NCBI RefSeq assembly: GCF_025351285.1
Contig: NZ_JANXWG010000053.1
Span: forward strand, 1-64,000
Source: Novosphingobium sp.
Lineage (GTDB): Bacteria; Pseudomonadota; Alphaproteobacteria; Sphingomonadales; Sphingomonadaceae
Direction: 5' to 3'
DNA length: 64,000 bases
Shown: positions 1-64,000 of the stretch, one piece after another
Numbering within the stretch: position 1 is the first letter of the stretch
How the letters are laid out: each line of letters begins with the position of its first letter
Notes under the pieces: generated by a model
Told to the model about the DNA's origin: nothing
Database searches by the model: none
The model's input: the letters and a program-made list of their open reading frames with translations, nothing else
Translations under genes and position numbers: made by a program

Positions 1-43
1 CACCCTGCACCGGGCTACGTGGATTTGCCAGCCGCTTGGCGCG

Positions 44-349
44 TCAGGCAAGCTTCCAATCGAACGGCAGCGGCGCTTCGCGGAAAGCAAAGCGATCGAG
101 GTGATCGGCGACGACTTGCTGCAATCGCGCCAAGTCGCCGCCCTCGGGCGCGGTGCATGCGACGGTGAGCGCGTCCGCCCCCGCATCGAGCACCGCCGTG
201 CCGAGCGGCAGCGGGATTTCGCCATGCGATTCATCGAAGGTGACGGCGAATTTGTGGCTCCAGTGCTTGCACAATTGCTGGAGGTAGCGGCTGGCGCGCT
301 CTGTCGGCACGGTTGCGGTGCTGGTGGGCATTCTCGTGTTTCGTTTCAA
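44..349 (-). CDS. DUF2218 domain-containing protein
   Basis: 101-aa ORF with DUF2218-like sequence (TERASRYLQQLCKHWSHKF..., GxLxLxxxxxxLxxxxxAxD); its start codon overlaps the stop of the upstream PadR gene (ATGA). Confidence 0.75.
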   Translation of the reverse strand: MKRNTRMPTSTATVPTERASRYLQQLCKHWSHKFAVTFDESHGEIPLPLGTAVLDAGADALTVACTAPEGGDLARLQQVVADHLDRFAFREAPLPFDWKLA

Positions 350-993
350 AGCCGCTCGATCGCTTGGGCTGCATCGTCGAGCAGCTTGGCGATCTTGAGC
401 GCGAGTTCGTTGTCGCCGCCTTCGCGGGTCAGGCGCTGCACGGTGGCGATACGCAAGTTCATCATTGCGCGGCGGACGGGGGCGGCGTCGGTACGGCTGG
501 CATGTTCGGCCATCGCCGCAAGCCGGGCGAAGGCGGCTTCGATCGCGGTCTTTTTCGCCTCGATCTCGGCTTTGCCGGCGTCGGTCAGCGCGAAGCTGCG
601 CCGTGCGCCACCGCCTTCAATTTCCTCGGCCAGGCCCATGTCGGCAAGCAGCGACAGCAGCGGGTAAAGCACGCCGGGGCTGGGCGCGTAAGCCTCGCCG
701 CTCTTCTCGGTGAAGGCGCGGATCAGCTGGTAGCCGTGTTGCGGCCCTTCGGCGAGCAGCGCCAGGACCATGAGCCGAAGCTCGTCGCCCGAAAAGCGCT
801 TGCCGCGCCGGCCGCCGGGACCAAAGCCGCCCGGGCCTCTTTCATGATCGCCGCCCGGCCCGAAGCCGCCGCCCCCGAAAGGTCCGTGCCCGTGGCGGTG
901 GCCGAAAAGGCCGCGAATGGCCTCATGGGCGAAGCGCCCACGCTTGTTGGTGTTGTGGAAATGCACTGCTGGTTTCTCCTTTGCATCTTGCAT
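346..993 (-). CDS. PadR family transcriptional regulator with Gly/His-rich N-terminus
   Basis: ELRLMVLALLAEGPQHGYQLIRAFTEKSGEAYAPSPGVLYPLLSLLADMGLAEE is a classic PadR winged helix. Confidence 0.93.
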   Translation of the reverse strand: MQDAKEKPAVHFHNTNKRGRFAHEAIRGLFGHRHGHGPFGGGGFGPGGDHERGPGGFGPGGRRGKRFSGDELRLMVLALLAEGPQHGYQLIRAFTEKSGEAYAPSPGVLYPLLSLLADMGLAEEIEGGGARRSFALTDAGKAEIEAKKTAIEAAFARLAAMAEHASRTDAAPVRRAMMNLRIATVQRLTREGGDNELALKIAKLLDDAAQAIERL

Positions 994-1025
994 GGAGAGC
1001 CAGATAAATCGTTTCGGAAATCATT

Positions 1026-1039
1026 CAAGATATATCTTG
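1026..1039. promoter_or_regulatory. Perfect 14-bp palindrome CAAGATATATCTTG, candidate PadR operator
   Basis: caagatatatcttg is its own reverse complement; AT-rich island about 33 bp upstream of the PadR start codon. Confidence 0.6.
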
Positions 1040-1056
1040 TATCAGAGCGTAATGCA

Positions 1057-2589
1057 TCAGGGCGATTGGCGCATCGCATCCGCCACCAGCGCCAGGTCGG
1101 CCGCAAATCGTTCGGCTTCAAGCTCGCGCGCGCCGTCGGACAGGCGCAGCAGATAGCTGGGATGGACGGTGATCCAGCCTTGCCGGCTTTGCCCCAGATC
1201 GATCGGTTTGCCCCGTTCGCGCGCGATCGAGGGGGAGCGACCGAGCAATGCGCGCGCCGCACTCGCGCCCAGCGCCAGCACGTGCCGCGGTTTGACCAGT
1301 GCGGTTTCGGCTTCGAGCCACCACCGGCAAATGTCGATTTCGCCAGCGGTGGGGGTCTTGTGCAGCCGCCTCTTGCCACTTTGTTCGAACTTGAAATGCT
1401 TTACTGCGTTGGTGACATAAGCCGCGCCGCGATCGATCCCGGCCGGGCCGAGGTAGCGGTCGAGCAACTGCCCCGCCGGGCCGACGAACGGGCGGCCCTC
1501 GGTTTCTTCGGTATCGCCGGGCTGTTCGCCAACGATCATCAGGGCAGGCCGCTCGGGCCCTTCGCCGGCCACCGCGCGGGTGCCGTTGCAGCCGATCGCG
1601 CAGCGCGTGCATGTGCCGATCTGCATTGCTACTTCGGCCAGGCTGTCCGGCCGGCCCGATCCTTCGAACCGATTTTCGCCCGCACTGACCATCGCCGCCT
1701 CCCGCGCCTGCGCACCCGCGACCAGCGCCGGGATCAGCGCGGCTTCGGGCATGTTTTTCCAATACTTGCGCGGCATTTCCTTGAGCATCGCGCCGATCTT
1801 GAGCCGCGCCGGATTGAACGTGCTGGCATAGTAACGCCGCCACAGATCCTCGGCCGGATCGCCGTCTGGCGCATCGCTGCGCTGTGCGGGCGGGCCTTCG
1901 GACAGCACTTCGCCATCCCAGTGCAGCGATCCGCGCGGGGTCAGGATCGACCAGCGCATCGACGCGAACCGGTCGACAAAGAACCGCGCGTTGGCGCGCA
2001 GGATATGGTGCGAAGGTTCGAACCAGGCGACGAAGCGTTCGCTGCCATCCGGCTCTATCACCGAGCGAAACCGCACGAACGCGCGCATCTTGTGGATGTC
2101 GCGCCGCACCACGCGAGCCAGCCCTTCGAGCTTGAGCACATCGGCATCGGCCGCATCGTCGAGCAATTGCGGACGCGTCTGCAAGCGCCAAAGCAAGCGG
2201 TACAGCAGCGCGAACCGTTCGGGATCGCTGTGCAGCACGGCCTTGCCGGCAAGCGCGAGAAACGCCCGGCTAGCGCGCACTTGCGGCGCTTCGGGGCGGG
2301 GTGAGGGCAGCCGCTTCTCGGCGCCCGGGCCCGCACCGAACAGCGAGCCGTCGCCGCCGTCGGGCGTGCTCCATGTCACGCGATCGGGTGGCACTTCGGC
2401 CTGAACCAGACGCCGCGCCTGATCGCGCCAGGTGCCGAAATCATCGGCCTCGGGCAGCGCGACATGATACCACGCACCCGGTCTCACATGCTGCATCGCG
2501 GTCATGCCGCGAACAGTTCGAGCTGCACCTGCGGCGGCGCCACCAGCGCCTTGAGATCGGCGCGGTCGGTTAGCAACGTCGGCCGCCAA
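1057..2589 (-). CDS. TIGR03915-type DNA repair protein fused to UdgX-family uracil-DNA binding/glycosylase domain (true start probably around 2500)
   Basis: C-terminal UDG motifs GEQPGDTEETEGRPFVGPAGQLLD and KRRLHK loop typical of UdgX; N-terminal half resembles TIGR03915; overlaps the radical SAM gene. Confidence 0.87.
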   Translation of the reverse strand: MAADVANRPRRSQGAGGAAAGAARTVRGMTAMQHVRPGAWYHVALPEADDFGTWRDQARRLVQAEVPPDRVTWSTPDGGDGSLFGAGPGAEKRLPSPRPEAPQVRASRAFLALAGKAVLHSDPERFALLYRLLWRLQTRPQLLDDAADADVLKLEGLARVVRRDIHKMRAFVRFRSVIEPDGSERFVAWFEPSHHILRANARFFVDRFASMRWSILTPRGSLHWDGEVLSEGPPAQRSDAPDGDPAEDLWRRYYASTFNPARLKIGAMLKEMPRKYWKNMPEAALIPALVAGAQAREAAMVSAGENRFEGSGRPDSLAEVAMQIGTCTRCAIGCNGTRAVAGEGPERPALMIVGEQPGDTEETEGRPFVGPAGQLLDRYLGPAGIDRGAAYVTNAVKHFKFEQSGKRRLHKTPTAGEIDICRWWLEAETALVKPRHVLALGASAARALLGRSPSIARERGKPIDLGQSRQGWITVHPSYLLRLSDGARELEAERFAADLALVADAMRQSP

Positions 2590-3749
2590 TCGGCAGTCAC
2601 GATGAACGGGCGCAACTTGGCAATGCTGACGGTCAGCCGCGCCACGTCCTCCAGCCGCAGCGTGCGCTGACGCCGTGCCGCGAGCAGCGACTTGACCGCG
2701 CGCACGCCCAGGCCCGGCACGCGCAGCAGCAGTTCGCGCGGGGCGCGGTTGACGTCGACCGGGAACCGATCTCGGAACCGTAGTGCCCAGGCGAGCTTGG
2801 GGTCGATATCGAGCGGCAACATGCCGTCATCGCCCGCTGCCTGCTGTACTTCGTGCGTGCTGAATCCGTAGAAGCGCATCAGCCAATCGGACTGATAAAG
2901 CCGGTGTTCGCGCATCAAGGGCGGCCGCTTAAGCGGCAATACCGCGCTGGCATCGGGAATCGGGCTGAACGCCGAATAATAGACGCGGCGCAAGCCGAAG
3001 CGATCGTAAAGATGGCTCGCGCGGCCGACGATGTCGCAATCGCTGGCGGCATCGGCGCCCACGATCATCTGCGTCGATTGCCCGCCCGGCGCAAACCGGG
3101 GCGCCGATTTGAAATGCTTGCGCGCATCCCTGGCCTCGACGATTGCGTCCTTGATGCCCTCCATCGCGCCTTCGATGCGGCCTTCGTTCTTGTCTGGCGC
3201 GAGGCGGGTCAGCCCCGCCAGCGTCGGCAATTCGACGTTGATCGAAACCCGATCGGCATAGAGCCCCGCTCGCTCGACGATTTCGGGATCGGCCTCGGGG
3301 ATGGTCTTGAGATGGATATAGCCGCGAAACTGGTGTTCCTCGCGCAGAATTCGCGCCACTTCGACGATCTGCTCCATGGTGTGATCGGGCGAACGCACGA
3401 TGCCCGACGACAGGAACAGCCCCTCAATATAGTTGCGCCGATAGAAATTGAGCGTGAGATCGACCACTTCCTGCGGCGTGAACTTCGCGCGTTGCACGTT
3501 CGAACTCTTGCGGTTGATGCAATAATGGCAATCGAACACGCAGTGGTTGGTCAGCAGGATCTTGAGCAGCGAGATGCATCGGCCATCGGGCGCATAAGCA
3601 TGGCAAATGCCCATGCCGGTGGTGGAGCCTAGCCCCTTTTCGCCGCGCTTGCTGGTGCGTTTGTCGGTGCCGGACGAGGCGCACGAGGCATCGTACTTCG
3701 CCGCATCGGCAAGAATGGCGAGTCGGTCCGAGAGCGAAGCTGGCTGCAT
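2502..3749 (-). CDS. Putative DNA modification/repair radical SAM protein (TIGR03916-like)
   Basis: CVFDCHYCINRK cysteine motif; C-terminal helix-hairpin-helix region (LLRVPGLGVRAVKSLLAARRQ); start chosen at MQPASLSDRLAILADAAKYDASC. Confidence 0.88.
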   Translation of the reverse strand: MQPASLSDRLAILADAAKYDASCASSGTDKRTSKRGEKGLGSTTGMGICHAYAPDGRCISLLKILLTNHCVFDCHYCINRKSSNVQRAKFTPQEVVDLTLNFYRRNYIEGLFLSSGIVRSPDHTMEQIVEVARILREEHQFRGYIHLKTIPEADPEIVERAGLYADRVSINVELPTLAGLTRLAPDKNEGRIEGAMEGIKDAIVEARDARKHFKSAPRFAPGGQSTQMIVGADAASDCDIVGRASHLYDRFGLRRVYYSAFSPIPDASAVLPLKRPPLMREHRLYQSDWLMRFYGFSTHEVQQAAGDDGMLPLDIDPKLAWALRFRDRFPVDVNRAPRELLLRVPGLGVRAVKSLLAARRQRTLRLEDVARLTVSIAKLRPFIVTADWRPTLLTDRADLKALVAPPQVQLELFAA

Positions 3750-3953
3750 CGATTCACTATATGTTCTGTATTCCGCCTTGCCAAGCGGCTGAACGATCGC
3801 GTGACATGCCCATTGGGGCTTCAGGAGGTGCACCGGCGAACCGGTGTACAGCCCGAGCGATCCTGTGAGGGGTGAACCGCGGCGGCATCGACTTGCGCCC
3901 GCCATCCACGAATTTCATCGAGACAGGCGGCAGGTCGTGTAAAACGCCAAGCT

Positions 3954-3989
3954 CTGCCCACCCCTCGCAAGCGCGATCGGGGTGGGCAG
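3954..3989. terminator. Perfect 11-bp stem-loop downstream of csbD-like gene
   Basis: ctgcccacccc / ggggtgggcag with 14-nt loop, about 15 nt beyond the stop of the CsbD ORF; no clear T-tract. Confidence 0.5.
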
Positions 3990-4004
3990 CCGCCTCAATT
4001 CAAA

Positions 4005-4178
4005 TCAATCGAGCGCATCCTTGATCTTGCCTGCGGCGGTCTGCGCCTTGCCCTTGGCGTCCTGTACGGCGCCCTTCGCGGCCAGGCTGGCATCGCCGGT
4101 TTCCTTGCCGATCGCTTCCTTGGTCTTGCCGATGGCCGAATTGGTCGCACCCTTGATCTTGTCTCCGATACCGCTCAT
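4005..4178 (-). CDS. CsbD family stress response protein
   Basis: 57 aa MSGIGDKIKGATNSAIGKTKEAIGKETGDASLAAKGAVQDAKGKAQTAAGKIKDALD is a typical CsbD sequence; the 229-aa ORF in the track is an upstream extension. Confidence 0.9.
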   Translation of the reverse strand: MSGIGDKIKGATNSAIGKTKEAIGKETGDASLAAKGAVQDAKGKAQTAAGKIKDALD

Positions 4179-4273
4179 CGATTTTCTCCTGCGTATCGAG
4201 CCGTTTGGCTCACGCAGACGAAATGCGCAGGCTGAATTTGGGTTCCACCAGCCGCTTTCGGCAGCAAAATTTT

Positions 4274-5755
4274 TCAGGCCAGAGCGGCCTTCAACGCGCC
4301 GTGCCAGGCCGCCAGCCGCGCCTCGCGCAAATGGCCATCGAGCGCGGCATCGAAGCATTCGACCTCCGGCAGCATTGCCTTGGCCGCCTCCAGCGACGGG
4401 TACAGGCGCGCCCCGACTGCCGCCAGCATCGCCGCCCCGCGAGCGGTCGTCTCCACATCGACCGGGCGCTCGACCGTCACTTCGAGCATGTCGGCCAGGT
4501 CCTGTGCCAGCCAGTCGTTGCCGCTCATCCCGCCGTCGATCCGCAGCAATTGCCAGTCGGCCCCATCGGCGTCGAAGGCCTGCTTCAGGTCGTGGCACTG
4601 GTGCGCCATCGATTCGAGCGCGGCGCGGACCACGTGCGCGCGGGTCACCGAGAACGTCAGCCCGGCGATGCTGCCCGTGGCATTGGGCCGCCAATGCGGA
4701 GCACCCAGACCCGAAAGCGCGGGAATGAACGTGACGCCGCCGCTGTCGGGCACCGCGCGCGCCAGCGTTTCGCTTTCACCTGCGGTGATGACCATGCCCA
4801 GGTTGTCGCGCAGCCACTTGATCAGGCTGCCCGCTGCGAATACCGATCCTTCAAGCGCATATTGCCGCACCCCCGCCACTTCGCACAACACCGTGCCGAG
4901 CAGGCGGTTGGTCGAGCGGGGCAGCGTGCCGCCCATGTTGGTGAGGATAAACGCGCCGGTGCCGAAAGTGGCCTTGGTCTCGCCCGGCGACAGGCAGCCC
5001 TGGCCGATGGTGGCCGCCTGCTGGTCACCCGCCAGGCCGGTGATGGGAATGGGGGCGCCGAACACGTCGGCGCGAGTCTCACCGATGGCGCCAGCGCTGG
5101 CGACGATCTTGCCCAACGCAGCGCGGGGCACGCCGAACAGGTCGAGCAGATCGGGGTCCCAGTCCTTGCCGTCGAGCGCGAACAGGCAGGTGCGGCTGGC
5201 GTTGCTGACATCGCTGACGTGGAGCCCGCCGGTCATGTGCCACACCAGCCAGGTCTCGATCGTGCCGAACGCGAGGTTATCACCCAGTTCGCGCGCGCCC
5301 GGTACGTGATCGAGCATCCAGCGCATCTTGGACCCTGAAAAGTACGGATCGAGCAGCAACCCGGTCTTCGCCTGCAACGCGGGTTCGTGGCCGGCATCGC
5401 GCAAGGCGTCGCAGAAGGTGGCGGTGCGGCGGTCCTGCCATACGATTGCCCGAGGACTGTCAGCGCCCAGAGCGCGGCCGGTTGTCTTGTCCCACGCCAC
5501 CACGGTTTCGCGCTGGTTGGTCACACCGATCCCGGCAATCCGTTCAGGCCCGCCCGCCTTGGCGATCACTTCGCGCGCACAGGCCAAAGTCTTGTCGAGA
5601 ATTTCGTGCGGATCGTGCTCGACCCAGCCCGGCCGCGGATAGAATTGTTCGAGCGCCTGCTGCGCCGATGCCCCCAGCGTACCGTCGGGCGCATAAAGCA
5701 TTGCACGGGTCGAAGTGGTGCCCTCGTCGAGCACCAGCAGATACTTGTCGGTCAC
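4274..5755 (-). CDS. glpK: Glycerol kinase
   Basis: FGGY kinase: YLLVLDEGTTSTRAMLY, RIAGIGVTNQRETVVAWDKTTG, GDQQAATIGQ, DGGMSGNDWLAQDLADMLEV; GTG start overlapping glpD stop. Confidence 0.95.
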   Translation of the reverse strand: MTDKYLLVLDEGTTSTRAMLYAPDGTLGASAQQALEQFYPRPGWVEHDPHEILDKTLACAREVIAKAGGPERIAGIGVTNQRETVVAWDKTTGRALGADSPRAIVWQDRRTATFCDALRDAGHEPALQAKTGLLLDPYFSGSKMRWMLDHVPGARELGDNLAFGTIETWLVWHMTGGLHVSDVSNASRTCLFALDGKDWDPDLLDLFGVPRAALGKIVASAGAIGETRADVFGAPIPITGLAGDQQAATIGQGCLSPGETKATFGTGAFILTNMGGTLPRSTNRLLGTVLCEVAGVRQYALEGSVFAAGSLIKWLRDNLGMVITAGESETLARAVPDSGGVTFIPALSGLGAPHWRPNATGSIAGLTFSVTRAHVVRAALESMAHQCHDLKQAFDADGADWQLLRIDGGMSGNDWLAQDLADMLEVTVERPVDVETTARGAAMLAAVGARLYPSLEAAKAMLPEVECFDAALDGHLREARLAAWHGALKAALA

Positions 5756-7308
5756 GCTGCGTTTGCCCCCACCGCTCCAGTCGCCCCCAAACTTCCACTG
5801 GCCAGCGCACTGTTGTGCTGCCGGATCAGCCATTGTTCGAGCCCTGCCGCCTCGTCCGCCGAGAAGCGCAGCCCCAGCTTAGAGCGGCGCCACAGCACGT
5901 CTTCGGCGGTCTGCGCCCATTCGCGCGCAACCATATGCCGCACCTCGCGCTCGGTAAGGCCGTGGCCGAAGTGTTCGCCGCATTCGGCCAGCGTTTTTGC
6001 GTCGCCCAGGATCGTTGGGGCATCGGTGCCGTAAGCCCGCACCAAGCGCACTGTCCAGGCGGGTTCGAGGAACGGATAGTGCTTGGTCAAGGCAGCGGTC
6101 AGCCCGGCCGCGCCGTCAGTTGCAAAATCGCCGCCCGGCAGCGCCTTGCCCGCGGTCCAGGCCGGGCCGGACAATGCGGGCAGGCGGGTCGCCATCAGCT
6201 CGACCGCTTCCTGCGCCAGGTGGCGGTAGGTGGTGATCTTGCCCCCGAACACCGACAGCAGCGGGGCGCCTTCGGCCGATGGTGAAAGGTCGAGCTTGTA
6301 CCCGCGCGTCGCCGCCTCGGGCTTGCCCGATCCGTCAGCAAGGAGGGGCCGCACCCCCGAATAGGTCCACACCACGTCGGCAGGAGTGATCGGCTGTTTG
6401 AAATAACCGCTCGCGCCTTCGCACAAATAGGCAATTTCCTCCGCGCTGGCTTCGATTCTATCACCCGGCTGGTGGTCGCGATCGGTCGTGCCGATCAGCG
6501 TGAAATCCTGCTCGTAAGGGATTGCAAAGAAGATCCGCCCGTCGGCAAGCTGGAAGAAATAGGCGAAAGAATGGTCGTACAACTTGCGCACCACGATGTG
6601 TGATCCGCGCACCAGCCGCATGCCGTAGGCGGTTTTTTCGCCCGCGCGGCCGAGTAGGTCGAGCACCGCCGGCCCGGCAGCATTGACCACCGCCCAGGCC
6701 CGGAACACGCCTTGCGGCGTAGTTATCCTCCAGCCGTCACCGTCTCGCGCCAGTGCCGTCACCGGGCAACGCGTGCGCACTTCGGCGCCCCGGTCCGCCG
6801 CATCGCGCGCGTTGAGCGCGACCAGCCGCGCATCGTCTACCCAGCAGTCCGAATAGACGAAGCCGGTGCTGAAATCGGGCTTGAGTGGCACTCCCGCCGG
6901 ATGATTGGCCAGTTGTACCGTCTGCGTCGCCGGCAGTTTCTTGCGGCCGCCGATGTGGTCGTAAAGGAACAGCCCCAGCCGCAACAGCCAGCGCGGGCGC
7001 AGGCCTTGCGCATAAGGCAGCACGAAGCGCAGCGGCCAGATCAGGTGCGGCGCGATGGCCCACAGCGTCTCGCGCTCGGTCAGCGATTCGCGCACCAGCG
7101 CAAATTCGTAATGCTCCAGATAGCGCAATCCGCCGTGGATCAGCTTGGTCGAAGCCGAGGACGTGCCTCGCGCCAGATCGCCCGCCTCCAGCAACAGCAC
7201 TTTCGCCCCACGCCCGGCACTGTCGCGCGCAATGCCGCAACCGTTGACCCCGCCGCCAATCACCGCGAGATCGAAAACCGGCCCCGCCATTTCGTTCTGT
7301 CCGCCCAT
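5752..7308 (-). CDS. glpD: Glycerol-3-phosphate dehydrogenase
   Basis: FAD-binding DLAVIGGGVNGCGIARDSAGRG; TKLIHGGLRYLEHYEFALVRESLTERE; overlaps glpK by 4 nt. Confidence 0.95.
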   Translation of the reverse strand: MGGQNEMAGPVFDLAVIGGGVNGCGIARDSAGRGAKVLLLEAGDLARGTSSASTKLIHGGLRYLEHYEFALVRESLTERETLWAIAPHLIWPLRFVLPYAQGLRPRWLLRLGLFLYDHIGGRKKLPATQTVQLANHPAGVPLKPDFSTGFVYSDCWVDDARLVALNARDAADRGAEVRTRCPVTALARDGDGWRITTPQGVFRAWAVVNAAGPAVLDLLGRAGEKTAYGMRLVRGSHIVVRKLYDHSFAYFFQLADGRIFFAIPYEQDFTLIGTTDRDHQPGDRIEASAEEIAYLCEGASGYFKQPITPADVVWTYSGVRPLLADGSGKPEAATRGYKLDLSPSAEGAPLLSVFGGKITTYRHLAQEAVELMATRLPALSGPAWTAGKALPGGDFATDGAAGLTAALTKHYPFLEPAWTVRLVRAYGTDAPTILGDAKTLAECGEHFGHGLTEREVRHMVAREWAQTAEDVLWRRSKLGLRFSADEAAGLEQWLIRQHNSALASGSLGATGAVGANAA

Positions 7309-7648
7309 GCCTGGCCTTTTGGCCGGGGCGGCGGCGCAACGCAACTGCTTGCAGGGTGCAGGCGGCCCGGTGGCCGATGCAACGGCGGCGCAATCCGAAA
7401 CCGTATCAAAATGTCACGGCGCCAGATTGGTATTGATGAAACCATTCCCCACGTTCATGGCTTGATTCAAGACGGTACGTGGGTCGGCTCGCGGCGCCAT
7501 GCCGCCAGACTGTCCAACTTGCGACAAACCACTGGAGAGGCAACAGACCATCCCGGTCGCGAGATGCGCCCGCCCCTATCAGGCGTTCGCCGCCCGCAGG
7601 AGTCCATTCGCTTGATGATCCAGGTCGCGCAATGATCCAGCCAGTGCA

Positions 7649-10600
7649 ATGATCCAGATCGTGCGCGTCGCGCTGACCCGGCCCTTGACGTTCATCGTCA
7701 TGTCAATCGTGATCGCGATTGCCGGCACGATCGCCGCATTGCGCACGCCGGTCGATATCTTTCCCGATATCCGCATCCCGGTGATCGCGGTGGCCTGGCA
7801 GTATTCGGGGCTTTCGCCGGCCGACATGTCGTCGCGCATCGTGACCAATCACGAACGGATGCTCACCACCACCGTCAACGATATCGAACATATCGAGAGC
7901 CAGTCCTTGCAGGGCATCGGCATCATCAAGATCTTCTTCCAGCCCGGCACCGATATCCGCATCGCCACGTCGCAAGTTACCTCGGCCTCGCAGACCGTGC
8001 TGCGCCAGATGCCGCCGGGCGTGACCCCGCCGCTGATCCTCAATTACAACGCCTCGACCGTGCCGATCCTGCAACTGGCGCTGTCGGGCAAGGGCTTGTC
8101 CGAACAGCAGTTGTTCGACCTTGCGGTCAACCAGGTCCGTTCGCCGCTGGTGACGATCCCGGGCATTGCGATCCCTTACCCATCGGGCGGGCGGCAGCGG
8201 AACGTCCAGGTCGATCTCAACCCGTTGGCGCTGCAATCGAAAGGGCTTTCGGCGCAGGACGTGGCCAATGCGATCGCTGCGCAGAACCAGATCAACCCGG
8301 CCGGCTTCGTCAAGATCGGGCCGACGCAGTACTCGGTGCGGCTCAACAACGCGCCCGATTCGATCGCGGGGCTCAACGACTTGCCGATCAAGGTCGTCAA
8401 CGGCGCCACGATCCTGATGCGCGACGTGGCCTTCGTCCACGATGGCAGCGCGCCGCAAACCAACGTGGTCCACGTGGAAGGGCGTCGTTCGGTGCTGATG
8501 ACGGTGCTGAAAAACGGCGCGACCTCTACGCTGTCGATCGTCGAGGGGGTCAAGCAGGCGCTGCCCAGAGTGCTCGAAAACCTGCCGCCCAACTTGCGCG
8601 TGCTGCCGGTGGGCGATCAGTCGATCTTCGTGAAGGCGGCGGTGTCGGGCGTGGTGCGCGAAGGTGCGATCGCCGCGGCGCTGACCAGCCTGATGATCCT
8701 GCTGTTCCTGGGATCGTGGCGATCGACCGTGATCATCGCGGTCTCGATCCCGCTGGCCGTGCTGGCCGCGATCGCCGCGCTCGCCGCGTTCGGGCAGACG
8801 CTGAACGTGATGACGCTGGGCGGGCTGGCGCTGGCGGTGGGCATCCTGGTCGATGATGCCACGGTCACGATCGAAAGCATCGAATGGCACCTCGAACAGG
8901 GCAAGCCGGTGCTCACCGCGATCATGGACGGCGCCGCGCAGATCGTGACCCCGGCATTCGTGTCGCTGCTGTGCATCTGCATCGTGTTCGTGCCGATGTT
9001 CTTCCTGCCGGGCGTGGCGGGGTTTCTGTTCGTGCCGATGGCGCTGGCGGTGGTGTTCGCGATGATCGCCTCGTTCGTGCTGTCGCGCACGCTGGTGCCG
9101 ACGATGGCGATGTACCTGCTGCGCGCGCACGATGCACGTGCGGTGCAGACCCGGCCCAACTTGATCCAACGCTTCCAGCGGGAGTTCGAACGGCGTTTCG
9201 AGGCAGTCCGCAACGGCTATGTCGGGCTGCTCCACCGCGCGCTCCACGCCCGGCGGCCGTTCGTGCTGGGATTCACCGCCGTCATCGTGCTGTCGTTCGG
9301 GCTAGTGCCGTTGCTGGGCAGCAACTTTTTCCCGGCGGTCGATTCGGGCCAGATCGCGATGCACGTCCGCGCGCCATCGGGTTCGCGCATCGAGGAAACG
9401 TCGGCGCAGTTCGATCGCATCGGTGCGGCGGTGCGGCAGATCGTGCCGCCGGCCGAACTGGCCTCGATCACCGACAACATCGGCTTGCCGGTCAGTTCGA
9501 TCAACGCGGTCTATGCCAACAGCGGCGCGATCGGGCCGCAGGACGGTGACGTGCTGATCACGCTCAAGCCCGGCCACCGCCCGACCGAGCAAGTGGTGAG
9601 CGCCTTGCGCCTCCAACTCGGCCGGAATTTTCCCGGCACCACCTTCGCGTTCCTGCCCGCAGACATCACCAGCCAGATCCTCAACTTCGGCGCGCCGGCG
9701 CCAATCGACGTACAAGTCAGCGGCAAGGACCTCACCGCCGCGCGCGGCTATGCGCAGGCGCTGGCCATGCGAATGGCCGGTATTCCGGGCATCGCCGACA
9801 CCCGCATCCAGCAGCCCGCGAGCGCGCCTGAGCTCAGCGTGGTGGTCGATCGCGCGCGCATCGGCCAGTATGGTCTGACCGAGCGCGACGTCACCGCCAG
9901 CCTCGCCACCTCGCTCGCCGGCACGTCGCAGACCGCGCCGGTGTTCTACGTGAACCCCGAAAACGGCGTGCAATACGGTGTGGTCGCGCAAGCCCCCGAA
10001 TATACCGTCGACAGCTTGGGCGGACTTGCCGGCGTGCCGATTTCGGGCGCCAGCGGCACCCCGGTGCAAACGTTGGGCGGACTGGCGCGGCTCGCACGCA
10101 CCAGCACCATCCCGGTCACGTCGCATTACAACATCCAGCCGGTGATCGACATCTACGCAGGCACGCAAGGCCGCGATCTCGGCGCCGTAGCGGGCGATGT
10201 GCAATCGGCGATCAAGGCGGTCAAGCCGCCCAAGGGCGTGACCGTCACCATCCGCGGCCAGTACGAAACGATGCGGACCGCCTTCACCGGGCTGGGCCTG
10301 GGCATCGTGGCGGCGGTGGTGCTGATCTACCTGCTGATCGTGGTCAATTTCCAGTCGTGGGTCGATCCGTTCGTGATCGTCACCGCGCTGCCCGCCGCGC
10401 TGGCGGGGATCGTGTGGATGCTGTTCGTGACGGGCACCACGCTGTCGGTTCCTGCGCTGACCGGCGCGATCATGTGCATGGGCGTGGCCACCGCCAACGC
10501 CATCCTGGTGATCGCCTTCGCGCGCGAGCAACTGGTCGACCTGGGCGATGCCCGCGCCGCCGCCTTGCGTGCGGGGCAAGTGCGGTTTCGCCCCGTGCTG

Positions 10601-10825
10601 ATGACCGCGCTGGCGATGATCATCGGCATGGCACCGATGGCGCTGGGGCTGGGCGAGGGCGGCGAACAGAACGCCCCGCTCGGCCGCGCGGTGATCGGCG
10701 GGCTGGTGTTCGCCACGATCGCCACGCTGTTTTTCGTGCCGACGGTGTTCAGCCTGTTTCACCGCCATCCGCGCCGCGTCACCACCACCGAACTCCTTCC
10801 AGAGCCCGTTCCCAGCCATGCCTGA
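7649..10825 (+). CDS. RND efflux transporter permease (AcrB/HAE1-like)
   Basis: 1058 aa; DIFPDIRIPVIAVAWQYSGLSPADMSSRIV, GGLALAVGILVDDATVTIE, repeated TM blocks typical of RND pumps. Confidence 0.95.
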   Translation: MIQIVRVALTRPLTFIVMSIVIAIAGTIAALRTPVDIFPDIRIPVIAVAWQYSGLSPADMSSRIVTNHERMLTTTVNDIEHIESQSLQGIGIIKIFFQPGTDIRIATSQVTSASQTVLRQMPPGVTPPLILNYNASTVPILQLALSGKGLSEQQLFDLAVNQVRSPLVTIPGIAIPYPSGGRQRNVQVDLNPLALQSKGLSAQDVANAIAAQNQINPAGFVKIGPTQYSVRLNNAPDSIAGLNDLPIKVVNGATILMRDVAFVHDGSAPQTNVVHVEGRRSVLMTVLKNGATSTLSIVEGVKQALPRVLENLPPNLRVLPVGDQSIFVKAAVSGVVREGAIAAALTSLMILLFLGSWRSTVIIAVSIPLAVLAAIAALAAFGQTLNVMTLGGLALAVGILVDDATVTIESIEWHLEQGKPVLTAIMDGAAQIVTPAFVSLLCICIVFVPMFFLPGVAGFLFVPMALAVVFAMIASFVLSRTLVPTMAMYLLRAHDARAVQTRPNLIQRFQREFERRFEAVRNGYVGLLHRALHARRPFVLGFTAVIVLSFGLVPLLGSNFFPAVDSGQIAMHVRAPSGSRIEETSAQFDRIGAAVRQIVPPAELASITDNIGLPVSSINAVYANSGAIGPQDGDVLITLKPGHRPTEQVVSALRLQLGRNFPGTTFAFLPADITSQILNFGAPAPIDVQVSGKDLTAARGYAQALAMRMAGIPGIADTRIQQPASAPELSVVVDRARIGQYGLTERDVTASLATSLAGTSQTAPVFYVNPENGVQYGVVAQAPEYTVDSLGGLAGVPISGASGTPVQTLGGLARLARTSTIPVTSHYNIQPVIDIYAGTQGRDLGAVAGDVQSAIKAVKPPKGVTVTIRGQYETMRTAFTGLGLGIVAAVVLIYLLIVVNFQSWVDPFVIVTALPAALAGIVWMLFVTGTTLSVPALTGAIMCMGVATANAILVIAFAREQLVDLGDARAAALRAGQVRFRPVLMTALAMIIGMAPMALGLGEGGEQNAPLGRAVIGGLVFATIATLFFVPTVFSLFHRHPRRVTTTELLPEPVPSHA

Positions 10826-12017
10826 CCACATCCCGAGCGAAACCGAAATGATCCCGTCTGGCCCAAGCAGTCGCACACTCAAGCGCGTGGGGCTGGGCGC
10901 GGCGGCGGTGGCGCTGCTGATCGTGGTGGTCGGCACCGCCGAGCGGATCAGCGCCACCAGCCGGTTGCGCGATATTGCCGCCGAAGCATCGATTCCCACC
11001 GTCTCGGTGATTTTGCCCAAGCCGGGCGGGGCCGGCGGCGCACTGTCCCTACCGGGCAATGTCCAGGCGTTCAGCAGCGCCTCGATCTACGCACGCACCA
11101 CCGGTTACGTGCGCGAACGGCTGGCCGATATCGGCGATCATGTCCGCGCCGGGCAAGTGCTCGCGGTGCTCGATGCGCCCGAGGTCGATCAGCAACTGGC
11201 GCAAGCGCAAGCCGATTACCAGACCGCGCTGGCCAACCAGCGGCTTTCGGGCACGACCGCGAAGCGCTGGTCGTCGATGCTCAAGCAGGATGCGGTGTCG
11301 CAGCAGGAAGCCGATGAGAAGGCGGGCGATCTGGCGGCCAAATCGGCGCTGGCCAACGCCAGCCTGGCCAACGTGCGGCGGCTGCGGGCGCTTCAGGGCT
11401 TCACCCGCATCACCGCGCCCTTTGCGGGCGTGGTCACCAGCCGTTCGGCACAGACCGGCGCGCTGGTGGTTTCGGGCAACGCCGCGGCGCAACCGCTGTT
11501 CACCGTGTCATCGACCCAGCGCATGCGGATCTATGTGCGCGTGCCGCAAAGCTATTCGGCGCAATTGCACCCGGGCTTGTCGGCCACGCTGACGCTGCCC
11601 GAATATCCGGGCAAGACCTTCCCGGCGACGCTGACGCGCAGCGCCGGCGCGGTCGATGCGCAATCGGGCGCGGTGCTGGTCATGCTCGAATCCGCCAATC
11701 TTGACGGCGCGCTCAAGCCCGGCGCCTTCGCGCAAGTGACATTCACGCTGCCGCCCGATGCGGGCAGCAGCCTCAGCCTGCCGGGCAGCGCGCTTCTCTA
11801 CGGCAGCGGGGGGCCGAGCGTGGCGCTGGTCGATCAGCAGGGCATGGTCACCGTGCGGCCGATCACCATTGTCCGCGATGAGGGCGCGCGCGTGGTGGTG
11901 GGCGGCGGGATCAGACCGAGCGACCGGGTGATCGATAACCCGCCGGATTCGGCGCACACGGGCCTGCGTGTGAGCGTCCAGGCGGCTGAGGGCAAGAGCG
12001 CCGCGCATGCGCATTGA
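10818..12017 (+). CDS. RND efflux periplasmic adaptor (membrane fusion protein)
   Basis: Lipoyl/barrel-sandwich sequence GYVRERLADIGDHVRAGQVLAVLDAPEVDQQLAQAQADYQ; overlaps the permease ORF. Confidence 0.93.
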   Translation: MPDHIPSETEMIPSGPSSRTLKRVGLGAAAVALLIVVVGTAERISATSRLRDIAAEASIPTVSVILPKPGGAGGALSLPGNVQAFSSASIYARTTGYVRERLADIGDHVRAGQVLAVLDAPEVDQQLAQAQADYQTALANQRLSGTTAKRWSSMLKQDAVSQQEADEKAGDLAAKSALANASLANVRRLRALQGFTRITAPFAGVVTSRSAQTGALVVSGNAAAQPLFTVSSTQRMRIYVRVPQSYSAQLHPGLSATLTLPEYPGKTFPATLTRSAGAVDAQSGAVLVMLESANLDGALKPGAFAQVTFTLPPDAGSSLSLPGSALLYGSGGPSVALVDQQGMVTVRPITIVRDEGARVVVGGGIRPSDRVIDNPPDSAHTGLRVSVQAAEGKSAAHAH

Positions 12018-13440
12018 TCGCTTGAAGCGGTTGGCGGTTGCGGGCGCGGTCAGCGCGCTGGCCGGATGCACGCTTGCGCCCGCTTATCACGCGCCCGAAA
12101 CCGCCACTCCGCCAGTGTTCAAGGAAGCGTCCGCCACCCCCGCCGGCCTTGACGTCAGCGGGTGGACCAGCGCGAAGCCGCGCGATGTCGACCCGCGCGG
12201 GCCATGGTGGACCGCGTTCCACGATCCCGTGCTCGACGATCTCGAAGCCCGCGCCGAAAAGGCCAGCCCCACGCTTGCCGCTGCCTTGGCTCGCTACGAT
12301 GCCTCGCTCGCCGCCACTCGCGCCACGCGCGCAGACCAGCTTCCGCAAGCCGGCCTATCCGCCAGCGAAAGCTACAACCACCTGTCCGCCGATCGCCCGC
12401 AAAGCATCGGCAGCGCGCCGCAATACAATGACGTCCGCATCGGCGGCGGGCTGAGCTACGAGCTCGACTTGTGGGGCCGCATTCGATCACGCGTGGCCTC
12501 GGCCCGCGCCGAAGCGCAAGCCAGCCAGGCCGACCTCGGCTCGGCGCACCTCAGCCTGCAAACCGCCGTGGCCGATGCTTATGCGCGTTTGCGCGGGCTC
12601 GACGCCGAAGCCGCGCTCCTGCACCAGACCGTCGAGGCCTACGCCAAGGCTTATGACCTCACCCGCAAGCGCCACGATGGGGGGATCGCCTCGGGTGTCG
12701 ACGTCAACCGCGCGCAGACCGTGCTGGGCAATGCGCGCGCGCAGATATCCGCGGTGGCGCAGACCCGCGCCGCGACCGAGCATGAACTGGCCGCGCTGAC
12801 CGGCGAACTGGCCAGCGCTTTCGCCGTCCCGCCGCGGGTCGAGCCGCTGTCGATCCCGCTGATCGGCTCAGGCGTGCCCTCGGCCGTGCTTGAACGCCGG
12901 CCCGACGTCGCGGCGGCCGAACGCAGGATTGCAGCCGCCAACGCGCGCATCGGGGTGGCGCGCGCTGCCTTCTTCCCCACGATCACGCTGGGCGCATCGG
13001 GCGGGTTCGAAACCACTGGCGCCGCGCTGATCGCCGCACCGAGCGCGTTCTGGGCGTTTGGCCCGGCGCTCGCCGCGCTGACCGTGTTCGACGGCGGCCG
13101 CCGCGCCGCGCAAGTTCGCATCTCGCGCGACGAATACGATCAGCTTGCGGCCACTTACCGCGACACCGTGCTCACCGCCTTCCGCCAGGCCGAAGACGCG
13201 ATCGCCGCGCAACGCCTTCTGGCCACGCAGGCTGCCGATCAACAAAGCGCCGCAGACGCCGCCGCGCGCACCAGTTCGCTGGCCTATATCCGCTACCGCG
13301 ACGGCGCCTCGAACTACCTCGAGGTCGTCACCGCGCAAACCGACGCGCTGACCGCCGAGCGCGCGCTGATCCAGGTGCAGACCCGGCGGGTGCAGGCGGC
13401 GGTGGCGCTGGTCAAGGCACTGGGGGGCGGAGTGGTTTAG
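12007..13440 (+). CDS. Efflux outer membrane lipoprotein, NodT/OprM family
   Basis: Lipobox LAGCTLAPAY; ERRPDVAAAERRIAAANARIGVARAAFFPTITL; third gene of the efflux operon. Confidence 0.93.
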   Translation: MRIDRLKRLAVAGAVSALAGCTLAPAYHAPETATPPVFKEASATPAGLDVSGWTSAKPRDVDPRGPWWTAFHDPVLDDLEARAEKASPTLAAALARYDASLAATRATRADQLPQAGLSASESYNHLSADRPQSIGSAPQYNDVRIGGGLSYELDLWGRIRSRVASARAEAQASQADLGSAHLSLQTAVADAYARLRGLDAEAALLHQTVEAYAKAYDLTRKRHDGGIASGVDVNRAQTVLGNARAQISAVAQTRAATEHELAALTGELASAFAVPPRVEPLSIPLIGSGVPSAVLERRPDVAAAERRIAAANARIGVARAAFFPTITLGASGGFETTGAALIAAPSAFWAFGPALAALTVFDGGRRAAQVRISRDEYDQLAATYRDTVLTAFRQAEDAIAAQRLLATQAADQQSAADAAARTSSLAYIRYRDGASNYLEVVTAQTDALTAERALIQVQTRRVQAAVALVKALGGGVV

Positions 13441-13455
13441 GCCCTACCACCAACG

Positions 13456-13540
13456 CCGTTCGCCCTGAGCTTGTCGAAGGGCTGCTTTTGTTTGCGGCGC
13501 TCGAGAAAGAACAGTCCTTCGACAAGCTCAGGACGAACGG
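13456..13540. repeat. Intergenic inverted repeat, CCTGAGCTTGTCGAAGG-type REP-like element
   Basis: ccgttcgccctgagcttgtcgaaggg ... ccttcgacaagctcaggacgaacgg; arms at 13456-13480 and 13515-13540. Confidence 0.85.
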
Positions 13541-13549
13541 ACGTGGTGA

Positions 13550-14461
13550 TCACCGCTTGGCATTCCCCTGAACTGCGGTCAGCGCTTGCAAAATATCGTC
13601 GGAGATCGACTGCACCGCGCCGGGGGTGTGCGACAGGAACAGCGTGTTGGTGCGGTCGGTCTCGCCGATCGATTTCAGCGTGTCGAAATACTGCGTCACC
13701 AGCACCAGCTGCATCACTTCGGTGGCTGACGGGCTGCCCAGCGCCTTCTGGAAATCCTCGATCGAGCTCGACAGCCCTTCGATGATCGCGCGGCGCTGGT
13801 TGGCAATGCCCTGGCCCTGGAGCGCCTTGCTTTCGGCCTCGGCTTCGGCCTTTTTGACCACCAGGATCTTTTCCGCCTCGCCGCGCGCGTTGGCGGCGAC
13901 TTGTTCGCGCTGCGCGGCGTTGATGTCGTTCATCGCGCTTTTCACCTTGGCGTCGGGCACGATGTCGGTGACGAGCACGTTGACGATCTCGTAGCCGAAA
14001 TCGGACATATCGACGTCGAGTTCCTTCTTCACCGCCGCCGCAATGCTCGACTGGCTGGCGAAAACTTCGTCGAGCGTCATCCCCGGCACGTGGCCGAGCA
14101 CGACCTGTTCGACGTAAGACTGGATCTGCGCGACCGGATCGCTGAGGCTGTAATAAGCCTCGAACACCTTCTCCGGCTTCACGCGCGTCTGCACCGAAAT
14201 CGGGATGGTCACGAACACGTTGTCGCGCGTTTTCGTTTCCATCGTCAGCGCGATCTGGTTGACCCGCAGGCTGACTTTGCCCGCCACCGCCTCGATGAAC
14301 GGGATCTTGAAGTTGAGCCCCGGCCCGCACGTGCGCTCGAACTTGCCGAAGCGCGTCACGATCGCGACTTCGGCGGTCTGTACGGTGAAGAAGAACCCGA
14401 AGAACGCCCCCAACGCCACGAAGGCGACGACCACGAATACGAACAGCACCATGTATTCCAT
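13550..14461 (-). CDS. SPFH domain / Band 7 family protein (stomatin-like)
   Basis: N-terminal TM then VQTAEVAIVTRFGKFERTCGPGLNFKIPFIEAVAGKVSLRVNQ; KKAEAEAESKALQGQGIANQRRAI. Confidence 0.93.
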   Translation of the reverse strand: MEYMVLFVFVVVAFVALGAFFGFFFTVQTAEVAIVTRFGKFERTCGPGLNFKIPFIEAVAGKVSLRVNQIALTMETKTRDNVFVTIPISVQTRVKPEKVFEAYYSLSDPVAQIQSYVEQVVLGHVPGMTLDEVFASQSSIAAAVKKELDVDMSDFGYEIVNVLVTDIVPDAKVKSAMNDINAAQREQVAANARGEAEKILVVKKAEAEAESKALQGQGIANQRRAIIEGLSSSIEDFQKALGSPSATEVMQLVLVTQYFDTLKSIGETDRTNTLFLSHTPGAVQSISDDILQALTAVQGNAKR

Positions 14462-14605
14462 TCCAGGATTCCCTCGATATTGCCCGATGCCCGATCCCGC
14501 AGGCCCCATCACCTCGCGCCGCTTTTCACCCCGAGTCAATTGACGAAATGCGCGCTTGCCTAAGTGTGTTAGCTGCGCAATACACGGGCGATTGAAGGAG
14601 ACCAC

Positions 14606-15682
14606 ATGCGCTTATTCGTTTCTGCCGCTTCTGCCGCCCTAGTCCTGCTGTCTCCCTCCGCGGCCTCTGCAAAAACCCCCGCTTTCGATCCGCGCGAATG
14701 GAAAGGTGCGCAGGCCGGCCTGCCGACGCAAGTGCTGACCCTGGGCAGTACGCATCTCAGCCAGTTGGACAACGCCGTCACGCCGGAAATGCTGGCGCCG
14801 CTGCTCGACAAGTTGGCCGCGTTCAAACCCGACGTGATCACGCACGAGGGCATCTCGGGTGAGCAATGTGATACGCTGAAACGCTATCCCGCCCGGTATC
14901 CCGACATGTTCGATACGTATTGCTGGCCGACCGACGATGCCGAAAAGGCCACGGGGCTGACCATCCCGGCGGCGCTGGCCGAAATCGACAAGACGTTCCT
15001 GACCTGGCCCGCCAGGCCCAGTTCGGCGCAGCGCCGGCACCTGGCCGCGGTGTTCATCGCGGGCGGCGATCGTCCATCGGCCTATGTCCAATGGCTGCAA
15101 CTGCCGCTGGCCGATCGCAAGATCGGCGACGGGATCGACGCGGCGCTGCTCAAGATCCTGACCCGCTCGCCCAAGAAGCTGAATGAAACTTACGACGTTG
15201 CGGTGGTGCTGGCGGCCCGGCTGGGGCACCAGCGAGTGTACGCCGTGGACGATCACACCGCCGATCACGTGCAGGCCGAAGCCGGGCCGGGCTTCGATCC
15301 CTATATGCAGAAGTTCTGGACCGGCGCGAAATCGCCACTGCTCGACGAAGACCGCCGGATGAGCGCGGCGATGAAGTCGGGCGTCGACTTGCTGGCGTAC
15401 TATCGTTTCATCAACCAGCCCGCCGCGCAGCGCGAATACATCACGATCGACCACCGCCGCGCAATGACCACGCCTTCGCCCGAACAATACGGCCGCGCCT
15501 ATTTCGCCTGGTGGGAGGTGCGCAACTTGCGCATGGTCTCGAACATCCGCGCCGCCTTCGGCAACCACCCCGGCACGCGCGTGCTCAACGTGGTCGGATC
15601 GTCGCACAAGCCCTATTACGATGCCTACCTCGACATGATGTCCGACGTGAAGCTGGTCGATGCCGAAACGGTGCTGAAATAG
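14606..15682 (+). CDS. DUF5694 domain-containing exported protein
   Basis: Signal peptide; TQVLTLGSTHLSQLDNAVTPEMLAPLLDKLAAFKPDVITHEGISGEQCDTL...; C-terminal RVLNVVGSSHKPYYDAYLDMMSDVKLVD. Confidence 0.75.
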   Translation: MRLFVSAASAALVLLSPSAASAKTPAFDPREWKGAQAGLPTQVLTLGSTHLSQLDNAVTPEMLAPLLDKLAAFKPDVITHEGISGEQCDTLKRYPARYPDMFDTYCWPTDDAEKATGLTIPAALAEIDKTFLTWPARPSSAQRRHLAAVFIAGGDRPSAYVQWLQLPLADRKIGDGIDAALLKILTRSPKKLNETYDVAVVLAARLGHQRVYAVDDHTADHVQAEAGPGFDPYMQKFWTGAKSPLLDEDRRMSAAMKSGVDLLAYYRFINQPAAQREYITIDHRRAMTTPSPEQYGRAYFAWWEVRNLRMVSNIRAAFGNHPGTRVLNVVGSSHKPYYDAYLDMMSDVKLVDAETVLK

Positions 15683-15686
15683 GGGC

Positions 15687-15773
15687 CTAACTTGGCGTAA
15701 CCTCCAGCGGCATCACATCGACCGCCACGCGCATCGTCTGCCCGGCGCCGCCGTGGAACACGCCGTCGAGCGG
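15687..15773 (-). pseudogene. Orphan 3' end (28 codons + stop) of the transglutaminase gene; left copy of an 87-bp direct repeat
   Basis: Matches 16948-17034 with one mismatch (15693 vs 16954, synonymous CCA/CCG); encodes PLDGVFHGGAGQTMRVAVDVMPLEVTPS*. Confidence 0.9.
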
Positions 15774-15786
15774 GGCTACATCCGTA

Positions 15787-16911
15787 TCAACCATTTCTCG
15801 ATCTGAGCAACGTCATAACCGGGCGCTCTACCAGGAACCAGCTAGCCGCACCTGCGAAAATAGACGTCAGCCACGTCATTAAACCCAGGGCAAGCAACGA
15901 ATGACCCCATCCATTGGCGATCAAGAGCTTTTCTATTGGCCAAGCGTACAAATAGACACCGTAAGAAATGTCGTTTTTATTATTTATACGTTCAATAAAT
16001 GAGCCACGACCATTTTTGGCGATACCAAAAATGAGATATGCGCCAAAAATCGCGACACCAAAGTTCGCCGTATATCGCGAAAAAAGCAGGCCAAAAAGCA
16101 TCAACCCGCAAATGACCGTCCGGCTCGGTCGAAAACTCAGGTCATCTTGCTTGGCGCGAAAAGTCGCTCCCGCGAGAAACATGCCGGTCAACCTCAATGC
16201 CTTTGGGGCATCGCCTAGCCATACCCCACTATACAGATGCCAAGAATTTAGCCTGACGTTCAAATCAGACGTCACGAAATGCATCCCGACAAGACAGATA
16301 GTCGCCAGAAATGCGAGGAAATTTTTCCGGTCAATCATCCCGGCAAGACCGAGTATGCATGCCAGAACATAGCATCTGAACTCGTATGCAATTGTCCACA
16401 TCGCGCCATTGAGTTCTGGATAGTTTGAGCCAGCAAACGCGCCGAAATTTTCTGGCGAACGCAGCAGAATTCCATTGATTGCCGCATGATAAGCCAGAGC
16501 AGGCACATTCTTGAAAATTGCGCCGCCCATCGCCGCCACGGCTGTCAAGCATATCAAGCTTGAAACAAGGAACCCAGGATAAATCCGGGCCACTCGCTTC
16601 AACAAGAAGCGTTTAGCATTAGAATTATTGACAAAACTCGCGGATATCAAAAAGCCGCTGATAATAAAAAAGCCGTCAACAGCAAGTTCGCCAAAGGATA
16701 TGGTGCCGAAAATAGAGCTGAGAATCTCTCTACTCGAATTACCGTCGACAATTTCTGGCACATGGGAGCAAATGACCAAGGAGGCAAACAAAAACCGTAA
16801 AAAGCCAAACGCGTTTTTATGATGGTCAAATCGCTGAATATCGTCGGAGACACTCAATTCACCGTTACCCCCATTTGAAGATATTGCAGAGTGTTGGACA
16901 TTCGTGATCAT
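15787..16911 (-). CDS. Acyltransferase 3 (OafA/YrhL-like) family membrane protein
   Basis: FGFLRFLFASLVICSHVPEI, GELAVDGFFIISGFLISASF, RFLLKRVARIYPGFLVSSLICL; many TM segments; visibly lower GC than flanks. Confidence 0.92.
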   Translation of the reverse strand: MITNVQHSAISSNGGNGELSVSDDIQRFDHHKNAFGFLRFLFASLVICSHVPEIVDGNSSREILSSIFGTISFGELAVDGFFIISGFLISASFVNNSNAKRFLLKRVARIYPGFLVSSLICLTAVAAMGGAIFKNVPALAYHAAINGILLRSPENFGAFAGSNYPELNGAMWTIAYEFRCYVLACILGLAGMIDRKNFLAFLATICLVGMHFVTSDLNVRLNSWHLYSGVWLGDAPKALRLTGMFLAGATFRAKQDDLSFRPSRTVICGLMLFGLLFSRYTANFGVAIFGAYLIFGIAKNGRGSFIERINNKNDISYGVYLYAWPIEKLLIANGWGHSLLALGLMTWLTSIFAGAASWFLVERPVMTLLRSRNG

Positions 16912-16947
16912 CTAAGGTCTCGGTTGAACGGTGCTACCCAGTCCGCG

Positions 16948-17034
16948 CTAACTCGGCGTAACCTCCAGCGGCATCACATCGACCGCCACGCGCATCGTCT
17001 GCCCGGCGCCGCCGTGGAACACGCCGTCGAGCGG
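16948..17034. repeat. Right copy of 87-bp direct repeat (3' end of transglutaminase CDS)
   Basis: 86/87 identical to 15687-15773 by direct reading. Confidence 0.92.
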
Positions 17035-17874
17035 CGAAACGTCGCCGTAATCGCGGCCCATGCCGATGAAGATGTAGTCGGTGTTGGCCAGTTTGTTGTT
17101 GGTGGGGTCGAAGCCGATCCAGCCCAGCGTCGGCCCGCACCACAGCGCGGTCCACGCGTGCATCGCGTCGGCACCGATCAGCCGCGGCTTTCCGGGGGGA
17201 GGGAGCGTGCGCAGATAGCCGCTGACGTAAGCCGCCGGAATACCGTGCGCGCGCGCGGCGATGACCATGATATGCGCAAAATCCTGGCACACCCCGCGCT
17301 TCTTGGCGAAAGCCTGTGCGGGCGGGGTGTCGGTCTTGGTGGCGTCCTTATCGTATTTGAACTGCTCGAAGATCGCGCGCATCAAGGCGGTGCCGGCGTC
17401 CACGATCGGTGCATCGTCGGCCAGGAACGGCCGCGCCCACACGCCGATTTCGGGCGACATCGCCGCGATCCGCGAGGGGTATAAGTAGCTTGCCGGGCAG
17501 GTGGCCGAAAGGTCGCGGCCGGTCAGCGCTTCGTTGCGAATCTGGCGCACGGTCGGCCCGCCGCCTGCCCCGCCTGCGTAGAGCCGACCCTCGAACAAGC
17601 CGCCCTGAACGATCGGCGCCTCCTGCACTTCGACACGAAAGCGGCTTTCGATGGTAAGCGTAGAAATCGGTTCCTTCAGCGTCAGCCGGCTGCGGTTGAC
17701 CACATATGGCCCCGCTTCCTCGCGCACCGAGGCGGGGCGGGGGATCACTTCCATTGTGTAGTCACGCAAGACCTGCCCCGGCCACACCGCGGGTTTGAGC
17801 CGCAAGTTGAACCGCGCAAGCCGAACAACCGTCGCGTAAGTCACCGTAGTGCGATGGCTGACATCATAGATCAT
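16948..17874 (-). CDS. Transglutaminase-like (bacterial N-terminal) family protein
   Basis: MIYDVSHRTTVTYATVVRLARFNLRLKP; catalytic KKRGVCQDFAHIMVIAARAHGIPAAYVSGYL; DAMHAWTALWCGPTLGWIGFDPTN. The track's 720-aa ORF is a 5' over-extension. Confidence 0.93.
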   Translation of the reverse strand: MIYDVSHRTTVTYATVVRLARFNLRLKPAVWPGQVLRDYTMEVIPRPASVREEAGPYVVNRSRLTLKEPISTLTIESRFRVEVQEAPIVQGGLFEGRLYAGGAGGGPTVRQIRNEALTGRDLSATCPASYLYPSRIAAMSPEIGVWARPFLADDAPIVDAGTALMRAIFEQFKYDKDATKTDTPPAQAFAKKRGVCQDFAHIMVIAARAHGIPAAYVSGYLRTLPPPGKPRLIGADAMHAWTALWCGPTLGWIGFDPTNNKLANTDYIFIGMGRDYGDVSPLDGVFHGGAGQTMRVAVDVMPLEVTPS

Positions 17875-20363
17875 GCCAAAAAGCTCGGCGTCGCGTCGGT
17901 TTCGGCCTTCTCGAATTGCAGAAAGTATCGCGCCGAAATCGCATCGGACAGCGACAGAAGCCGGGTTTCGACTTCGCGCAATTGCGCTTCGTCGAAGGTG
18001 TCGGCGGTCATGCTCCGCAGCGGCGCGAGCACGGCGCGGGCTTCGCGCAGCGGGCGTTCGGGCACGTTGTCCTCGATCAGCGCGGGCAGCGCGGCGATGT
18101 GCGCTTCGATGCATTGCACCTGGAACACCAGGCTGCGCGGATTGTCGGGATCGAGCAACACCAGATCGAGCACCGGATCGCGCCACGGCCCGGTCAGGTA
18201 GCGCGAGCGATAGACGATCTGGCTGTCGCACAGATCCAGCAGCACGTTGAGCGCATCGGGACCGGCGTTTCCGGCACTCGCACTGCCCAGCAGTTGCCGC
18301 GCGATCCGGCAGATCGACAGCGCGCGTTCGATCCGCCGCCCGGTATCGAGGAAGCACCACGCCGGGCTGCGCACCATGTTCTCCGAAACCAGCCCGGCCA
18401 GCGCGTTGAAATGTTCGAGCAGGTCCTTGGCCAGCTTGAGCGTGGCGCGCGCATCCTCGGGCCGGGTATCGGCCATCGGCCGGCTCACGATCCGCCAGAA
18501 ATCGCGCGCGAACCGATCGCGCAGCGAGAGGCCCACGCGCTGGCTGTTGCGGACCAGTGCTGCCACGCCGCCGGGCAGCTTGAGATCGGACATCGCGCTC
18601 GCGCAGATTTCGGGCACTTTCGCCCGCGCGGTTCGCGCCGAAATCGCGCCCCACGTCACCAGCAGTTGCACCAGCCGTTTCTTGACCGCGGGATCGTTGC
18701 CCGAACCGTTGTCGACATCGAGCGACTGGCCCAGCAGCGCGCGCAGCACACGCACGGTCACTTCGGCGCGTTCGTTGTAACGGCCGAACCAGTAGAGGTT
18801 GTCCGCCGCCTGGCTGGAAAGGATGCCGCCGCCACGCCGGATCGGCGGGCTGTCGCCCAGCGTGGTGGTGCGGTGATGCGCCAGTTCGCGATCGTCGACC
18901 ACGCAGACATCGGCCGAAAGATCGCCTTCGCCCATCAGCGAGGTGCGCAATTCGCCGGTGGACGAAAGCCGCCCGAACCCGCCGGGCATCACTTGCCACA
19001 TCCCGTCCGCCCCGCGCGCCACAAATGCGCGCAGGGTGAAGGGACGCGGCACGATCTGCTCGCCGATCATCGCCGGCGTGGTCGAAAGGTGGACGATTTC
19101 CTGCCCGCAATAGTCCATCGGCCGCCGCGCCATTGCTTCGAACAGGCGTTCGCGCGCCGCACCGGACAGTTCGGCGCCGACCACGGCGGCGGTCATCGGG
19201 TTGGTGCCGTCGATGCCTTCGACCGGCGCGCCGTGTGCGGGGGTGATCACCAGTTCATCGAAGCGGCGGCGCACCTCCTCGGCCTCGCCGCGCTGGCCGC
19301 ACCACCAGGTGGCGATGTTGGGCAGGAGCGGTTCCTGGCCCAGTGCGACCCGGCACAGCCTTGGCATGAACGCCGCAAACGCGGTCGATTCGAGCACTTC
19401 CACGCCCGGCCAGTTGGCCACTTCCAGCGCGCCTTGCGAAAACGCGTCGAACACGTCGGGCACGCCGATGGCAGAGCGCGAATCGAAGTTCAGCGGATCG
19501 AGCGCGTCGGTCGCGATCCAGCGCCACAGCGCATCGATGCGCTTGGGTCCGGCGATCGTGCGCACGTAAAGCCGTCCGTCGCTGACGGTAAGGTCGCGTC
19601 CTTCGACCAGCGGAAACCCCAGATACCGCGCCAGATGCGCCTGTTCGGGGTACGACTGGTTGTAGTGCCCCGCGGTCAGCAGCGCGATTCGCGGGGTGTC
19701 GCGCAGGCAATCGCGCGCAATACCGGCCCGCATCTGTGCGAAGAATTCGGCCAGCCGCCGCACGTTGATGTCCGACAGCAACGATCCCGTCGCGCGCGAC
19801 AGCGCCAGCCGGTTTTCCAACGCGTGGCCGATGCCCGTCGCCAGCCGCAGCCGGTCGGCCAGCACGCGCCATTGCCCGCGCGGGCCCCGCGCCAGATCGA
19901 CCGCATAGACGTGGATGTAATGGTCCTCACGCGGGGGAACGCCCACCATCTTGCGTGCAAAATAGCGGCTGCCGGCTACCACCGCAGCGGGCAGGTGGCC
20001 GCCGCTGATCAGCGTTTGTGCGCCGTAGATATCGGCGGCAACGTGTTCGAGCAGTTCGGCGCGCTGGATCAGGCCGCGTTCGATCCCAGCCCATTCCTCG
20101 GCGCCGATGATCAGCGGCAGCGGGCTGAGCGGCCATGCGCGCTCCTCCTCGTCCTTGGCCATGCGGAAGGTCATGCCCAGATCCTGGATCTGCCGCCCGA
20201 GCTGGTCCTGGATCGATCCCGCCTTGCCTCCCGACAGCGCGGCCAGCCCGCTCGCCATCGCCTGCCACTTGTCGGTGACAGACGGACTGGCCGAACGGAA
20301 CAGGTCGCCGGTTCCGGCTTCGGCCTGGTACTGGTCGAAGCCGCCCGCGAAGCGTTCAAGCAA
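17871..20363 (-). CDS. Circularly permuted type 2 ATP-grasp protein fused to alpha-E domain
   Basis: AALSGGKAGSIQDQLGRQIQDLGMTFRM, EEWAGIERGLIQRAELLEHVAADIYG, DRLRLATGIGHALENR (cpATP-grasp); C-terminal ILSSQAADNLYWFGRYNERAEVTVRVLRALLGQ (alpha-E). Overlaps transglutaminase by ATGA. Confidence 0.93.
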   Translation of the reverse strand: MLERFAGGFDQYQAEAGTGDLFRSASPSVTDKWQAMASGLAALSGGKAGSIQDQLGRQIQDLGMTFRMAKDEEERAWPLSPLPLIIGAEEWAGIERGLIQRAELLEHVAADIYGAQTLISGGHLPAAVVAGSRYFARKMVGVPPREDHYIHVYAVDLARGPRGQWRVLADRLRLATGIGHALENRLALSRATGSLLSDINVRRLAEFFAQMRAGIARDCLRDTPRIALLTAGHYNQSYPEQAHLARYLGFPLVEGRDLTVSDGRLYVRTIAGPKRIDALWRWIATDALDPLNFDSRSAIGVPDVFDAFSQGALEVANWPGVEVLESTAFAAFMPRLCRVALGQEPLLPNIATWWCGQRGEAEEVRRRFDELVITPAHGAPVEGIDGTNPMTAAVVGAELSGAARERLFEAMARRPMDYCGQEIVHLSTTPAMIGEQIVPRPFTLRAFVARGADGMWQVMPGGFGRLSSTGELRTSLMGEGDLSADVCVVDDRELAHHRTTTLGDSPPIRRGGGILSSQAADNLYWFGRYNERAEVTVRVLRALLGQSLDVDNGSGNDPAVKKRLVQLLVTWGAISARTARAKVPEICASAMSDLKLPGGVAALVRNSQRVGLSLRDRFARDFWRIVSRPMADTRPEDARATLKLAKDLLEHFNALAGLVSENMVRSPAWCFLDTGRRIERALSICRIARQLLGSASAGNAGPDALNVLLDLCDSQIVYRSRYLTGPWRDPVLDLVLLDPDNPRSLVFQVQCIEAHIAALPALIEDNVPERPLREARAVLAPLRSMTADTFDEAQLREVETRLLSLSDAISARYFLQFEKAETDATPSFLA

Positions 20364-20452
20364 GGATGCTGCGGCGGTCAGAGGTCAACCCCTGCCGCTT
20401 CAGCGCTCAACGCGCCGTCGATGCTTGCAAACCCCCTCACGAAGCCCCCACT

Positions 20453-23400
20453 TCAAACCGTGCGCCTCAGATCGAGCGTCATCGGAAACTCCCTGGCGAT
20501 CTCGTCTGGCGGGATCACCTGCGACCCCGGGGAATGGCCAAAGGCGACGAACCGCGCCTTGCGCCGCGATTCGGCCTCGAAAGCATTGACCGGGACCACG
20601 TCATAGGATCGTCCGCCCGGATGCGCCACATGATAGACGCATCCGCCCAGCGATCGATCGTTCCAGGTGTCGAGAATGTCGAACGTGAGCGGCGCGTGGG
20701 CTTTCATCATCGGGTGCAGGCAATTGGCCGCGCCCCACGCTTTATATCGCACCCCGCCGACGCCTTCACCGGGCACGCCGGTTGAGGTGAGCGGAACCCG
20801 CCGGCCGTTGCACGCGATTACATGACGGCCGGGGACGAGCCCCGTCGCACGCACCTGCAAGCGTTCGGTCGAGCTGTCGACATAGCGAACCGTCCCGCCG
20901 ATCGCGCCGGTTTCACCCAGCACGTTCCACGGTTCGAGCGCGTGGCTGATTTCCAGCGTGACCCCGCCGCCCTCGACATTGCCGTGGATCGGGAAACGGA
21001 ACTGCCGCTGCGCCTCGAACCACACCGGGTCGAAATCATAGCCCGCCGCGCGCAAGTCATCGAGCACGCCGAGGAAATCGGCCCACACGAACTGCGGCAG
21101 CATGAAGCGGTCGTGGAGCGCGGTGCCCCAGCGGACCAGTCCACCCGAAAGCGGCTTGGCCCAGAACATCGCGGTCATCGCGCGCAACAGCAGTTGCTGG
21201 GCGAGCGACATCCGCGCGTCCGGTGGCATCTCGAACCCGCGGAATTCGACGAGGCCGAGCCGCCCGGTCGGCCCGTCGGGGCTGAACAGCTTGTCGATGC
21301 AGATTTCGGTGCGGTGGGTGTTGCCGGTCACGTCCACCAGCAGGTTGCGGAACAGCCGATCGACCACCCACGGCGCGACGTGCTCGCCATTGGTCGGCAC
21401 CTGGCTGAGCGCGATTTCCAGCTCGTAGAGGCTGTCGTGCCGCGCTTCGTCGATCCGCGGCGCCTGGCTCGTCGGGCCGATGAACAGCCCCGAGAACAAG
21501 TAGCTCAGCGACGGATGCCGCTGCCAGTAGATCACGAAGCTCTTGAGCAGGTCCGCGCGGCGTATGAACGGCGAATCGAGCAGCTTGCCCCCGCCCAGCA
21601 CGATGTGGTTGCCCCCACCGGTGCCGATCGAGCGCCCGTCGACCATGAACTTGTCGGCGGTCAGCCTCAGTTCGAAGGCTTCGGCGTAAAGCGTCTCGGT
21701 GATATTCACCGCTTCGCGCCACGAATGCGCGGGCTGGATGTTGACCTCGATCACGCCCGGATCGGGGGTGATCTTGAGCAGCACCATGCGCGGATCGGGC
21801 GGGGGAGGGTAGCCCTCGATCCGCACCGGAATCCGCGCTTCCTCGGCCATGCGTTCCACGGCGGCGATCAGTTCGAGCCAGTCCTCGAACGCCTCGACCG
21901 GCGGGATGAACACCGACAGGTAGCCGTCGTGCGGCTCGACCGCGATCGCGGTCCGCACCGCGCCCTCGATGATGCGCTGCTCGACCCGATCCTGCGCCGC
22001 GCCATCGGGGCCTTCGACCGAAACCGAACGCTGTTCTTTTTCGACCCCAGCCTTCTCGACTTCTGCCTCACGCACCTGGTGCCCGGCTTCGACCGCCTGA
22101 GTGCGATAATCGCTCAACGGCTCGCGCGGTTCGGTGCTGTCGCGCGGGTGGATGTATGGATAATCCGAGGGCGGCACGAATGGCAGCGAGCCCAGCGGCA
22201 GCCGGTAGCCCAGCGCCGAATCGCCCGGCACCGCGAACAGCGCGCCGCGCCGCACTTGCCATTTTTCGCTTTTCCAGCGCGAGGCCTTGCTCGGCGCCGA
22301 ATTCCACCGCTGCACCGGCAGCACATAGCCGACCGGCTTCGACAGCCCGCGCTGGAACGTGCGCATGAAACGCGCGCGCGTTTCGGGATCATCGAGAGCG
22401 GGATCGAACGGCGAGGTATTCTCGGGAAGGTCGGCCTCCTTGACGATCCACGTCACCGCATCTTCGTACACCGGCTGGACGAACTCGCCGTCGATGCCGA
22501 GCAGGTGCGCGGTCTTGTCGAGGAATTCAGCCGCAACGCTGGCGTCGAGCGTGGCTTCCGCCACTTTGCCCGGCACCGGATCGGCCGCGATCAGGCTGGC
22601 ATCGCGCCAGACCGGCACCCCGTCGTTGCGCCAGTACAGCGCATAACCCCAGCGCGGCAGGCTTTCGCCCGGATACCATTTGCCCTGGCCGTGGTGGAGC
22701 AGCGATCCGGGCGCGAACTTGTCGCGCAAGCGGCGGATCAGCTTGTCGGCATAACTGGCCTTGGTCGGGCCGACCGCGCCGCCGTTCCATTCATCGGCAT
22801 CGAAATCGCCATCGGCGATGAAGGTCGGCTCGCCGCCCATCGTCAGCCGCACATCCTGCGCCACGAGATCGGCATCGACCTTGTCGCCCAAGGCCATCAG
22901 CCCGGCCCAGCGGCCTTCGGTGAACGGCGCGGTGATGCGGACGGCTTCGGCGATCCGCGCGACGCTCATCTCGAAGTGGAAATCGACCTCGGCGGGTTCG
23001 GCATTGCCCGAGATCGGCGCGGCCGAGCGGTAATGCGGCGTCGCGGCGAGCGGGATATGACCCTCGTCGGCGAACAGGCCGGAGGTGGGATCGAGCCCGA
23101 CCCAGCCCGCGCCGGGCAGGTACACTTCGGTCCACGCATGAAGATCGGTGAAGTCCGCTTCCGGCCCCTTGGGCCCTTCGCGCGGGGTCACGTCGGACTT
23201 CATCTGGATCAGGTAGCCCGAGACGAAGCGCGAGGCGAAACCCAGCGCGCGCAGCAATTGCACTTGCAGCCAGGCGCTGTCGCGGCACGATCCGGAACCC
23301 AGGCTCAGCGTGTCCTCGGGCGGCTGCACGCCCGGTTCCATGCGGATCACATAGGAAATGCGCTGTTCGAGCGCGTGGTTGAGCGCGACCAGGAAATCGA

Positions 23401-23821
23401 TCGTGCGGCCGGTGCGCCCGGTGAATTCCTGCACCATCGCATCGAACAGCGGGCCGTGATGTTCCAGCTCGTAATAGGGTTCGAGTTCGTCCTTCAGCGC
23501 CGCGTCGTAGAGGCAGGGCATCTCCTCGGCATCGGGCTCGACGAAGAAATCGAACGGGTTGAGCACCGCCAGGTCGGCGAGCAGATCGACCTCGATCGAG
23601 AAGTGATCGACCGGATCGGGAAACACGATTCGCGCCAGCCAGTTGCCGTGCGGGTCCTGCTGCCAATTGAGGAAGTGGTTGGCCGGCGAGATCTTCAAGG
23701 AGTAGTTGGGCACCGCCGTGCGGCTGTGCGGCGCCGGGCGCAGCCGCACCACTTGCGGGCCAAGCCGGATCGGGCGGCTGTAACGATAGCGGGTGAGGTG
23801 GTGCAAAGCGGCTGTAATCAT
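20453..23821 (-). CDS. Large transglutaminase + DUF2126 protein
   Basis: N-terminal [61 protein letters not shown]-terminal DUF2126: [33 protein letters not shown]. Confidence 0.93.
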
Positions 23822-24116
23822 TGCCGCCATTCTTGCGCCTAACCATGTTGCGCCGCAACAACGATTCGTCGGGCCCGGTCACGATTTGCAAGATTGTGAC
23901 GCGATCGGGCCGCATGGCACGCGAAACCGTGGCCCGGAGGGTGCTCTGCATGCGTATTCCGTGCGTGATGGGTGCATTTGCCCGCACTCGGCGCTTGCCG
24001 TCACCGCCGGTGTGCCATACCCGTTGGGACGGAGCAGGATCGCCGAACAGGACCCGCCGCGGCGGCTTGCCTTATGCACGCCGTCGATCGAGCCACCGCA
24101 GTTTGGAGCCGCCTCG

Positions 24117-26630
24117 ATGCCGACAGACCGCAGCCAGCCACAGCCGACACCCCAGGCTTCCACCGCACCCGAACTCGCCGCCGTACCCAGATTTCGGGCA
24201 AGCGCCATCAACCCGCGCGTGACCGAGATCGACGATCGCATCATCGACGTGTTGCGCCATCGCATCGGCAAGGACGAACGCGCCGCGCGCCCGCACGACT
24301 GGTTCACCGCCACCGTGCTGGCGCTGCGCGACGACGTGGTCGACCGCTGGATCGAATCCACCCGCGCCACTTACGACAGCGGCGCCAAACGCGTCTATTA
24401 TCTCAGCCTGGAATTCCTGATCGGGCGGCTGCTGCGCGATGCGCTATCGAACATGGGGCTGACCCGCGAGATGGAAGCGGCACTGCGCGCGCACGGGCTG
24501 GACCTGGCTGCGCTGGAGGAACTCGAACCCGATGCCGCACTGGGCAATGGCGGTCTTGGCCGGCTGGCGGCGTGCTTCATGGAAAGCCTGGCGAGCCTGG
24601 GCATCCCGGCTTACGGTTACGGCATCCGCTATGTGAACGGCATGTTCCGCCAGCGGATCGACGATGGCTGGCAAGTCGAATTGCCCGAAACCTGGCTGTC
24701 GCACGGCAACCCTTGGGAATTCCCGCGGCGCGAAAGCGCGTATCGCATCGGCTTCGGCGGTGAAGTGACCGGCGGCGGCGATCAGGGCGGCGAAGGTGTC
24801 GCGTGGAAGCCGGCCGAGGAGGTCGAGGCCACGGCTGTCGACACCCCCGTCATCGGCTGGCGCGGCAAGCGGATCAACACGCTGCGGTTGTGGAAGGCCA
24901 ATGCGGTCGATCCGATCCGGCTCGATGCGTTCAACGCCGGCGATCACATGGGCGCGCTGGCCGACAAGGTCCGCGCCGAAAGCCTGGTGCGCGTGCTTTA
25001 TCCTGCGGATTCAACCGCGGCGGGACAGGAACTGCGGCTGCGGCAGGAATATTTCTTCACCTCGGCATCGATCCAGGACATCCTGCGGCGCCACGTCCAG
25101 TACCACGGCGATGTGCGCACGCTGCCCGACAAGGCCGCGATCCAGCTTAACGACACGCACCCCGCAGTGGGCGTGGCCGAACTGATCCGGCTGTTGGTCG
25201 ATGTCCACGGGCTGGAATTCGACGAGGGGTGGGACGTCGCCAGGCGCACCTTCGGCTATACCAACCACACGCTGTTGCCCGAAGCGCTCGAATCGTGGCC
25301 CTTGCCGCTGTTCGAACGGCTGCTGCCGCGCCACATGCAGATCGTTTACGCGATCAACAGCCGCGTGTTGCGCGAAGCGCACAAGAACGGGCTGGGCAGC
25401 GATTCCATCGCGGCGATCTCGCTGATCGACGAGGGCGGGGACCGCCGCGTGCGCATGGCCAACCTGGCATTCGTCGGCGCGCACAGCGTCAACGGCGTGG
25501 CCGCGCTGCACACCGAACTGATGAAAAGCACCGTCTTTTCAGACCTTCACAAGCTGTACCCGACACGGATCAACAACAAGACCAACGGCGTCACCCCGCG
25601 TCGCTGGTTGCAGCAGTGCAATCCGGGGCTGACATCGCTGCTCAAGGACGCGATCGGCGATGCGTTCCTTGACGATACCGACAGATTGAGCGATCTCAAT
25701 CGCTTGGCCGACGATGCTCAACTGGGTGAGAGGATTTCCGAGGTCAAGCGCGCCAACAAGATCGCGCTCGCCACGCATATCAAAGACCTGGTCGGCATCC
25801 GGCTCAACCCCGATGCGCTGTTCGATGTGCAGATCAAGCGCATCCACGAATACAAGCGCCAGTTGCTCAACCTGATCGAGACCGTCGCACTGTACGATCA
25901 GATCCGCAGCCACCCCGAAAAGGACTGGGTGCCGCGCGTGAAAATCTTCGGCGGCAAGGCCGCGCCAAGCTATCACAACGCTAAGCTGATCATCAAACTT
26001 GCCAATGACATAGCGCGCAGAGTTAACAGCGATCCTTCGGTCGGTGGGCTGCTCAAGGTGGTCTATGTGCCCAATTACAACGTGACGCTGGCCGAACGGA
26101 TCATTCCCGCGGCCGACTTGTCCGAACAGATCAGCACCGCGGGCATGGAAGCTTCGGGCACCGGCAACATGAAGTTCGCGTTGAATGGCGCGCTGACGAT
26201 CGGCACGCTCGATGGGGCCAACATCGAGATCAAGGACCACGTTGGCGATCCCAATATCGTGATCTTCGGGCTGACCGCCGACGAAGTGGCGGCCAAGCGC
26301 GCCGATGGCTACAACCCGCGCGAAGTGATCGAGCAGTCGCGCGAATTGCAGCAGGCGATGTCGGCGATCGCTTCCGGGGTGTTCTCACCCGACGATCCGC
26401 ACCGCTACACCGACCTGATGAACGGCATCTACGACCACGACTGGTTCATGGTCGCCGCCGATTTCGACACATACCACGCCGCGCAGCGCGGGGTCGATCG
26501 GCGCTGGGAAAATCAGGCCGCCTGGCGCGCCTCGGCCATCCGCAACATCGCCAACGTCGGCTGGTTCTCGTCCGATCGCACAATCGGCGAATATGCGCGT
26601 GACATCTGGGGAGTTTCCCCCGCTCCATGA
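24117..26630 (+). CDS. glgP: Glycogen/starch/alpha-glucan phosphorylase
   Basis: RVYYLSLEFLIGRLLRDALSNMGL, NGGLGRLAACFMESLASLGIPAYGYGIRY, KRIHEYKRQLLNLI, EASGTGNMKFALNGALTIGTLDGANIEI. Confidence 0.96.
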   Translation: MPTDRSQPQPTPQASTAPELAAVPRFRASAINPRVTEIDDRIIDVLRHRIGKDERAARPHDWFTATVLALRDDVVDRWIESTRATYDSGAKRVYYLSLEFLIGRLLRDALSNMGLTREMEAALRAHGLDLAALEELEPDAALGNGGLGRLAACFMESLASLGIPAYGYGIRYVNGMFRQRIDDGWQVELPETWLSHGNPWEFPRRESAYRIGFGGEVTGGGDQGGEGVAWKPAEEVEATAVDTPVIGWRGKRINTLRLWKANAVDPIRLDAFNAGDHMGALADKVRAESLVRVLYPADSTAAGQELRLRQEYFFTSASIQDILRRHVQYHGDVRTLPDKAAIQLNDTHPAVGVAELIRLLVDVHGLEFDEGWDVARRTFGYTNHTLLPEALESWPLPLFERLLPRHMQIVYAINSRVLREAHKNGLGSDSIAAISLIDEGGDRRVRMANLAFVGAHSVNGVAALHTELMKSTVFSDLHKLYPTRINNKTNGVTPRRWLQQCNPGLTSLLKDAIGDAFLDDTDRLSDLNRLADDAQLGERISEVKRANKIALATHIKDLVGIRLNPDALFDVQIKRIHEYKRQLLNLIETVALYDQIRSHPEKDWVPRVKIFGGKAAPSYHNAKLIIKLANDIARRVNSDPSVGGLLKVVYVPNYNVTLAERIIPAADLSEQISTAGMEASGTGNMKFALNGALTIGTLDGANIEIKDHVGDPNIVIFGLTADEVAAKRADGYNPREVIEQSRELQQAMSAIASGVFSPDDPHRYTDLMNGIYDHDWFMVAADFDTYHAAQRGVDRRWENQAAWRASAIRNIANVGWFSSDRTIGEYARDIWGVSPAP

Positions 26631-26640
26631 AGCCGTTTTA

Positions 26641-28812
26641 ATGAAACCCGGCCCGTCCGCCATATCCGCCTTGCTGGACGGGACTCATGCCGATCCGTTT
26701 TCGCTTTTGGGCATCCATGAAGGCCCACAAGGCGGCTTTGCGCGCGCGGTGCTGCCGGGGGCGGAGCGAGTGGAAGCGTTCGACCTGGCCGGCAAGTCGC
26801 TCAGCATTCTGGCTTGCGTGCACGACGGTGGGTTGTTCGAGGGCAAAGTCAGCAGCGGACCGCAACCAGTGCGCTACCACTGCCGCGCGGGCACACACGA
26901 ATGGCTAGTGACCGACCCTTACAGCTTCGCGCCGGTGCTCGGCCCGATCGATGATTTCCTGATCGCGCAAGGCACCCACCTAAGACTGTTCGACAAGATG
27001 GGCGCGCATCTGATTGAACATCAAGGCGTATCCGGCGTGCACTTCGCAGTCTGGGCGCCCAATGCGCGGCTGGTCAGCCTGCTGGGCGATTTCAACGACT
27101 GGGACCATCGCCGCCACCCGATGCGACGCCGCGCAGATATCGGCGTGTGGGAAGTGTTTATCCCCGAGATCGGCCTTGGCCGCGGCTACAAGTACCGCAT
27201 CGTTGCCGACGACGGCACGGTGCAACCACTCAAGGCCGATCCTTACGCCTTCGCTGCTGAGCTACGCCCCGCCACCGCCTCTATTGTCGCCGATCCTCGC
27301 AAGGCCGATTGGGGCGACGAGGCCCACCGCGCCTATTGGGCCTCGGTCGATCCACGCCGACAGCCGATTTCTATCTACGAAGTCCACCCCGGATCGTGGC
27401 AGCGCGACGACAACGGCTGGTTCCTGACCTGGGACGCGATGGCGGAACGGCTTATCCCCTACGTGGTGGATATGGGCTTCACCCACATCGAATTCCTGCC
27501 CGTTTCCGAACATCCGTACGATCCAAGCTGGGGATATCAGGCGACCGGGCTTTACGCTCCTTCGGCGCGGTTCGGCGATGCGCTGGGCTTCGCGCGCTTC
27601 GTCGATGGCGCGCACCGCGCCGGGATCGGCGTGCTGATCGACTGGGTGCCCGCGCACTTCCCGACCGACGCCTTCGGGCTCGCGCATTTCGACGGCACCG
27701 CGCTGTATGAACACGCCGATCCGCGCCTTGGCTTCCACCCCGACTGGAACACCGCGATCTACAATTTCGGCCGGCGCGAGGTCGAAAGCTTCCTCGTCAA
27801 CAACGCGCTGTTCTGGGCCGAACGCTACCATGTCGATGGCTTGCGCGTCGATGCAGTCGCCTCGATGCTCTACCGCGATTACAGCCGCAAGGCCGGCGAA
27901 TGGATCCCCAACGAGCAGGGCGGGCGCGAAAACTGGGAGGCGGTGAACTTCCTGCGCGCGATGAACGCAGCGGTCTATGCCAGCCACCCAGGCGTGATGA
28001 CGATCGCCGAGGAATCGACTTCGTGGCCCGGCGTCACGCTGCCCACCGACACGGCCAAGACCAGTCTCGGCTTCGGGTTCAAGTGGAACATGGGCTTCAT
28101 GCACGACACGCTGAAGTACATGGCGCGCGAACCCGCGCACCGGCGGTTCCATCACGACGAGATCACCTTCGGCCTCGTCTATGCCTTTGCCGAGAACTTC
28201 GTGCTGCCGCTGAGCCATGACGAGGTGGTCCACGGCAAGGGCTCGCTGCTGAACAAGATGAGCGGCGATCAATGGCAGAAATTCGCCACTTTGCGCGCCT
28301 ATTACGCCATGATGTGGGGCTATCCGGGCAAGAAGCTGCTGTTCATGGGGCAGGAGTTTGCGCAGCAGCGTGAATGGAGCGAGGAGCGCGCGCTCGATTG
28401 GGACCTGCTCGATGCGCCCCAAGTATCCAACCGCCACGCCGGGGTTCGCAGCTTCGTGCGCGATCTCAACCGGCTCTACCGCGCCACTCCTGCGCTTCAC
28501 GCGCGCGATTGCGAGGCCGAGGGGTTCGCATGGCTGATCGTGGATGACGCCGCCAACTCGGTGTTCGCCTGGTTGCGCAAGGCGCCCGACGCCAACCCGG
28601 TGATGATCGTGAGCAACATGACCCCGGTCCAGCGCGATTTCTACCGCGTGCCGCTGCCGCATGACGGGGTGTGGCGCGAAGTTCTGAACAGCGATGCCGC
28701 AATCTACGGCGGCAGCGGCACGGGCAATCTCGGGCAAGTCACCGCCAGCGGCGGCGAGGCCGAGATGGTGCTGCCGGGGCTGTCCACGATGATGTTCGAA
28801 TATCAACGATAA
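26641..28812 (+). CDS. glgB: 1,4-alpha-glucan branching enzyme
   Basis: GVHFAVWAPNARLVSLLGDFNDWDHRRHPM; HIEFLPVSEHPYDPSWGYQATGLYAPSARFG; DGLRVDAVASMLYRDYSRKAGEWIPN. Confidence 0.96.
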   Translation: MKPGPSAISALLDGTHADPFSLLGIHEGPQGGFARAVLPGAERVEAFDLAGKSLSILACVHDGGLFEGKVSSGPQPVRYHCRAGTHEWLVTDPYSFAPVLGPIDDFLIAQGTHLRLFDKMGAHLIEHQGVSGVHFAVWAPNARLVSLLGDFNDWDHRRHPMRRRADIGVWEVFIPEIGLGRGYKYRIVADDGTVQPLKADPYAFAAELRPATASIVADPRKADWGDEAHRAYWASVDPRRQPISIYEVHPGSWQRDDNGWFLTWDAMAERLIPYVVDMGFTHIEFLPVSEHPYDPSWGYQATGLYAPSARFGDALGFARFVDGAHRAGIGVLIDWVPAHFPTDAFGLAHFDGTALYEHADPRLGFHPDWNTAIYNFGRREVESFLVNNALFWAERYHVDGLRVDAVASMLYRDYSRKAGEWIPNEQGGRENWEAVNFLRAMNAAVYASHPGVMTIAEESTSWPGVTLPTDTAKTSLGFGFKWNMGFMHDTLKYMAREPAHRRFHHDEITFGLVYAFAENFVLPLSHDEVVHGKGSLLNKMSGDQWQKFATLRAYYAMMWGYPGKKLLFMGQEFAQQREWSEERALDWDLLDAPQVSNRHAGVRSFVRDLNRLYRATPALHARDCEAEGFAWLIVDDAANSVFAWLRKAPDANPVMIVSNMTPVQRDFYRVPLPHDGVWREVLNSDAAIYGGSGTGNLGQVTASGGEAEMVLPGLSTMMFEYQR

Positions 28813-28833
28813 CAAGGGGCGAGGGACGGGCAA

Positions 28834-30090
28834 ATGGAGACAAGACGAGCATCCCCACTGGCGCGCGATGCGATGGCTTATGTGCTGGCGGGCGGGCGCG
28901 GCAGCCGCCTGATGGAACTGACCGACCGCCGCGCCAAGCCCGCGGTCTATTTCGGCGGCATGAGCCGGATCGTGGATTTCGCGCTGTCGAACGCAATCAA
29001 TTCGGGCATCCGCCGGATCGGCGTAGCCACGCAGTACAAGGCGCATTCGCTGATCCGTCACATGCAGCGCGCGTGGAACTTCATGCGGCCGGAACGCAAC
29101 GAAAGCTTCGATATCCTGCCCGCCAGCCAGCGCATCGATGAATTGCACTGGTATGAAGGCACGGCCGATGCGGTGTTCCAGAACATCGACATCATCGAAA
29201 GCCATGCGCCCAAGTACATGGTCATCCTCGCGGGGGATCACATCTACAAGATGGACTACGAATTGATGCTGCAGCAGCACGTCGATTCGGGGGCAGACGT
29301 CACGATCGGCTGTCTGGTGGTGCCGCGCGAGGAGGCCAAAGGCTTCGGCGTGATGGCGGTGGACGCGGCGGGCACGATCACGCAGTTCGTGGAAAAGCCC
29401 AAGGACCCACCCGGAATTCCCGGCGATCCCGATCATTCGCTCGCATCGATGGGTATCTACGTGTTTGAAACCGCATTTCTGTTCGAGGAACTGCGGCGCG
29501 ACGCGGCCGATCCCAATTCCAGCCGCGATTTCGGTGGCGATATCATCCCGCACATCGTCAAGCACGGCAAGGCGGTGGCGCATCGCTTTACCCAAAGCTG
29601 CATCCGCGCGGCCGAGGAAATCGAGGAATACTGGCGCGACGTCGGTACGCTCGACGCCTATTTCGAAGCCAATCTCGACCTGACCGACGTGGTGCCCAAG
29701 CTCAACCTGTATGATCGCGACTGGCCGATCTGGACCGACCAGATCGTCGCGGCGCCGGCCAAGTTCGTCCACGACGAGGAAGGCCGGCGCGGCCAGGCGA
29801 TCAGTTCGCTGATCAGCCAAGATTGCATCGTCTCGGGATCGCTGGCGCGGCGCAGCCTGCTGTTCACCGGGGTCAAGATGGGCAGCTTCTCCAGCGTCGA
29901 TGAAGGCGTGATCCTGCCTTACTGCAACATCGGCCGCAACGCGCGGTTGTCGAAGGTGATCATCGATTCGGGCGTGCGCATTCCCGAAGGTCTGGTGGTG
30001 GGCGAAGACCCCAAACTCGACGCACGCCGCTTCCGCCGCACCGACAAGGGCGTGTGCCTGATCACCAGGGACATGATCGACAAGCTGTGA
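28834..30090 (+). CDS. glgC: Glucose-1-phosphate adenylyltransferase
   Basis: [62 protein letters not shown]. Confidence 0.96.
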
Positions 30091-30116
30091 GATTGGTCGT
30101 CGCCCCGCAAACTCCT

Positions 30117-30206
30117 GTCATGCTGAACTTGTTTCAGCATCCATCATGCCGCACGGCGATGTCGTTCGAGGACGAGAGATGGACCCTGAAACAAGTTCAG
30201 GGTGAC
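30117..30206. repeat. REP-like paired-hairpin element between glgC and glgA
   Basis: atgctgaa-cttgt-ttcagcat and accctgaa-acaag-ttcagggt, each a perfect 8-bp hairpin; arms 30117-30143 and 30180-30206 are inverted relative to each other. Confidence 0.85.
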
Positions 30207-30226
30207 GGAATAGACGGCAGGTCGGC

Positions 30227-31696
30227 ATGACACTCAACGTCCTTTCGGTCGCCTCCGAGGCGGTGCCGCTGATCAAGACCGGCGGGCTGGCCGACGTGGC
30301 TGGCGCGCTGCCGGCCGCGCTCGCGCCGCACGGCGTGGCGATGACCACGATGCTCCCCGGCTATCCGGCGGTAATCGCCAGGGCGGGCAAGTTGCGCGTG
30401 GTGCATCGCTGGGATTCGCTGCTGGGCGAACCGGCGCGGTTGCTGGCGGGAGCGATCGGCGCAAACAAGCTGCTGGTGCTCGATGCGCCCGCATATTTCA
30501 CGCGTGATGGCGGGCCTTATGGCGATCCGGCGGGCAAGGACTGGCCCGACAACGGCCGCCGCTTCGCCGCATTCGGACGCGCAGCGGCGGATGTGGCAAG
30601 CGGCGCAGTGAAGGGCCAGCGCTTCGATCTGGTCCACGCGCACGACTGGCAGGCGGCGATGGCGCTTGCCTACTTGCGCTATGCCCCGTTTGATCCGGCC
30701 GCGCGCGTGCCGGGCGTGATGACGATCCACAACATGGCGTTCCAGGGCTGGTTCGAAGCGGCGCTGTTCGACCGGCTCGAACTGCCGCGCGGGGCCTGGT
30801 CGATCGAGGGCGTGGAGAGCTACGGCGGGGTCGGCTTCCTCAAGGCCGGGCTGCAACTGGCGCAGATGGTGACCACCGTCAGCCCCAGCTACGCCGCCGA
30901 AATCCGCACCCCCGAAGGCGGCATGGGGCTCGACGGGCTGATCGTCAGCCGCGGCGACAGGTCGCGCGGCGTGGTCAACGGCATCGACATTGCCGAATGG
31001 AACCCCGCGACAGATCCGGCGCTGGCCGCGCGCTTCACTGCGCGCACGCTGGGCAAGCGCGCGGCCAACAAGCGCGCGCTCGAAGCCGAGTTCGGGCTGG
31101 ACCCGGACGCCAATGATTCTGGGGGCCCCTTGTTCATCGTCATTACCCGGCTGACCTGGCAGAAGGGCATGGACGTGCTGCCCGAAGTGCTCGACCACCT
31201 CGTCGGCAACGGTGCGCGGCTGGCGCTACTGGGGTCGGGCGATGCCTCGCTCGAAGCGGCGCTGCGCAGCGGCGCGGCGCGGCATCCAGGCCGGATCGGC
31301 ATCCGCGTGGGCTATGACGAGGCGCTGTCGCACCGCATGCAGGCAGGCGGCGATGCCATCCTGGTGCCCAGCCGCTTCGAACCGTGCGGGCTGACCCAGC
31401 TTTACGGGCTGCGCTACGGCTGCGTGCCCGTGGTCAGCCGCACTGGCGGGCTGGCGGACACCGTGATCGACGCCAACCCCGCCGCGCTTGCCGCCGGGGT
31501 GGCAACGGGCGTACAGTTTTCGGGCGTCAACTACCACGGCCTCGCCGCCGCAATCGGGCGCACGGTGGCGCTTTACCGCCAGCCCGAACAGTGGCGCCGC
31601 ATCCAGCGCAACGGCATGGCCAGCGACGTTTCGTGGAGCCGCAGCGGCGGTGAATACGCCGCGATCTACCGCCAGTTGGTGGCGGAGGCGGCTTGA
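30227..31696 (+). CDS. glgA: Glycogen synthase (ADP-glucose type)
   Basis: LNVLSVASEAVPLIKTGGLADVAGALPAAL; NGIDIAEWNPATDP; RFEPCGLTQLYGLRYGCVPVVSRTGGLADTV. Confidence 0.96.
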   Translation: MTLNVLSVASEAVPLIKTGGLADVAGALPAALAPHGVAMTTMLPGYPAVIARAGKLRVVHRWDSLLGEPARLLAGAIGANKLLVLDAPAYFTRDGGPYGDPAGKDWPDNGRRFAAFGRAAADVASGAVKGQRFDLVHAHDWQAAMALAYLRYAPFDPAARVPGVMTIHNMAFQGWFEAALFDRLELPRGAWSIEGVESYGGVGFLKAGLQLAQMVTTVSPSYAAEIRTPEGGMGLDGLIVSRGDRSRGVVNGIDIAEWNPATDPALAARFTARTLGKRAANKRALEAEFGLDPDANDSGGPLFIVITRLTWQKGMDVLPEVLDHLVGNGARLALLGSGDASLEAALRSGAARHPGRIGIRVGYDEALSHRMQAGGDAILVPSRFEPCGLTQLYGLRYGCVPVVSRTGGLADTVIDANPAALAAGVATGVQFSGVNYHGLAAAIGRTVALYRQPEQWRRIQRNGMASDVSWSRSGGEYAAIYRQLVAEAA

Positions 31697-33510
31697 CCAC
31701 GCCGCTGGGCGCGTCGGTTGCGGACGGGTGCACCCGCTTCGCCGTGCGCTCGCCCAATGCCGAGGCAGTGTGGCTGTGCCTGTTCGATGGGGACGAGGAA
31801 CGCCGCCTTTCCATGACGCTTGCGGAAGAAGACTGGTTAATCGAACTGCCCGGCGAATTGTCCGGCCAACGCTACGGCTACCGCGCAGATGGCGAATGGG
31901 CGCCCGAGCGTGGCGCATGGTTCGATCCGGCCAAGCTGCTGGTCGATCCCTATGCGCTCGAACTCGATCGGCCGTTCGTCCAGTCGCCGTGGCTCACGGT
32001 TCAGGGCCACGACACCGCGGCGATCGTCCCGCGCGCGATCGTCCCCGGCGTGCTGCCAGACGTGCCCCGCGAACCGCCCCGCTTCATGCGTGGCGGGCTG
32101 GTCTACGAACTGAACGTACGCGGCTTCACCATGCTGCACCCCGACATTCCGCCCGAGCAGCGCGGCACGATCGCCGCGCTTGCCCACCCGGCGGTGATCG
32201 CGCATCTGCGCAAGATCGGGGTGAGCGCGGTCGAACTGATGCCCGTGGTGGCGTGGATCGATGAACGGCACTTGCCCCCGCTCGGGCTGGCCAACGCCTG
32301 GGGGTACAACCCCGTGGCATTCATGGCGCTCGATCCGCGACTTGCGCCCGGCGGTGTGACCGAATTGCGCGAGACGGTGGCGGCTCTGCACCGCGAAGGG
32401 ATCGGCGTCATCCTCGATCTGGTGTTCAACCACACCGGCGAGAGCGACATCCACGGCGGCACGCTGTCCTTGCGCGGGCTCGACAACGCGGCTTACTCGC
32501 ACGCACCAGACAGCAGCCTGATCAACGACACCGGCTGCGGCAACACGCTCGACTTCGCGCAACCGGCCGTCCGCCGCCTGACACTCGACAGCTTGCGCCA
32601 TTTCGTGCGCCACTGCGGCGTCGACGGCTTTCGCTTCGATCTCGCCCCGATCATGGCACGCGGCCCGGGCTTCGCGTCCGACGCCCCGATCTTCGCCGAA
32701 ATCGCCGCCGACCCGTGGCTTGCTGACCGGATCATGATCGCCGAACCATGGGATATCGGCCCCGGCGGCTACCAACTCGGCCGGTTCCCCGAAAACTGGT
32801 TCGAATGGAACGACCGCTACCGCGACGACGTGCGCCGGTTCTGGCGTGGAGATGCGGGCGTAGGCGAACTCGCCACGCGGCTGGCGGGATCCTCGGACGT
32901 GTTCGGCAGCGACTGCCGCAGCGTCAACTTCCTCGCCGCGCACGATGGCTTCACGCTGGCCGACACCGTCGCGTACGAGCACAAGCACAACCACGCCAAC
33001 GGCGAGGACAACCGCGACGGCCATGGCGAGAACCTGTCGTGGAACAACGGCATCGAAGGCGAGAGCGACGATCCTGCCGTACTCGCCGCCCGTGCCGCTG
33101 ATCTCCGCGCGCTTCAGGCCACGCTGCTCGGCTCCACCGGCACCGTGATGATCACCGCCGGCGACGAATTCGGCCGCACCCAGCGCGGCAACAACAACGC
33201 CTACGCACAAGACAACGCGCTAAGCTGGATCGACTGGACAGCGCGCGACCTGGCGCTGGAGAACCACTTCGCCACGCTGGCCCAATGGCGCGCCACTCGT
33301 GCCGGATGGTTCGCGCAATTCCCCGCCTCGGGCGAATGGCAGCGGCTCGATGGACAACCGATGACCGTGGCCGATTGGGAAAACCCCGCCACCCCCGGCC
33401 TGCGCTACGTTTCGACCGACCCTTTGCGGCCCTATGCGTTCACGATCGGCCGCGCCGCCCGCAACGTCATTTCGCCGGCTTCCAGTGCTGCGCCTGGCAG
33501 AAAAACATGA
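31693..33510 (+). CDS. glgX: Glycogen debranching protein
   Basis: YELNVRGFTMLHPDIPPEQRGT, LGLANAWGYNPVAFMALDPRLAP, FNHTGESD, DGFRFDLAPIMAR; TTG start overlapping glgA stop. Confidence 0.95.
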   Translation: MTTPLGASVADGCTRFAVRSPNAEAVWLCLFDGDEERRLSMTLAEEDWLIELPGELSGQRYGYRADGEWAPERGAWFDPAKLLVDPYALELDRPFVQSPWLTVQGHDTAAIVPRAIVPGVLPDVPREPPRFMRGGLVYELNVRGFTMLHPDIPPEQRGTIAALAHPAVIAHLRKIGVSAVELMPVVAWIDERHLPPLGLANAWGYNPVAFMALDPRLAPGGVTELRETVAALHREGIGVILDLVFNHTGESDIHGGTLSLRGLDNAAYSHAPDSSLINDTGCGNTLDFAQPAVRRLTLDSLRHFVRHCGVDGFRFDLAPIMARGPGFASDAPIFAEIAADPWLADRIMIAEPWDIGPGGYQLGRFPENWFEWNDRYRDDVRRFWRGDAGVGELATRLAGSSDVFGSDCRSVNFLAAHDGFTLADTVAYEHKHNHANGEDNRDGHGENLSWNNGIEGESDDPAVLAARAADLRALQATLLGSTGTVMITAGDEFGRTQRGNNNAYAQDNALSWIDWTARDLALENHFATLAQWRATRAGWFAQFPASGEWQRLDGQPMTVADWENPATPGLRYVSTDPLRPYAFTIGRAARNVISPASSAAPGRKT

Positions 33511-33874
33511 TGCAGCCCTTCACATTGAGCCCGCCCGGTTCACGCTTGAGGATCGACTTGTAGGTCTTGCCATGCTCGGGATCGTAGATCGTCCCGCGCC
33601 AGTCTCCGCCGGCATCGTTGAAGCCGGTCAGGATTTCCAGCCCTTGCACCGGCCGGTTGCGCAGCTTCGGATCGGGGTTGAACTTGTCGTGCGGCGGGCC
33701 ATCGGGGGTGGGCGCGAGGATTCGCGCGACCCGCCCGCACACCACTTTGCCGCAACGTTCGATCGAGATGATCGAGCGCCCGCCCTCGGTCAGCCAGCGC
33801 CCCTCGATCGGCTCGGCCGCCAACGCCGGCGTGGCAAAACTCAGCAACAGCAGTGGCAGCAACACTCGACGCAT
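33467..33874 (-). CDS. DUF2147 domain-containing secreted protein
   Basis: Signal peptide MRRVLLPLLLLSFATPALAA; EGRWLTEGGRSIISIERCGKVVCGRVARI...YKSILKREPGGLNVKGCIMFFCQAQHW. Confidence 0.88.
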   Translation of the reverse strand: MRRVLLPLLLLSFATPALAAEPIEGRWLTEGGRSIISIERCGKVVCGRVARILAPTPDGPPHDKFNPDPKLRNRPVQGLEILTGFNDAGGDWRGTIYDPEHGKTYKSILKREPGGLNVKGCIMFFCQAQHWKPAK

Positions 33875-33915
33875 GGCACATCCTCGAAGACGCAAACGAA
33901 AGCCGAATCAACTTC

Positions 33916-34800
33916 ATGACCAAAGCACAATGGACGCTGGGAATCATCGGTGGATCGGGTCTTTACGCGATCGACAGCCTACAGGAAGCTGAATGGCGCA
34001 CCGTCGATACGCCGTGGGGCGCGCCGTCTGATCAGGTGCTCCATGGCCGCATCGGCGATGTGGCGCTGCGTTTCCTGCCGCGCCACGGGCGAGGGCATCG
34101 CATCCCCCCGCACGAAGTCAACTCCCGCGCCAATATCGATGCGCTCAAGCGCTGCGGCTGCACCGATGTGCTGGCCATTTCCTCGATCGGATCGCTGCGC
34201 GAAGAACTGCCGCCGGGCCATTTCGTGGTGGTCGATCAGTTCATCGACCGCACTGTAAGCCGCCCATCCAGCTTCTTCGGCACCGGCATGGTCGCGCATG
34301 TGTCGATGGCCGAACCGGTGTGCCCGCGCTTGTCGGGCTTCGCGGCAGAGGCAGTGCGCGCGGCCGGCGGTGCGGTGACGCAAGGCGGCACGTACCTCGC
34401 GATGGAAGGGCCACAATTCTCCAGCCGCGCCGAAAGCCTGCTGTTCCGCCAGTGGGGCGCCCACGTGATCGGCATGACCGCGATGCCCGAAGCCCGCCTC
34501 GCGCGCGAAGCAGAACTGCCTTACGCGCTGATCGGCATGGTCACCGATTACGACTGCTGGCGCGAGGAACATGCCTTCGTGGAGGTCAGCGAAGTGATCG
34601 CGCAGATGGGTCGCAACGGCACGGTGGCGCGGGCGGCGGTGGAACGGTTCGTGGCGCTGCTGCCGGCCACACGCGAGGCCTCTCCGCTCGACACCGTGCT
34701 CGATCACGCGCTGATCACCGCCCCCGAAGCGCGCGATCCGGCGATGCTGGCCAGGCTCGATGCGGTGGCCGGGCGGGTGCTGGACAAGCCACCCGCATAA
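33916..34800 (+). CDS. mtnP: S-methyl-5'-thioadenosine phosphorylase
   Basis: TLGIIGGSGLYAIDSL, FLPRHGRGHRIPPHEVNSRANIDALK, GGTYLAMEGPQFSSRAES. Confidence 0.95.
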   Translation: MTKAQWTLGIIGGSGLYAIDSLQEAEWRTVDTPWGAPSDQVLHGRIGDVALRFLPRHGRGHRIPPHEVNSRANIDALKRCGCTDVLAISSIGSLREELPPGHFVVVDQFIDRTVSRPSSFFGTGMVAHVSMAEPVCPRLSGFAAEAVRAAGGAVTQGGTYLAMEGPQFSSRAESLLFRQWGAHVIGMTAMPEARLAREAELPYALIGMVTDYDCWREEHAFVEVSEVIAQMGRNGTVARAAVERFVALLPATREASPLDTVLDHALITAPEARDPAMLARLDAVAGRVLDKPPA

Positions 34801-34840
34801 AACGCGTCTTGCGGCACGGGGCTTGCGCTCGCCTTGTAAT

Positions 34841-37030
34841 ATGCGCCAACGGCGGCCGACCCCCTGCCGGAGAACCCCTATCCTGCCAAGACTTTCGTCG
34901 TGGTGCAGTCTTCCGCTGTTGCTGATCGCGGTGCCCGCCTGGGCGCAGGATGCGGATGGCGATGACGGCCCGGGCAAGCCAGTCACCGAGATCATCATCA
35001 ACGCGCGCCGGCTCGATGCCGCGCGCGCCAGCGTCGATGCCAGCCTTGGCGCCGCGACGTACGCGCTGAGCAACGACACGATCGAAAGTCGGCCCGGCGG
35101 CGAGACCACCACGATCAGCCAGGTCCTGCTCCAGGCGCCGGGGGTGGCGCAGGATGGATCGGGCAAGCTGCGCCTGCGTCAGTCGCAAGGCGCGCTCGAG
35201 TACCGGATCAACAACGTCGCGCTGCCCGATGGGCTGACCGATCTGGGCGAATCGCTGAGCCCGCGCATCGCCGCGAAAATCGAGCTCGTCGCAGGGGCCT
35301 TGCCCGCGCAATACGGGCTGAACGCGGGCGGGGTGGTGCGCATCACCACCAAGGACGGCGTCTATCTCGCGGGCGGGCAGGCCGAACTTTACGGCGGCAG
35401 CCGCGGCGAGATCCAACCCGCGTTCGAGTACGGCAACTCGACCGGCCGCACCAATTTCTTCGTTTCGGGCAGCATGGTGCGCAGTGACTATGGATTGGCG
35501 TCGCCCGACGGCAGTGCCACCCCGCTCCATGATCGCACGCGCCAGTTCGATGGGCTCGCCTATCTCGATCACCTGCTGGATCCGCAAACGCGCGTCGCGC
35601 TGATCGCGGGCTTTTCCGACGAGCGCTTCGAATTGCCGAATTTGTACGGGCTCGACGCGGCCACCGCGACGATCGGGCCGGTATCGTTCCTGCGGCCGCT
35701 CGTACTCGACGGCACCAGCCACTTCGCCAGCGAAGCGCGCGACGCACGGCGGCACGAAATCAACCGCTTCGGCGTGCTCAGCCTCCAGCACAGCACCGAA
35801 CGCGCTACGGTGCAGATCGCCGGCTTCGTGCGCCATTCGGTCGCGCGGCTCGACGCCGATAGCGCGGGTGAGGTGCTGTTCACCGGCGCCGGCCGCACCA
35901 CGCGCGATGCCGTCACTTCCGCCGGGTTGCAGCTCGAAGGCGCATACGAACTCGCCGATGCACATACCTTACGCGTCGGCGGCACGATCGCGTCGGACAT
36001 CCATCGCGGGGCTGCCACGGTTTCGGTCCTGCCTGTCGACGTGGACGGCCGGCAGGTTGCGGGCGCGTTGCTGCGGCTTGTGGCCACCTCGCGCGTTGCC
36101 GTGCGCAAGGACGGCCTGTTCGTGCAGGACGAATGGCGGGCCGGCAGCGGGGTGACATTGAACCTCGGGGGCCGGATCGATCATGTCGCCACGACGCGCA
36201 ATTTCACGCGGTTCAGCCCGCGCGCCAACGTGGTGTGGCAGCCGCAAGTCGAAACCCGCGTGCACCTGGGCTACGCGCGCTATGTCGTGGCCGCGCCGGT
36301 CGAAGGTGCCGGCGTTTCCGCGCGCGCCCTGGCCCTCACCAGCGGCCTCAAGCCCGGCCCCGGCGGCAACGATCCGCTGCCCGAAAGCGACGATTATTAT
36401 GACATCGGGCTCCAGCACGATGCTGGGCCGCTGACCGTTACCGCCGATCTTTACTGGCGCCAGGCGCGCAACCTGATCGACGAAGGCGTCTTCGGTGCGG
36501 CGGGAGAAGGCGTGCCGTTCAACTTTGACCAGGGCCGCATCCGGGGGGCGGAACTGGGGCTTACCTACAATCAGGGCCGCGTTTCGGGCTGGTTGAACCT
36601 TGCGGTGGCGGGTGCCCGCGCGCGCGGGATCGCTTCGAACCAGGACAGCTTCACGCCCGCACAATTGGCCGGGGCCAGCGCGGCGTGGATCGTTCCCGCC
36701 GATACGCAGGCGGTGACGTTGTCGGGGGGCGGATCGTACCGCTTCGATCGGCTGCGGCTATCGGCCGACGTGCTCTATGGCAGCGGCTTGCGCCGGACCG
36801 AGGCGGGAGGCGGGGCAAATGCCGCGCATCTGCCTGGCTACGTCCAGGTCAACGCCAGCGCGGTGTGGCGGCTGGCCACGATCCATGCGCGCCCGCTCGA
36901 CTTGCGGTTCGATCTCGTCAACGCGTTCGACCGGCGCTACGGGTTAAGCGACGGCAGCGCGATCGGCGCCAGCCAGCCGTGTTTCGGCCCGCGTCGCGGC
37001 ATTTACGCGGGCTTCGAACAGGCGTTCTGA
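34841..37030 (+). CDS. TonB-dependent receptor
   Basis: Signal peptide, plug domain (TTTISQVLLQAPGVAQDGSGKLRLRQSQGALEYRINNV), beta-barrel ending ...RRGIYAGFEQAF (terminal Phe). Confidence 0.92.
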   Translation: MRQRRPTPCRRTPILPRLSSWCSLPLLLIAVPAWAQDADGDDGPGKPVTEIIINARRLDAARASVDASLGAATYALSNDTIESRPGGETTTISQVLLQAPGVAQDGSGKLRLRQSQGALEYRINNVALPDGLTDLGESLSPRIAAKIELVAGALPAQYGLNAGGVVRITTKDGVYLAGGQAELYGGSRGEIQPAFEYGNSTGRTNFFVSGSMVRSDYGLASPDGSATPLHDRTRQFDGLAYLDHLLDPQTRVALIAGFSDERFELPNLYGLDAATATIGPVSFLRPLVLDGTSHFASEARDARRHEINRFGVLSLQHSTERATVQIAGFVRHSVARLDADSAGEVLFTGAGRTTRDAVTSAGLQLEGAYELADAHTLRVGGTIASDIHRGAATVSVLPVDVDGRQVAGALLRLVATSRVAVRKDGLFVQDEWRAGSGVTLNLGGRIDHVATTRNFTRFSPRANVVWQPQVETRVHLGYARYVVAAPVEGAGVSARALALTSGLKPGPGGNDPLPESDDYYDIGLQHDAGPLTVTADLYWRQARNLIDEGVFGAAGEGVPFNFDQGRIRGAELGLTYNQGRVSGWLNLAVAGARARGIASNQDSFTPAQLAGASAAWIVPADTQAVTLSGGGSYRFDRLRLSADVLYGSGLRRTEAGGGANAAHLPGYVQVNASAVWRLATIHARPLDLRFDLVNAFDRRYGLSDGSAIGASQPCFGPRRGIYAGFEQAF

Positions 37031-37048
37031 AACCCGAGCGTTGCGGCG

Positions 37049-37393
37049 TTATTGGCCCGCGATCACCACGACCTGGCCATGCGCGGTTGCTGCGTGAAGT
37101 TCGGCCTTGAACGGATAAGTCCCCGGCTTGAGCGGGCCGATGAAGAACCCGACCCGGCCATGCGGCGCCACGTCCTTGTCGACGTGCATGTCCTCGCTCT
37201 CGAAATCATCGCCGGTCGCGTCGCGGTTGGTGAGATCGATCTTGATACGCTGCCCGGCGGGGACGGTGATCACCGCCGGCGAAAATACGTGGTCCTGCAA
37301 CGTCAGCACCACGGTTTGCACCGGCGGCTTGGCGGTGGCGAGCACGGGCGTGGCGGACAGCAGCAGGCTGGCAATGGCGATCTGGCGGAGCAT
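37049..37393 (-). CDS. Periplasmic cupredoxin-domain protein
   Basis: MLRQIAIASLLLSATPVLATAKPPVQTVVLTLQDHVFSPAVITVPAGQRIKIDLTNRDATGDDFESEDMHVDK...GTYPFKAELH. Confidence 0.8.
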   Translation of the reverse strand: MLRQIAIASLLLSATPVLATAKPPVQTVVLTLQDHVFSPAVITVPAGQRIKIDLTNRDATGDDFESEDMHVDKDVAPHGRVGFFIGPLKPGTYPFKAELHAATAHGQVVVIAGQ

Positions 37394-37787
37394 GGCATTC
37401 CTTGCATGGCGTGCGGCAGCACCTACCCAACCGGTTGCCGCGACGCCAGCCTGTTCGCTGCGCTTTCCTACTTGGCGTGGATGTGGCTTATCCTGCGCGA
37501 TGCCGGCCAACACGCTCACAAGTTCCAACCGCACCGCATTCCAGCCAGCGGGCGAAGATCGCCACCGTTGTCCCCAAAATGGAAGATCACGCTGGTGGCG
37601 GCGCGCAATCGCCAGGCGCAGCGTGGCAAAGCGCTGTGAAGGCGCCTCAGGAATTTGCCATAAATCAAAGATTTACACGGCTTTTTCTGCTATTTTCCGA
37701 AAGCTTGGAGTGATCGTCGGCCGCCCTGCAGGAGCGCGCCAACGCCGCGCAAAAACTGCGTTCAGCGTCAACATTGCGCACCGACGT

Positions 37788-37813
37788 CCCTCCGCACCTA
37801 TGGGCGCGGAGGG
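37788..37813. terminator. Stem-loop downstream of thiolase gene
   Basis: ccctccgc-acctatgggc-gcggaggg, perfect 8-bp stem about 14 nt beyond the stop on the minus strand; no T-tract. Confidence 0.45.
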
Positions 37814-37826
37814 GGCGATCGTGAGA

Positions 37827-39074
37827 TTATATCCGCTCGATGATGATCGCCGGGGCCATGCCGCCCGCGGCGCACATCGTGACCAGGCCATAGCGGCCGC
37901 CGGTGCGTTCGAGTTCGTCGAGCGCGGTGCCGATCAGGATCGATCCGGTCGCGCCGATCGGGTGGCCCAGCGCCATCGCGCCGCCGTTGGGATTGACCTT
38001 GGCGCGATCGAGTTCGAGATCACGGATGAACTTTTCGGCAACGACGGCAAAGGCTTCGTTGATTTCCCAGACGTCGATATCGTCCTTGGTCAGGCCTGCC
38101 TTGGCCAGCACCTTCTTCGCCGCCGGGACCGGAGCGTTGAGCATCAGCGTGGGGTCATCGCCCTGGTTGGCATAAGCAACCACGCGGGCGCGGGGCTTCA
38201 ACCCGTGCGCATCGGCGTATTCCTTGCTGGTGATCAGCAGCGCGGCAGCGCCATCGACCACGCCCGACGAATTGCCCGCGTGGTGCACGGGCTTGATCTC
38301 GACATCGGGATAGCGGCGGTTGATCTGCTTGCGGAAAGTGGTGCCGCCCAGGTCGAAATCCATGAGCCCGGCAAACGCGGGCTTGAGGCTGGCGAGCCCT
38401 TCGGCGGTGGTTTCGGGGCGGGGAAATTCCTCGCGGTCGAGCGCCACGGTGCCATCCTCGTTGAGCACGGGGATGACCGAGCGGGCGAAGCGGCCTTCCT
38501 TGATCGCCACGTCGGCGCGCTGCTGGCTGACCAGCGCCAGAGCGTCGAGCGCCTCGCGGTCGATCCCCTCGATCGTGGCAATGGCATCGCCGCACACGCC
38601 CTGGTGGCTTTGCGGGTGCAATTCGTTGAGCGCGGCGTGGCCCGAACCCATGCCCATCGGCTTGATCCCGGCATTGGCTTCTTCGGCGCCCATCGCCGAG
38701 GTGTAGCTCATCATCTCGGTGCCCCCGGCGATCACGCAGTCTTCCATGCCCGACATGACCGAGGCCGCCGCGAAGTTGACCGAGCTGATCCCGCCGCCGC
38801 AGAACCGGTCGAGCGTGGTGCCGCTGGCCTTGACGTCATAGCCCGCCGAAAGCGCGGCCATTCGGCCAAGATCGCCGCCCTGCTTGCCCTTTTGCGTGCT
38901 GGTCGACCACACGATATCATCCACCGTGGCGGTGTCGAGGTGGTTGCGGTCCTTGATCGCCTTCAACACGGTGGCGGCCAGGTGCTGCGGGTGAAGGTGC
39001 GAAAGAGCGCCCTTGCCCGGCTTGCCCACCCCGCGCGGCGTGCGAACGGCGTCGATGATATAAGCTTCGGCCAT
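37827..39074 (-). CDS. Acetyl-CoA C-acyltransferase (thiolase)
   Basis: [96 protein letters not shown]. Confidence 0.95.
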
Positions 39075-39097
39075 GACTTGGCTCCTCGCGGTTGTCT

Positions 39098-39117
39098 GTT
39101 TAACCGATCGATTAAAC
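39098..39117. promoter_or_regulatory. 20-bp near-palindrome GTTTAACCGATCGATTAAAC between divergent thiolase and amidohydrolase genes; candidate operator
   Basis: One mismatched pair; about 24 bp upstream of the thiolase start. Confidence 0.5.
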
Positions 39118-39200
39118 CGCTGGTCGCGGCGGAGCAAGCGCTATTTGCGCTGATGCGATGCGCAGCTTATCGTTGCCGCGAAATCACCGGAGTCAGCTTG

Positions 39201-40403
39201 ATGCTTCATGCCCAATTGCTCGACCAGGCACGCGGATTCAGCGAACAGATCGTGGCGCTGCGCCGCGCGATCCACGCCGAGCCCGAGCTTGGCTTGCAGA
39301 CCCCGAAAACCCGCGACAAGGTCCGCGCTGCGCTGGCGCACTTGCCGCTGACCTGGCGCGAAGGGCCGTCGACCACCGGCGCGGTGGCCACGCTCAAGGG
39401 CGGGGCAGGGCCCGGCCGCCGCGTGCTGCTGCGCGGTGACATGGACGCGCTGCCGATGGAGGAAGAAACCGGGTTGCCCTTCGCCAGCAAGGTGCGCGGC
39501 GCGATGCACGCCTGTGGCCACGATACCCACACCGCGATGCTGGCGGGTGCGGCCGAACTGCTGTGCGCGCGGGCGGACCAGCTTGCCGGTGAAGTGCAGT
39601 TCATGTTCCAGCCGGGCGAGGAGGGCTTCCACGGCGCGCGCTTCATGCTCGACGACGGGTTGCTTGATCCGCTTCCCGACGCGGCATTCGCGCTGCACAT
39701 CATGCCCAACAGCCCGCACGGAATGATCGCGGGGCGCAATGGCGCGCTGCTTGCTTCGGCCGACCAGTTCGACATCGTGGTCGAAGGCCGCGGCGGGCAT
39801 GGCGCAATGCCGCACGACGCGCTCGATCCGGTGCCGGTGGCGTGCGAGATCGTCACCGCGTTCCAGGCGATGGTGACGCGCAAGTTCAACGTTGCCGATC
39901 CGGTGGTGCTCTCGGTCACGCAGATCAACGCCGGCACCGCGCACAATGTCATCGCCGATCGCGTGACGATGCGTGGCACCGTCCGCACGCTGTCACCGGC
40001 CTCTCGGGCGCGGATCGGCAGCGAGATCGAGCGCATCGCCGCGCTGGTCGCGGCAGCGCACGACATGTCCGCCACGGTCAAGCTCACGCCAGGGTTTCCG
40101 GTCACGCTGTGTGACCCGCGCGCGGTCGCGCTGGGCGAGGCGGTTGCGCGCAAACTGGCGGGAGACGGCGGATTCCACAAGCTCGCCGCGCCGATCATGG
40201 GTGCCGAGGACTTCTCGTACGTGCTCGAAAAAGTGCCCGGCGCGATGTTCTTCCTGGGCGTTGCGCACGAAGGCGCGGACTGGAAGACCTGCTGTTCGAT
40301 CCATTCAACGCGGATGGTTGTCGACGAGTCGGTCCTCCCGCTCGGCACCGCGTTGCTGGCGGGCTGCGCCGAACGCTTCCTGGCCGAAGGGTTCGTGGCG
40401 TGA
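39201..40403 (+). CDS. M20 family amidohydrolase/metallopeptidase
   Basis: LRRAIHAEPELGLQTPKT, LLRGDMDALPMEEETGLPFASKVRGAMHACGHDTHTAMLAGAAELL, FQPGEEGFHGARFM, MGAEDFSYVLEKVPGAMFFLG. The 1091-aa track ORF is over-extended. Confidence 0.95.
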   Translation: MLHAQLLDQARGFSEQIVALRRAIHAEPELGLQTPKTRDKVRAALAHLPLTWREGPSTTGAVATLKGGAGPGRRVLLRGDMDALPMEEETGLPFASKVRGAMHACGHDTHTAMLAGAAELLCARADQLAGEVQFMFQPGEEGFHGARFMLDDGLLDPLPDAAFALHIMPNSPHGMIAGRNGALLASADQFDIVVEGRGGHGAMPHDALDPVPVACEIVTAFQAMVTRKFNVADPVVLSVTQINAGTAHNVIADRVTMRGTVRTLSPASRARIGSEIERIAALVAAAHDMSATVKLTPGFPVTLCDPRAVALGEAVARKLAGDGGFHKLAAPIMGAEDFSYVLEKVPGAMFFLGVAHEGADWKTCCSIHSTRMVVDESVLPLGTALLAGCAERFLAEGFVA

Positions 40404-41191
40404 TCGATTTGCAAGACCGCGTCGTGGCCTTCACCGGCATCCACAACTTCCGCGATTACGGTGGTTATGCGGCGCGCGACGGCCAATTGAAACGCAAGGT
40501 GCTGTGGCGATCGGGTCATCACGCCGAGGCAACCGCCGACGATCTGGACAAAGTCCACGCACTCGGCCTGTCATCGGTGATCGACTTGCGCGGCGATAGC
40601 GAGCGGGCCGGAAGCCCCTGCCTGCGCCATTCGCGGTTCGAGGCCAAGGTGCTGTTCCACCCGGGCGAAACCGCCAGCGCGCAAGGCAAGGCGGTTCACG
40701 AAGAATCCGCCGGTGAAGTCCGCACGGCGGCCGATGCGCATCAGGCGATGGTGCGACTTTACGCCTCGATGCCGTGGCGCCCGGTACTGGTGGGCACGTA
40801 CCGACTTTATTTCGGCGCGCTCGCCGGCGATGCCGGACCGAGCCTGCTTCATTGCCTGGCGGGCAAGGATCGTACCGGGTTGGCGGCGGCGCTGACGCAT
40901 CACCTGCTTGGCGTTCATGCCGACGACGCGATGGCCGATTACCTGCTGACCAACAGCGCGGGCAACATCGAGGCGCGGATCGATGCCGGCGCGCGCCACG
41001 TCCGCTCGGGCTTCGGGCGCGATATGGACATGGACGCGGTGCGAACGCTGATGTCGGTCCACCCGGAATTTCTCGACACCGCCTTTGCTGCGATCGAAGC
41101 GCGGCATGGCAACATCGAGGCCTATGCCGCAGACATGCTGGGCGTGACGCCCGACATGATCGCGCAAATGAAGCAAAATCTGATCGGCTGA
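40400..41191 (+). CDS. Tyrosine-protein phosphatase (Y_phosphatase3-like)
   Basis: GIHNFRDYGGYAARDGQLKRKVLWRSGH; active-site loop LLHCLAGKDRTGLAAAL. Confidence 0.92.
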   Translation: MIDLQDRVVAFTGIHNFRDYGGYAARDGQLKRKVLWRSGHHAEATADDLDKVHALGLSSVIDLRGDSERAGSPCLRHSRFEAKVLFHPGETASAQGKAVHEESAGEVRTAADAHQAMVRLYASMPWRPVLVGTYRLYFGALAGDAGPSLLHCLAGKDRTGLAAALTHHLLGVHADDAMADYLLTNSAGNIEARIDAGARHVRSGFGRDMDMDAVRTLMSVHPEFLDTAFAAIEARHGNIEAYAADMLGVTPDMIAQMKQNLIG

Positions 41192-41201
41192 GCAGGCCCG
41201 G

Positions 41202-41942
41202 TCAGAACTCCAGTTCGGCCAGGAAGCGGGCCTGCCCACTGGCGTTCTGGCGCGCTTCGCCCAGCGCGAACAGGTAGCCGCCCTCCAGCTTGAGCGTGTG
41301 CCCGCCGATATGCTCGATCGTGCCCTTGATCACCGGTCCGGCATAGTGCTCGGCGTCAGGCGCGAAATCCCGAAAGGTGCCGAGCTCGCCGAACGCCGCC
41401 GCTCCGAACCGCAGGTGCCGCGTGACCGGTACGTCGACCGAGGCGGCATAGGACAATTCGACCGGCACTCCGGCGGCGAGCGGTTTTTCGGCGACCAGGT
41501 TCAACCGTGCGTCGAAAGCGCTGGTCTTGCGTTCGAGCAGCAGCTTTGTTTCCAGGGCATCGGGCTGCCGGATGCCGAAATCGAATTCGCCATAAGCCGC
41601 CACGTCGATCCCGGCGAAGCGGCCGATGTGATAGATCGCTTCGATGCCGACATCGCGGACCTTGCGCGGCCCGCCAACGTCGCGACCGAATTCGGCGAGC
41701 GCCTCGATGCGCAGCCGGTCGGTCGGCGTGAACCCGAATTCCAGCGTGAGCGCCTGCTCGCCCGCATCGGGGCCGCCGATGATCTGGCCGAAGCGGGCTT
41801 CGGCTTCATATTCGCCCTTGTAGACATTGGCGCTGTAAACTTCCTGCGCCTGGCCGGGCGCGGCAAGCGCCTGATTGGGCACGGTAATTGTCCCGAGGAC
41901 AGCCAGCAATGCCGCCATCCTAACCGGCCATTTCGAACGCAT
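41202..41942 (-). CDS. Putative outer membrane beta-barrel protein, unknown function
   Basis: Signal peptide (MAALLAVLGTITVPNQALA), alternating strand pattern, C-terminal ARFLAELEF with terminal Phe. Confidence 0.6.
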   Translation of the reverse strand: MRSKWPVRMAALLAVLGTITVPNQALAAPGQAQEVYSANVYKGEYEAEARFGQIIGGPDAGEQALTLEFGFTPTDRLRIEALAEFGRDVGGPRKVRDVGIEAIYHIGRFAGIDVAAYGEFDFGIRQPDALETKLLLERKTSAFDARLNLVAEKPLAAGVPVELSYAASVDVPVTRHLRFGAAAFGELGTFRDFAPDAEHYAGPVIKGTIEHIGGHTLKLEGGYLFALGEARQNASGQARFLAELEF

Positions 41943-42160
41943 TCAACCCCCCTTTTGATCTCCGCTAATGCGAACTAGTCGCAAGATACCGCCGGGTCAA
42001 TTCGATTTCTGCGACTCGATCGCAACAAGGCGTTGGGCGCCGACGCGAGTACGTTATCGGACGCTGGATTGCGAACAACCCGGCGCGCGGGCTGGCATTA
42101 CGCGCAAAGCACGCCTATTTCGCGCGCGCTGCCTTTCTTGGCTGCGGATCGGGAGGGCGA

Positions 42161-43129
42161 ATGGCCACGCACAAGACGCGGATGTTGATCATCGGTTCGG
42201 GACCGGCCGGGCTTTCTGCTGCGATCTACGGCGCGCGGGCCGGGCTTGAGCCGATCGTGGTGCAGGGCCTGCAACCCGGCGGTCAGCTTACCATCACCAC
42301 CGACGTAGAAAATTACCCGGGATTTCGGGATGTTGTCCAGGGTCCGTGGCTTATGCAGGAAATGGAGGCCCAGGCCGTCCATGTCGGCACGCGGATGCTG
42401 TGGGATACGATCGTCTCGGTCGATCTGTCCGGCCCTCCATTCCGCGCGATCGGCGATGGCGGCGATATCTACGAAGGCGAAACGCTGGTGATCGCCACCG
42501 GCGCGCAGGCCAAGTGGCTGGGCGTGCCGGGCGAAGTCGAATTCGGCGGCAAGGGCGTTTCGGCTTGCGCGACGTGCGACGGGTTCTTCTATCGTGGGCG
42601 CAAGGTGGTCGTGATCGGCGGCGGCAACACTGCGGTCGAGGAAGCGCTGTACCTCACCAATCATTCACCCGACGTCACGGTAATTCACCGCCGCGATTCG
42701 TTTCGCGCAGAAAAAATCCTTCAGGATCGGTTGTTTGCGCATCCCGCGGTCAAAGTGCTGTGGAACAAGGCGGTCGTGCGATTTGTCGGCGACCTTGGCG
42801 GTGGCGGCCTGACCGGGGTGGAAGTTCGCGATACGGTTTCGGGCGCGGAATCGCTGGTGCCAACCGATGGAGCCTTCGTGGCGATCGGCCATGCTCCGGC
42901 CACCGAGCTGTTCAAGGACAAGCTGGCAGTCGATTCATCGGGCTATCTCGCAGTTGAACCGGGCACGCCGAAAACCGCGATTCCGGGGGTTTTCGCGTGC
43001 GGTGACGTGATGGATCACATTTATCGCCAGGCCGTGACCGCCGCCGGAACGGGCTGCATGGCAGCGCTGGATGCCGAGCGCTTTCTGGCGACACGCGAAT
43101 TCGCCGCGTTGCAGAAGGCGTCAGCCTAG
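42161..43129 (+). CDS. trxB: Thioredoxin-disulfide reductase
   Basis: TRMLIIGSGPAGLSAAIYGARAGLEPIV; redox motif CATCDG; GVFACGDVMDHIYRQAVTAAGTGCMAALDAERFL. Confidence 0.96.
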   Translation: MATHKTRMLIIGSGPAGLSAAIYGARAGLEPIVVQGLQPGGQLTITTDVENYPGFRDVVQGPWLMQEMEAQAVHVGTRMLWDTIVSVDLSGPPFRAIGDGGDIYEGETLVIATGAQAKWLGVPGEVEFGGKGVSACATCDGFFYRGRKVVVIGGGNTAVEEALYLTNHSPDVTVIHRRDSFRAEKILQDRLFAHPAVKVLWNKAVVRFVGDLGGGGLTGVEVRDTVSGAESLVPTDGAFVAIGHAPATELFKDKLAVDSSGYLAVEPGTPKTAIPGVFACGDVMDHIYRQAVTAAGTGCMAALDAERFLATREFAALQKASA

Positions 43130-43900
43130 CGCCGCCAAAAGCCGCTCGAACAGCCATTCGCGCGCCGCGTCGTCCGAGAAACTGTGCGATCCGCTGTCGA
43201 TCGTGAACACGCGATCGTCGCCTTTGGGCCAGGCCTCGACGAACATTTGCGCGGTGCGATCACGGTTGGCGAGCAGAATTTGCAACGGCACTACAACGGC
43301 ATTGCAACGCGCCAGCATCGTCTCCACGAGCGGGGACTTCGGCACTGCAACCGTCGCCGCCGAGCGCAATCCACCGGCCAGCTTGCGCAAGTCGACCCCG
43401 CCGCTCAGCAACCGCCACACTTCGCGCGGGTTGGTCAGTTTGGAGAGGTAGCGGCTCCGCACGACGGCGGCGGGCATGGCTTCGGGGGCTTCATCGCCGT
43501 CGATCGTCCAGGGGTTGGCCAGCACCAGTCCGGCCAGATCGAAGTTTGGAGCGCCCAACAGCAGCGCGGTAGCCGCATCGCAGTTGCCGAATGCGATAAT
43601 GCGAGTCACTTGCGGCGCTGCCAGGCGGAATGCCGCAAGCGCCGCGCTGATATCCAGTTCCGATCCGCGAAAGCCCGCGTTCTTGCCCGCACTGTCACCC
43701 ACACCGCGCCGGTCGAAGCGGAACACCGGGAAGCCCGCGTCGGCAATCCGCGCGGCAAGTTGCGCTTGTCCGCCCCAGGCGCCGCTGCGCAATTCGTTGC
43801 CGCCCGAAACGATCAGCAATCCGGTCGTGCACGCCACATCGTCGAGTGTGCCGAGAAGTTCGGCGCGCTCGCAAGTGAACGCCAGATGCCGCCGCTTCAC
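43121..43900 (-). CDS. Hydrolase 1, exosortase A system-associated
   Basis: Alpha/beta hydrolase with GLLIVSGGNELRSGAWGGQAQLAARIADAGFPVFRFDRRGVGDSAG; position next to hydrolase 2 and the XrtA locus. Confidence 0.88.
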   Translation of the reverse strand: MKRRHLAFTCERAELLGTLDDVACTTGLLIVSGGNELRSGAWGGQAQLAARIADAGFPVFRFDRRGVGDSAGKNAGFRGSELDISAALAAFRLAAPQVTRIIAFGNCDAATALLLGAPNFDLAGLVLANPWTIDGDEAPEAMPAAVVRSRYLSKLTNPREVWRLLSGGVDLRKLAGGLRSAATVAVPKSPLVETMLARCNAVVVPLQILLANRDRTAQMFVEAWPKGDDRVFTIDSGSHSFSDDAAREWLFERLLAALG

Positions 43901-44565
43901 GCGCCGATCTCCGCCGCTAACCGTGCCGCCAGCGCCGCCGATTGCGCCGCATCCTCACCCGGTTCACTGCGCAGCCACAGGGCCGCGCCGCCGATTTCGG
44001 ACAGCGTCATCGGGGCAAGGTGCGGGGCGGGCAAGCCCGCTTCCAGCCCCGCGATCAGCGCCGCGCCACAGCGATAGCCGGCCAGTTCCAGCCCTTCGCT
44101 CCGCCCCAGCGCCAGCAGGTCCTCGAGCCGCTCTTCGCGCCCCGCCTCGCGCGCGGCGATCGTTCGCGCCCGCAACAACTGTCGCAACAGCCCGGCGCCC
44201 TTCGCGGGTTCGAGCGCCCAGCCGGGCAGGTCGGGTGCCACCAGCGCACCACCACGCAAGGCCAGCACATGAGTTGTGCCGAAGTGCGCGGCTGCCCGCG
44301 CCATGGCGACACGCCAGCTATCCAGTGATTGCGCCGAAAAATCCGCCAGGCTTTCGTTGCAGCCGGGCAGGTCGGGCAACATCGCGTCGATCCCGTGCGT
44401 GTCGAGCGCGCGGATCGTTTCGACCAGCATGCGCCGCGTGCGGTTCATTTCCTCGAACAACGCCGGCACGATCAGCACGCAGGCGGCGCGCCCGGTGCGA
44501 TACCCGAATGCGTATTCGGTCGCCCCGCAACGATCGGGCGAGGGGCAGGGCCATTCGAGGGTCAC
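43897..44565 (-). CDS. Hydrolase 2, exosortase A system-associated
   Basis: VLIVPALFEEMNRTRRMLVETIRALDTHGIDAMLPDLPGCNES typical of this XrtA-associated family; ATGA overlap with hydrolase 1. Confidence 0.88.
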   Translation of the reverse strand: MTLEWPCPSPDRCGATEYAFGYRTGRAACVLIVPALFEEMNRTRRMLVETIRALDTHGIDAMLPDLPGCNESLADFSAQSLDSWRVAMARAAAHFGTTHVLALRGGALVAPDLPGWALEPAKGAGLLRQLLRARTIAAREAGREERLEDLLALGRSEGLELAGYRCGAALIAGLEAGLPAPHLAPMTLSEIGGAALWLRSEPGEDAAQSAALAARLAAEIGA

Positions 44566-44584
44566 GTCGGCCCGGTCCGTCTAC

Positions 44585-44863
44585 TCAGCCAGCCACGCGC
44601 TTGGCGGTCACGAACGCCAGCAGATTGCCATAATTTTCAAGAAGTTCGCCATCGACTTCATCATCGTCGATGACAATGTTGAGCCGATCCTCGATCTCGG
44701 TCAGCAAGCCCGCCACCGCCATCGAATCGAGTTCGGGCAGCGTGCCGAACAGCCCGGTATCGGGCGTGATCGTGGCGGTGTGGGCGGGCGAAAGGCCCAG
44801 CACATCGCCCAATACGCGGCGCAAGGTGCCGTCGATCGCATCGTCGTTTCCGGTAACCGTCAT
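44585..44863 (-). CDS. Acyl carrier protein (XrtA-locus)
   Basis: 92 aa, phosphopantetheine site LPELDSMAVAGLLTEIEDRLNI. Confidence 0.9.
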   Translation of the reverse strand: MTVTGNDDAIDGTLRRVLGDVLGLSPAHTATITPDTGLFGTLPELDSMAVAGLLTEIEDRLNIVIDDDEVDGELLENYGNLLAFVTAKRVAG

Positions 44864-44901
44864 GCGTAGATCCCAAATCCTGCCATTAAATCCCGCTGGC
44901 C

Positions 44902-45921
44902 CTAAGCGGGCGTTTGTCGCGAAACAAGGCGCTTGGCCAGCAACCTGGCCAACCGAGGCCAGTTGCCCGGCCAGCCTGGACGCAGCATTTCGAGCCGATA
45001 GCGCGGGCGCATCGCTTCCATCCAGTCGCGCTTGTAGCCATCGGTGCCCGTGCCGAAATCGACCAGGTTCACCCGGTCGACGTCGATCACATGCTCGAAC
45101 AGCGCGGCGGACAATGTGGTGCCCGGCGAGAGCGGCTTCGAGGCTTCGGTATGCGCCAGCTTGTGGATGAAGGCCGTGCCGCCCTCCACCGTCCAGAACT
45201 GCGCCGCCACGGGCACGCCATCGGCGCGCGCAAGACCCAGCCGCAACCGCCCGGCCGCACCTTCGGCTTCGGCAAAGCGGCGCAGGAACGCGGGGCTGCC
45301 TTCCTCGGGCTTCCAGCTTTGCGCATAGATGGCTTCGTAGGCGGCCCAGCTATCGGGATTGAAGCGGGTTTCGATTGAAACCGCAACCTTGCTGGCCTTG
45401 CGCTTGAGCGTGGTGCGCAATGGGCCGGGGCGCGCGGCGAGGTAATCGGCAAAGCTGCGTCCGTTCACCGGCAACACATGGTTTTCGTCGCACGGTTCGC
45501 GGAACACGGCCCAGCCGGCCTGGCGGAACGCGGTTTGCAAAAGCGTGGCTTCGCCGTTCTCGTCGGGTAGCGGGAACAGCATGATATGCGGCGATTGCCC
45601 CGCAAGATCGGTGGCAAGCGCGCCGATCAGCGTCGCGGCATCGGCCCCGGGGGTGACCAGCGGGGCGAGCCGGAAGCTGTACCAGTTGACCAGTCCTTCG
45701 ACCCGGCGCGCCTTGCGCGTCAGCGGCAGGACCGCGCGCGCTTTGCCAGCCTGGGCAACCGCGATCAGCGGCAGGATATCGGCTTCCTCGACCAGCAGCC
45801 GCCACCATTCGAGCCGATCGAATGGCGTGGAATCGGGGCCGGGCGACAGCAGCGCCATCAACGCGGCATCGCCTTGGACTTCCTTAAGATCGTCGTGATA
45901 AGCGACGTTCACCAAATTCAT
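44902..45921 (-). CDS. GNAT/FemAB-like (CelD/BcsL-type) N-acetyltransferase
   Basis: DSTPFDRLEWWRLLVEEA; FADYLAARPGPLRTTLKRKASKV; FIHKLAHTEASKPLSPGTTLSAALFEHVID. Confidence 0.85.
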   Translation of the reverse strand: MNLVNVAYHDDLKEVQGDAALMALLSPGPDSTPFDRLEWWRLLVEEADILPLIAVAQAGKARAVLPLTRKARRVEGLVNWYSFRLAPLVTPGADAATLIGALATDLAGQSPHIMLFPLPDENGEATLLQTAFRQAGWAVFREPCDENHVLPVNGRSFADYLAARPGPLRTTLKRKASKVAVSIETRFNPDSWAAYEAIYAQSWKPEEGSPAFLRRFAEAEGAAGRLRLGLARADGVPVAAQFWTVEGGTAFIHKLAHTEASKPLSPGTTLSAALFEHVIDVDRVNLVDFGTGTDGYKRDWMEAMRPRYRLEMLRPGWPGNWPRLARLLAKRLVSRQTPA

Positions 45922-45949
45922 TGTCCCTGTCCTTTGCGGAGCCTTCGCC

Positions 45950-47479
45950 TTGCGCGCCGACCCGAACTCCCAGCCCGATGGCCAACCCCGCCCGATCGAT
46001 CACCTGCCGTTATGCGGCAAGGATGAAGCGGTGGCGCTGGTGCTCCGTTCGGGACCGCTTAGCTACCAGGCGTTAAATGCACGTGTAGGTTTGCTTGCGG
46101 CCTGGCTCGCGGAGACCATTCCGGAACCCGGTTCGCGCGTCGCGACGTGGCTGCCCAAGAGCGAACTGGCCTGCCTGATGCCTTTGGCAGCAGTGCGCGC
46201 CGGGCTGGTGCACGTGCCGGTCAACCCGCTGCTCAAGCGCGCGCAAGTTGCACACATCCTGGCCGATAGCGGCGCCAAGCTGCTGATTTCAAATGGTGCG
46301 CGGCTGGATTCGCTGGCGTTGGGAGACGCAGGCAATGCGACTTGCATCGAGGAACAGGCGGTCTGGAACGCGGCTGCGACACTCGGCAAGACGCTCGGAC
46401 CAAGTTATGCGCCAACCGACGATCTGGCCGCGATCCTCTATACCAGCGGATCGACCGGCAAGCCCAAGGGTGTGATGCTCAGTCACGCGAACTTGTGGCT
46501 GGGAGCGGTCAGCGTTGCATATTACCTTAAGATCGCGCCCGATGACCGGGTGCTGGCGGTCATGCCGCTGTCGTTCGATTACGGCCAGAACCAGTTGCTG
46601 TCGTCCTGGTACGCGGGTGCGAGCGTGGTGCCGCTCGATTACCTGGTTCCGCGCGATGTGGTGAAGGCGGTGGAGCGGCATGGCGTCACCACGCTGGGCG
46701 CGGTGCCGCCGCTGTGGCTCTCGCTGGTCGAGCAGGACTGGCCGGCCGAAACCGCCGCGAAGCTGCGCCGGCTGACGAATACCGGCGGCGCGTTGACCGA
46801 ATCTCTGGTGCGGCGGCTGCGCGGGCAGTTTCCGCAGGCCGATCTTTACGCGATGTACGGGCTGACCGAGGCGTTCAGATCGACGTATCTCGATCCCGCG
46901 CTGGTCGATGCCAACCCGACCTCGATCGGTAGCGCGATTCCCTTCGCCGAAATAATGGTCGTGGCCGACGACGGCACCGAGGCTCTGTCCGATCAGGAAG
47001 GCGAACTGGTCCACGCCGGGCCGCTGGTGGCGCAAGGCTATTGGCAGGACGAGGCACGCACGGCCGAGCGATTCCGGCCAGCGCCGGCGTTCTCGAAGCT
47101 GGGTGGCATGGCGGTGTGGTCGGGCGATCGCGTGCGGCGCGATGCGGCAGGGTTGCTGCATTTCGTCGGGCGGCGCGATGCGATGATCAAGACGTCTGGC
47201 AACCGGGTCAGCCCACAGGAAGTCGAGGACGCGGCGATCGTGACCGGGCTGGTGGCCGAAGCGGTGGCGCTGGGCGTGGCCGACGAGAAGCTGGGCGCGG
47301 CGATCCATCTGGTGGTGCGGGCGGCGGAAGGGGCCGATCGTGATGCGCTCGTTCCGGCTCTGGCGCGGACCTTGCCCAACTTCATGGTGCCGCGCGCGGT
47401 GCATTGGCGCGAGGCGATGCCGATCGGGCCGAATGGCAAGATCGACCGCGTGGCGCTGGCGGCGGAGCTTGCTGCGTGA
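45950..47479 (+). CDS. Acyl-CoA ligase (AMP-forming), exosortase A system-associated
   Basis: LAAILYTSGSTGKPKGVMLSHANL (A-domain P-loop), YAMYGLTEAFRSTYLDP, KTSGNRVSPQEVEDA, GPNGKIDR. Confidence 0.94.
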   Translation: MRADPNSQPDGQPRPIDHLPLCGKDEAVALVLRSGPLSYQALNARVGLLAAWLAETIPEPGSRVATWLPKSELACLMPLAAVRAGLVHVPVNPLLKRAQVAHILADSGAKLLISNGARLDSLALGDAGNATCIEEQAVWNAAATLGKTLGPSYAPTDDLAAILYTSGSTGKPKGVMLSHANLWLGAVSVAYYLKIAPDDRVLAVMPLSFDYGQNQLLSSWYAGASVVPLDYLVPRDVVKAVERHGVTTLGAVPPLWLSLVEQDWPAETAAKLRRLTNTGGALTESLVRRLRGQFPQADLYAMYGLTEAFRSTYLDPALVDANPTSIGSAIPFAEIMVVADDGTEALSDQEGELVHAGPLVAQGYWQDEARTAERFRPAPAFSKLGGMAVWSGDRVRRDAAGLLHFVGRRDAMIKTSGNRVSPQEVEDAAIVTGLVAEAVALGVADEKLGAAIHLVVRAAEGADRDALVPALARTLPNFMVPRAVHWREAMPIGPNGKIDRVALAAELAA

Positions 47480-48714
47480 AGCCGCCCAATCCTAAACCAC
47501 TGGGCCCTATTCCGCCCGGTTTTGCCGCGATCGATGGCGAACTTGCGATCGGTGGGTGCAAGGCGAGCGATCTGGCGGCTGAAATGGGCACGCCACTGTT
47601 CGTCTATGCGCGTGATCGGTTGACCGAGCGTGTTGCCGCCTTGCGCGCGGCGATGCCGACGCGGCTGGCGATCCATTATGCGGTGAAAGCCAATCCGTTC
47701 GAGCCCGTGCTGCGGCATCTGGCGCCGCTGGTCGATGGCTTCGACATCGCTTCGGGCGGTGAACTGGCGATCGTGCAGGCGGCAGGGATCGATCCTGCGC
47801 GAGTCAGCTTCGCCGGGCCGGGCAAGCGCGATGCCGAGCTTGAGGCGGCGATTGCGGCGGGCGTCACGCTCAATTGCGAGTCGGAAGGCGAAGCGGATCG
47901 CACGCTCGCCATTTCCGCCCGGCTGGGCAAGGCACCGCGCATGGCGATTCGGGTGAACCCCGATTTCGACCTCAAGGGTTCGGGCATGAAGATGGGCGGC
48001 GGCGCCAAGCAATTCGGCGTGGATGAAGATCGCGTGCCCGCGCTGGCGCGGCGCCTGATCGCGGCCGGGGTAGAGTGGCGCGGGTTTCACATCTTCGCCG
48101 GATCGCAGGCGCTGAGTGCCGAAGCGATCATCGATACGCAGGCGCAGACGATCGCGCTGGCTGCGCGGCTGGCGGAGGAAAGCGGCGCGGCGCTGCTGCA
48201 TTGCAACCTGGGTGGCGGGTTCGGTATTCCCTATTTTCCGGGCGATACGCCGGTAGACATTGCAGCGATCGGGGCTGCGCTGGGTGATCGGTTCGCGGAT
48301 CTGCCCGAGGTGCTGCGTGAGACGAGGTTCTGCATCGAACTCGGCCGCTATCTGGCTGGCGAATCAGGCGTTTACCTGACACGGATCGTCGACCGCAAGG
48401 AAAGCCACGGCGAGGTGTTCCTTGTCACCGACGGGGGATTGCATCACCAGTTGGCGGCAAGTGGCAACTTCGGGACCGTGGTGCGGCGCAATTACCCCAG
48501 CGCCATCGCGACGCGCTTCGGCGCTGAACCCGGCGAAGAAGCCTCGATCGTCGGCTGCCTGTGCACCCCGCTCGACCGGCTGGCCGACAAGGGCCATTTC
48601 CCCCGCGCGGAAGTCGGTGATCTGGTCGCGGTGTTCTGCGCGGGGGCTTATGGTGCCAGCGCCAGCCCGGCGCAGTTCCTGGGGCAGGGGCCGGCGACGG
48701 AAGTCCTAGTCTGA
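47476..48714 (+). CDS. Pyridoxal-dependent decarboxylase, exosortase A system-associated
   Basis: PLFVYARDRLTERVAALRAAMPTRLAIHYAVKANPFEPVLRHL (PLP Lys); HIFAGSQ; CNLGGGFGIPYFPGDTPVDI; GTG start overlapping ligase stop. Confidence 0.93.
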   Translation: MKPPNPKPLGPIPPGFAAIDGELAIGGCKASDLAAEMGTPLFVYARDRLTERVAALRAAMPTRLAIHYAVKANPFEPVLRHLAPLVDGFDIASGGELAIVQAAGIDPARVSFAGPGKRDAELEAAIAAGVTLNCESEGEADRTLAISARLGKAPRMAIRVNPDFDLKGSGMKMGGGAKQFGVDEDRVPALARRLIAAGVEWRGFHIFAGSQALSAEAIIDTQAQTIALAARLAEESGAALLHCNLGGGFGIPYFPGDTPVDIAAIGAALGDRFADLPEVLRETRFCIELGRYLAGESGVYLTRIVDRKESHGEVFLVTDGGLHHQLAASGNFGTVVRRNYPSAIATRFGAEPGEEASIVGCLCTPLDRLADKGHFPRAEVGDLVAVFCAGAYGASASPAQFLGQGPATEVLV

Positions 48715-48725
48715 AAACCCGTTCC

Positions 48726-48746
48726 GCTGTCCCGCGATGGGACGGC
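48726..48746 (+). terminator. Terminator-like hairpin after the decarboxylase gene
   Basis: gctgtccc-gcgat-gggacggc (8 bp, one G-T pair) followed by ttt, 12 nt after the stop codon. Confidence 0.45.
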
Positions 48747-48898
48747 TTTCACATATCGCTAACCACAATCCGTGCCGGGCTGGGAAAAGGCTAACGGTAT
48801 GTTCACCCTTTTTGGCGATAGCCGGTGTTGAAATGCAGTGATTTTCAGGCGCAGCACCAGCAGCGCAGAACGATCGCCGCGCATTACAAGGACCGGCT

Positions 48899-49576
48899 AT
48901 GTTCCTGATTTCGCCGTCAAAGTCGCGCAGTTCCTGGCATCTGGGCAAGTTGCTCGCCGGTACGGCTGTTGCCAGCCTGGCGTTGTCGGGCTGCGCGGGC
49001 AGCGGCGGCGGCAGCACTGCGCAGCTTCCGCCGGCTTCGTTCGTGGCGATGCAGGAAGGCCCGGGCGAGGATTACCAGATCGGCCCGCTCGATGAATTGA
49101 CCGTGTTCGTGTGGCGCAATCCCGAACTTGGCGCAAAGGTCCAGGTGCGGCCCGACGGGCGCATCACTACGCCGCTGATCACCGACATGCCGGCGGTGGG
49201 CAAGACCCCGTCGATGCTGGCCGAGGACATCAAGCTTCAACTCAGCCAATATATCCAGGAGCCGATCGTTTCGGTGATCGTCGACAAGTTTGCGGGCACG
49301 TTCAGCCAGCAGGTGCGGATCGTGGGCGCCACGACCAAGCCCGCCTCGATCCCCTATCGCGCCAACATGACCGTGCTCGATGCGATGATCGCGGTGGGTG
49401 GCCTGTCCGAATACGCCGCGGGCAACCGCGCGCGGCTGGTGCGGTTCGACAAGCAATCGGGCACGCAGAAGGAATTCCGGCTGCGGCTGGCCGATCTGCT
49501 GCGCCGCGGCGATGCCAAGGCCAATGTCCTGCTCGTGCCCGGGGATGTGATCATCATCCCCGAGAGCACGTTCTGA
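48899..49576 (+). CDS. XrtA-associated polysaccharide export outer membrane lipoprotein (Wza-like)
   Basis: Lipobox ALSGCAGSGG; DYQIGPLDELTVFVWRNPELGAKVQVRPDGRITTPLI; SLBB-like TVLDAMIAVGGLSEYA. Confidence 0.94.
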   Translation: MFLISPSKSRSSWHLGKLLAGTAVASLALSGCAGSGGGSTAQLPPASFVAMQEGPGEDYQIGPLDELTVFVWRNPELGAKVQVRPDGRITTPLITDMPAVGKTPSMLAEDIKLQLSQYIQEPIVSVIVDKFAGTFSQQVRIVGATTKPASIPYRANMTVLDAMIAVGGLSEYAAGNRARLVRFDKQSGTQKEFRLRLADLLRRGDAKANVLLVPGDVIIIPESTF

Positions 49577-49586
49577 GAACTCGCTG

Positions 49587-51122
49587 ATGGGATCGATCTA
49601 CGAAGAAGTGCGCATTGCGCTCCACGGGGTCTGGCACCGGCGCTGGCTGGCGATCGTGATCGCGTGGATGGTGTGCCTGCTCGGCTGGCTGGTGGTCGCG
49701 ATGGTGCCCAACAGCTATGAATCGAAATCGCGGCTTTACGTCCAGATGGACGACGTGCTGGCCGACCAGATCGGCATCGGGCAGGGCGACCGCAAGCGTG
49801 ACATGGACCGCGTGCGCCAGACGCTGACCAGCGCGCTCAACCTGGAAAAGGTCATCCGCAGCACGCGGCTGGGCGATCGCATCCATTCCGACAAGGAAAT
49901 GGAATCCGCAGTGCTGTCGCTGGGGCGGCAGATCAAGGTCGTCAACAGCCAGGACAACGTGTTCGAGATTTCCGCCACGTCGGGCGATGGCGGGCTGAAT
50001 GATTTGCAGAACGCCAAGCTGGCGCAAGGCATCGTCCAGAAGATGATCGACCTGTTCCGCGAGGAGAACCTTTCGGGCGGGCGCGGTGAAATGTCGAACA
50101 CGCTGGCGTTCATGGACAACCAACTGGCCGACAAGCAGAAGGATCTCGAAGCCGCCGAACAAAAGCGCCAGGCATTCGAGGCCAAGAACGCCGACGTGAT
50201 ACCGAGCGTCGGGGGCCTGGGCGTGTCGGGCCGGATCACCGCGACGCGTGATGAACTGCGCGGCATCGATGCCGATCTCAGCGCGGCGCAGAGCGCACTG
50301 GCGGCCATCAACGGTCAGCTCGCCGGCACCCCGCAGACCATCGCCGTCAGCGGCGCGGCTGGCGGCGCACGCGGGGCTTTGGCGCAGGCGCAGGGCGATC
50401 TCGCCTCGATGCGCGCCCGCGGGATGACCGACGATCACCCCGACGTGATCACGATGAAGAACCAGATCGCCAGCCTGACCCGATCCGCCGCAGCCGAAGC
50501 GGCGCATGGCACGGTCAGCGGCACGCCCAATCCGGCGTATAGTTCGCTGATCTCGATCCGCACAGACCGGCAGGCCTCGATTGCCAGCTTGTCCGCGCGC
50601 AAGGCGGCGTTGCAAAGCGAACTGACGCAGCTTGGCGCCAAGCAATATGCCGAGCCGGCGGTCGCCGCCGAAGCATCGCGCATCAACCGCGATTACGACG
50701 TGCTCAAGTCGGGCTACGACAAGCTGCTCAAGGACCGCGAAGCGCTGCGGCTGCGCGGCCAGGTCGACAACGAGCGCAATTCGATCAAGTTCGAAGTGGT
50801 CGATCCGCCGAGCACGCCGCGCAGTCCGATCGCACCCAACCGCCCGCTGCTGCTGCTGCTGGTGCTGGTGATCGGCGTGGGCGCTGGCGGCGGTGCGGCC
50901 TTCGCGCTGGGGCAGTTGCGGTCGAACTTTGCCACTGTCGGCCAGCTTGAACGCGCCACCGGAATGCCCGTGCTCGGCTCGATCTCGCAGACATTGACCC
51001 GCGCCGCGCGCGGCCAGCGGATGCGCTATCTCCAGTATTTTGCGGGCGCCTGCTTCGGCCTGGTGGCTGTTTTCGTGCTGCTGATGGGCATCGAATTCAT
51101 GAAGCGCGGGATGGTGGCATGA
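49587..51122 (+). CDS. XrtA system polysaccharide chain-length determinant (Wzz-like)
   Basis: N-terminal Wzz TM, long coiled coil, C-terminal P-rich TM (VVDPPSTPRSPIAPNRPLLLLLVLVIGVGAGGG). Confidence 0.94.
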   Translation: MGSIYEEVRIALHGVWHRRWLAIVIAWMVCLLGWLVVAMVPNSYESKSRLYVQMDDVLADQIGIGQGDRKRDMDRVRQTLTSALNLEKVIRSTRLGDRIHSDKEMESAVLSLGRQIKVVNSQDNVFEISATSGDGGLNDLQNAKLAQGIVQKMIDLFREENLSGGRGEMSNTLAFMDNQLADKQKDLEAAEQKRQAFEAKNADVIPSVGGLGVSGRITATRDELRGIDADLSAAQSALAAINGQLAGTPQTIAVSGAAGGARGALAQAQGDLASMRARGMTDDHPDVITMKNQIASLTRSAAAEAAHGTVSGTPNPAYSSLISIRTDRQASIASLSARKAALQSELTQLGAKQYAEPAVAAEASRINRDYDVLKSGYDKLLKDREALRLRGQVDNERNSIKFEVVDPPSTPRSPIAPNRPLLLLLVLVIGVGAGGGAAFALGQLRSNFATVGQLERATGMPVLGSISQTLTRAARGQRMRYLQYFAGACFGLVAVFVLLMGIEFMKRGMVA

Positions 51123-52153
51123 CCGAACAGACCAGAATCCCGGTGCCCGACGCCGATGTGCTGCCAACCGGCACGCAACCGCGCGGTGGATCCCTGATCG
51201 AGCGCGCCGCGGGTCGTGCAACGCTGGCGGCGGCGCCGCCACCCGTGCTGCCCCTGGGCCAGCCGCGTCGTCCGGTCGTGGCCGCGGCGATCGCCCGTGC
51301 CGAGGCGCCCGAAGTTTCGCCTTCGGTGCCACAAAGCGAGCCTGCTCCAGCTACGCCCACAGCAACAGCCGCGCCGCGCAGGCACACCGGCCCGCGTATG
51401 CGGATCGATCGCGCACATTTGCGCGAACAGTGCCTGATCGAACCCGACGGCCCGGTTACCGGGCTGCTTGAGGAATTCCGCATCATCAAGCGGCAATTGC
51501 TGCTGACGGTATCCGAAGCGCGCGGCACCGAGGACGCCTCGGTGGGGCGCCGCATCCTGATCTGCTCGGCGCATCCTGGCGAGGGCAAGACTTTCTGCGC
51601 GGTCAACCTGGCGCTGTCGATCGCGGCTGAAAAGAACAACGAAGTCCTGCTGGTCGACGCCGATATCGCCAAGCCGAGCGTGCTTTCGACGCTGGGTTTG
51701 CCGGGCGGGCCGGGGCTGATGGACGCGCTCGCCGATCCGAACATCGCGGTCGAGGACTGCATCATGGCGACCGATATTCCGGGCTTCTACGTGCTGCCTG
51801 CGGGCAACCAGACAGGATCGGACACCGAATACCTCGCTTCGGCCCGGACCGAAGACGTGCTGGACCGGCTCGATCGGGCGATTTTGAGTGATTGGGACGC
51901 AGGGCGTCCGGGGCGCAACCGCATCGTGATCTTCGATTCGCCGCCCGCACTGGCCGCGTCTCCGGCGTCCGAACTGGCCATGCATGTCGGGCAAGCAGTC
52001 ATGGTCGTGCGCGCCGATCGCACCGGCGAGGCGGCGCTGCGCGATGCGCTCAACATCCTGTCGGGCTGCGACGACATTCGCCTGCTGCTCAATTGCACCA
52101 AGTTTTCCCCCACCGGCCGGGCCTTCGGCTCCTATTACGGGTACAAGGAATGA
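51119..52153 (+). CDS. XrtA-associated BY-kinase-like tyrosine autokinase
   Basis: LICSAHPGEGKTFCAVNLALSIAAEKNNEVLLVDADIAKPSVLSTLGLPGGPGLMDAL; 4-nt overlaps on both sides. Confidence 0.93.
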   Translation: MTEQTRIPVPDADVLPTGTQPRGGSLIERAAGRATLAAAPPPVLPLGQPRRPVVAAAIARAEAPEVSPSVPQSEPAPATPTATAAPRRHTGPRMRIDRAHLREQCLIEPDGPVTGLLEEFRIIKRQLLLTVSEARGTEDASVGRRILICSAHPGEGKTFCAVNLALSIAAEKNNEVLLVDADIAKPSVLSTLGLPGGPGLMDALADPNIAVEDCIMATDIPGFYVLPAGNQTGSDTEYLASARTEDVLDRLDRAILSDWDAGRPGRNRIVIFDSPPALAASPASELAMHVGQAVMVVRADRTGEAALRDALNILSGCDDIRLLLNCTKFSPTGRAFGSYYGYKE

Positions 52154-53925
52154 GCGTTCTGCTGATCCGGGTCAGGCACTCCGTGCTGGCCGGCACCACC
52201 GCGCTGGCGCTGTGCTGGGCGCTCGCGCCCACGGCCGCCCATGCGCAGCAACTGGCGTACGAGGATGTTTCGGCCGACGGCCCGCATACATCCAGCGGCG
52301 ACGCGGGCCTTGGCGGCGGCGATTCCCCTGATGAGGCGGATGGCAAATCACGCGGACGCAAGGGACACGAAAGCCACGCCAGCAACGGAGCGCGGACGAA
52401 AATCCAGCCCTATCTCGAAATCGACCAGAGCGTGTTCGGCAACTTCAAGTCTCCGCACGACGTGCTGACTTACACCACGATCGCCGCCGGCGTGGATGCT
52501 TCGATCACCGGACGCAACACCGAAGGCTCGGTTTCGGTCCGCTATGAACGCCGCATCAGCGAAAGCCGCAGCCGGCTGGGCGACAGCGATACCGTTTCGG
52601 GCATCGCGCGCGTCCGGCATGATCTTGTGCCGCACACGCTGTCGATCGAAGCCGGCGGGCTGGCTGCGCGCACCCGGGTCGAGGCGGGCGGCAACGCCAC
52701 GCTCAATCCGCAAGTCTCGGGCGATGCGGTCAGCCAGATCTATTCGCTTTACGCCGGCCCGGCGTTGTCGACGCACGTGGGCCGCGCCGCGGTCAACGGG
52801 TCGTACCTTGTCGGCTACACCAAGGTCGGTTCGCCCGGCGCGACGGTGCTCGCCCCCGGCCAGACCCGCGCCGATGTGTTCGACCATTCGATCAGCCACG
52901 CCGCCAACCTGTCGATCGCCACCAAGGCGGGCGAGGGCCTCCCGGTCGGGCTGGGTGCCAACGTGGGCGCCAACCGCGAAGACATTTCCAACCTCGACCA
53001 GCGCGTCGAGGATTACCATGCCGAAGCCGTGGTTGCAGTGCCGTTGTCCTATGACCTGCAGGTCCAGGGCGGGCTGGGTTACGAAAAGGTCAAGGTTTCC
53101 TCGCGCGATGCGGTGCGCGATGTCAACGGCAACCCCGTTATCGGCGCCGATGGCCGCTATCAGACCGACAAGAGCGCCCCGCGCCAACTGGCCTACGACA
53201 CGAGCGGGCTGATCTGGGATGTGGGCGTGATCTGGAAGCCCAGCCGCCGCACCTCGCTGTCGGCCTCGGTCGGCCGCCGCTATGGTGGCATGGTCTACCA
53301 GGGCAGCTTCAACTTCGCGCCCGATGCCCGGCAAACCTTCAACGTTTCGGTCTACGAAGGCCTCACCGGTTTCGGCGGGCAACTGACCAATGCGCTGTCG
53401 CAATTGCCGACCGACATTTCGGTCACGCGCAATCCGTTCAACGGCTCGCTCAGCGGCTGTGCAATCGGTTCTGCGACTGGCGGTTGCCTCAACAACGCGC
53501 TGTCGTCGGTCAATTCGGCAGCGTTCCGCTCGCGCGGGGTCAACGCGACGTATGGCCACCGCGTCGGTCGCTATCAGTTGGGCGTCGGCGCCGGCTACAG
53601 CCGCCGCAAGTTCATCGCCGCGCCGGGCACGGTGCTGGGCGCAGCCAACGGCACGGCCGACGAGAACTACTTCGTCGACGCCACGTTCTCGGGCCCGATC
53701 GACCGCAGCACCCGCTTTTCGACACAGGTCTATGCGGACTGGTTCACCAGTGGCCAGAACAGGCTCGGCGATACCCGCGTGATCGGCGCCAATGCTGCAC
53801 TCAACAAGCAGATTACCGACCGGTTGACCGGCAACTTTGCAGTCGGCGTCGACGGGGTCGACCGCAAGGTGCTCGACGACGAATGGGTCGGCCAGGCGCT
53901 GGTGGGGCTTCGCTACAACTTCTGA
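52150..53925 (+). CDS. XrtA/PEP-CTERM system-associated outer membrane beta-barrel protein
   Basis: Signal peptide ending AAHAQQ, KIQPYLEIDQSVFGNFKSPHDVLTYTTIAAGVDASITGRNTEGSVSVRYERRIS, terminal ...VGLRYNF. Confidence 0.85.
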   Translation: MSVLLIRVRHSVLAGTTALALCWALAPTAAHAQQLAYEDVSADGPHTSSGDAGLGGGDSPDEADGKSRGRKGHESHASNGARTKIQPYLEIDQSVFGNFKSPHDVLTYTTIAAGVDASITGRNTEGSVSVRYERRISESRSRLGDSDTVSGIARVRHDLVPHTLSIEAGGLAARTRVEAGGNATLNPQVSGDAVSQIYSLYAGPALSTHVGRAAVNGSYLVGYTKVGSPGATVLAPGQTRADVFDHSISHAANLSIATKAGEGLPVGLGANVGANREDISNLDQRVEDYHAEAVVAVPLSYDLQVQGGLGYEKVKVSSRDAVRDVNGNPVIGADGRYQTDKSAPRQLAYDTSGLIWDVGVIWKPSRRTSLSASVGRRYGGMVYQGSFNFAPDARQTFNVSVYEGLTGFGGQLTNALSQLPTDISVTRNPFNGSLSGCAIGSATGGCLNNALSSVNSAAFRSRGVNATYGHRVGRYQLGVGAGYSRRKFIAAPGTVLGAANGTADENYFVDATFSGPIDRSTRFSTQVYADWFTSGQNRLGDTRVIGANAALNKQITDRLTGNFAVGVDGVDRKVLDDEWVGQALVGLRYNF

Positions 53926-53957
53926 CGGCACTTGAACTTACGGCCGGGAGGCATTCT

Positions 53958-55160
53958 ATGTACGACGAATTCTATGGACTGAGCGGACGGCCCTTCCAAC
54001 TGGCCCCCGATCCCGCATTTTATTTCGAGAGCGTGACGCACCGCAAGGCGCTGTCCTACCTCAGTTACGGCCTGGCACAGGGCGAAGGCTTCATCGTGAT
54101 CACCGGCGAGATCGGCGCGGGCAAGTCCACTCTGGCCGCGCACCTGACCGCCAGCGTCGATCCCGAACGGCTGACTGTGGCCCAGATCGTCACGAGCAAG
54201 CTCGACGCCGGCGAATTGATCCACGTCGCCGCCAACGCCTTCGGGCTCACGGTGCCGGGCAAGGACAAGGCCTCGGCGCTAGCCGCGATCGAATTGCATC
54301 TCCAGGACGAAGCCCGCGCCGGTCGGCGCGTACTGCTGGTGGTGGACGAGGCACAGAACCTGTCGATTTCCGCGATCGAGGAACTGCGGATGCTGTCGAA
54401 CCTGCAACTCGGCGCACACCCGCTGCTGCAGATCCTGCTGCTTGGCCAGCCCGAATTCCGCGACCTGCTCGATGGTTCGGCCGAGCTTGAACAGTTGCGC
54501 CAGCGCGTGATCGCCACGCACCACTTGTCGGCGATGGAGCCGGGGGAAACCGGGCCTTACATCGAACACCGACTGGCCCGGGTCGGTTGGACCGGCAACA
54601 ATCCGGCGTTCGACCAGCGCGTCTATTCCGATATCGCCCGTGCAACCGGAGGCGTGCCGCGCCGGATCAACCAGGTAGCCAACCGCCTGTTGCTGCTCGG
54701 ATCGGTCGAACAGCGCTCGCGCATCGACGCGACGATGCTGAAGACGGTGCTGGCCGAACTGGCGCTCGACCGGCCGCTCGCGGCGCATCCAGTCAAGCCT
54801 GCGGCGGCGGAAGCGGTTGCAGCGGAGCCTGCTTCCGCCGATCCGGCAACTGGTCGCACATCTGTCACGCAGTTGTTCTCCGAGTCGGCAGCCCAGGCCG
54901 TGGGGCCGGACCTGATGCAGGCGCTGAAACAGCGCGACGAGCAGATCGCCGAATTGCAGCAAGCGGTGATCGAATTGGCCGACATGCGCGCCGCGAACGG
55001 AAAAACGACCGATCCAGAGCACGTGGCGGTTCTCGCCGATGCCAATGCCCGCGTCGCAACGCTTGAAGACCAGATTTCCGAACAGGAACAAACGCTGCGG
55101 CATGTGCTGACGATGCTGATCGAATGGTTCGAAACGTCCGACCACCGCCGCGCCGCCTGA
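53958..55160 (+). CDS. XrtA-associated AAA ATPase (ExeA/PrsE-like)
   Basis: MYDEFYGLSGRPFQLAPDPAFYFESVTHRKALSYLSYGLAQGEGFIVITGEIGAGKSTLAAHL; LLVVDEAQNLS. Confidence 0.93.
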   Translation: MYDEFYGLSGRPFQLAPDPAFYFESVTHRKALSYLSYGLAQGEGFIVITGEIGAGKSTLAAHLTASVDPERLTVAQIVTSKLDAGELIHVAANAFGLTVPGKDKASALAAIELHLQDEARAGRRVLLVVDEAQNLSISAIEELRMLSNLQLGAHPLLQILLLGQPEFRDLLDGSAELEQLRQRVIATHHLSAMEPGETGPYIEHRLARVGWTGNNPAFDQRVYSDIARATGGVPRRINQVANRLLLLGSVEQRSRIDATMLKTVLAELALDRPLAAHPVKPAAAEAVAAEPASADPATGRTSVTQLFSESAAQAVGPDLMQALKQRDEQIAELQQAVIELADMRAANGKTTDPEHVAVLADANARVATLEDQISEQEQTLRHVLTMLIEWFETSDHRRAA

Positions 55161-55194
55161 TCGCGGCACGAATTACAGGAACGGGATCACGGCC

Positions 55195-56100
55195 ATGGAT
55201 ATGGCGCGAGGCGGCATGGTCGCTGCGGCAGAGTTAGCGCATATTCTCAACGGAATGTCTGTTGATGTTGAGGAATGGTTTCAGGTAGGCGCGTTCGAAA
55301 ACACGATCGATCGCGGGCAATGGGATGGGTTGGGTAGCCGCGTCGAGGCCAATTGCGACGCGATCCTCGACTTGTTTGCGCAAACACAAATCCGCGCGAC
55401 GTTCTTCACGCTTGGCTGGGTGGCAGGGCGGCATGGCCCGATGATGCGGCGGATTGCCGATGCGGGCCACGAAATCGCCAGCCACGGTTGGGACCATGCG
55501 CGCGTTTTCAGCATGGATGCCAAGGCTTTTGCCGAGGATCTTGCGCGGACACGCAAGGTTCTGGAGGACGCAACGGGCCAGCGCGTGACCGGCTATCGCG
55601 CGCCCAGTTTCTCGATCGATGCGCGCACACCCTGGGCGCATGCGGTGCTGGCCGAGCAGGGCTATGCCTATTCCTCCAGCGTCGCGCCGATCGTTCACGA
55701 TCACTATGGCTGGCGCGAGGCGCCGCGCTTTGCGTTCCTGCCCGTGGCCGGCGCGGACCTGCTGGAAATCCCCGTAACCACGGCAGAAATCAGAGGCCGA
55801 CGAATGGCGGCGGGCGGTGGCGGCTTTTTCCGGATGCTGCCCTATGGCCTGTCGCGCTGGGCGATTGCGCGGGTCAATGCGCGCGATCATCAGCCCGCGG
55901 TATTCTACTTCCACCCCTGGGAAATCGATCCCGACCAGCCCCGGCAAAACCAGGCTCCGTTGCGATCGCGGGTCCGGCACTACACCAATCTTTCAGGGAT
56001 GAAGGCTAAGCTGACCCGCGTGATCGATGATTTCGCTTGGGGGCGCATGGATATGCTGGCTGAACGACTTGGCGCCGGTGCGCAGCGGTGGGCGCCGTGA
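55195..56100 (+). CDS. XrtA system polysaccharide deacetylase
   Basis: LNGMSVDVEEWFQVGAFENTI; FFTLGWVAGRHGPMMRRIADAGHEIASHGWDH; GYRAPSFSID (NodB homology). Confidence 0.94.
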   Translation: MDMARGGMVAAAELAHILNGMSVDVEEWFQVGAFENTIDRGQWDGLGSRVEANCDAILDLFAQTQIRATFFTLGWVAGRHGPMMRRIADAGHEIASHGWDHARVFSMDAKAFAEDLARTRKVLEDATGQRVTGYRAPSFSIDARTPWAHAVLAEQGYAYSSSVAPIVHDHYGWREAPRFAFLPVAGADLLEIPVTTAEIRGRRMAAGGGGFFRMLPYGLSRWAIARVNARDHQPAVFYFHPWEIDPDQPRQNQAPLRSRVRHYTNLSGMKAKLTRVIDDFAWGRMDMLAERLGAGAQRWAP

Positions 56101-57161
56101 ATGCTCCGTTCCGATCCACGAAGTTGACAACGCGTCTGAGTGATCCAGGCGATAGGCCTGTAATAAAACGGTTTCTGAAAGCGCACCCTCACGCCACGGT
56201 CTTTCACGGGGCGGAGTGGCTTGAGGCAATCGAACAGGCTACCGGCCACCGCACGCACTGGCTCTTGCGCGAACGCGACGGTGTTATCCGCGCGGCATTG
56301 CCGCTGACCGAAGCGCATTCGCCGCTGTTCGGCCGCGCGCTGGTTTCGACCGGGTTTGCGGTTGGTGGGGGGCTGCTCGAAGCCACGCCGGGCGAGGGCG
56401 CTGCGCTGTTCGAGGCGGCCGAGGAACTGGCGGTGCGCCTTGCCTGCCCCACGATCGAGTTGCGCGGCGGAGCTCTGCCCGACGGACAAGGTTGGCATCA
56501 CAAGCATGACAGCCACGCAGCTTTCGTCCGCGATCTGGCCGGAAATGACGAGGCCGAATTGCTCGCCGTCCCGCGCAAGCAGCGCGCCGAAGTGCGACGC
56601 GGGTTGGGCAACGATCTGGCGGTAACCACCGGACGCAGCGAAACAGACCGTGCGGCGCATTACGCTGTTTACGCTGAATCGGTGCGCAATCTGGGCACCC
56701 CGGTGTTTCCGCGCGCGCTGTTCGATGCGGTGCTCGACCGGCTCGGCGAGCATGCCGATATCCTCACCGTCAGCCGCAATGGCCAGCCGCTGGCGAGTGT
56801 GCTGTCGCTTTACCATCGCGGAACGGTGCTGCCGTACTGGGGCGGCGGGGTCTTCGCCGCGCGCACCTGGCGTGCCAACGACGTAATGTATTACGCGCTG
56901 ATGTGCCACGCCCGCGTGCGGGGCTGCACGCGCTTCGACTTCGGCCGCTCCAAAACCGGGACCGGGCCGTTCCATTTCAAGCGCAACTGGGGCTTCACCC
57001 CCGAACCGCTGCACTATGCGCACTGGACTGCCGAGGGCGCTCCGCCGCGCGACGTCAATCCGCTCAGCCCGCGCTACAAGGCGAAAATCGCGGCCTGGCA
57101 GAAGTTGCCATTGGCGATCGCCAACCGGATCGGCCCGCTGATCGCGCGGGGGCTGGCATGA
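56097..57161 (+). CDS. FemAB family XrtA/PEP-CTERM system-associated protein
   Basis: VFHGAEWLEAIEQATGHRTHWLLRERDGVIRAALPL; RTWRANDVMYYALMCHARVRGCTRFDFGRSKTGTGPFHFKRNWGF; GTG start overlapping the deacetylase stop. Confidence 0.93.
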   Translation: MNAPFRSTKLTTRLSDPGDRPVIKRFLKAHPHATVFHGAEWLEAIEQATGHRTHWLLRERDGVIRAALPLTEAHSPLFGRALVSTGFAVGGGLLEATPGEGAALFEAAEELAVRLACPTIELRGGALPDGQGWHHKHDSHAAFVRDLAGNDEAELLAVPRKQRAEVRRGLGNDLAVTTGRSETDRAAHYAVYAESVRNLGTPVFPRALFDAVLDRLGEHADILTVSRNGQPLASVLSLYHRGTVLPYWGGGVFAARTWRANDVMYYALMCHARVRGCTRFDFGRSKTGTGPFHFKRNWGFTPEPLHYAHWTAEGAPPRDVNPLSPRYKAKIAAWQKLPLAIANRIGPLIARGLA

Positions 57162-58432
57162 GCGTGCCTGCTTCTGGCACAGCTTCCGGCCCGGGCGAGA
57201 TTCTGTTCCTGGCGCATCGCGTGCCGTTCCCGCCCGATCGCGGTGACAAGATCCGTTCGCACCACTTGCTGCTCCATCTCGCCACACTTGCGCCGGTGCA
57301 CGTTGCCTGCTTCGGCGAAACCGCGGACGATATGGCGCAAGATGGCGCTTTGGCTTCGGTTTCGGCCAGCCATTGCCTGGTCCAGCGGCGGACTCCGGTT
57401 GCGCTGGCAGCTCTGCAAGCGGTGGCCAGCGGCAAGCCGGTGAGTCTCACGGCTTTCGCCAGCCCGCGCATACGCCGCTATGTCGATCACGTGCTGGCCA
57501 CGCGGCCGATTACTGCGATCGTCGTGTTCTCGGGCCAGATGGCGCAATACCTGCCGCTGCGCAGGGGCAGCCGCTTTACGGGCCGCATCGTCATGGATTT
57601 CGTTGATGTCGATTCGGCGAAGTTCGAGGCTTATGCCGCCGTCAAGCCGCCGCCGCTGTCGACGCTGTACCGGCGCGAGGCGCGGCTGATGCGCCAGTTC
57701 GAGGCTGACATTGCCGCGCGCGTCGATTGCTCGCTGCTGGCGACCAACGAAGAGGCCGAATTGTTTACCAGCCGGCTGACCCGCCAGCCCGGCGATGGCG
57801 CGGTCTGCGCGCTGCACAACGGCATCGACACGGTCTATTTTGATCCTGCGGGCATTCCGCAGGAGCCGGCACTTCTGCGCGGCGGGCCGCACCTGGTTTT
57901 CACCGGGCAGATGGATTACCCGCCCAATATCGAGGCGGTGCGCCATTTCGCGCACACCGTCATGCCCGCAATCCGGGCCAAACTGCCGCAAGCGGTGTTC
58001 GATGTGGTTGGCCGTGCGCCGACATCGGCGGTACGCGCGCTCGACGGAGTGAACGGCACGCGCGTCCACGGTGCGGTGCCCGATGTGCGGCCCTGGCTGG
58101 CGGGCGCGGACCTGGTCGTGGCGCCGCTGCTGATCGCGCGCGGCGTGCAGAACAAGGTGCTCGAAGCGATGGCCATGGCGCGCCCGGTGCTGGCCACAAG
58201 CGCCGCCGCCACTGGCATCGGCGCGCGCGAGGGCACAGACCTTGTGGTAGCGGATGGATCGGACGCGCTTGCCTCGGCTGCGATCGACTTGCTGTGCGAT
58301 CCGGTGGCGGCGCTTGCGCTGGGCCATTCCGGCCGCAAGTTCGTGCTCCAGTCGCGCGGATGGGCGCGCTCGCTCGCTCCTCTCGCCGGGCTGGTGCTGG
58401 GCGATGACCGGGATTATCGCGATGCGGCTTGA
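57158..58432 (+). CDS. TIGR03087-like PEP-CTERM/XrtA system glycosyltransferase
   Basis: ILFLAHRVPFPPDRGDKIRSHHLLLHLA; FTGQMDYPPNIEAVRHFAHTVMPAIRAKLPQAVFDVVG; GVQNKVLEAMAMARPVLAT. Confidence 0.94.
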   Translation: MSVPASGTASGPGEILFLAHRVPFPPDRGDKIRSHHLLLHLATLAPVHVACFGETADDMAQDGALASVSASHCLVQRRTPVALAALQAVASGKPVSLTAFASPRIRRYVDHVLATRPITAIVVFSGQMAQYLPLRRGSRFTGRIVMDFVDVDSAKFEAYAAVKPPPLSTLYRREARLMRQFEADIAARVDCSLLATNEEAELFTSRLTRQPGDGAVCALHNGIDTVYFDPAGIPQEPALLRGGPHLVFTGQMDYPPNIEAVRHFAHTVMPAIRAKLPQAVFDVVGRAPTSAVRALDGVNGTRVHGAVPDVRPWLAGADLVVAPLLIARGVQNKVLEAMAMARPVLATSAAATGIGAREGTDLVVADGSDALASAAIDLLCDPVAALALGHSGRKFVLQSRGWARSLAPLAGLVLGDDRDYRDAA

Positions 58433-59981
58433 AGCGGTGCGGGCTGAGCCGCCGGTCATGCGGCTGGCGCGCTTACCCGCCGCATGGCGCGCGCCACTGG
58501 TGCAGCTCGGCCTGGTTTGGGGCGCCGTGGCGCTGGTGCTGCGGCGCGATCTGGCGGCGATGGCCGGGCAGTGGTGGGACAGCTCGACGTACAACCACGT
58601 GCTGCTGATCCCGCTGATCCTGGTCTGGCTGGTTGCACTGCGCTGGCCGAGACTGTCGACGCTGACCCCGGTTCCGTGGCGCGGCGGGCTTGTCCTGTTT
58701 GCGCTGGCTGCACTGGGCTGGGTGCTGGGCAGCATGGCCGAACTGGCACAATTGCGCGAGCTGGCGCTGGTGCTGATGCTGCAATCGGCGGTTGCGGCGG
58801 TGCTGGGCCTGCGCGTTGCGGCGGGGCTGCTGTTTCCGCTGAGCTATATGCTGTTCCTCGTGCCCGCAGGTGACGAGCTGATCCCGCTGCTCCAGACGAT
58901 TACCGCGCGGATCACCACCGCGTTGCTGGCGTTGAGCCACATTCCGGCGCAGATCGATGGCGTGTTCATCGCTACCCCTGGCGGTTACTTCAAGGTGGCC
59001 GAGGCCTGTTCGGGCGTGAAGTTCCTGATCGCGATGATCGCTTATGGCGCACTGGTGGCGCATGTCTGCTTCCGCAGTCCAAGGCGCCGGGCAGTGTTCA
59101 TGCTCGCGTGCCTGATTACCCCGGTGCTTGCCAACGGCGTGCGGGCGTGGGGCACGATCGCCATCGCGCAAGTGGTTGGAATCAAGTTCGCGGCCGGGTT
59201 CGATCATGTGTTTTACGGCTGGGTGTTCTTTGCGATCGTGATGGGACTGGTCATGGCCGCAGGCTGGCGCTGGTTCGATCGCGCGGTCGATGATCCGATG
59301 ATCGATGCGCAGGCGTTGGCGAGTTCGCCACTCATCGCGCGGTGGACTGGCACGCTGCTTTCACCCCGAAGCACGACATGTGCAATCGCCGGGATACTGG
59401 CCGTGGCGCTGGGGTGGACAACGCTTGCAGCCGGGGCAAATGCACCATTGCCGGCCCGAATCGACCTCCCCCAAGTTCCCGGCTGGCACCGCGTTGCATA
59501 TGCGCCGCGCTATCCGTGGTCGCCGCTGTTTGCCGGGGCCGATCACCGCTTGCTTGGCCGCTATGCCGATGATCGGGGCCATGCGATCGACGTGGCTTAT
59601 GCACTTTATGCCGGGCAGGGTGAGGGGCGCAAGGCCGATGGCTTCGGGCAAGGCGCGGTTCCGCTCGGCAGCCCATGGGCGTGGTCTCGGCCCGGTCCTG
59701 CGGTCGATGGGCAGCCCAGCACGCGGATCGAGGCACCAGGACCGGTTCACCGGTTGGCACTGACGTGGTACAAACACGGAGAAACGATCACTTCGTCGCG
59801 ACCACGGCTGAAATTGGCGCTTTTGGCAGACCGGCTGCTGCTGCGTGCCCGGCCCACTGCAACGCTGATCATTTCGGCCGAGGAGGGCGGGGCAAGGCCT
59901 GCCGATCAGTCGCTCGCGATGTTTTTGAAGGCGGCCGGATCAGCCGGCAAAGTGGCCGCACAAATCAGCGGGGAACGCTGA
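58422..59981 (+). CDS. xrtA: Exosortase A with C-terminal EpsI-type domain
   Basis: FKVAEACSGVKFLIAMIAYG (catalytic Cys), NGVRAWGTIAIAQ (Arg), DHVFYGWVFF (His); C-terminal IDLPQVPGWHRVAYAPRYPWSPLFAGADHRLLGRY resembles EpsI. Start could also be 58404. Confidence 0.93.
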   Translation: MRLEAVRAEPPVMRLARLPAAWRAPLVQLGLVWGAVALVLRRDLAAMAGQWWDSSTYNHVLLIPLILVWLVALRWPRLSTLTPVPWRGGLVLFALAALGWVLGSMAELAQLRELALVLMLQSAVAAVLGLRVAAGLLFPLSYMLFLVPAGDELIPLLQTITARITTALLALSHIPAQIDGVFIATPGGYFKVAEACSGVKFLIAMIAYGALVAHVCFRSPRRRAVFMLACLITPVLANGVRAWGTIAIAQVVGIKFAAGFDHVFYGWVFFAIVMGLVMAAGWRWFDRAVDDPMIDAQALASSPLIARWTGTLLSPRSTTCAIAGILAVALGWTTLAAGANAPLPARIDLPQVPGWHRVAYAPRYPWSPLFAGADHRLLGRYADDRGHAIDVAYALYAGQGEGRKADGFGQGAVPLGSPWAWSRPGPAVDGQPSTRIEAPGPVHRLALTWYKHGETITSSRPRLKLALLADRLLLRARPTATLIISAEEGGARPADQSLAMFLKAAGSAGKVAAQISGER

Positions 59982-59983
59982 CG

Positions 59984-61873
59984 ATGTGCGGGATTGCGGG
60001 CATTTTTCACACGCGCGGGACAGCGCCGGTCGATCCGGCCCGGATCGAGGCGATGTGCGACGCGATCGTACACCGCGGGCCCGACGGGCAAGGCGTGTGG
60101 ACCGCACCCGGGATCGGGTTGGGCTTCCGGCGGCTGGCGATCATCGACCTGGCTGGGTCGCCGCAGCCGATGGCATCGGCCGATGGCCGCGCGATGCTGG
60201 TGTTCAACGGGGAAATCTACAATTTCCGTGAGTTGCGCGCCGAACTCGCCAACACGGGAGCGAAGTTCCGCACCGATGGCGATGGCGAGGTGATCCTGGC
60301 AGCGTGGCAGCGCTGGGGTGTCGATTGCCTCTCGCGGTTGCAGGGCATGTTCGCTTTCGCGCTTTACGATCTCGACAAGCGCACGCTGCTGCTGGCGCGC
60401 GACAGGTTGGGTGTGAAACCGCTGCACATGGCGACGCTGGCCGATGGGTCGGTGATTTTCGGGTCTGAACTCAAGCAGTTGCTGACGCAACCGGGATTGG
60501 CTCGCAAGATCGATCCGCTTGCGGTGGAGGATTATCTGGCGTGGGGGTTCGTGCCCGATCACCGCGCAATCCTGACCGGGGTGGAAAAGCTGGCGGCCGG
60601 CCATTACCGGCTGCTTCGTCACGATACGCCGCCCGCGCCATCGGTGGCATGGTGGGACGTTTCGTTTGCCGATCGTGCGCGCGGTGGAGAAGCGGAACTG
60701 GGCGAGGCTTTGCTCGAACGGCTGCGCGACGCGGTTCGTTCGCGGATGCTGGCGGACGTGCCGTTGGGCGCGTTCCTGTCGGGCGGGGTCGATTCCTCCA
60801 GCGTGGTTGCGCTGATGGCCGAGGCGAGCACCGACCGGGTCAAGACGTGCAGCATCGGCTTCGACGTCGCGGCGCTGGACGAGACCGCATACGCCAGCCA
60901 GGTTGCCGAACAGTACCGCACCGACCATCGCGCGCGACAAGTCTCGGTCGACGATTTCGACCAGATCGACCGGCTCGTCGGTATCTATGACGAGCCGTTT
61001 GCCGACGCCAGTGCGCTGCCGACCTTGCGCGTGTGCGAACTGGCGCGCGAGCAGGTCACCGTGGCGCTGTCGGGCGACGGCATGGACGAGGCCATGGCCG
61101 GCTACCGGCGCCAGGTGTTCCACGCGCACGAAGAACGCGCGCGAGGGATGCTGCCTGCCAGCTTGCGCTCGGGTGTGTTCGGCGCACTCGGCCGGGCCTG
61201 GCCCAAGGCCGATTGGGCGCCCCGGCCGTTGCGCGCCAAGGCGACGTTCCTGAACCTGGCGCTGTCGGGCGAGGAGGCTTACGCACGCTCGGTCTCGGTC
61301 ACGCCCCCCGAGCTGCGCGCGTCGCTCTACACCCCAGATTTCCTGCGCGCGCGCGGGGAATATCGCGCCGAGGATCCGTTCATCGCGATGATGCGCGCGG
61401 CGCCCGCACGCAGCGGGCTCGATCGCGCGCAATATGTCGACCTCAAGTTCCAGATGCCTGGCGATATCCTGACCAAGGTCGATCGCGCCAGCATGGCGGT
61501 AAGCCTGGAGGCGCGCGAACCGCTGCTCGATCACCGGCTGATCGAATTTGCGGCGTCTCTGCCCGAAGCGATGCGAGTCCGCGGCTCGACCGGAAAATGG
61601 CTGATGAAGCGGGTAATGCAGCCTTATCTACCTGCTAATGTGCTGTTTCGTCCGAAAATGGGCTTCGTTACCCCGATCGGTGCCTGGTTTCGCGGGCCGC
61701 TGGCAGGCGCCGCGCGGGAGATTGGCCAGAAGGGCACGCTCGCGGAAACCGGCTGGTTCGATTCGAAACGGATTGCCGCGATTGCCGATGCGCACACTGC
61801 CGGCCGAGCCGAGCACGGCCGGCTGCTGTGGCAGTTGTTGATGCTCGACAAGGCACTGGCGCGATTGGTGTAA
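59984..61873 (+). CDS. XrtA/PEP-CTERM system amidotransferase (asparagine synthase-like)
   Basis: MCGIAGIFH (class II GATase Cys2), GVDCLSRLQGMFAFALYDL, FLSGGVDSSSVVALMAEA PP-loop. Confidence 0.95.
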   Translation: MCGIAGIFHTRGTAPVDPARIEAMCDAIVHRGPDGQGVWTAPGIGLGFRRLAIIDLAGSPQPMASADGRAMLVFNGEIYNFRELRAELANTGAKFRTDGDGEVILAAWQRWGVDCLSRLQGMFAFALYDLDKRTLLLARDRLGVKPLHMATLADGSVIFGSELKQLLTQPGLARKIDPLAVEDYLAWGFVPDHRAILTGVEKLAAGHYRLLRHDTPPAPSVAWWDVSFADRARGGEAELGEALLERLRDAVRSRMLADVPLGAFLSGGVDSSSVVALMAEASTDRVKTCSIGFDVAALDETAYASQVAEQYRTDHRARQVSVDDFDQIDRLVGIYDEPFADASALPTLRVCELAREQVTVALSGDGMDEAMAGYRRQVFHAHEERARGMLPASLRSGVFGALGRAWPKADWAPRPLRAKATFLNLALSGEEAYARSVSVTPPELRASLYTPDFLRARGEYRAEDPFIAMMRAAPARSGLDRAQYVDLKFQMPGDILTKVDRASMAVSLEAREPLLDHRLIEFAASLPEAMRVRGSTGKWLMKRVMQPYLPANVLFRPKMGFVTPIGAWFRGPLAGAAREIGQKGTLAETGWFDSKRIAAIADAHTAGRAEHGRLLWQLLMLDKALARLV

Positions 61874-61961
61874 ACCATTTCGTTGATCGCGTGGTAACCA
61901 AATTAGGGTGATTGCAACCATTTCGGAATATGCATGAGATCCGGGTTCCATGTAGGGTCAC

Positions 61962-64000
61962 ATGCGCAAGTTCATTCGAACTCCATTTGCGATAGCGTTG
62001 CTGATCGGCTTGCTGTGCGCGCTGAGCGGGGGCGCCGATCCGCTCAACCACATGTACTGGAATATTCGATTCAAGTTCGGGGGGCAAAATGTTCCCAACT
62101 CGATCGTTGTCATCTCGGAACAGGTCCCGACCGTCGATGGCGCCAATGGGCAATGGGCCTCTCAGGATCAAAGTCGACTGATCGAGATAATCCGACGTCA
62201 AGTTCCGCAGCGTGTGTTCTTCGATGCAGCATTGGTTCCGGGAGATGAACACGCAATCGATGGAAAATTTTCCGAAGTTGTTCGTCAGTTTGGCGATGAT
62301 TTTTCGATTGTGCTTCATGCCGGTAACGGCGATCAATCGACTTTCGGCTCTCCACTTCTCGACGATGGTCGACTTCACGGTACGCAACGAGTAATTTCGG
62401 CGTGGAAGACAAATTTTCTTGGCTACGCCACATCTTCAGCCACCGAATTTGTCCGAAACGGTAAGGTCTACAAAGCCTTTGCCAGCGCTTTGGCTCGAGA
62501 TCCGCGCCAAGGTAAGCGCATCTATGCTGCGGCTGAATTCGATCCCGAAAGCGTGCCTGTTCTCGATGCCCGGCACGTCTTGAACAACCAGTTCGCTCCT
62601 GGTCTGTTGACCGGCCGGACCGTCGTGGTCACCCAGGCCCGCGGTGCGAGCCAGGCAATCGGTTACCACGGCCATGGCCGCGTGGACCCGACATTGGTCG
62701 ACGTAACCGCCGCATACGGATTTCGCCGACCTTTTTCAGCCAGTTGGGGTCCTTGGTTTCCGTTGTTGCTGGCCTCTACCCTTCTGCTTGTGGCGCAGCG
62801 ATCTGAAAAATTCCGTTGGCGCATCGCATTCGCCTTCCTGGCGGCATTGGCGCCGATTGCGCTGCCGATTCCACTGCAACTGATTGGGATTACCACAACC
62901 CCCGCAGATGCCTTTGTGATGCTGGCTGTCTATGCAAGCGTCAACCTTTGGCACCGCTGGCGCAGTCGGTTTCGGCACACCAGTACTTCGGGCTTGCCCA
63001 ACCTGGTTGCATTGTCGGAACGGAAAATCGATCCAGGCCATGACGTGGTCGTAGCCGTCATCGCGCGCTATGAAGAGTTTCTGGCCACCCTGCCGACCGA
63101 ACAGCATGGCGAATGTGCACAGCAGATCGCCCGGCGGCTGGCAGTCGGATCGGGGTCTGCGCAGATTTACCACGGTGAGGGCGGGCAGTTCGCCTGGACC
63201 GAAGAGGCGCGAGCGCTCGATACGCAATTCGATCATCTGGACGGCTTGAAGGCGTTGTTTTCGGCGCCGTTGCGCATCGGCGATCATACGTTCGATACCA
63301 ACGTTCACTTCGGGCTCGATCGCAATGGTGCGCTCGATGCGCACACCCGCGTCAATAGCGCGCTCGCCAGCGCGACTGAGGCCTTGACCCATGGACGCAC
63401 CACGGAGAGTTTCGAAGCCGCACGATTGGCCGATGCGTCATGGGATCTATCGCTCCATTCGCGGATCGACGATGGGCTGCGGAATGGCGAAATCTGGCTG
63501 GCGTTCCAGCCACAATGGGATTTCCGGGTAAATCGGATCTCTGGGGCCGAGGCGTTGATTCGATGGAATCATCCCGAACGTGGGCCGATCAAGCCCGACG
63601 AATTCATCCTCCAGGCCGAACGTGCCGGCCGCATCGATACGCTGACATATTGGGTGATCGAACAGGCTATCAGCGCGCATGCAGCGCTCAGCGTTGGCGA
63701 TCCGCTGTTCCAGATGAGCATCAATCTTTCGGGACAGATGGTCGATAAGCCATCCCTGGTCAGCAATTTCAGCGAGATTGTTCGTCGCCGGGGAATCGAT
63801 GCACGCCGCCTGACCGTGGAAGTGACCGAAACCTCGGGCGTGCAGAACCGTCCGGCAGCAAGGCATAACCTCTCGCAATTGCGCGCCATGGGGTTCCGGT
63901 TGTCGATCGATGATTTCGGGACAGGTGAAGCGAGCTTGTCCTACCTGGCCGAACTGCCGAGCGACGAACTCAAGCTCGATCGGCGCTTCGTTTCCGCGAT
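61962..64000 (+). CDS. CHASE2 - degenerate GGDEF - EAL domain protein (truncated by window end)
   Basis: Not in the ORF track. Reading ATG at 61962: MRKFIRTPFAIALLIGLLCALSGGADPLNHMYWNIRFKFGGQ...DQSRLIEIIRRQVPQRVFFDAALVP (CHASE2-like); GEGGQFAW at GGDEF position; EALIRWNHPERG, INLSGQMV, EVTETSGVQ, SIDDFGTGEASLSYL (EAL). Confidence 0.9.
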   Translation, partial: MRKFIRTPFAIALLIGLLCALSGGADPLNHMYWNIRFKFGGQNVPNSIVVISEQVPTVDGANGQWASQDQSRLIEIIRRQVPQRVFFDAALVPGDEHAIDGKFSEVVRQFGDDFSIVLHAGNGDQSTFGSPLLDDGRLHGTQRVISAWKTNFLGYATSSATEFVRNGKVYKAFASALARDPRQGKRIYAAAEFDPESVPVLDARHVLNNQFAPGLLTGRTVVVTQARGASQAIGYHGHGRVDPTLVDVTAAYGFRRPFSASWGPWFPLLLASTLLLVAQRSEKFRWRIAFAFLAALAPIALPIPLQLIGITTTPADAFVMLAVYASVNLWHRWRSRFRHTSTSGLPNLVALSERKIDPGHDVVVAVIARYEEFLATLPTEQHGECAQQIARRLAVGSGSAQIYHGEGGQFAWTEEARALDTQFDHLDGLKALFSAPLRIGDHTFDTNVHFGLDRNGALDAHTRVNSALASATEALTHGRTTESFEAARLADASWDLSLHSRIDDGLRNGEIWLAFQPQWDFRVNRISGAEALIRWNHPERGPIKPDEFILQAERAGRIDTLTYWVIEQAISAHAALSVGDPLFQMSINLSGQMVDKPSLVSNFSEIVRRRGIDARRLTVEVTETSGVQNRPAARHNLSQLRAMGFRLSIDDFGTGEASLSYLAELPSDELKLDRRFVSA

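Follow-up and report, generated by a model that had tools for sequence, protein, structure and literature searches.

A foreign acyltransferase gene between duplicated transglutaminase gene ends in Novosphingobium: a recent insertion scar, possibly left by an integrase-less element

How did a single foreign gene come to be flanked by near-identical duplicates of a chromosomal gene's 3′ end, the gene itself being unbroken? The question arises in a Novosphingobium sp. genome, where the window analysed here (the whole stretch of 64,000 nt at positions 1 to 64,000 of contig NZ_JANXWG010000053.1) holds a direct repeat of 87 bp at 15687-15773 and 16948-17034, identical at 86 of 87 positions and with a start-to-start spacing of 1261. 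The repeat, on the minus strand, spans the last 28 codons of a transglutaminase (TG) gene together with its stop, TAG (CTA on the plus strand), with one edge exactly at the stop and with a sole, synonymous mismatch (CCA/CCG, both Pro) in the third-last codon, stop counted. The right copy forms the 3′ end of an intact TG gene of 308 aa (16948-17874, minus strand; PF01841 and PF08379), while the left copy is an orphan tail with an open frame of only 41 aa, recognized by a profile of TG tails at 4e-16. The stop of this orphan tail lies 4 nt (GGGC, 15683-15686) from the stop (15680-15682) of the convergent left neighbor, a DUF5694 gene of 358 aa (14606-15682, plus strand; PF18950, E 1.4e-17). Between the copies there is one intact acyltransferase-3 ORF (374 aa, 15787-16911, minus strand; PF01757, E 1.5e-25) and no other, beginning 36 nt downstream of the TG stop on the same strand. 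The repeat, its extent and synonymous mismatch, the orphan and completed tails and the single gene between them had all been described in an earlier sequence-only reading and were borne out by recomparison, as was the lack of an integrase, the ORFs nearest to the acyltransferase being those of DUF5694 and TG.

The duplication is far beyond chance. In about 409 kb of the same genome, with a few kb masked, the 87-bp pair was the sole direct repeat of at least 60 bp, the others being of 30 and 32 bp, and no direct repeat of at least 60 bp was present in 835 kb of related loci. The whole locus, cargo gene included, occurs once in the assembly. Since that assembly is a draft (4.08 Mb in 163 contigs, 99.66% complete), a false join at the repeat has to be weighed, yet the contig is continuous over 109 kb, the cargo gene is single, the copies are told apart by one base and by their inner edges and both junctions fall at sensible gene boundaries, making an artefact the least probable of the explanations considered. 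The TG sequence is the same whichever copy of the repeat stays, such that excision would be seamless.

The gene between the copies is foreign in composition, with a GC content of 0.472 against 0.653 in the window, in keeping with the insertion proposed in the sequence-only reading. It matches PHROG 3333 (O-acetyltransferase, E 1.5e-33) and PHROG 6705 (O-antigen acetylase, E 4.6e-10), and by tblastn it has about 25% identity to the oac gene of Sf6. Two of its nearest relatives (43-45% identity) lie in the tail/lysis modules of temperate phages from IMG/VR contigs, one at 43% (L163, 4947-6182) between genes for a tail completion protein and a baseplate protein and the other at 45% (L162, 4971-6107) in a tail-fibre/endolysin region, so that the cargo can be regarded as a phage-type O-acetyltransferase. 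In both phages the GC3 of the acyltransferase gene is markedly below that of its neighbors, which is typical of cargo genes in phages. Both phages are of sphingomonad type. The other relatives are single chromosomal genes without a flanking repeat, and around some 20 relatives searched no repeat bracketed the gene. At one further locus (L170, 10887-13140, on contig C1 of genome G165) two relatives adjoin in tandem with a common 36-bp direct repeat. On these comparisons the gene type travels, partly by phage, and the product probably O-acetylates a surface polysaccharide. The residence of the cargo family in prophages as well is new relative to the earlier reading.

No promoter-like site was found around the acyltransferase gene, including in the 36-nt spacer between the TG stop and its ATG (16912-16947, minus strand), which has no further copy in the genome. 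Together with the start of the gene so close behind TG on the same strand, this suggests that the gene is probably expressed by read-through of the TG operon.

The distribution of the parts among relatives bears on when the insertion arose and how often. TG orthologues are present in 90 of 196 Novosphingobium genomes, DUF5694 in 19 and an acyltransferase of this type in seven including the source, the last also in three of 401 family genomes, again counting the source. The best TG orthologues within the genus have 62-65% identity and a scan of named genomes for closer TG relatives found none; by this measure the source genome is isolated, with no relative above about 65% TG identity among those compared. 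Downstream of TG at 75 loci of relatives (up to 10 kb) there was no tail copy, no acyltransferase of this type and no DUF5694, no relative examined had TG and DUF5694 together and synteny over the 75 TG loci and four DUF5694 loci revealed no common layout. The genes that follow TG vary widely among species and often include a convergent gene that starts within 20 nt of the TG stop, indicating that a tail-to-tail neighbor is ordinary at the end of this gene. In one genome (G111, contig C94, 8999-9876) the TG orthologue appears to lie in two frames, residues 1-254 in one and the tail in the other, through a frameshift or a sequencing error.

A search with a 20-sequence profile of the TG tail through the 196 genus genomes (90 TG carriers) and the 401 family genomes (91 carriers) detected no orphan tail besides the one described here. 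Nor did viral contigs, phage records and plasmid records yield a mobile-element copy, the single match in a phage record being a full TG in an unverified scaffold. The suggestion in the earlier reading that the TG end might be an insertion hotspot was thus not upheld, there being neither a further orphan tail among the carriers nor an integrase-linked TG tail in the phage collections; the comparison with related genomes that it had proposed found the insertion absent from each relative examined, in keeping with a recent, one-off event. Over the first 60 nt of the repeat the TG tails of relatives are at most 85% identical to that of the host (mean 73%). Set against about 15% divergence over this stretch in the best relative, one difference in 87 indicates that the insertion is recent. 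An identity of 86/87 also implies that the donor was very close or that the copies were homogenised afterwards.

What happened at the junction can be approached through the inner edge of the left copy. Read on the minus strand into that copy, the sequence is GGTTGATACGGATGTAGCC followed directly by CCGCTCGAC, with TGA as the acyltransferase stop. Beyond the repeat the two copies diverge, as had been noted before, the inner edges being GATGTAGCC on the left and GACGTTTCG on the right. The inner edge of the left copy (15774-15788, minus strand, GATACGGATGTAGCC) overlaps this TGA; its last 9 nt agree at 7/9 with the TG consensus of 59 relatives and at 5/9 with the TG of the host, and its last 15 nt at 10/15 and 6/15. 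In the window, scores this good against the profile have a frequency of about 5e-4 for 9 nt and 2e-4 for 15 nt. Judging from these 9-15 bases, the left copy probably runs on into the TG tail of another lineage over a few codons. The earlier proposal that the two tails derive from different alleles thereby gains moderate support at the inner edge, which is nearer to the family consensus than to the TG of its own genome.

This edge weighs upon a rival account of the repeat, in which the host copied its own TG tail twice during joining, by fill-in of a staggered break or by template switching, to leave a long target-site duplication. Such a local duplication would account for the 86/87 identity without a matching donor, for an inner edge at which similarity breaks off abruptly and for the single occurrence. 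The TG-like inner edge (p about 2e-4) would then be a coincidence, as would the repeat edge at the stop codon, and the resemblance favors a crossover between two TG tails over pure local duplication. In addition, no Ku gene was found in the source genome, 99.66% complete as it is, so that classical end joining of a staggered break by Ku/LigD is unlikely. Overall, local duplication appears unlikely. The match of the inner edge to the TG of other species would also suit an origin of the left copy from a second TG, acquired laterally, of which all was deleted but a tail homogenised by gene conversion, leaving the acyltransferase between the two. This calls for an acquisition, for a deletion with its end precisely at the acyltransferase stop and for a conversion, in a set of 90 carriers without one tandem TG of this type, and is highly improbable.

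One reciprocal crossover between a circle and the chromosome leaves the insert flanked by a direct repeat. The reading preferred here, with about an even chance of being right, is that the locus is an integrase-less remnant similar to a cis-mobilizable element (CIME). The O-acetyltransferase gene, foreign and of a kind that temperate phages carry as cargo, would recently have entered this Novosphingobium on a small circular or circularised DNA that also carried a TG tail, and a single reciprocal crossover between that tail and the 3′ end of the chromosomal TG would have produced attL (the displaced native tail, 15687-15773), the cargo and attR (the replacement tail, 16948-17034). TG would stay intact and have the cargo as its downstream neighbor on the same strand, the two probably being read together. 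The crossover would have been the work of a site-specific recombinase belonging to a larger prophage or integrative element and since lost, or acting in trans. An element that has to restore its target gene is expected to have a repeat edge at the stop codon, and an inner edge resembling the TG of another lineage is as expected of an element-borne attachment site.

The genome of the host has 12 tyrosine-recombinase hits. On contig C57 (L180, 8208-15887) the 3′ end of a tRNA-Thr gene is duplicated over 32 bp, the copies 7.6 kb apart with a tyrosine-recombinase match (9275-9712) between them, and this stretch looks like an intact integrative element; gene-end elements thus appear to exist in this host. 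Elsewhere in the genome (L159, 2474-6485, contig C79) a tyrosine-recombinase gene has two distant transglutaminase-family matches nearby. Several observations count against the preferred reading: there is no recombinase gene inside the insert, there is no second TG-tail insertion with or without an integrase in the 90 and 91 carriers, the phage sets yielded no TG tail linked to an integrase and the 87-bp repeat is longer than the 32-bp tRNA-Thr yardstick of the same genome. Moreover, an attachment site from another species should differ from the host tail by about 15-27%, yet the copies agree at 86/87, which would call for a near-relative donor or later homogenisation.

An alternative is a crossover that never involved a dedicated recombinase, in which circular or concatemeric DNA with the acyltransferase and part of the TG tail of a related bacterium integrated through ordinary homology (RecA-type, or Campbell, integration). 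The direct-repeat product would be the same as that of a site-specific event, an integrase would be unnecessary (none targeting TG was found in TG carriers or phage sets) and the divergent, TG-like inner edge would be donor TG beyond the exchanged or converted part. Such integration nevertheless needs a small circle carrying one cargo gene and a TG tail that ends at the stop codon, and near-perfect identity confined to 87 bp again needs a near-identical donor or later gene conversion; it is possible, if rather unlikely. Quite improbable is a minimal free-standing cassette made of one phage-type cargo gene and the 87-bp host 3′ end as its entire attachment site, which would be mobilised in trans by the recombinase of another element and replace the tail at each insertion.

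Among known systems the closest to the preferred reading are CIMEs, which have lost their integration and transfer genes and kept attL and attR (PMC5704250). In Streptococcus salivarius, cargo-bearing CIMEs of 1.2-13 kb occupy the 3′ ends of rpmG, rpsI, fda and rplL (PMC7563491). The present locus likewise has its cargo, a single ORF without integration or transfer genes, between direct repeats of a protein gene's 3′ end (87 bp, 86/87, retained as putative att sites), and at 1.26 kb it is within the reported size range (PMC7563491). It differs in its 87-bp coding repeat, in a cargo family common to phages rather than conjugative elements and in lacking an ICE or IME in tandem; for a TG target no functional parent element is known, and no parent ICE or IME with the same att sites was found in the 90 genus and 91 family TG carriers. 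The locus may be said to work like a CIME, its membership of that class being unproven. With elements that insert at gene 3′ ends by a tyrosine integrase it shares an intact target gene and a displaced native tail on the far side, in contrast to which it has no integrase in the insert and no second insertion at TG. As for its cargo, it has the acyltransferase-3 superfamily domain and the O-acetyltransferase and O-antigen acetylase matches of phage serotype-conversion genes of the Sf6 oac type, and its relatives in L162 and L163 lie in phage modules, whereas the present gene is not part of a phage and sits where a chromosomal gene ends.

Three other classes of element were considered and rejected. 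An autonomous tyrosine-integrase element was discarded on finding no integrase ORF in 15687-17034. An integron gene cassette was excluded because the repeat is coding TG sequence that folds no better than its shuffles (z 0.17 and -0.17), with no attC-like fold. For an insertion sequence or a transposon with terminal inverted repeats, the best inverted match of the inner ends was not significant (p 0.03-0.15) and there was no transposase.

The locus is a true, unusual and recent insertion scar, for which an explanation of known type is coherent but unproven; one case, lacking an empty site, is not enough by itself to change the picture. If the explanation is true, this would be a very small, clean and recent case in which a virus-type gene for surface modification has come to rest behind a core gene that stays whole, as well as a remnant that lacks an integrase and whose target, a protein gene, has no known parent element. 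It would also show why tools that seek integrases miss elements that have decayed or are mobilised in trans.
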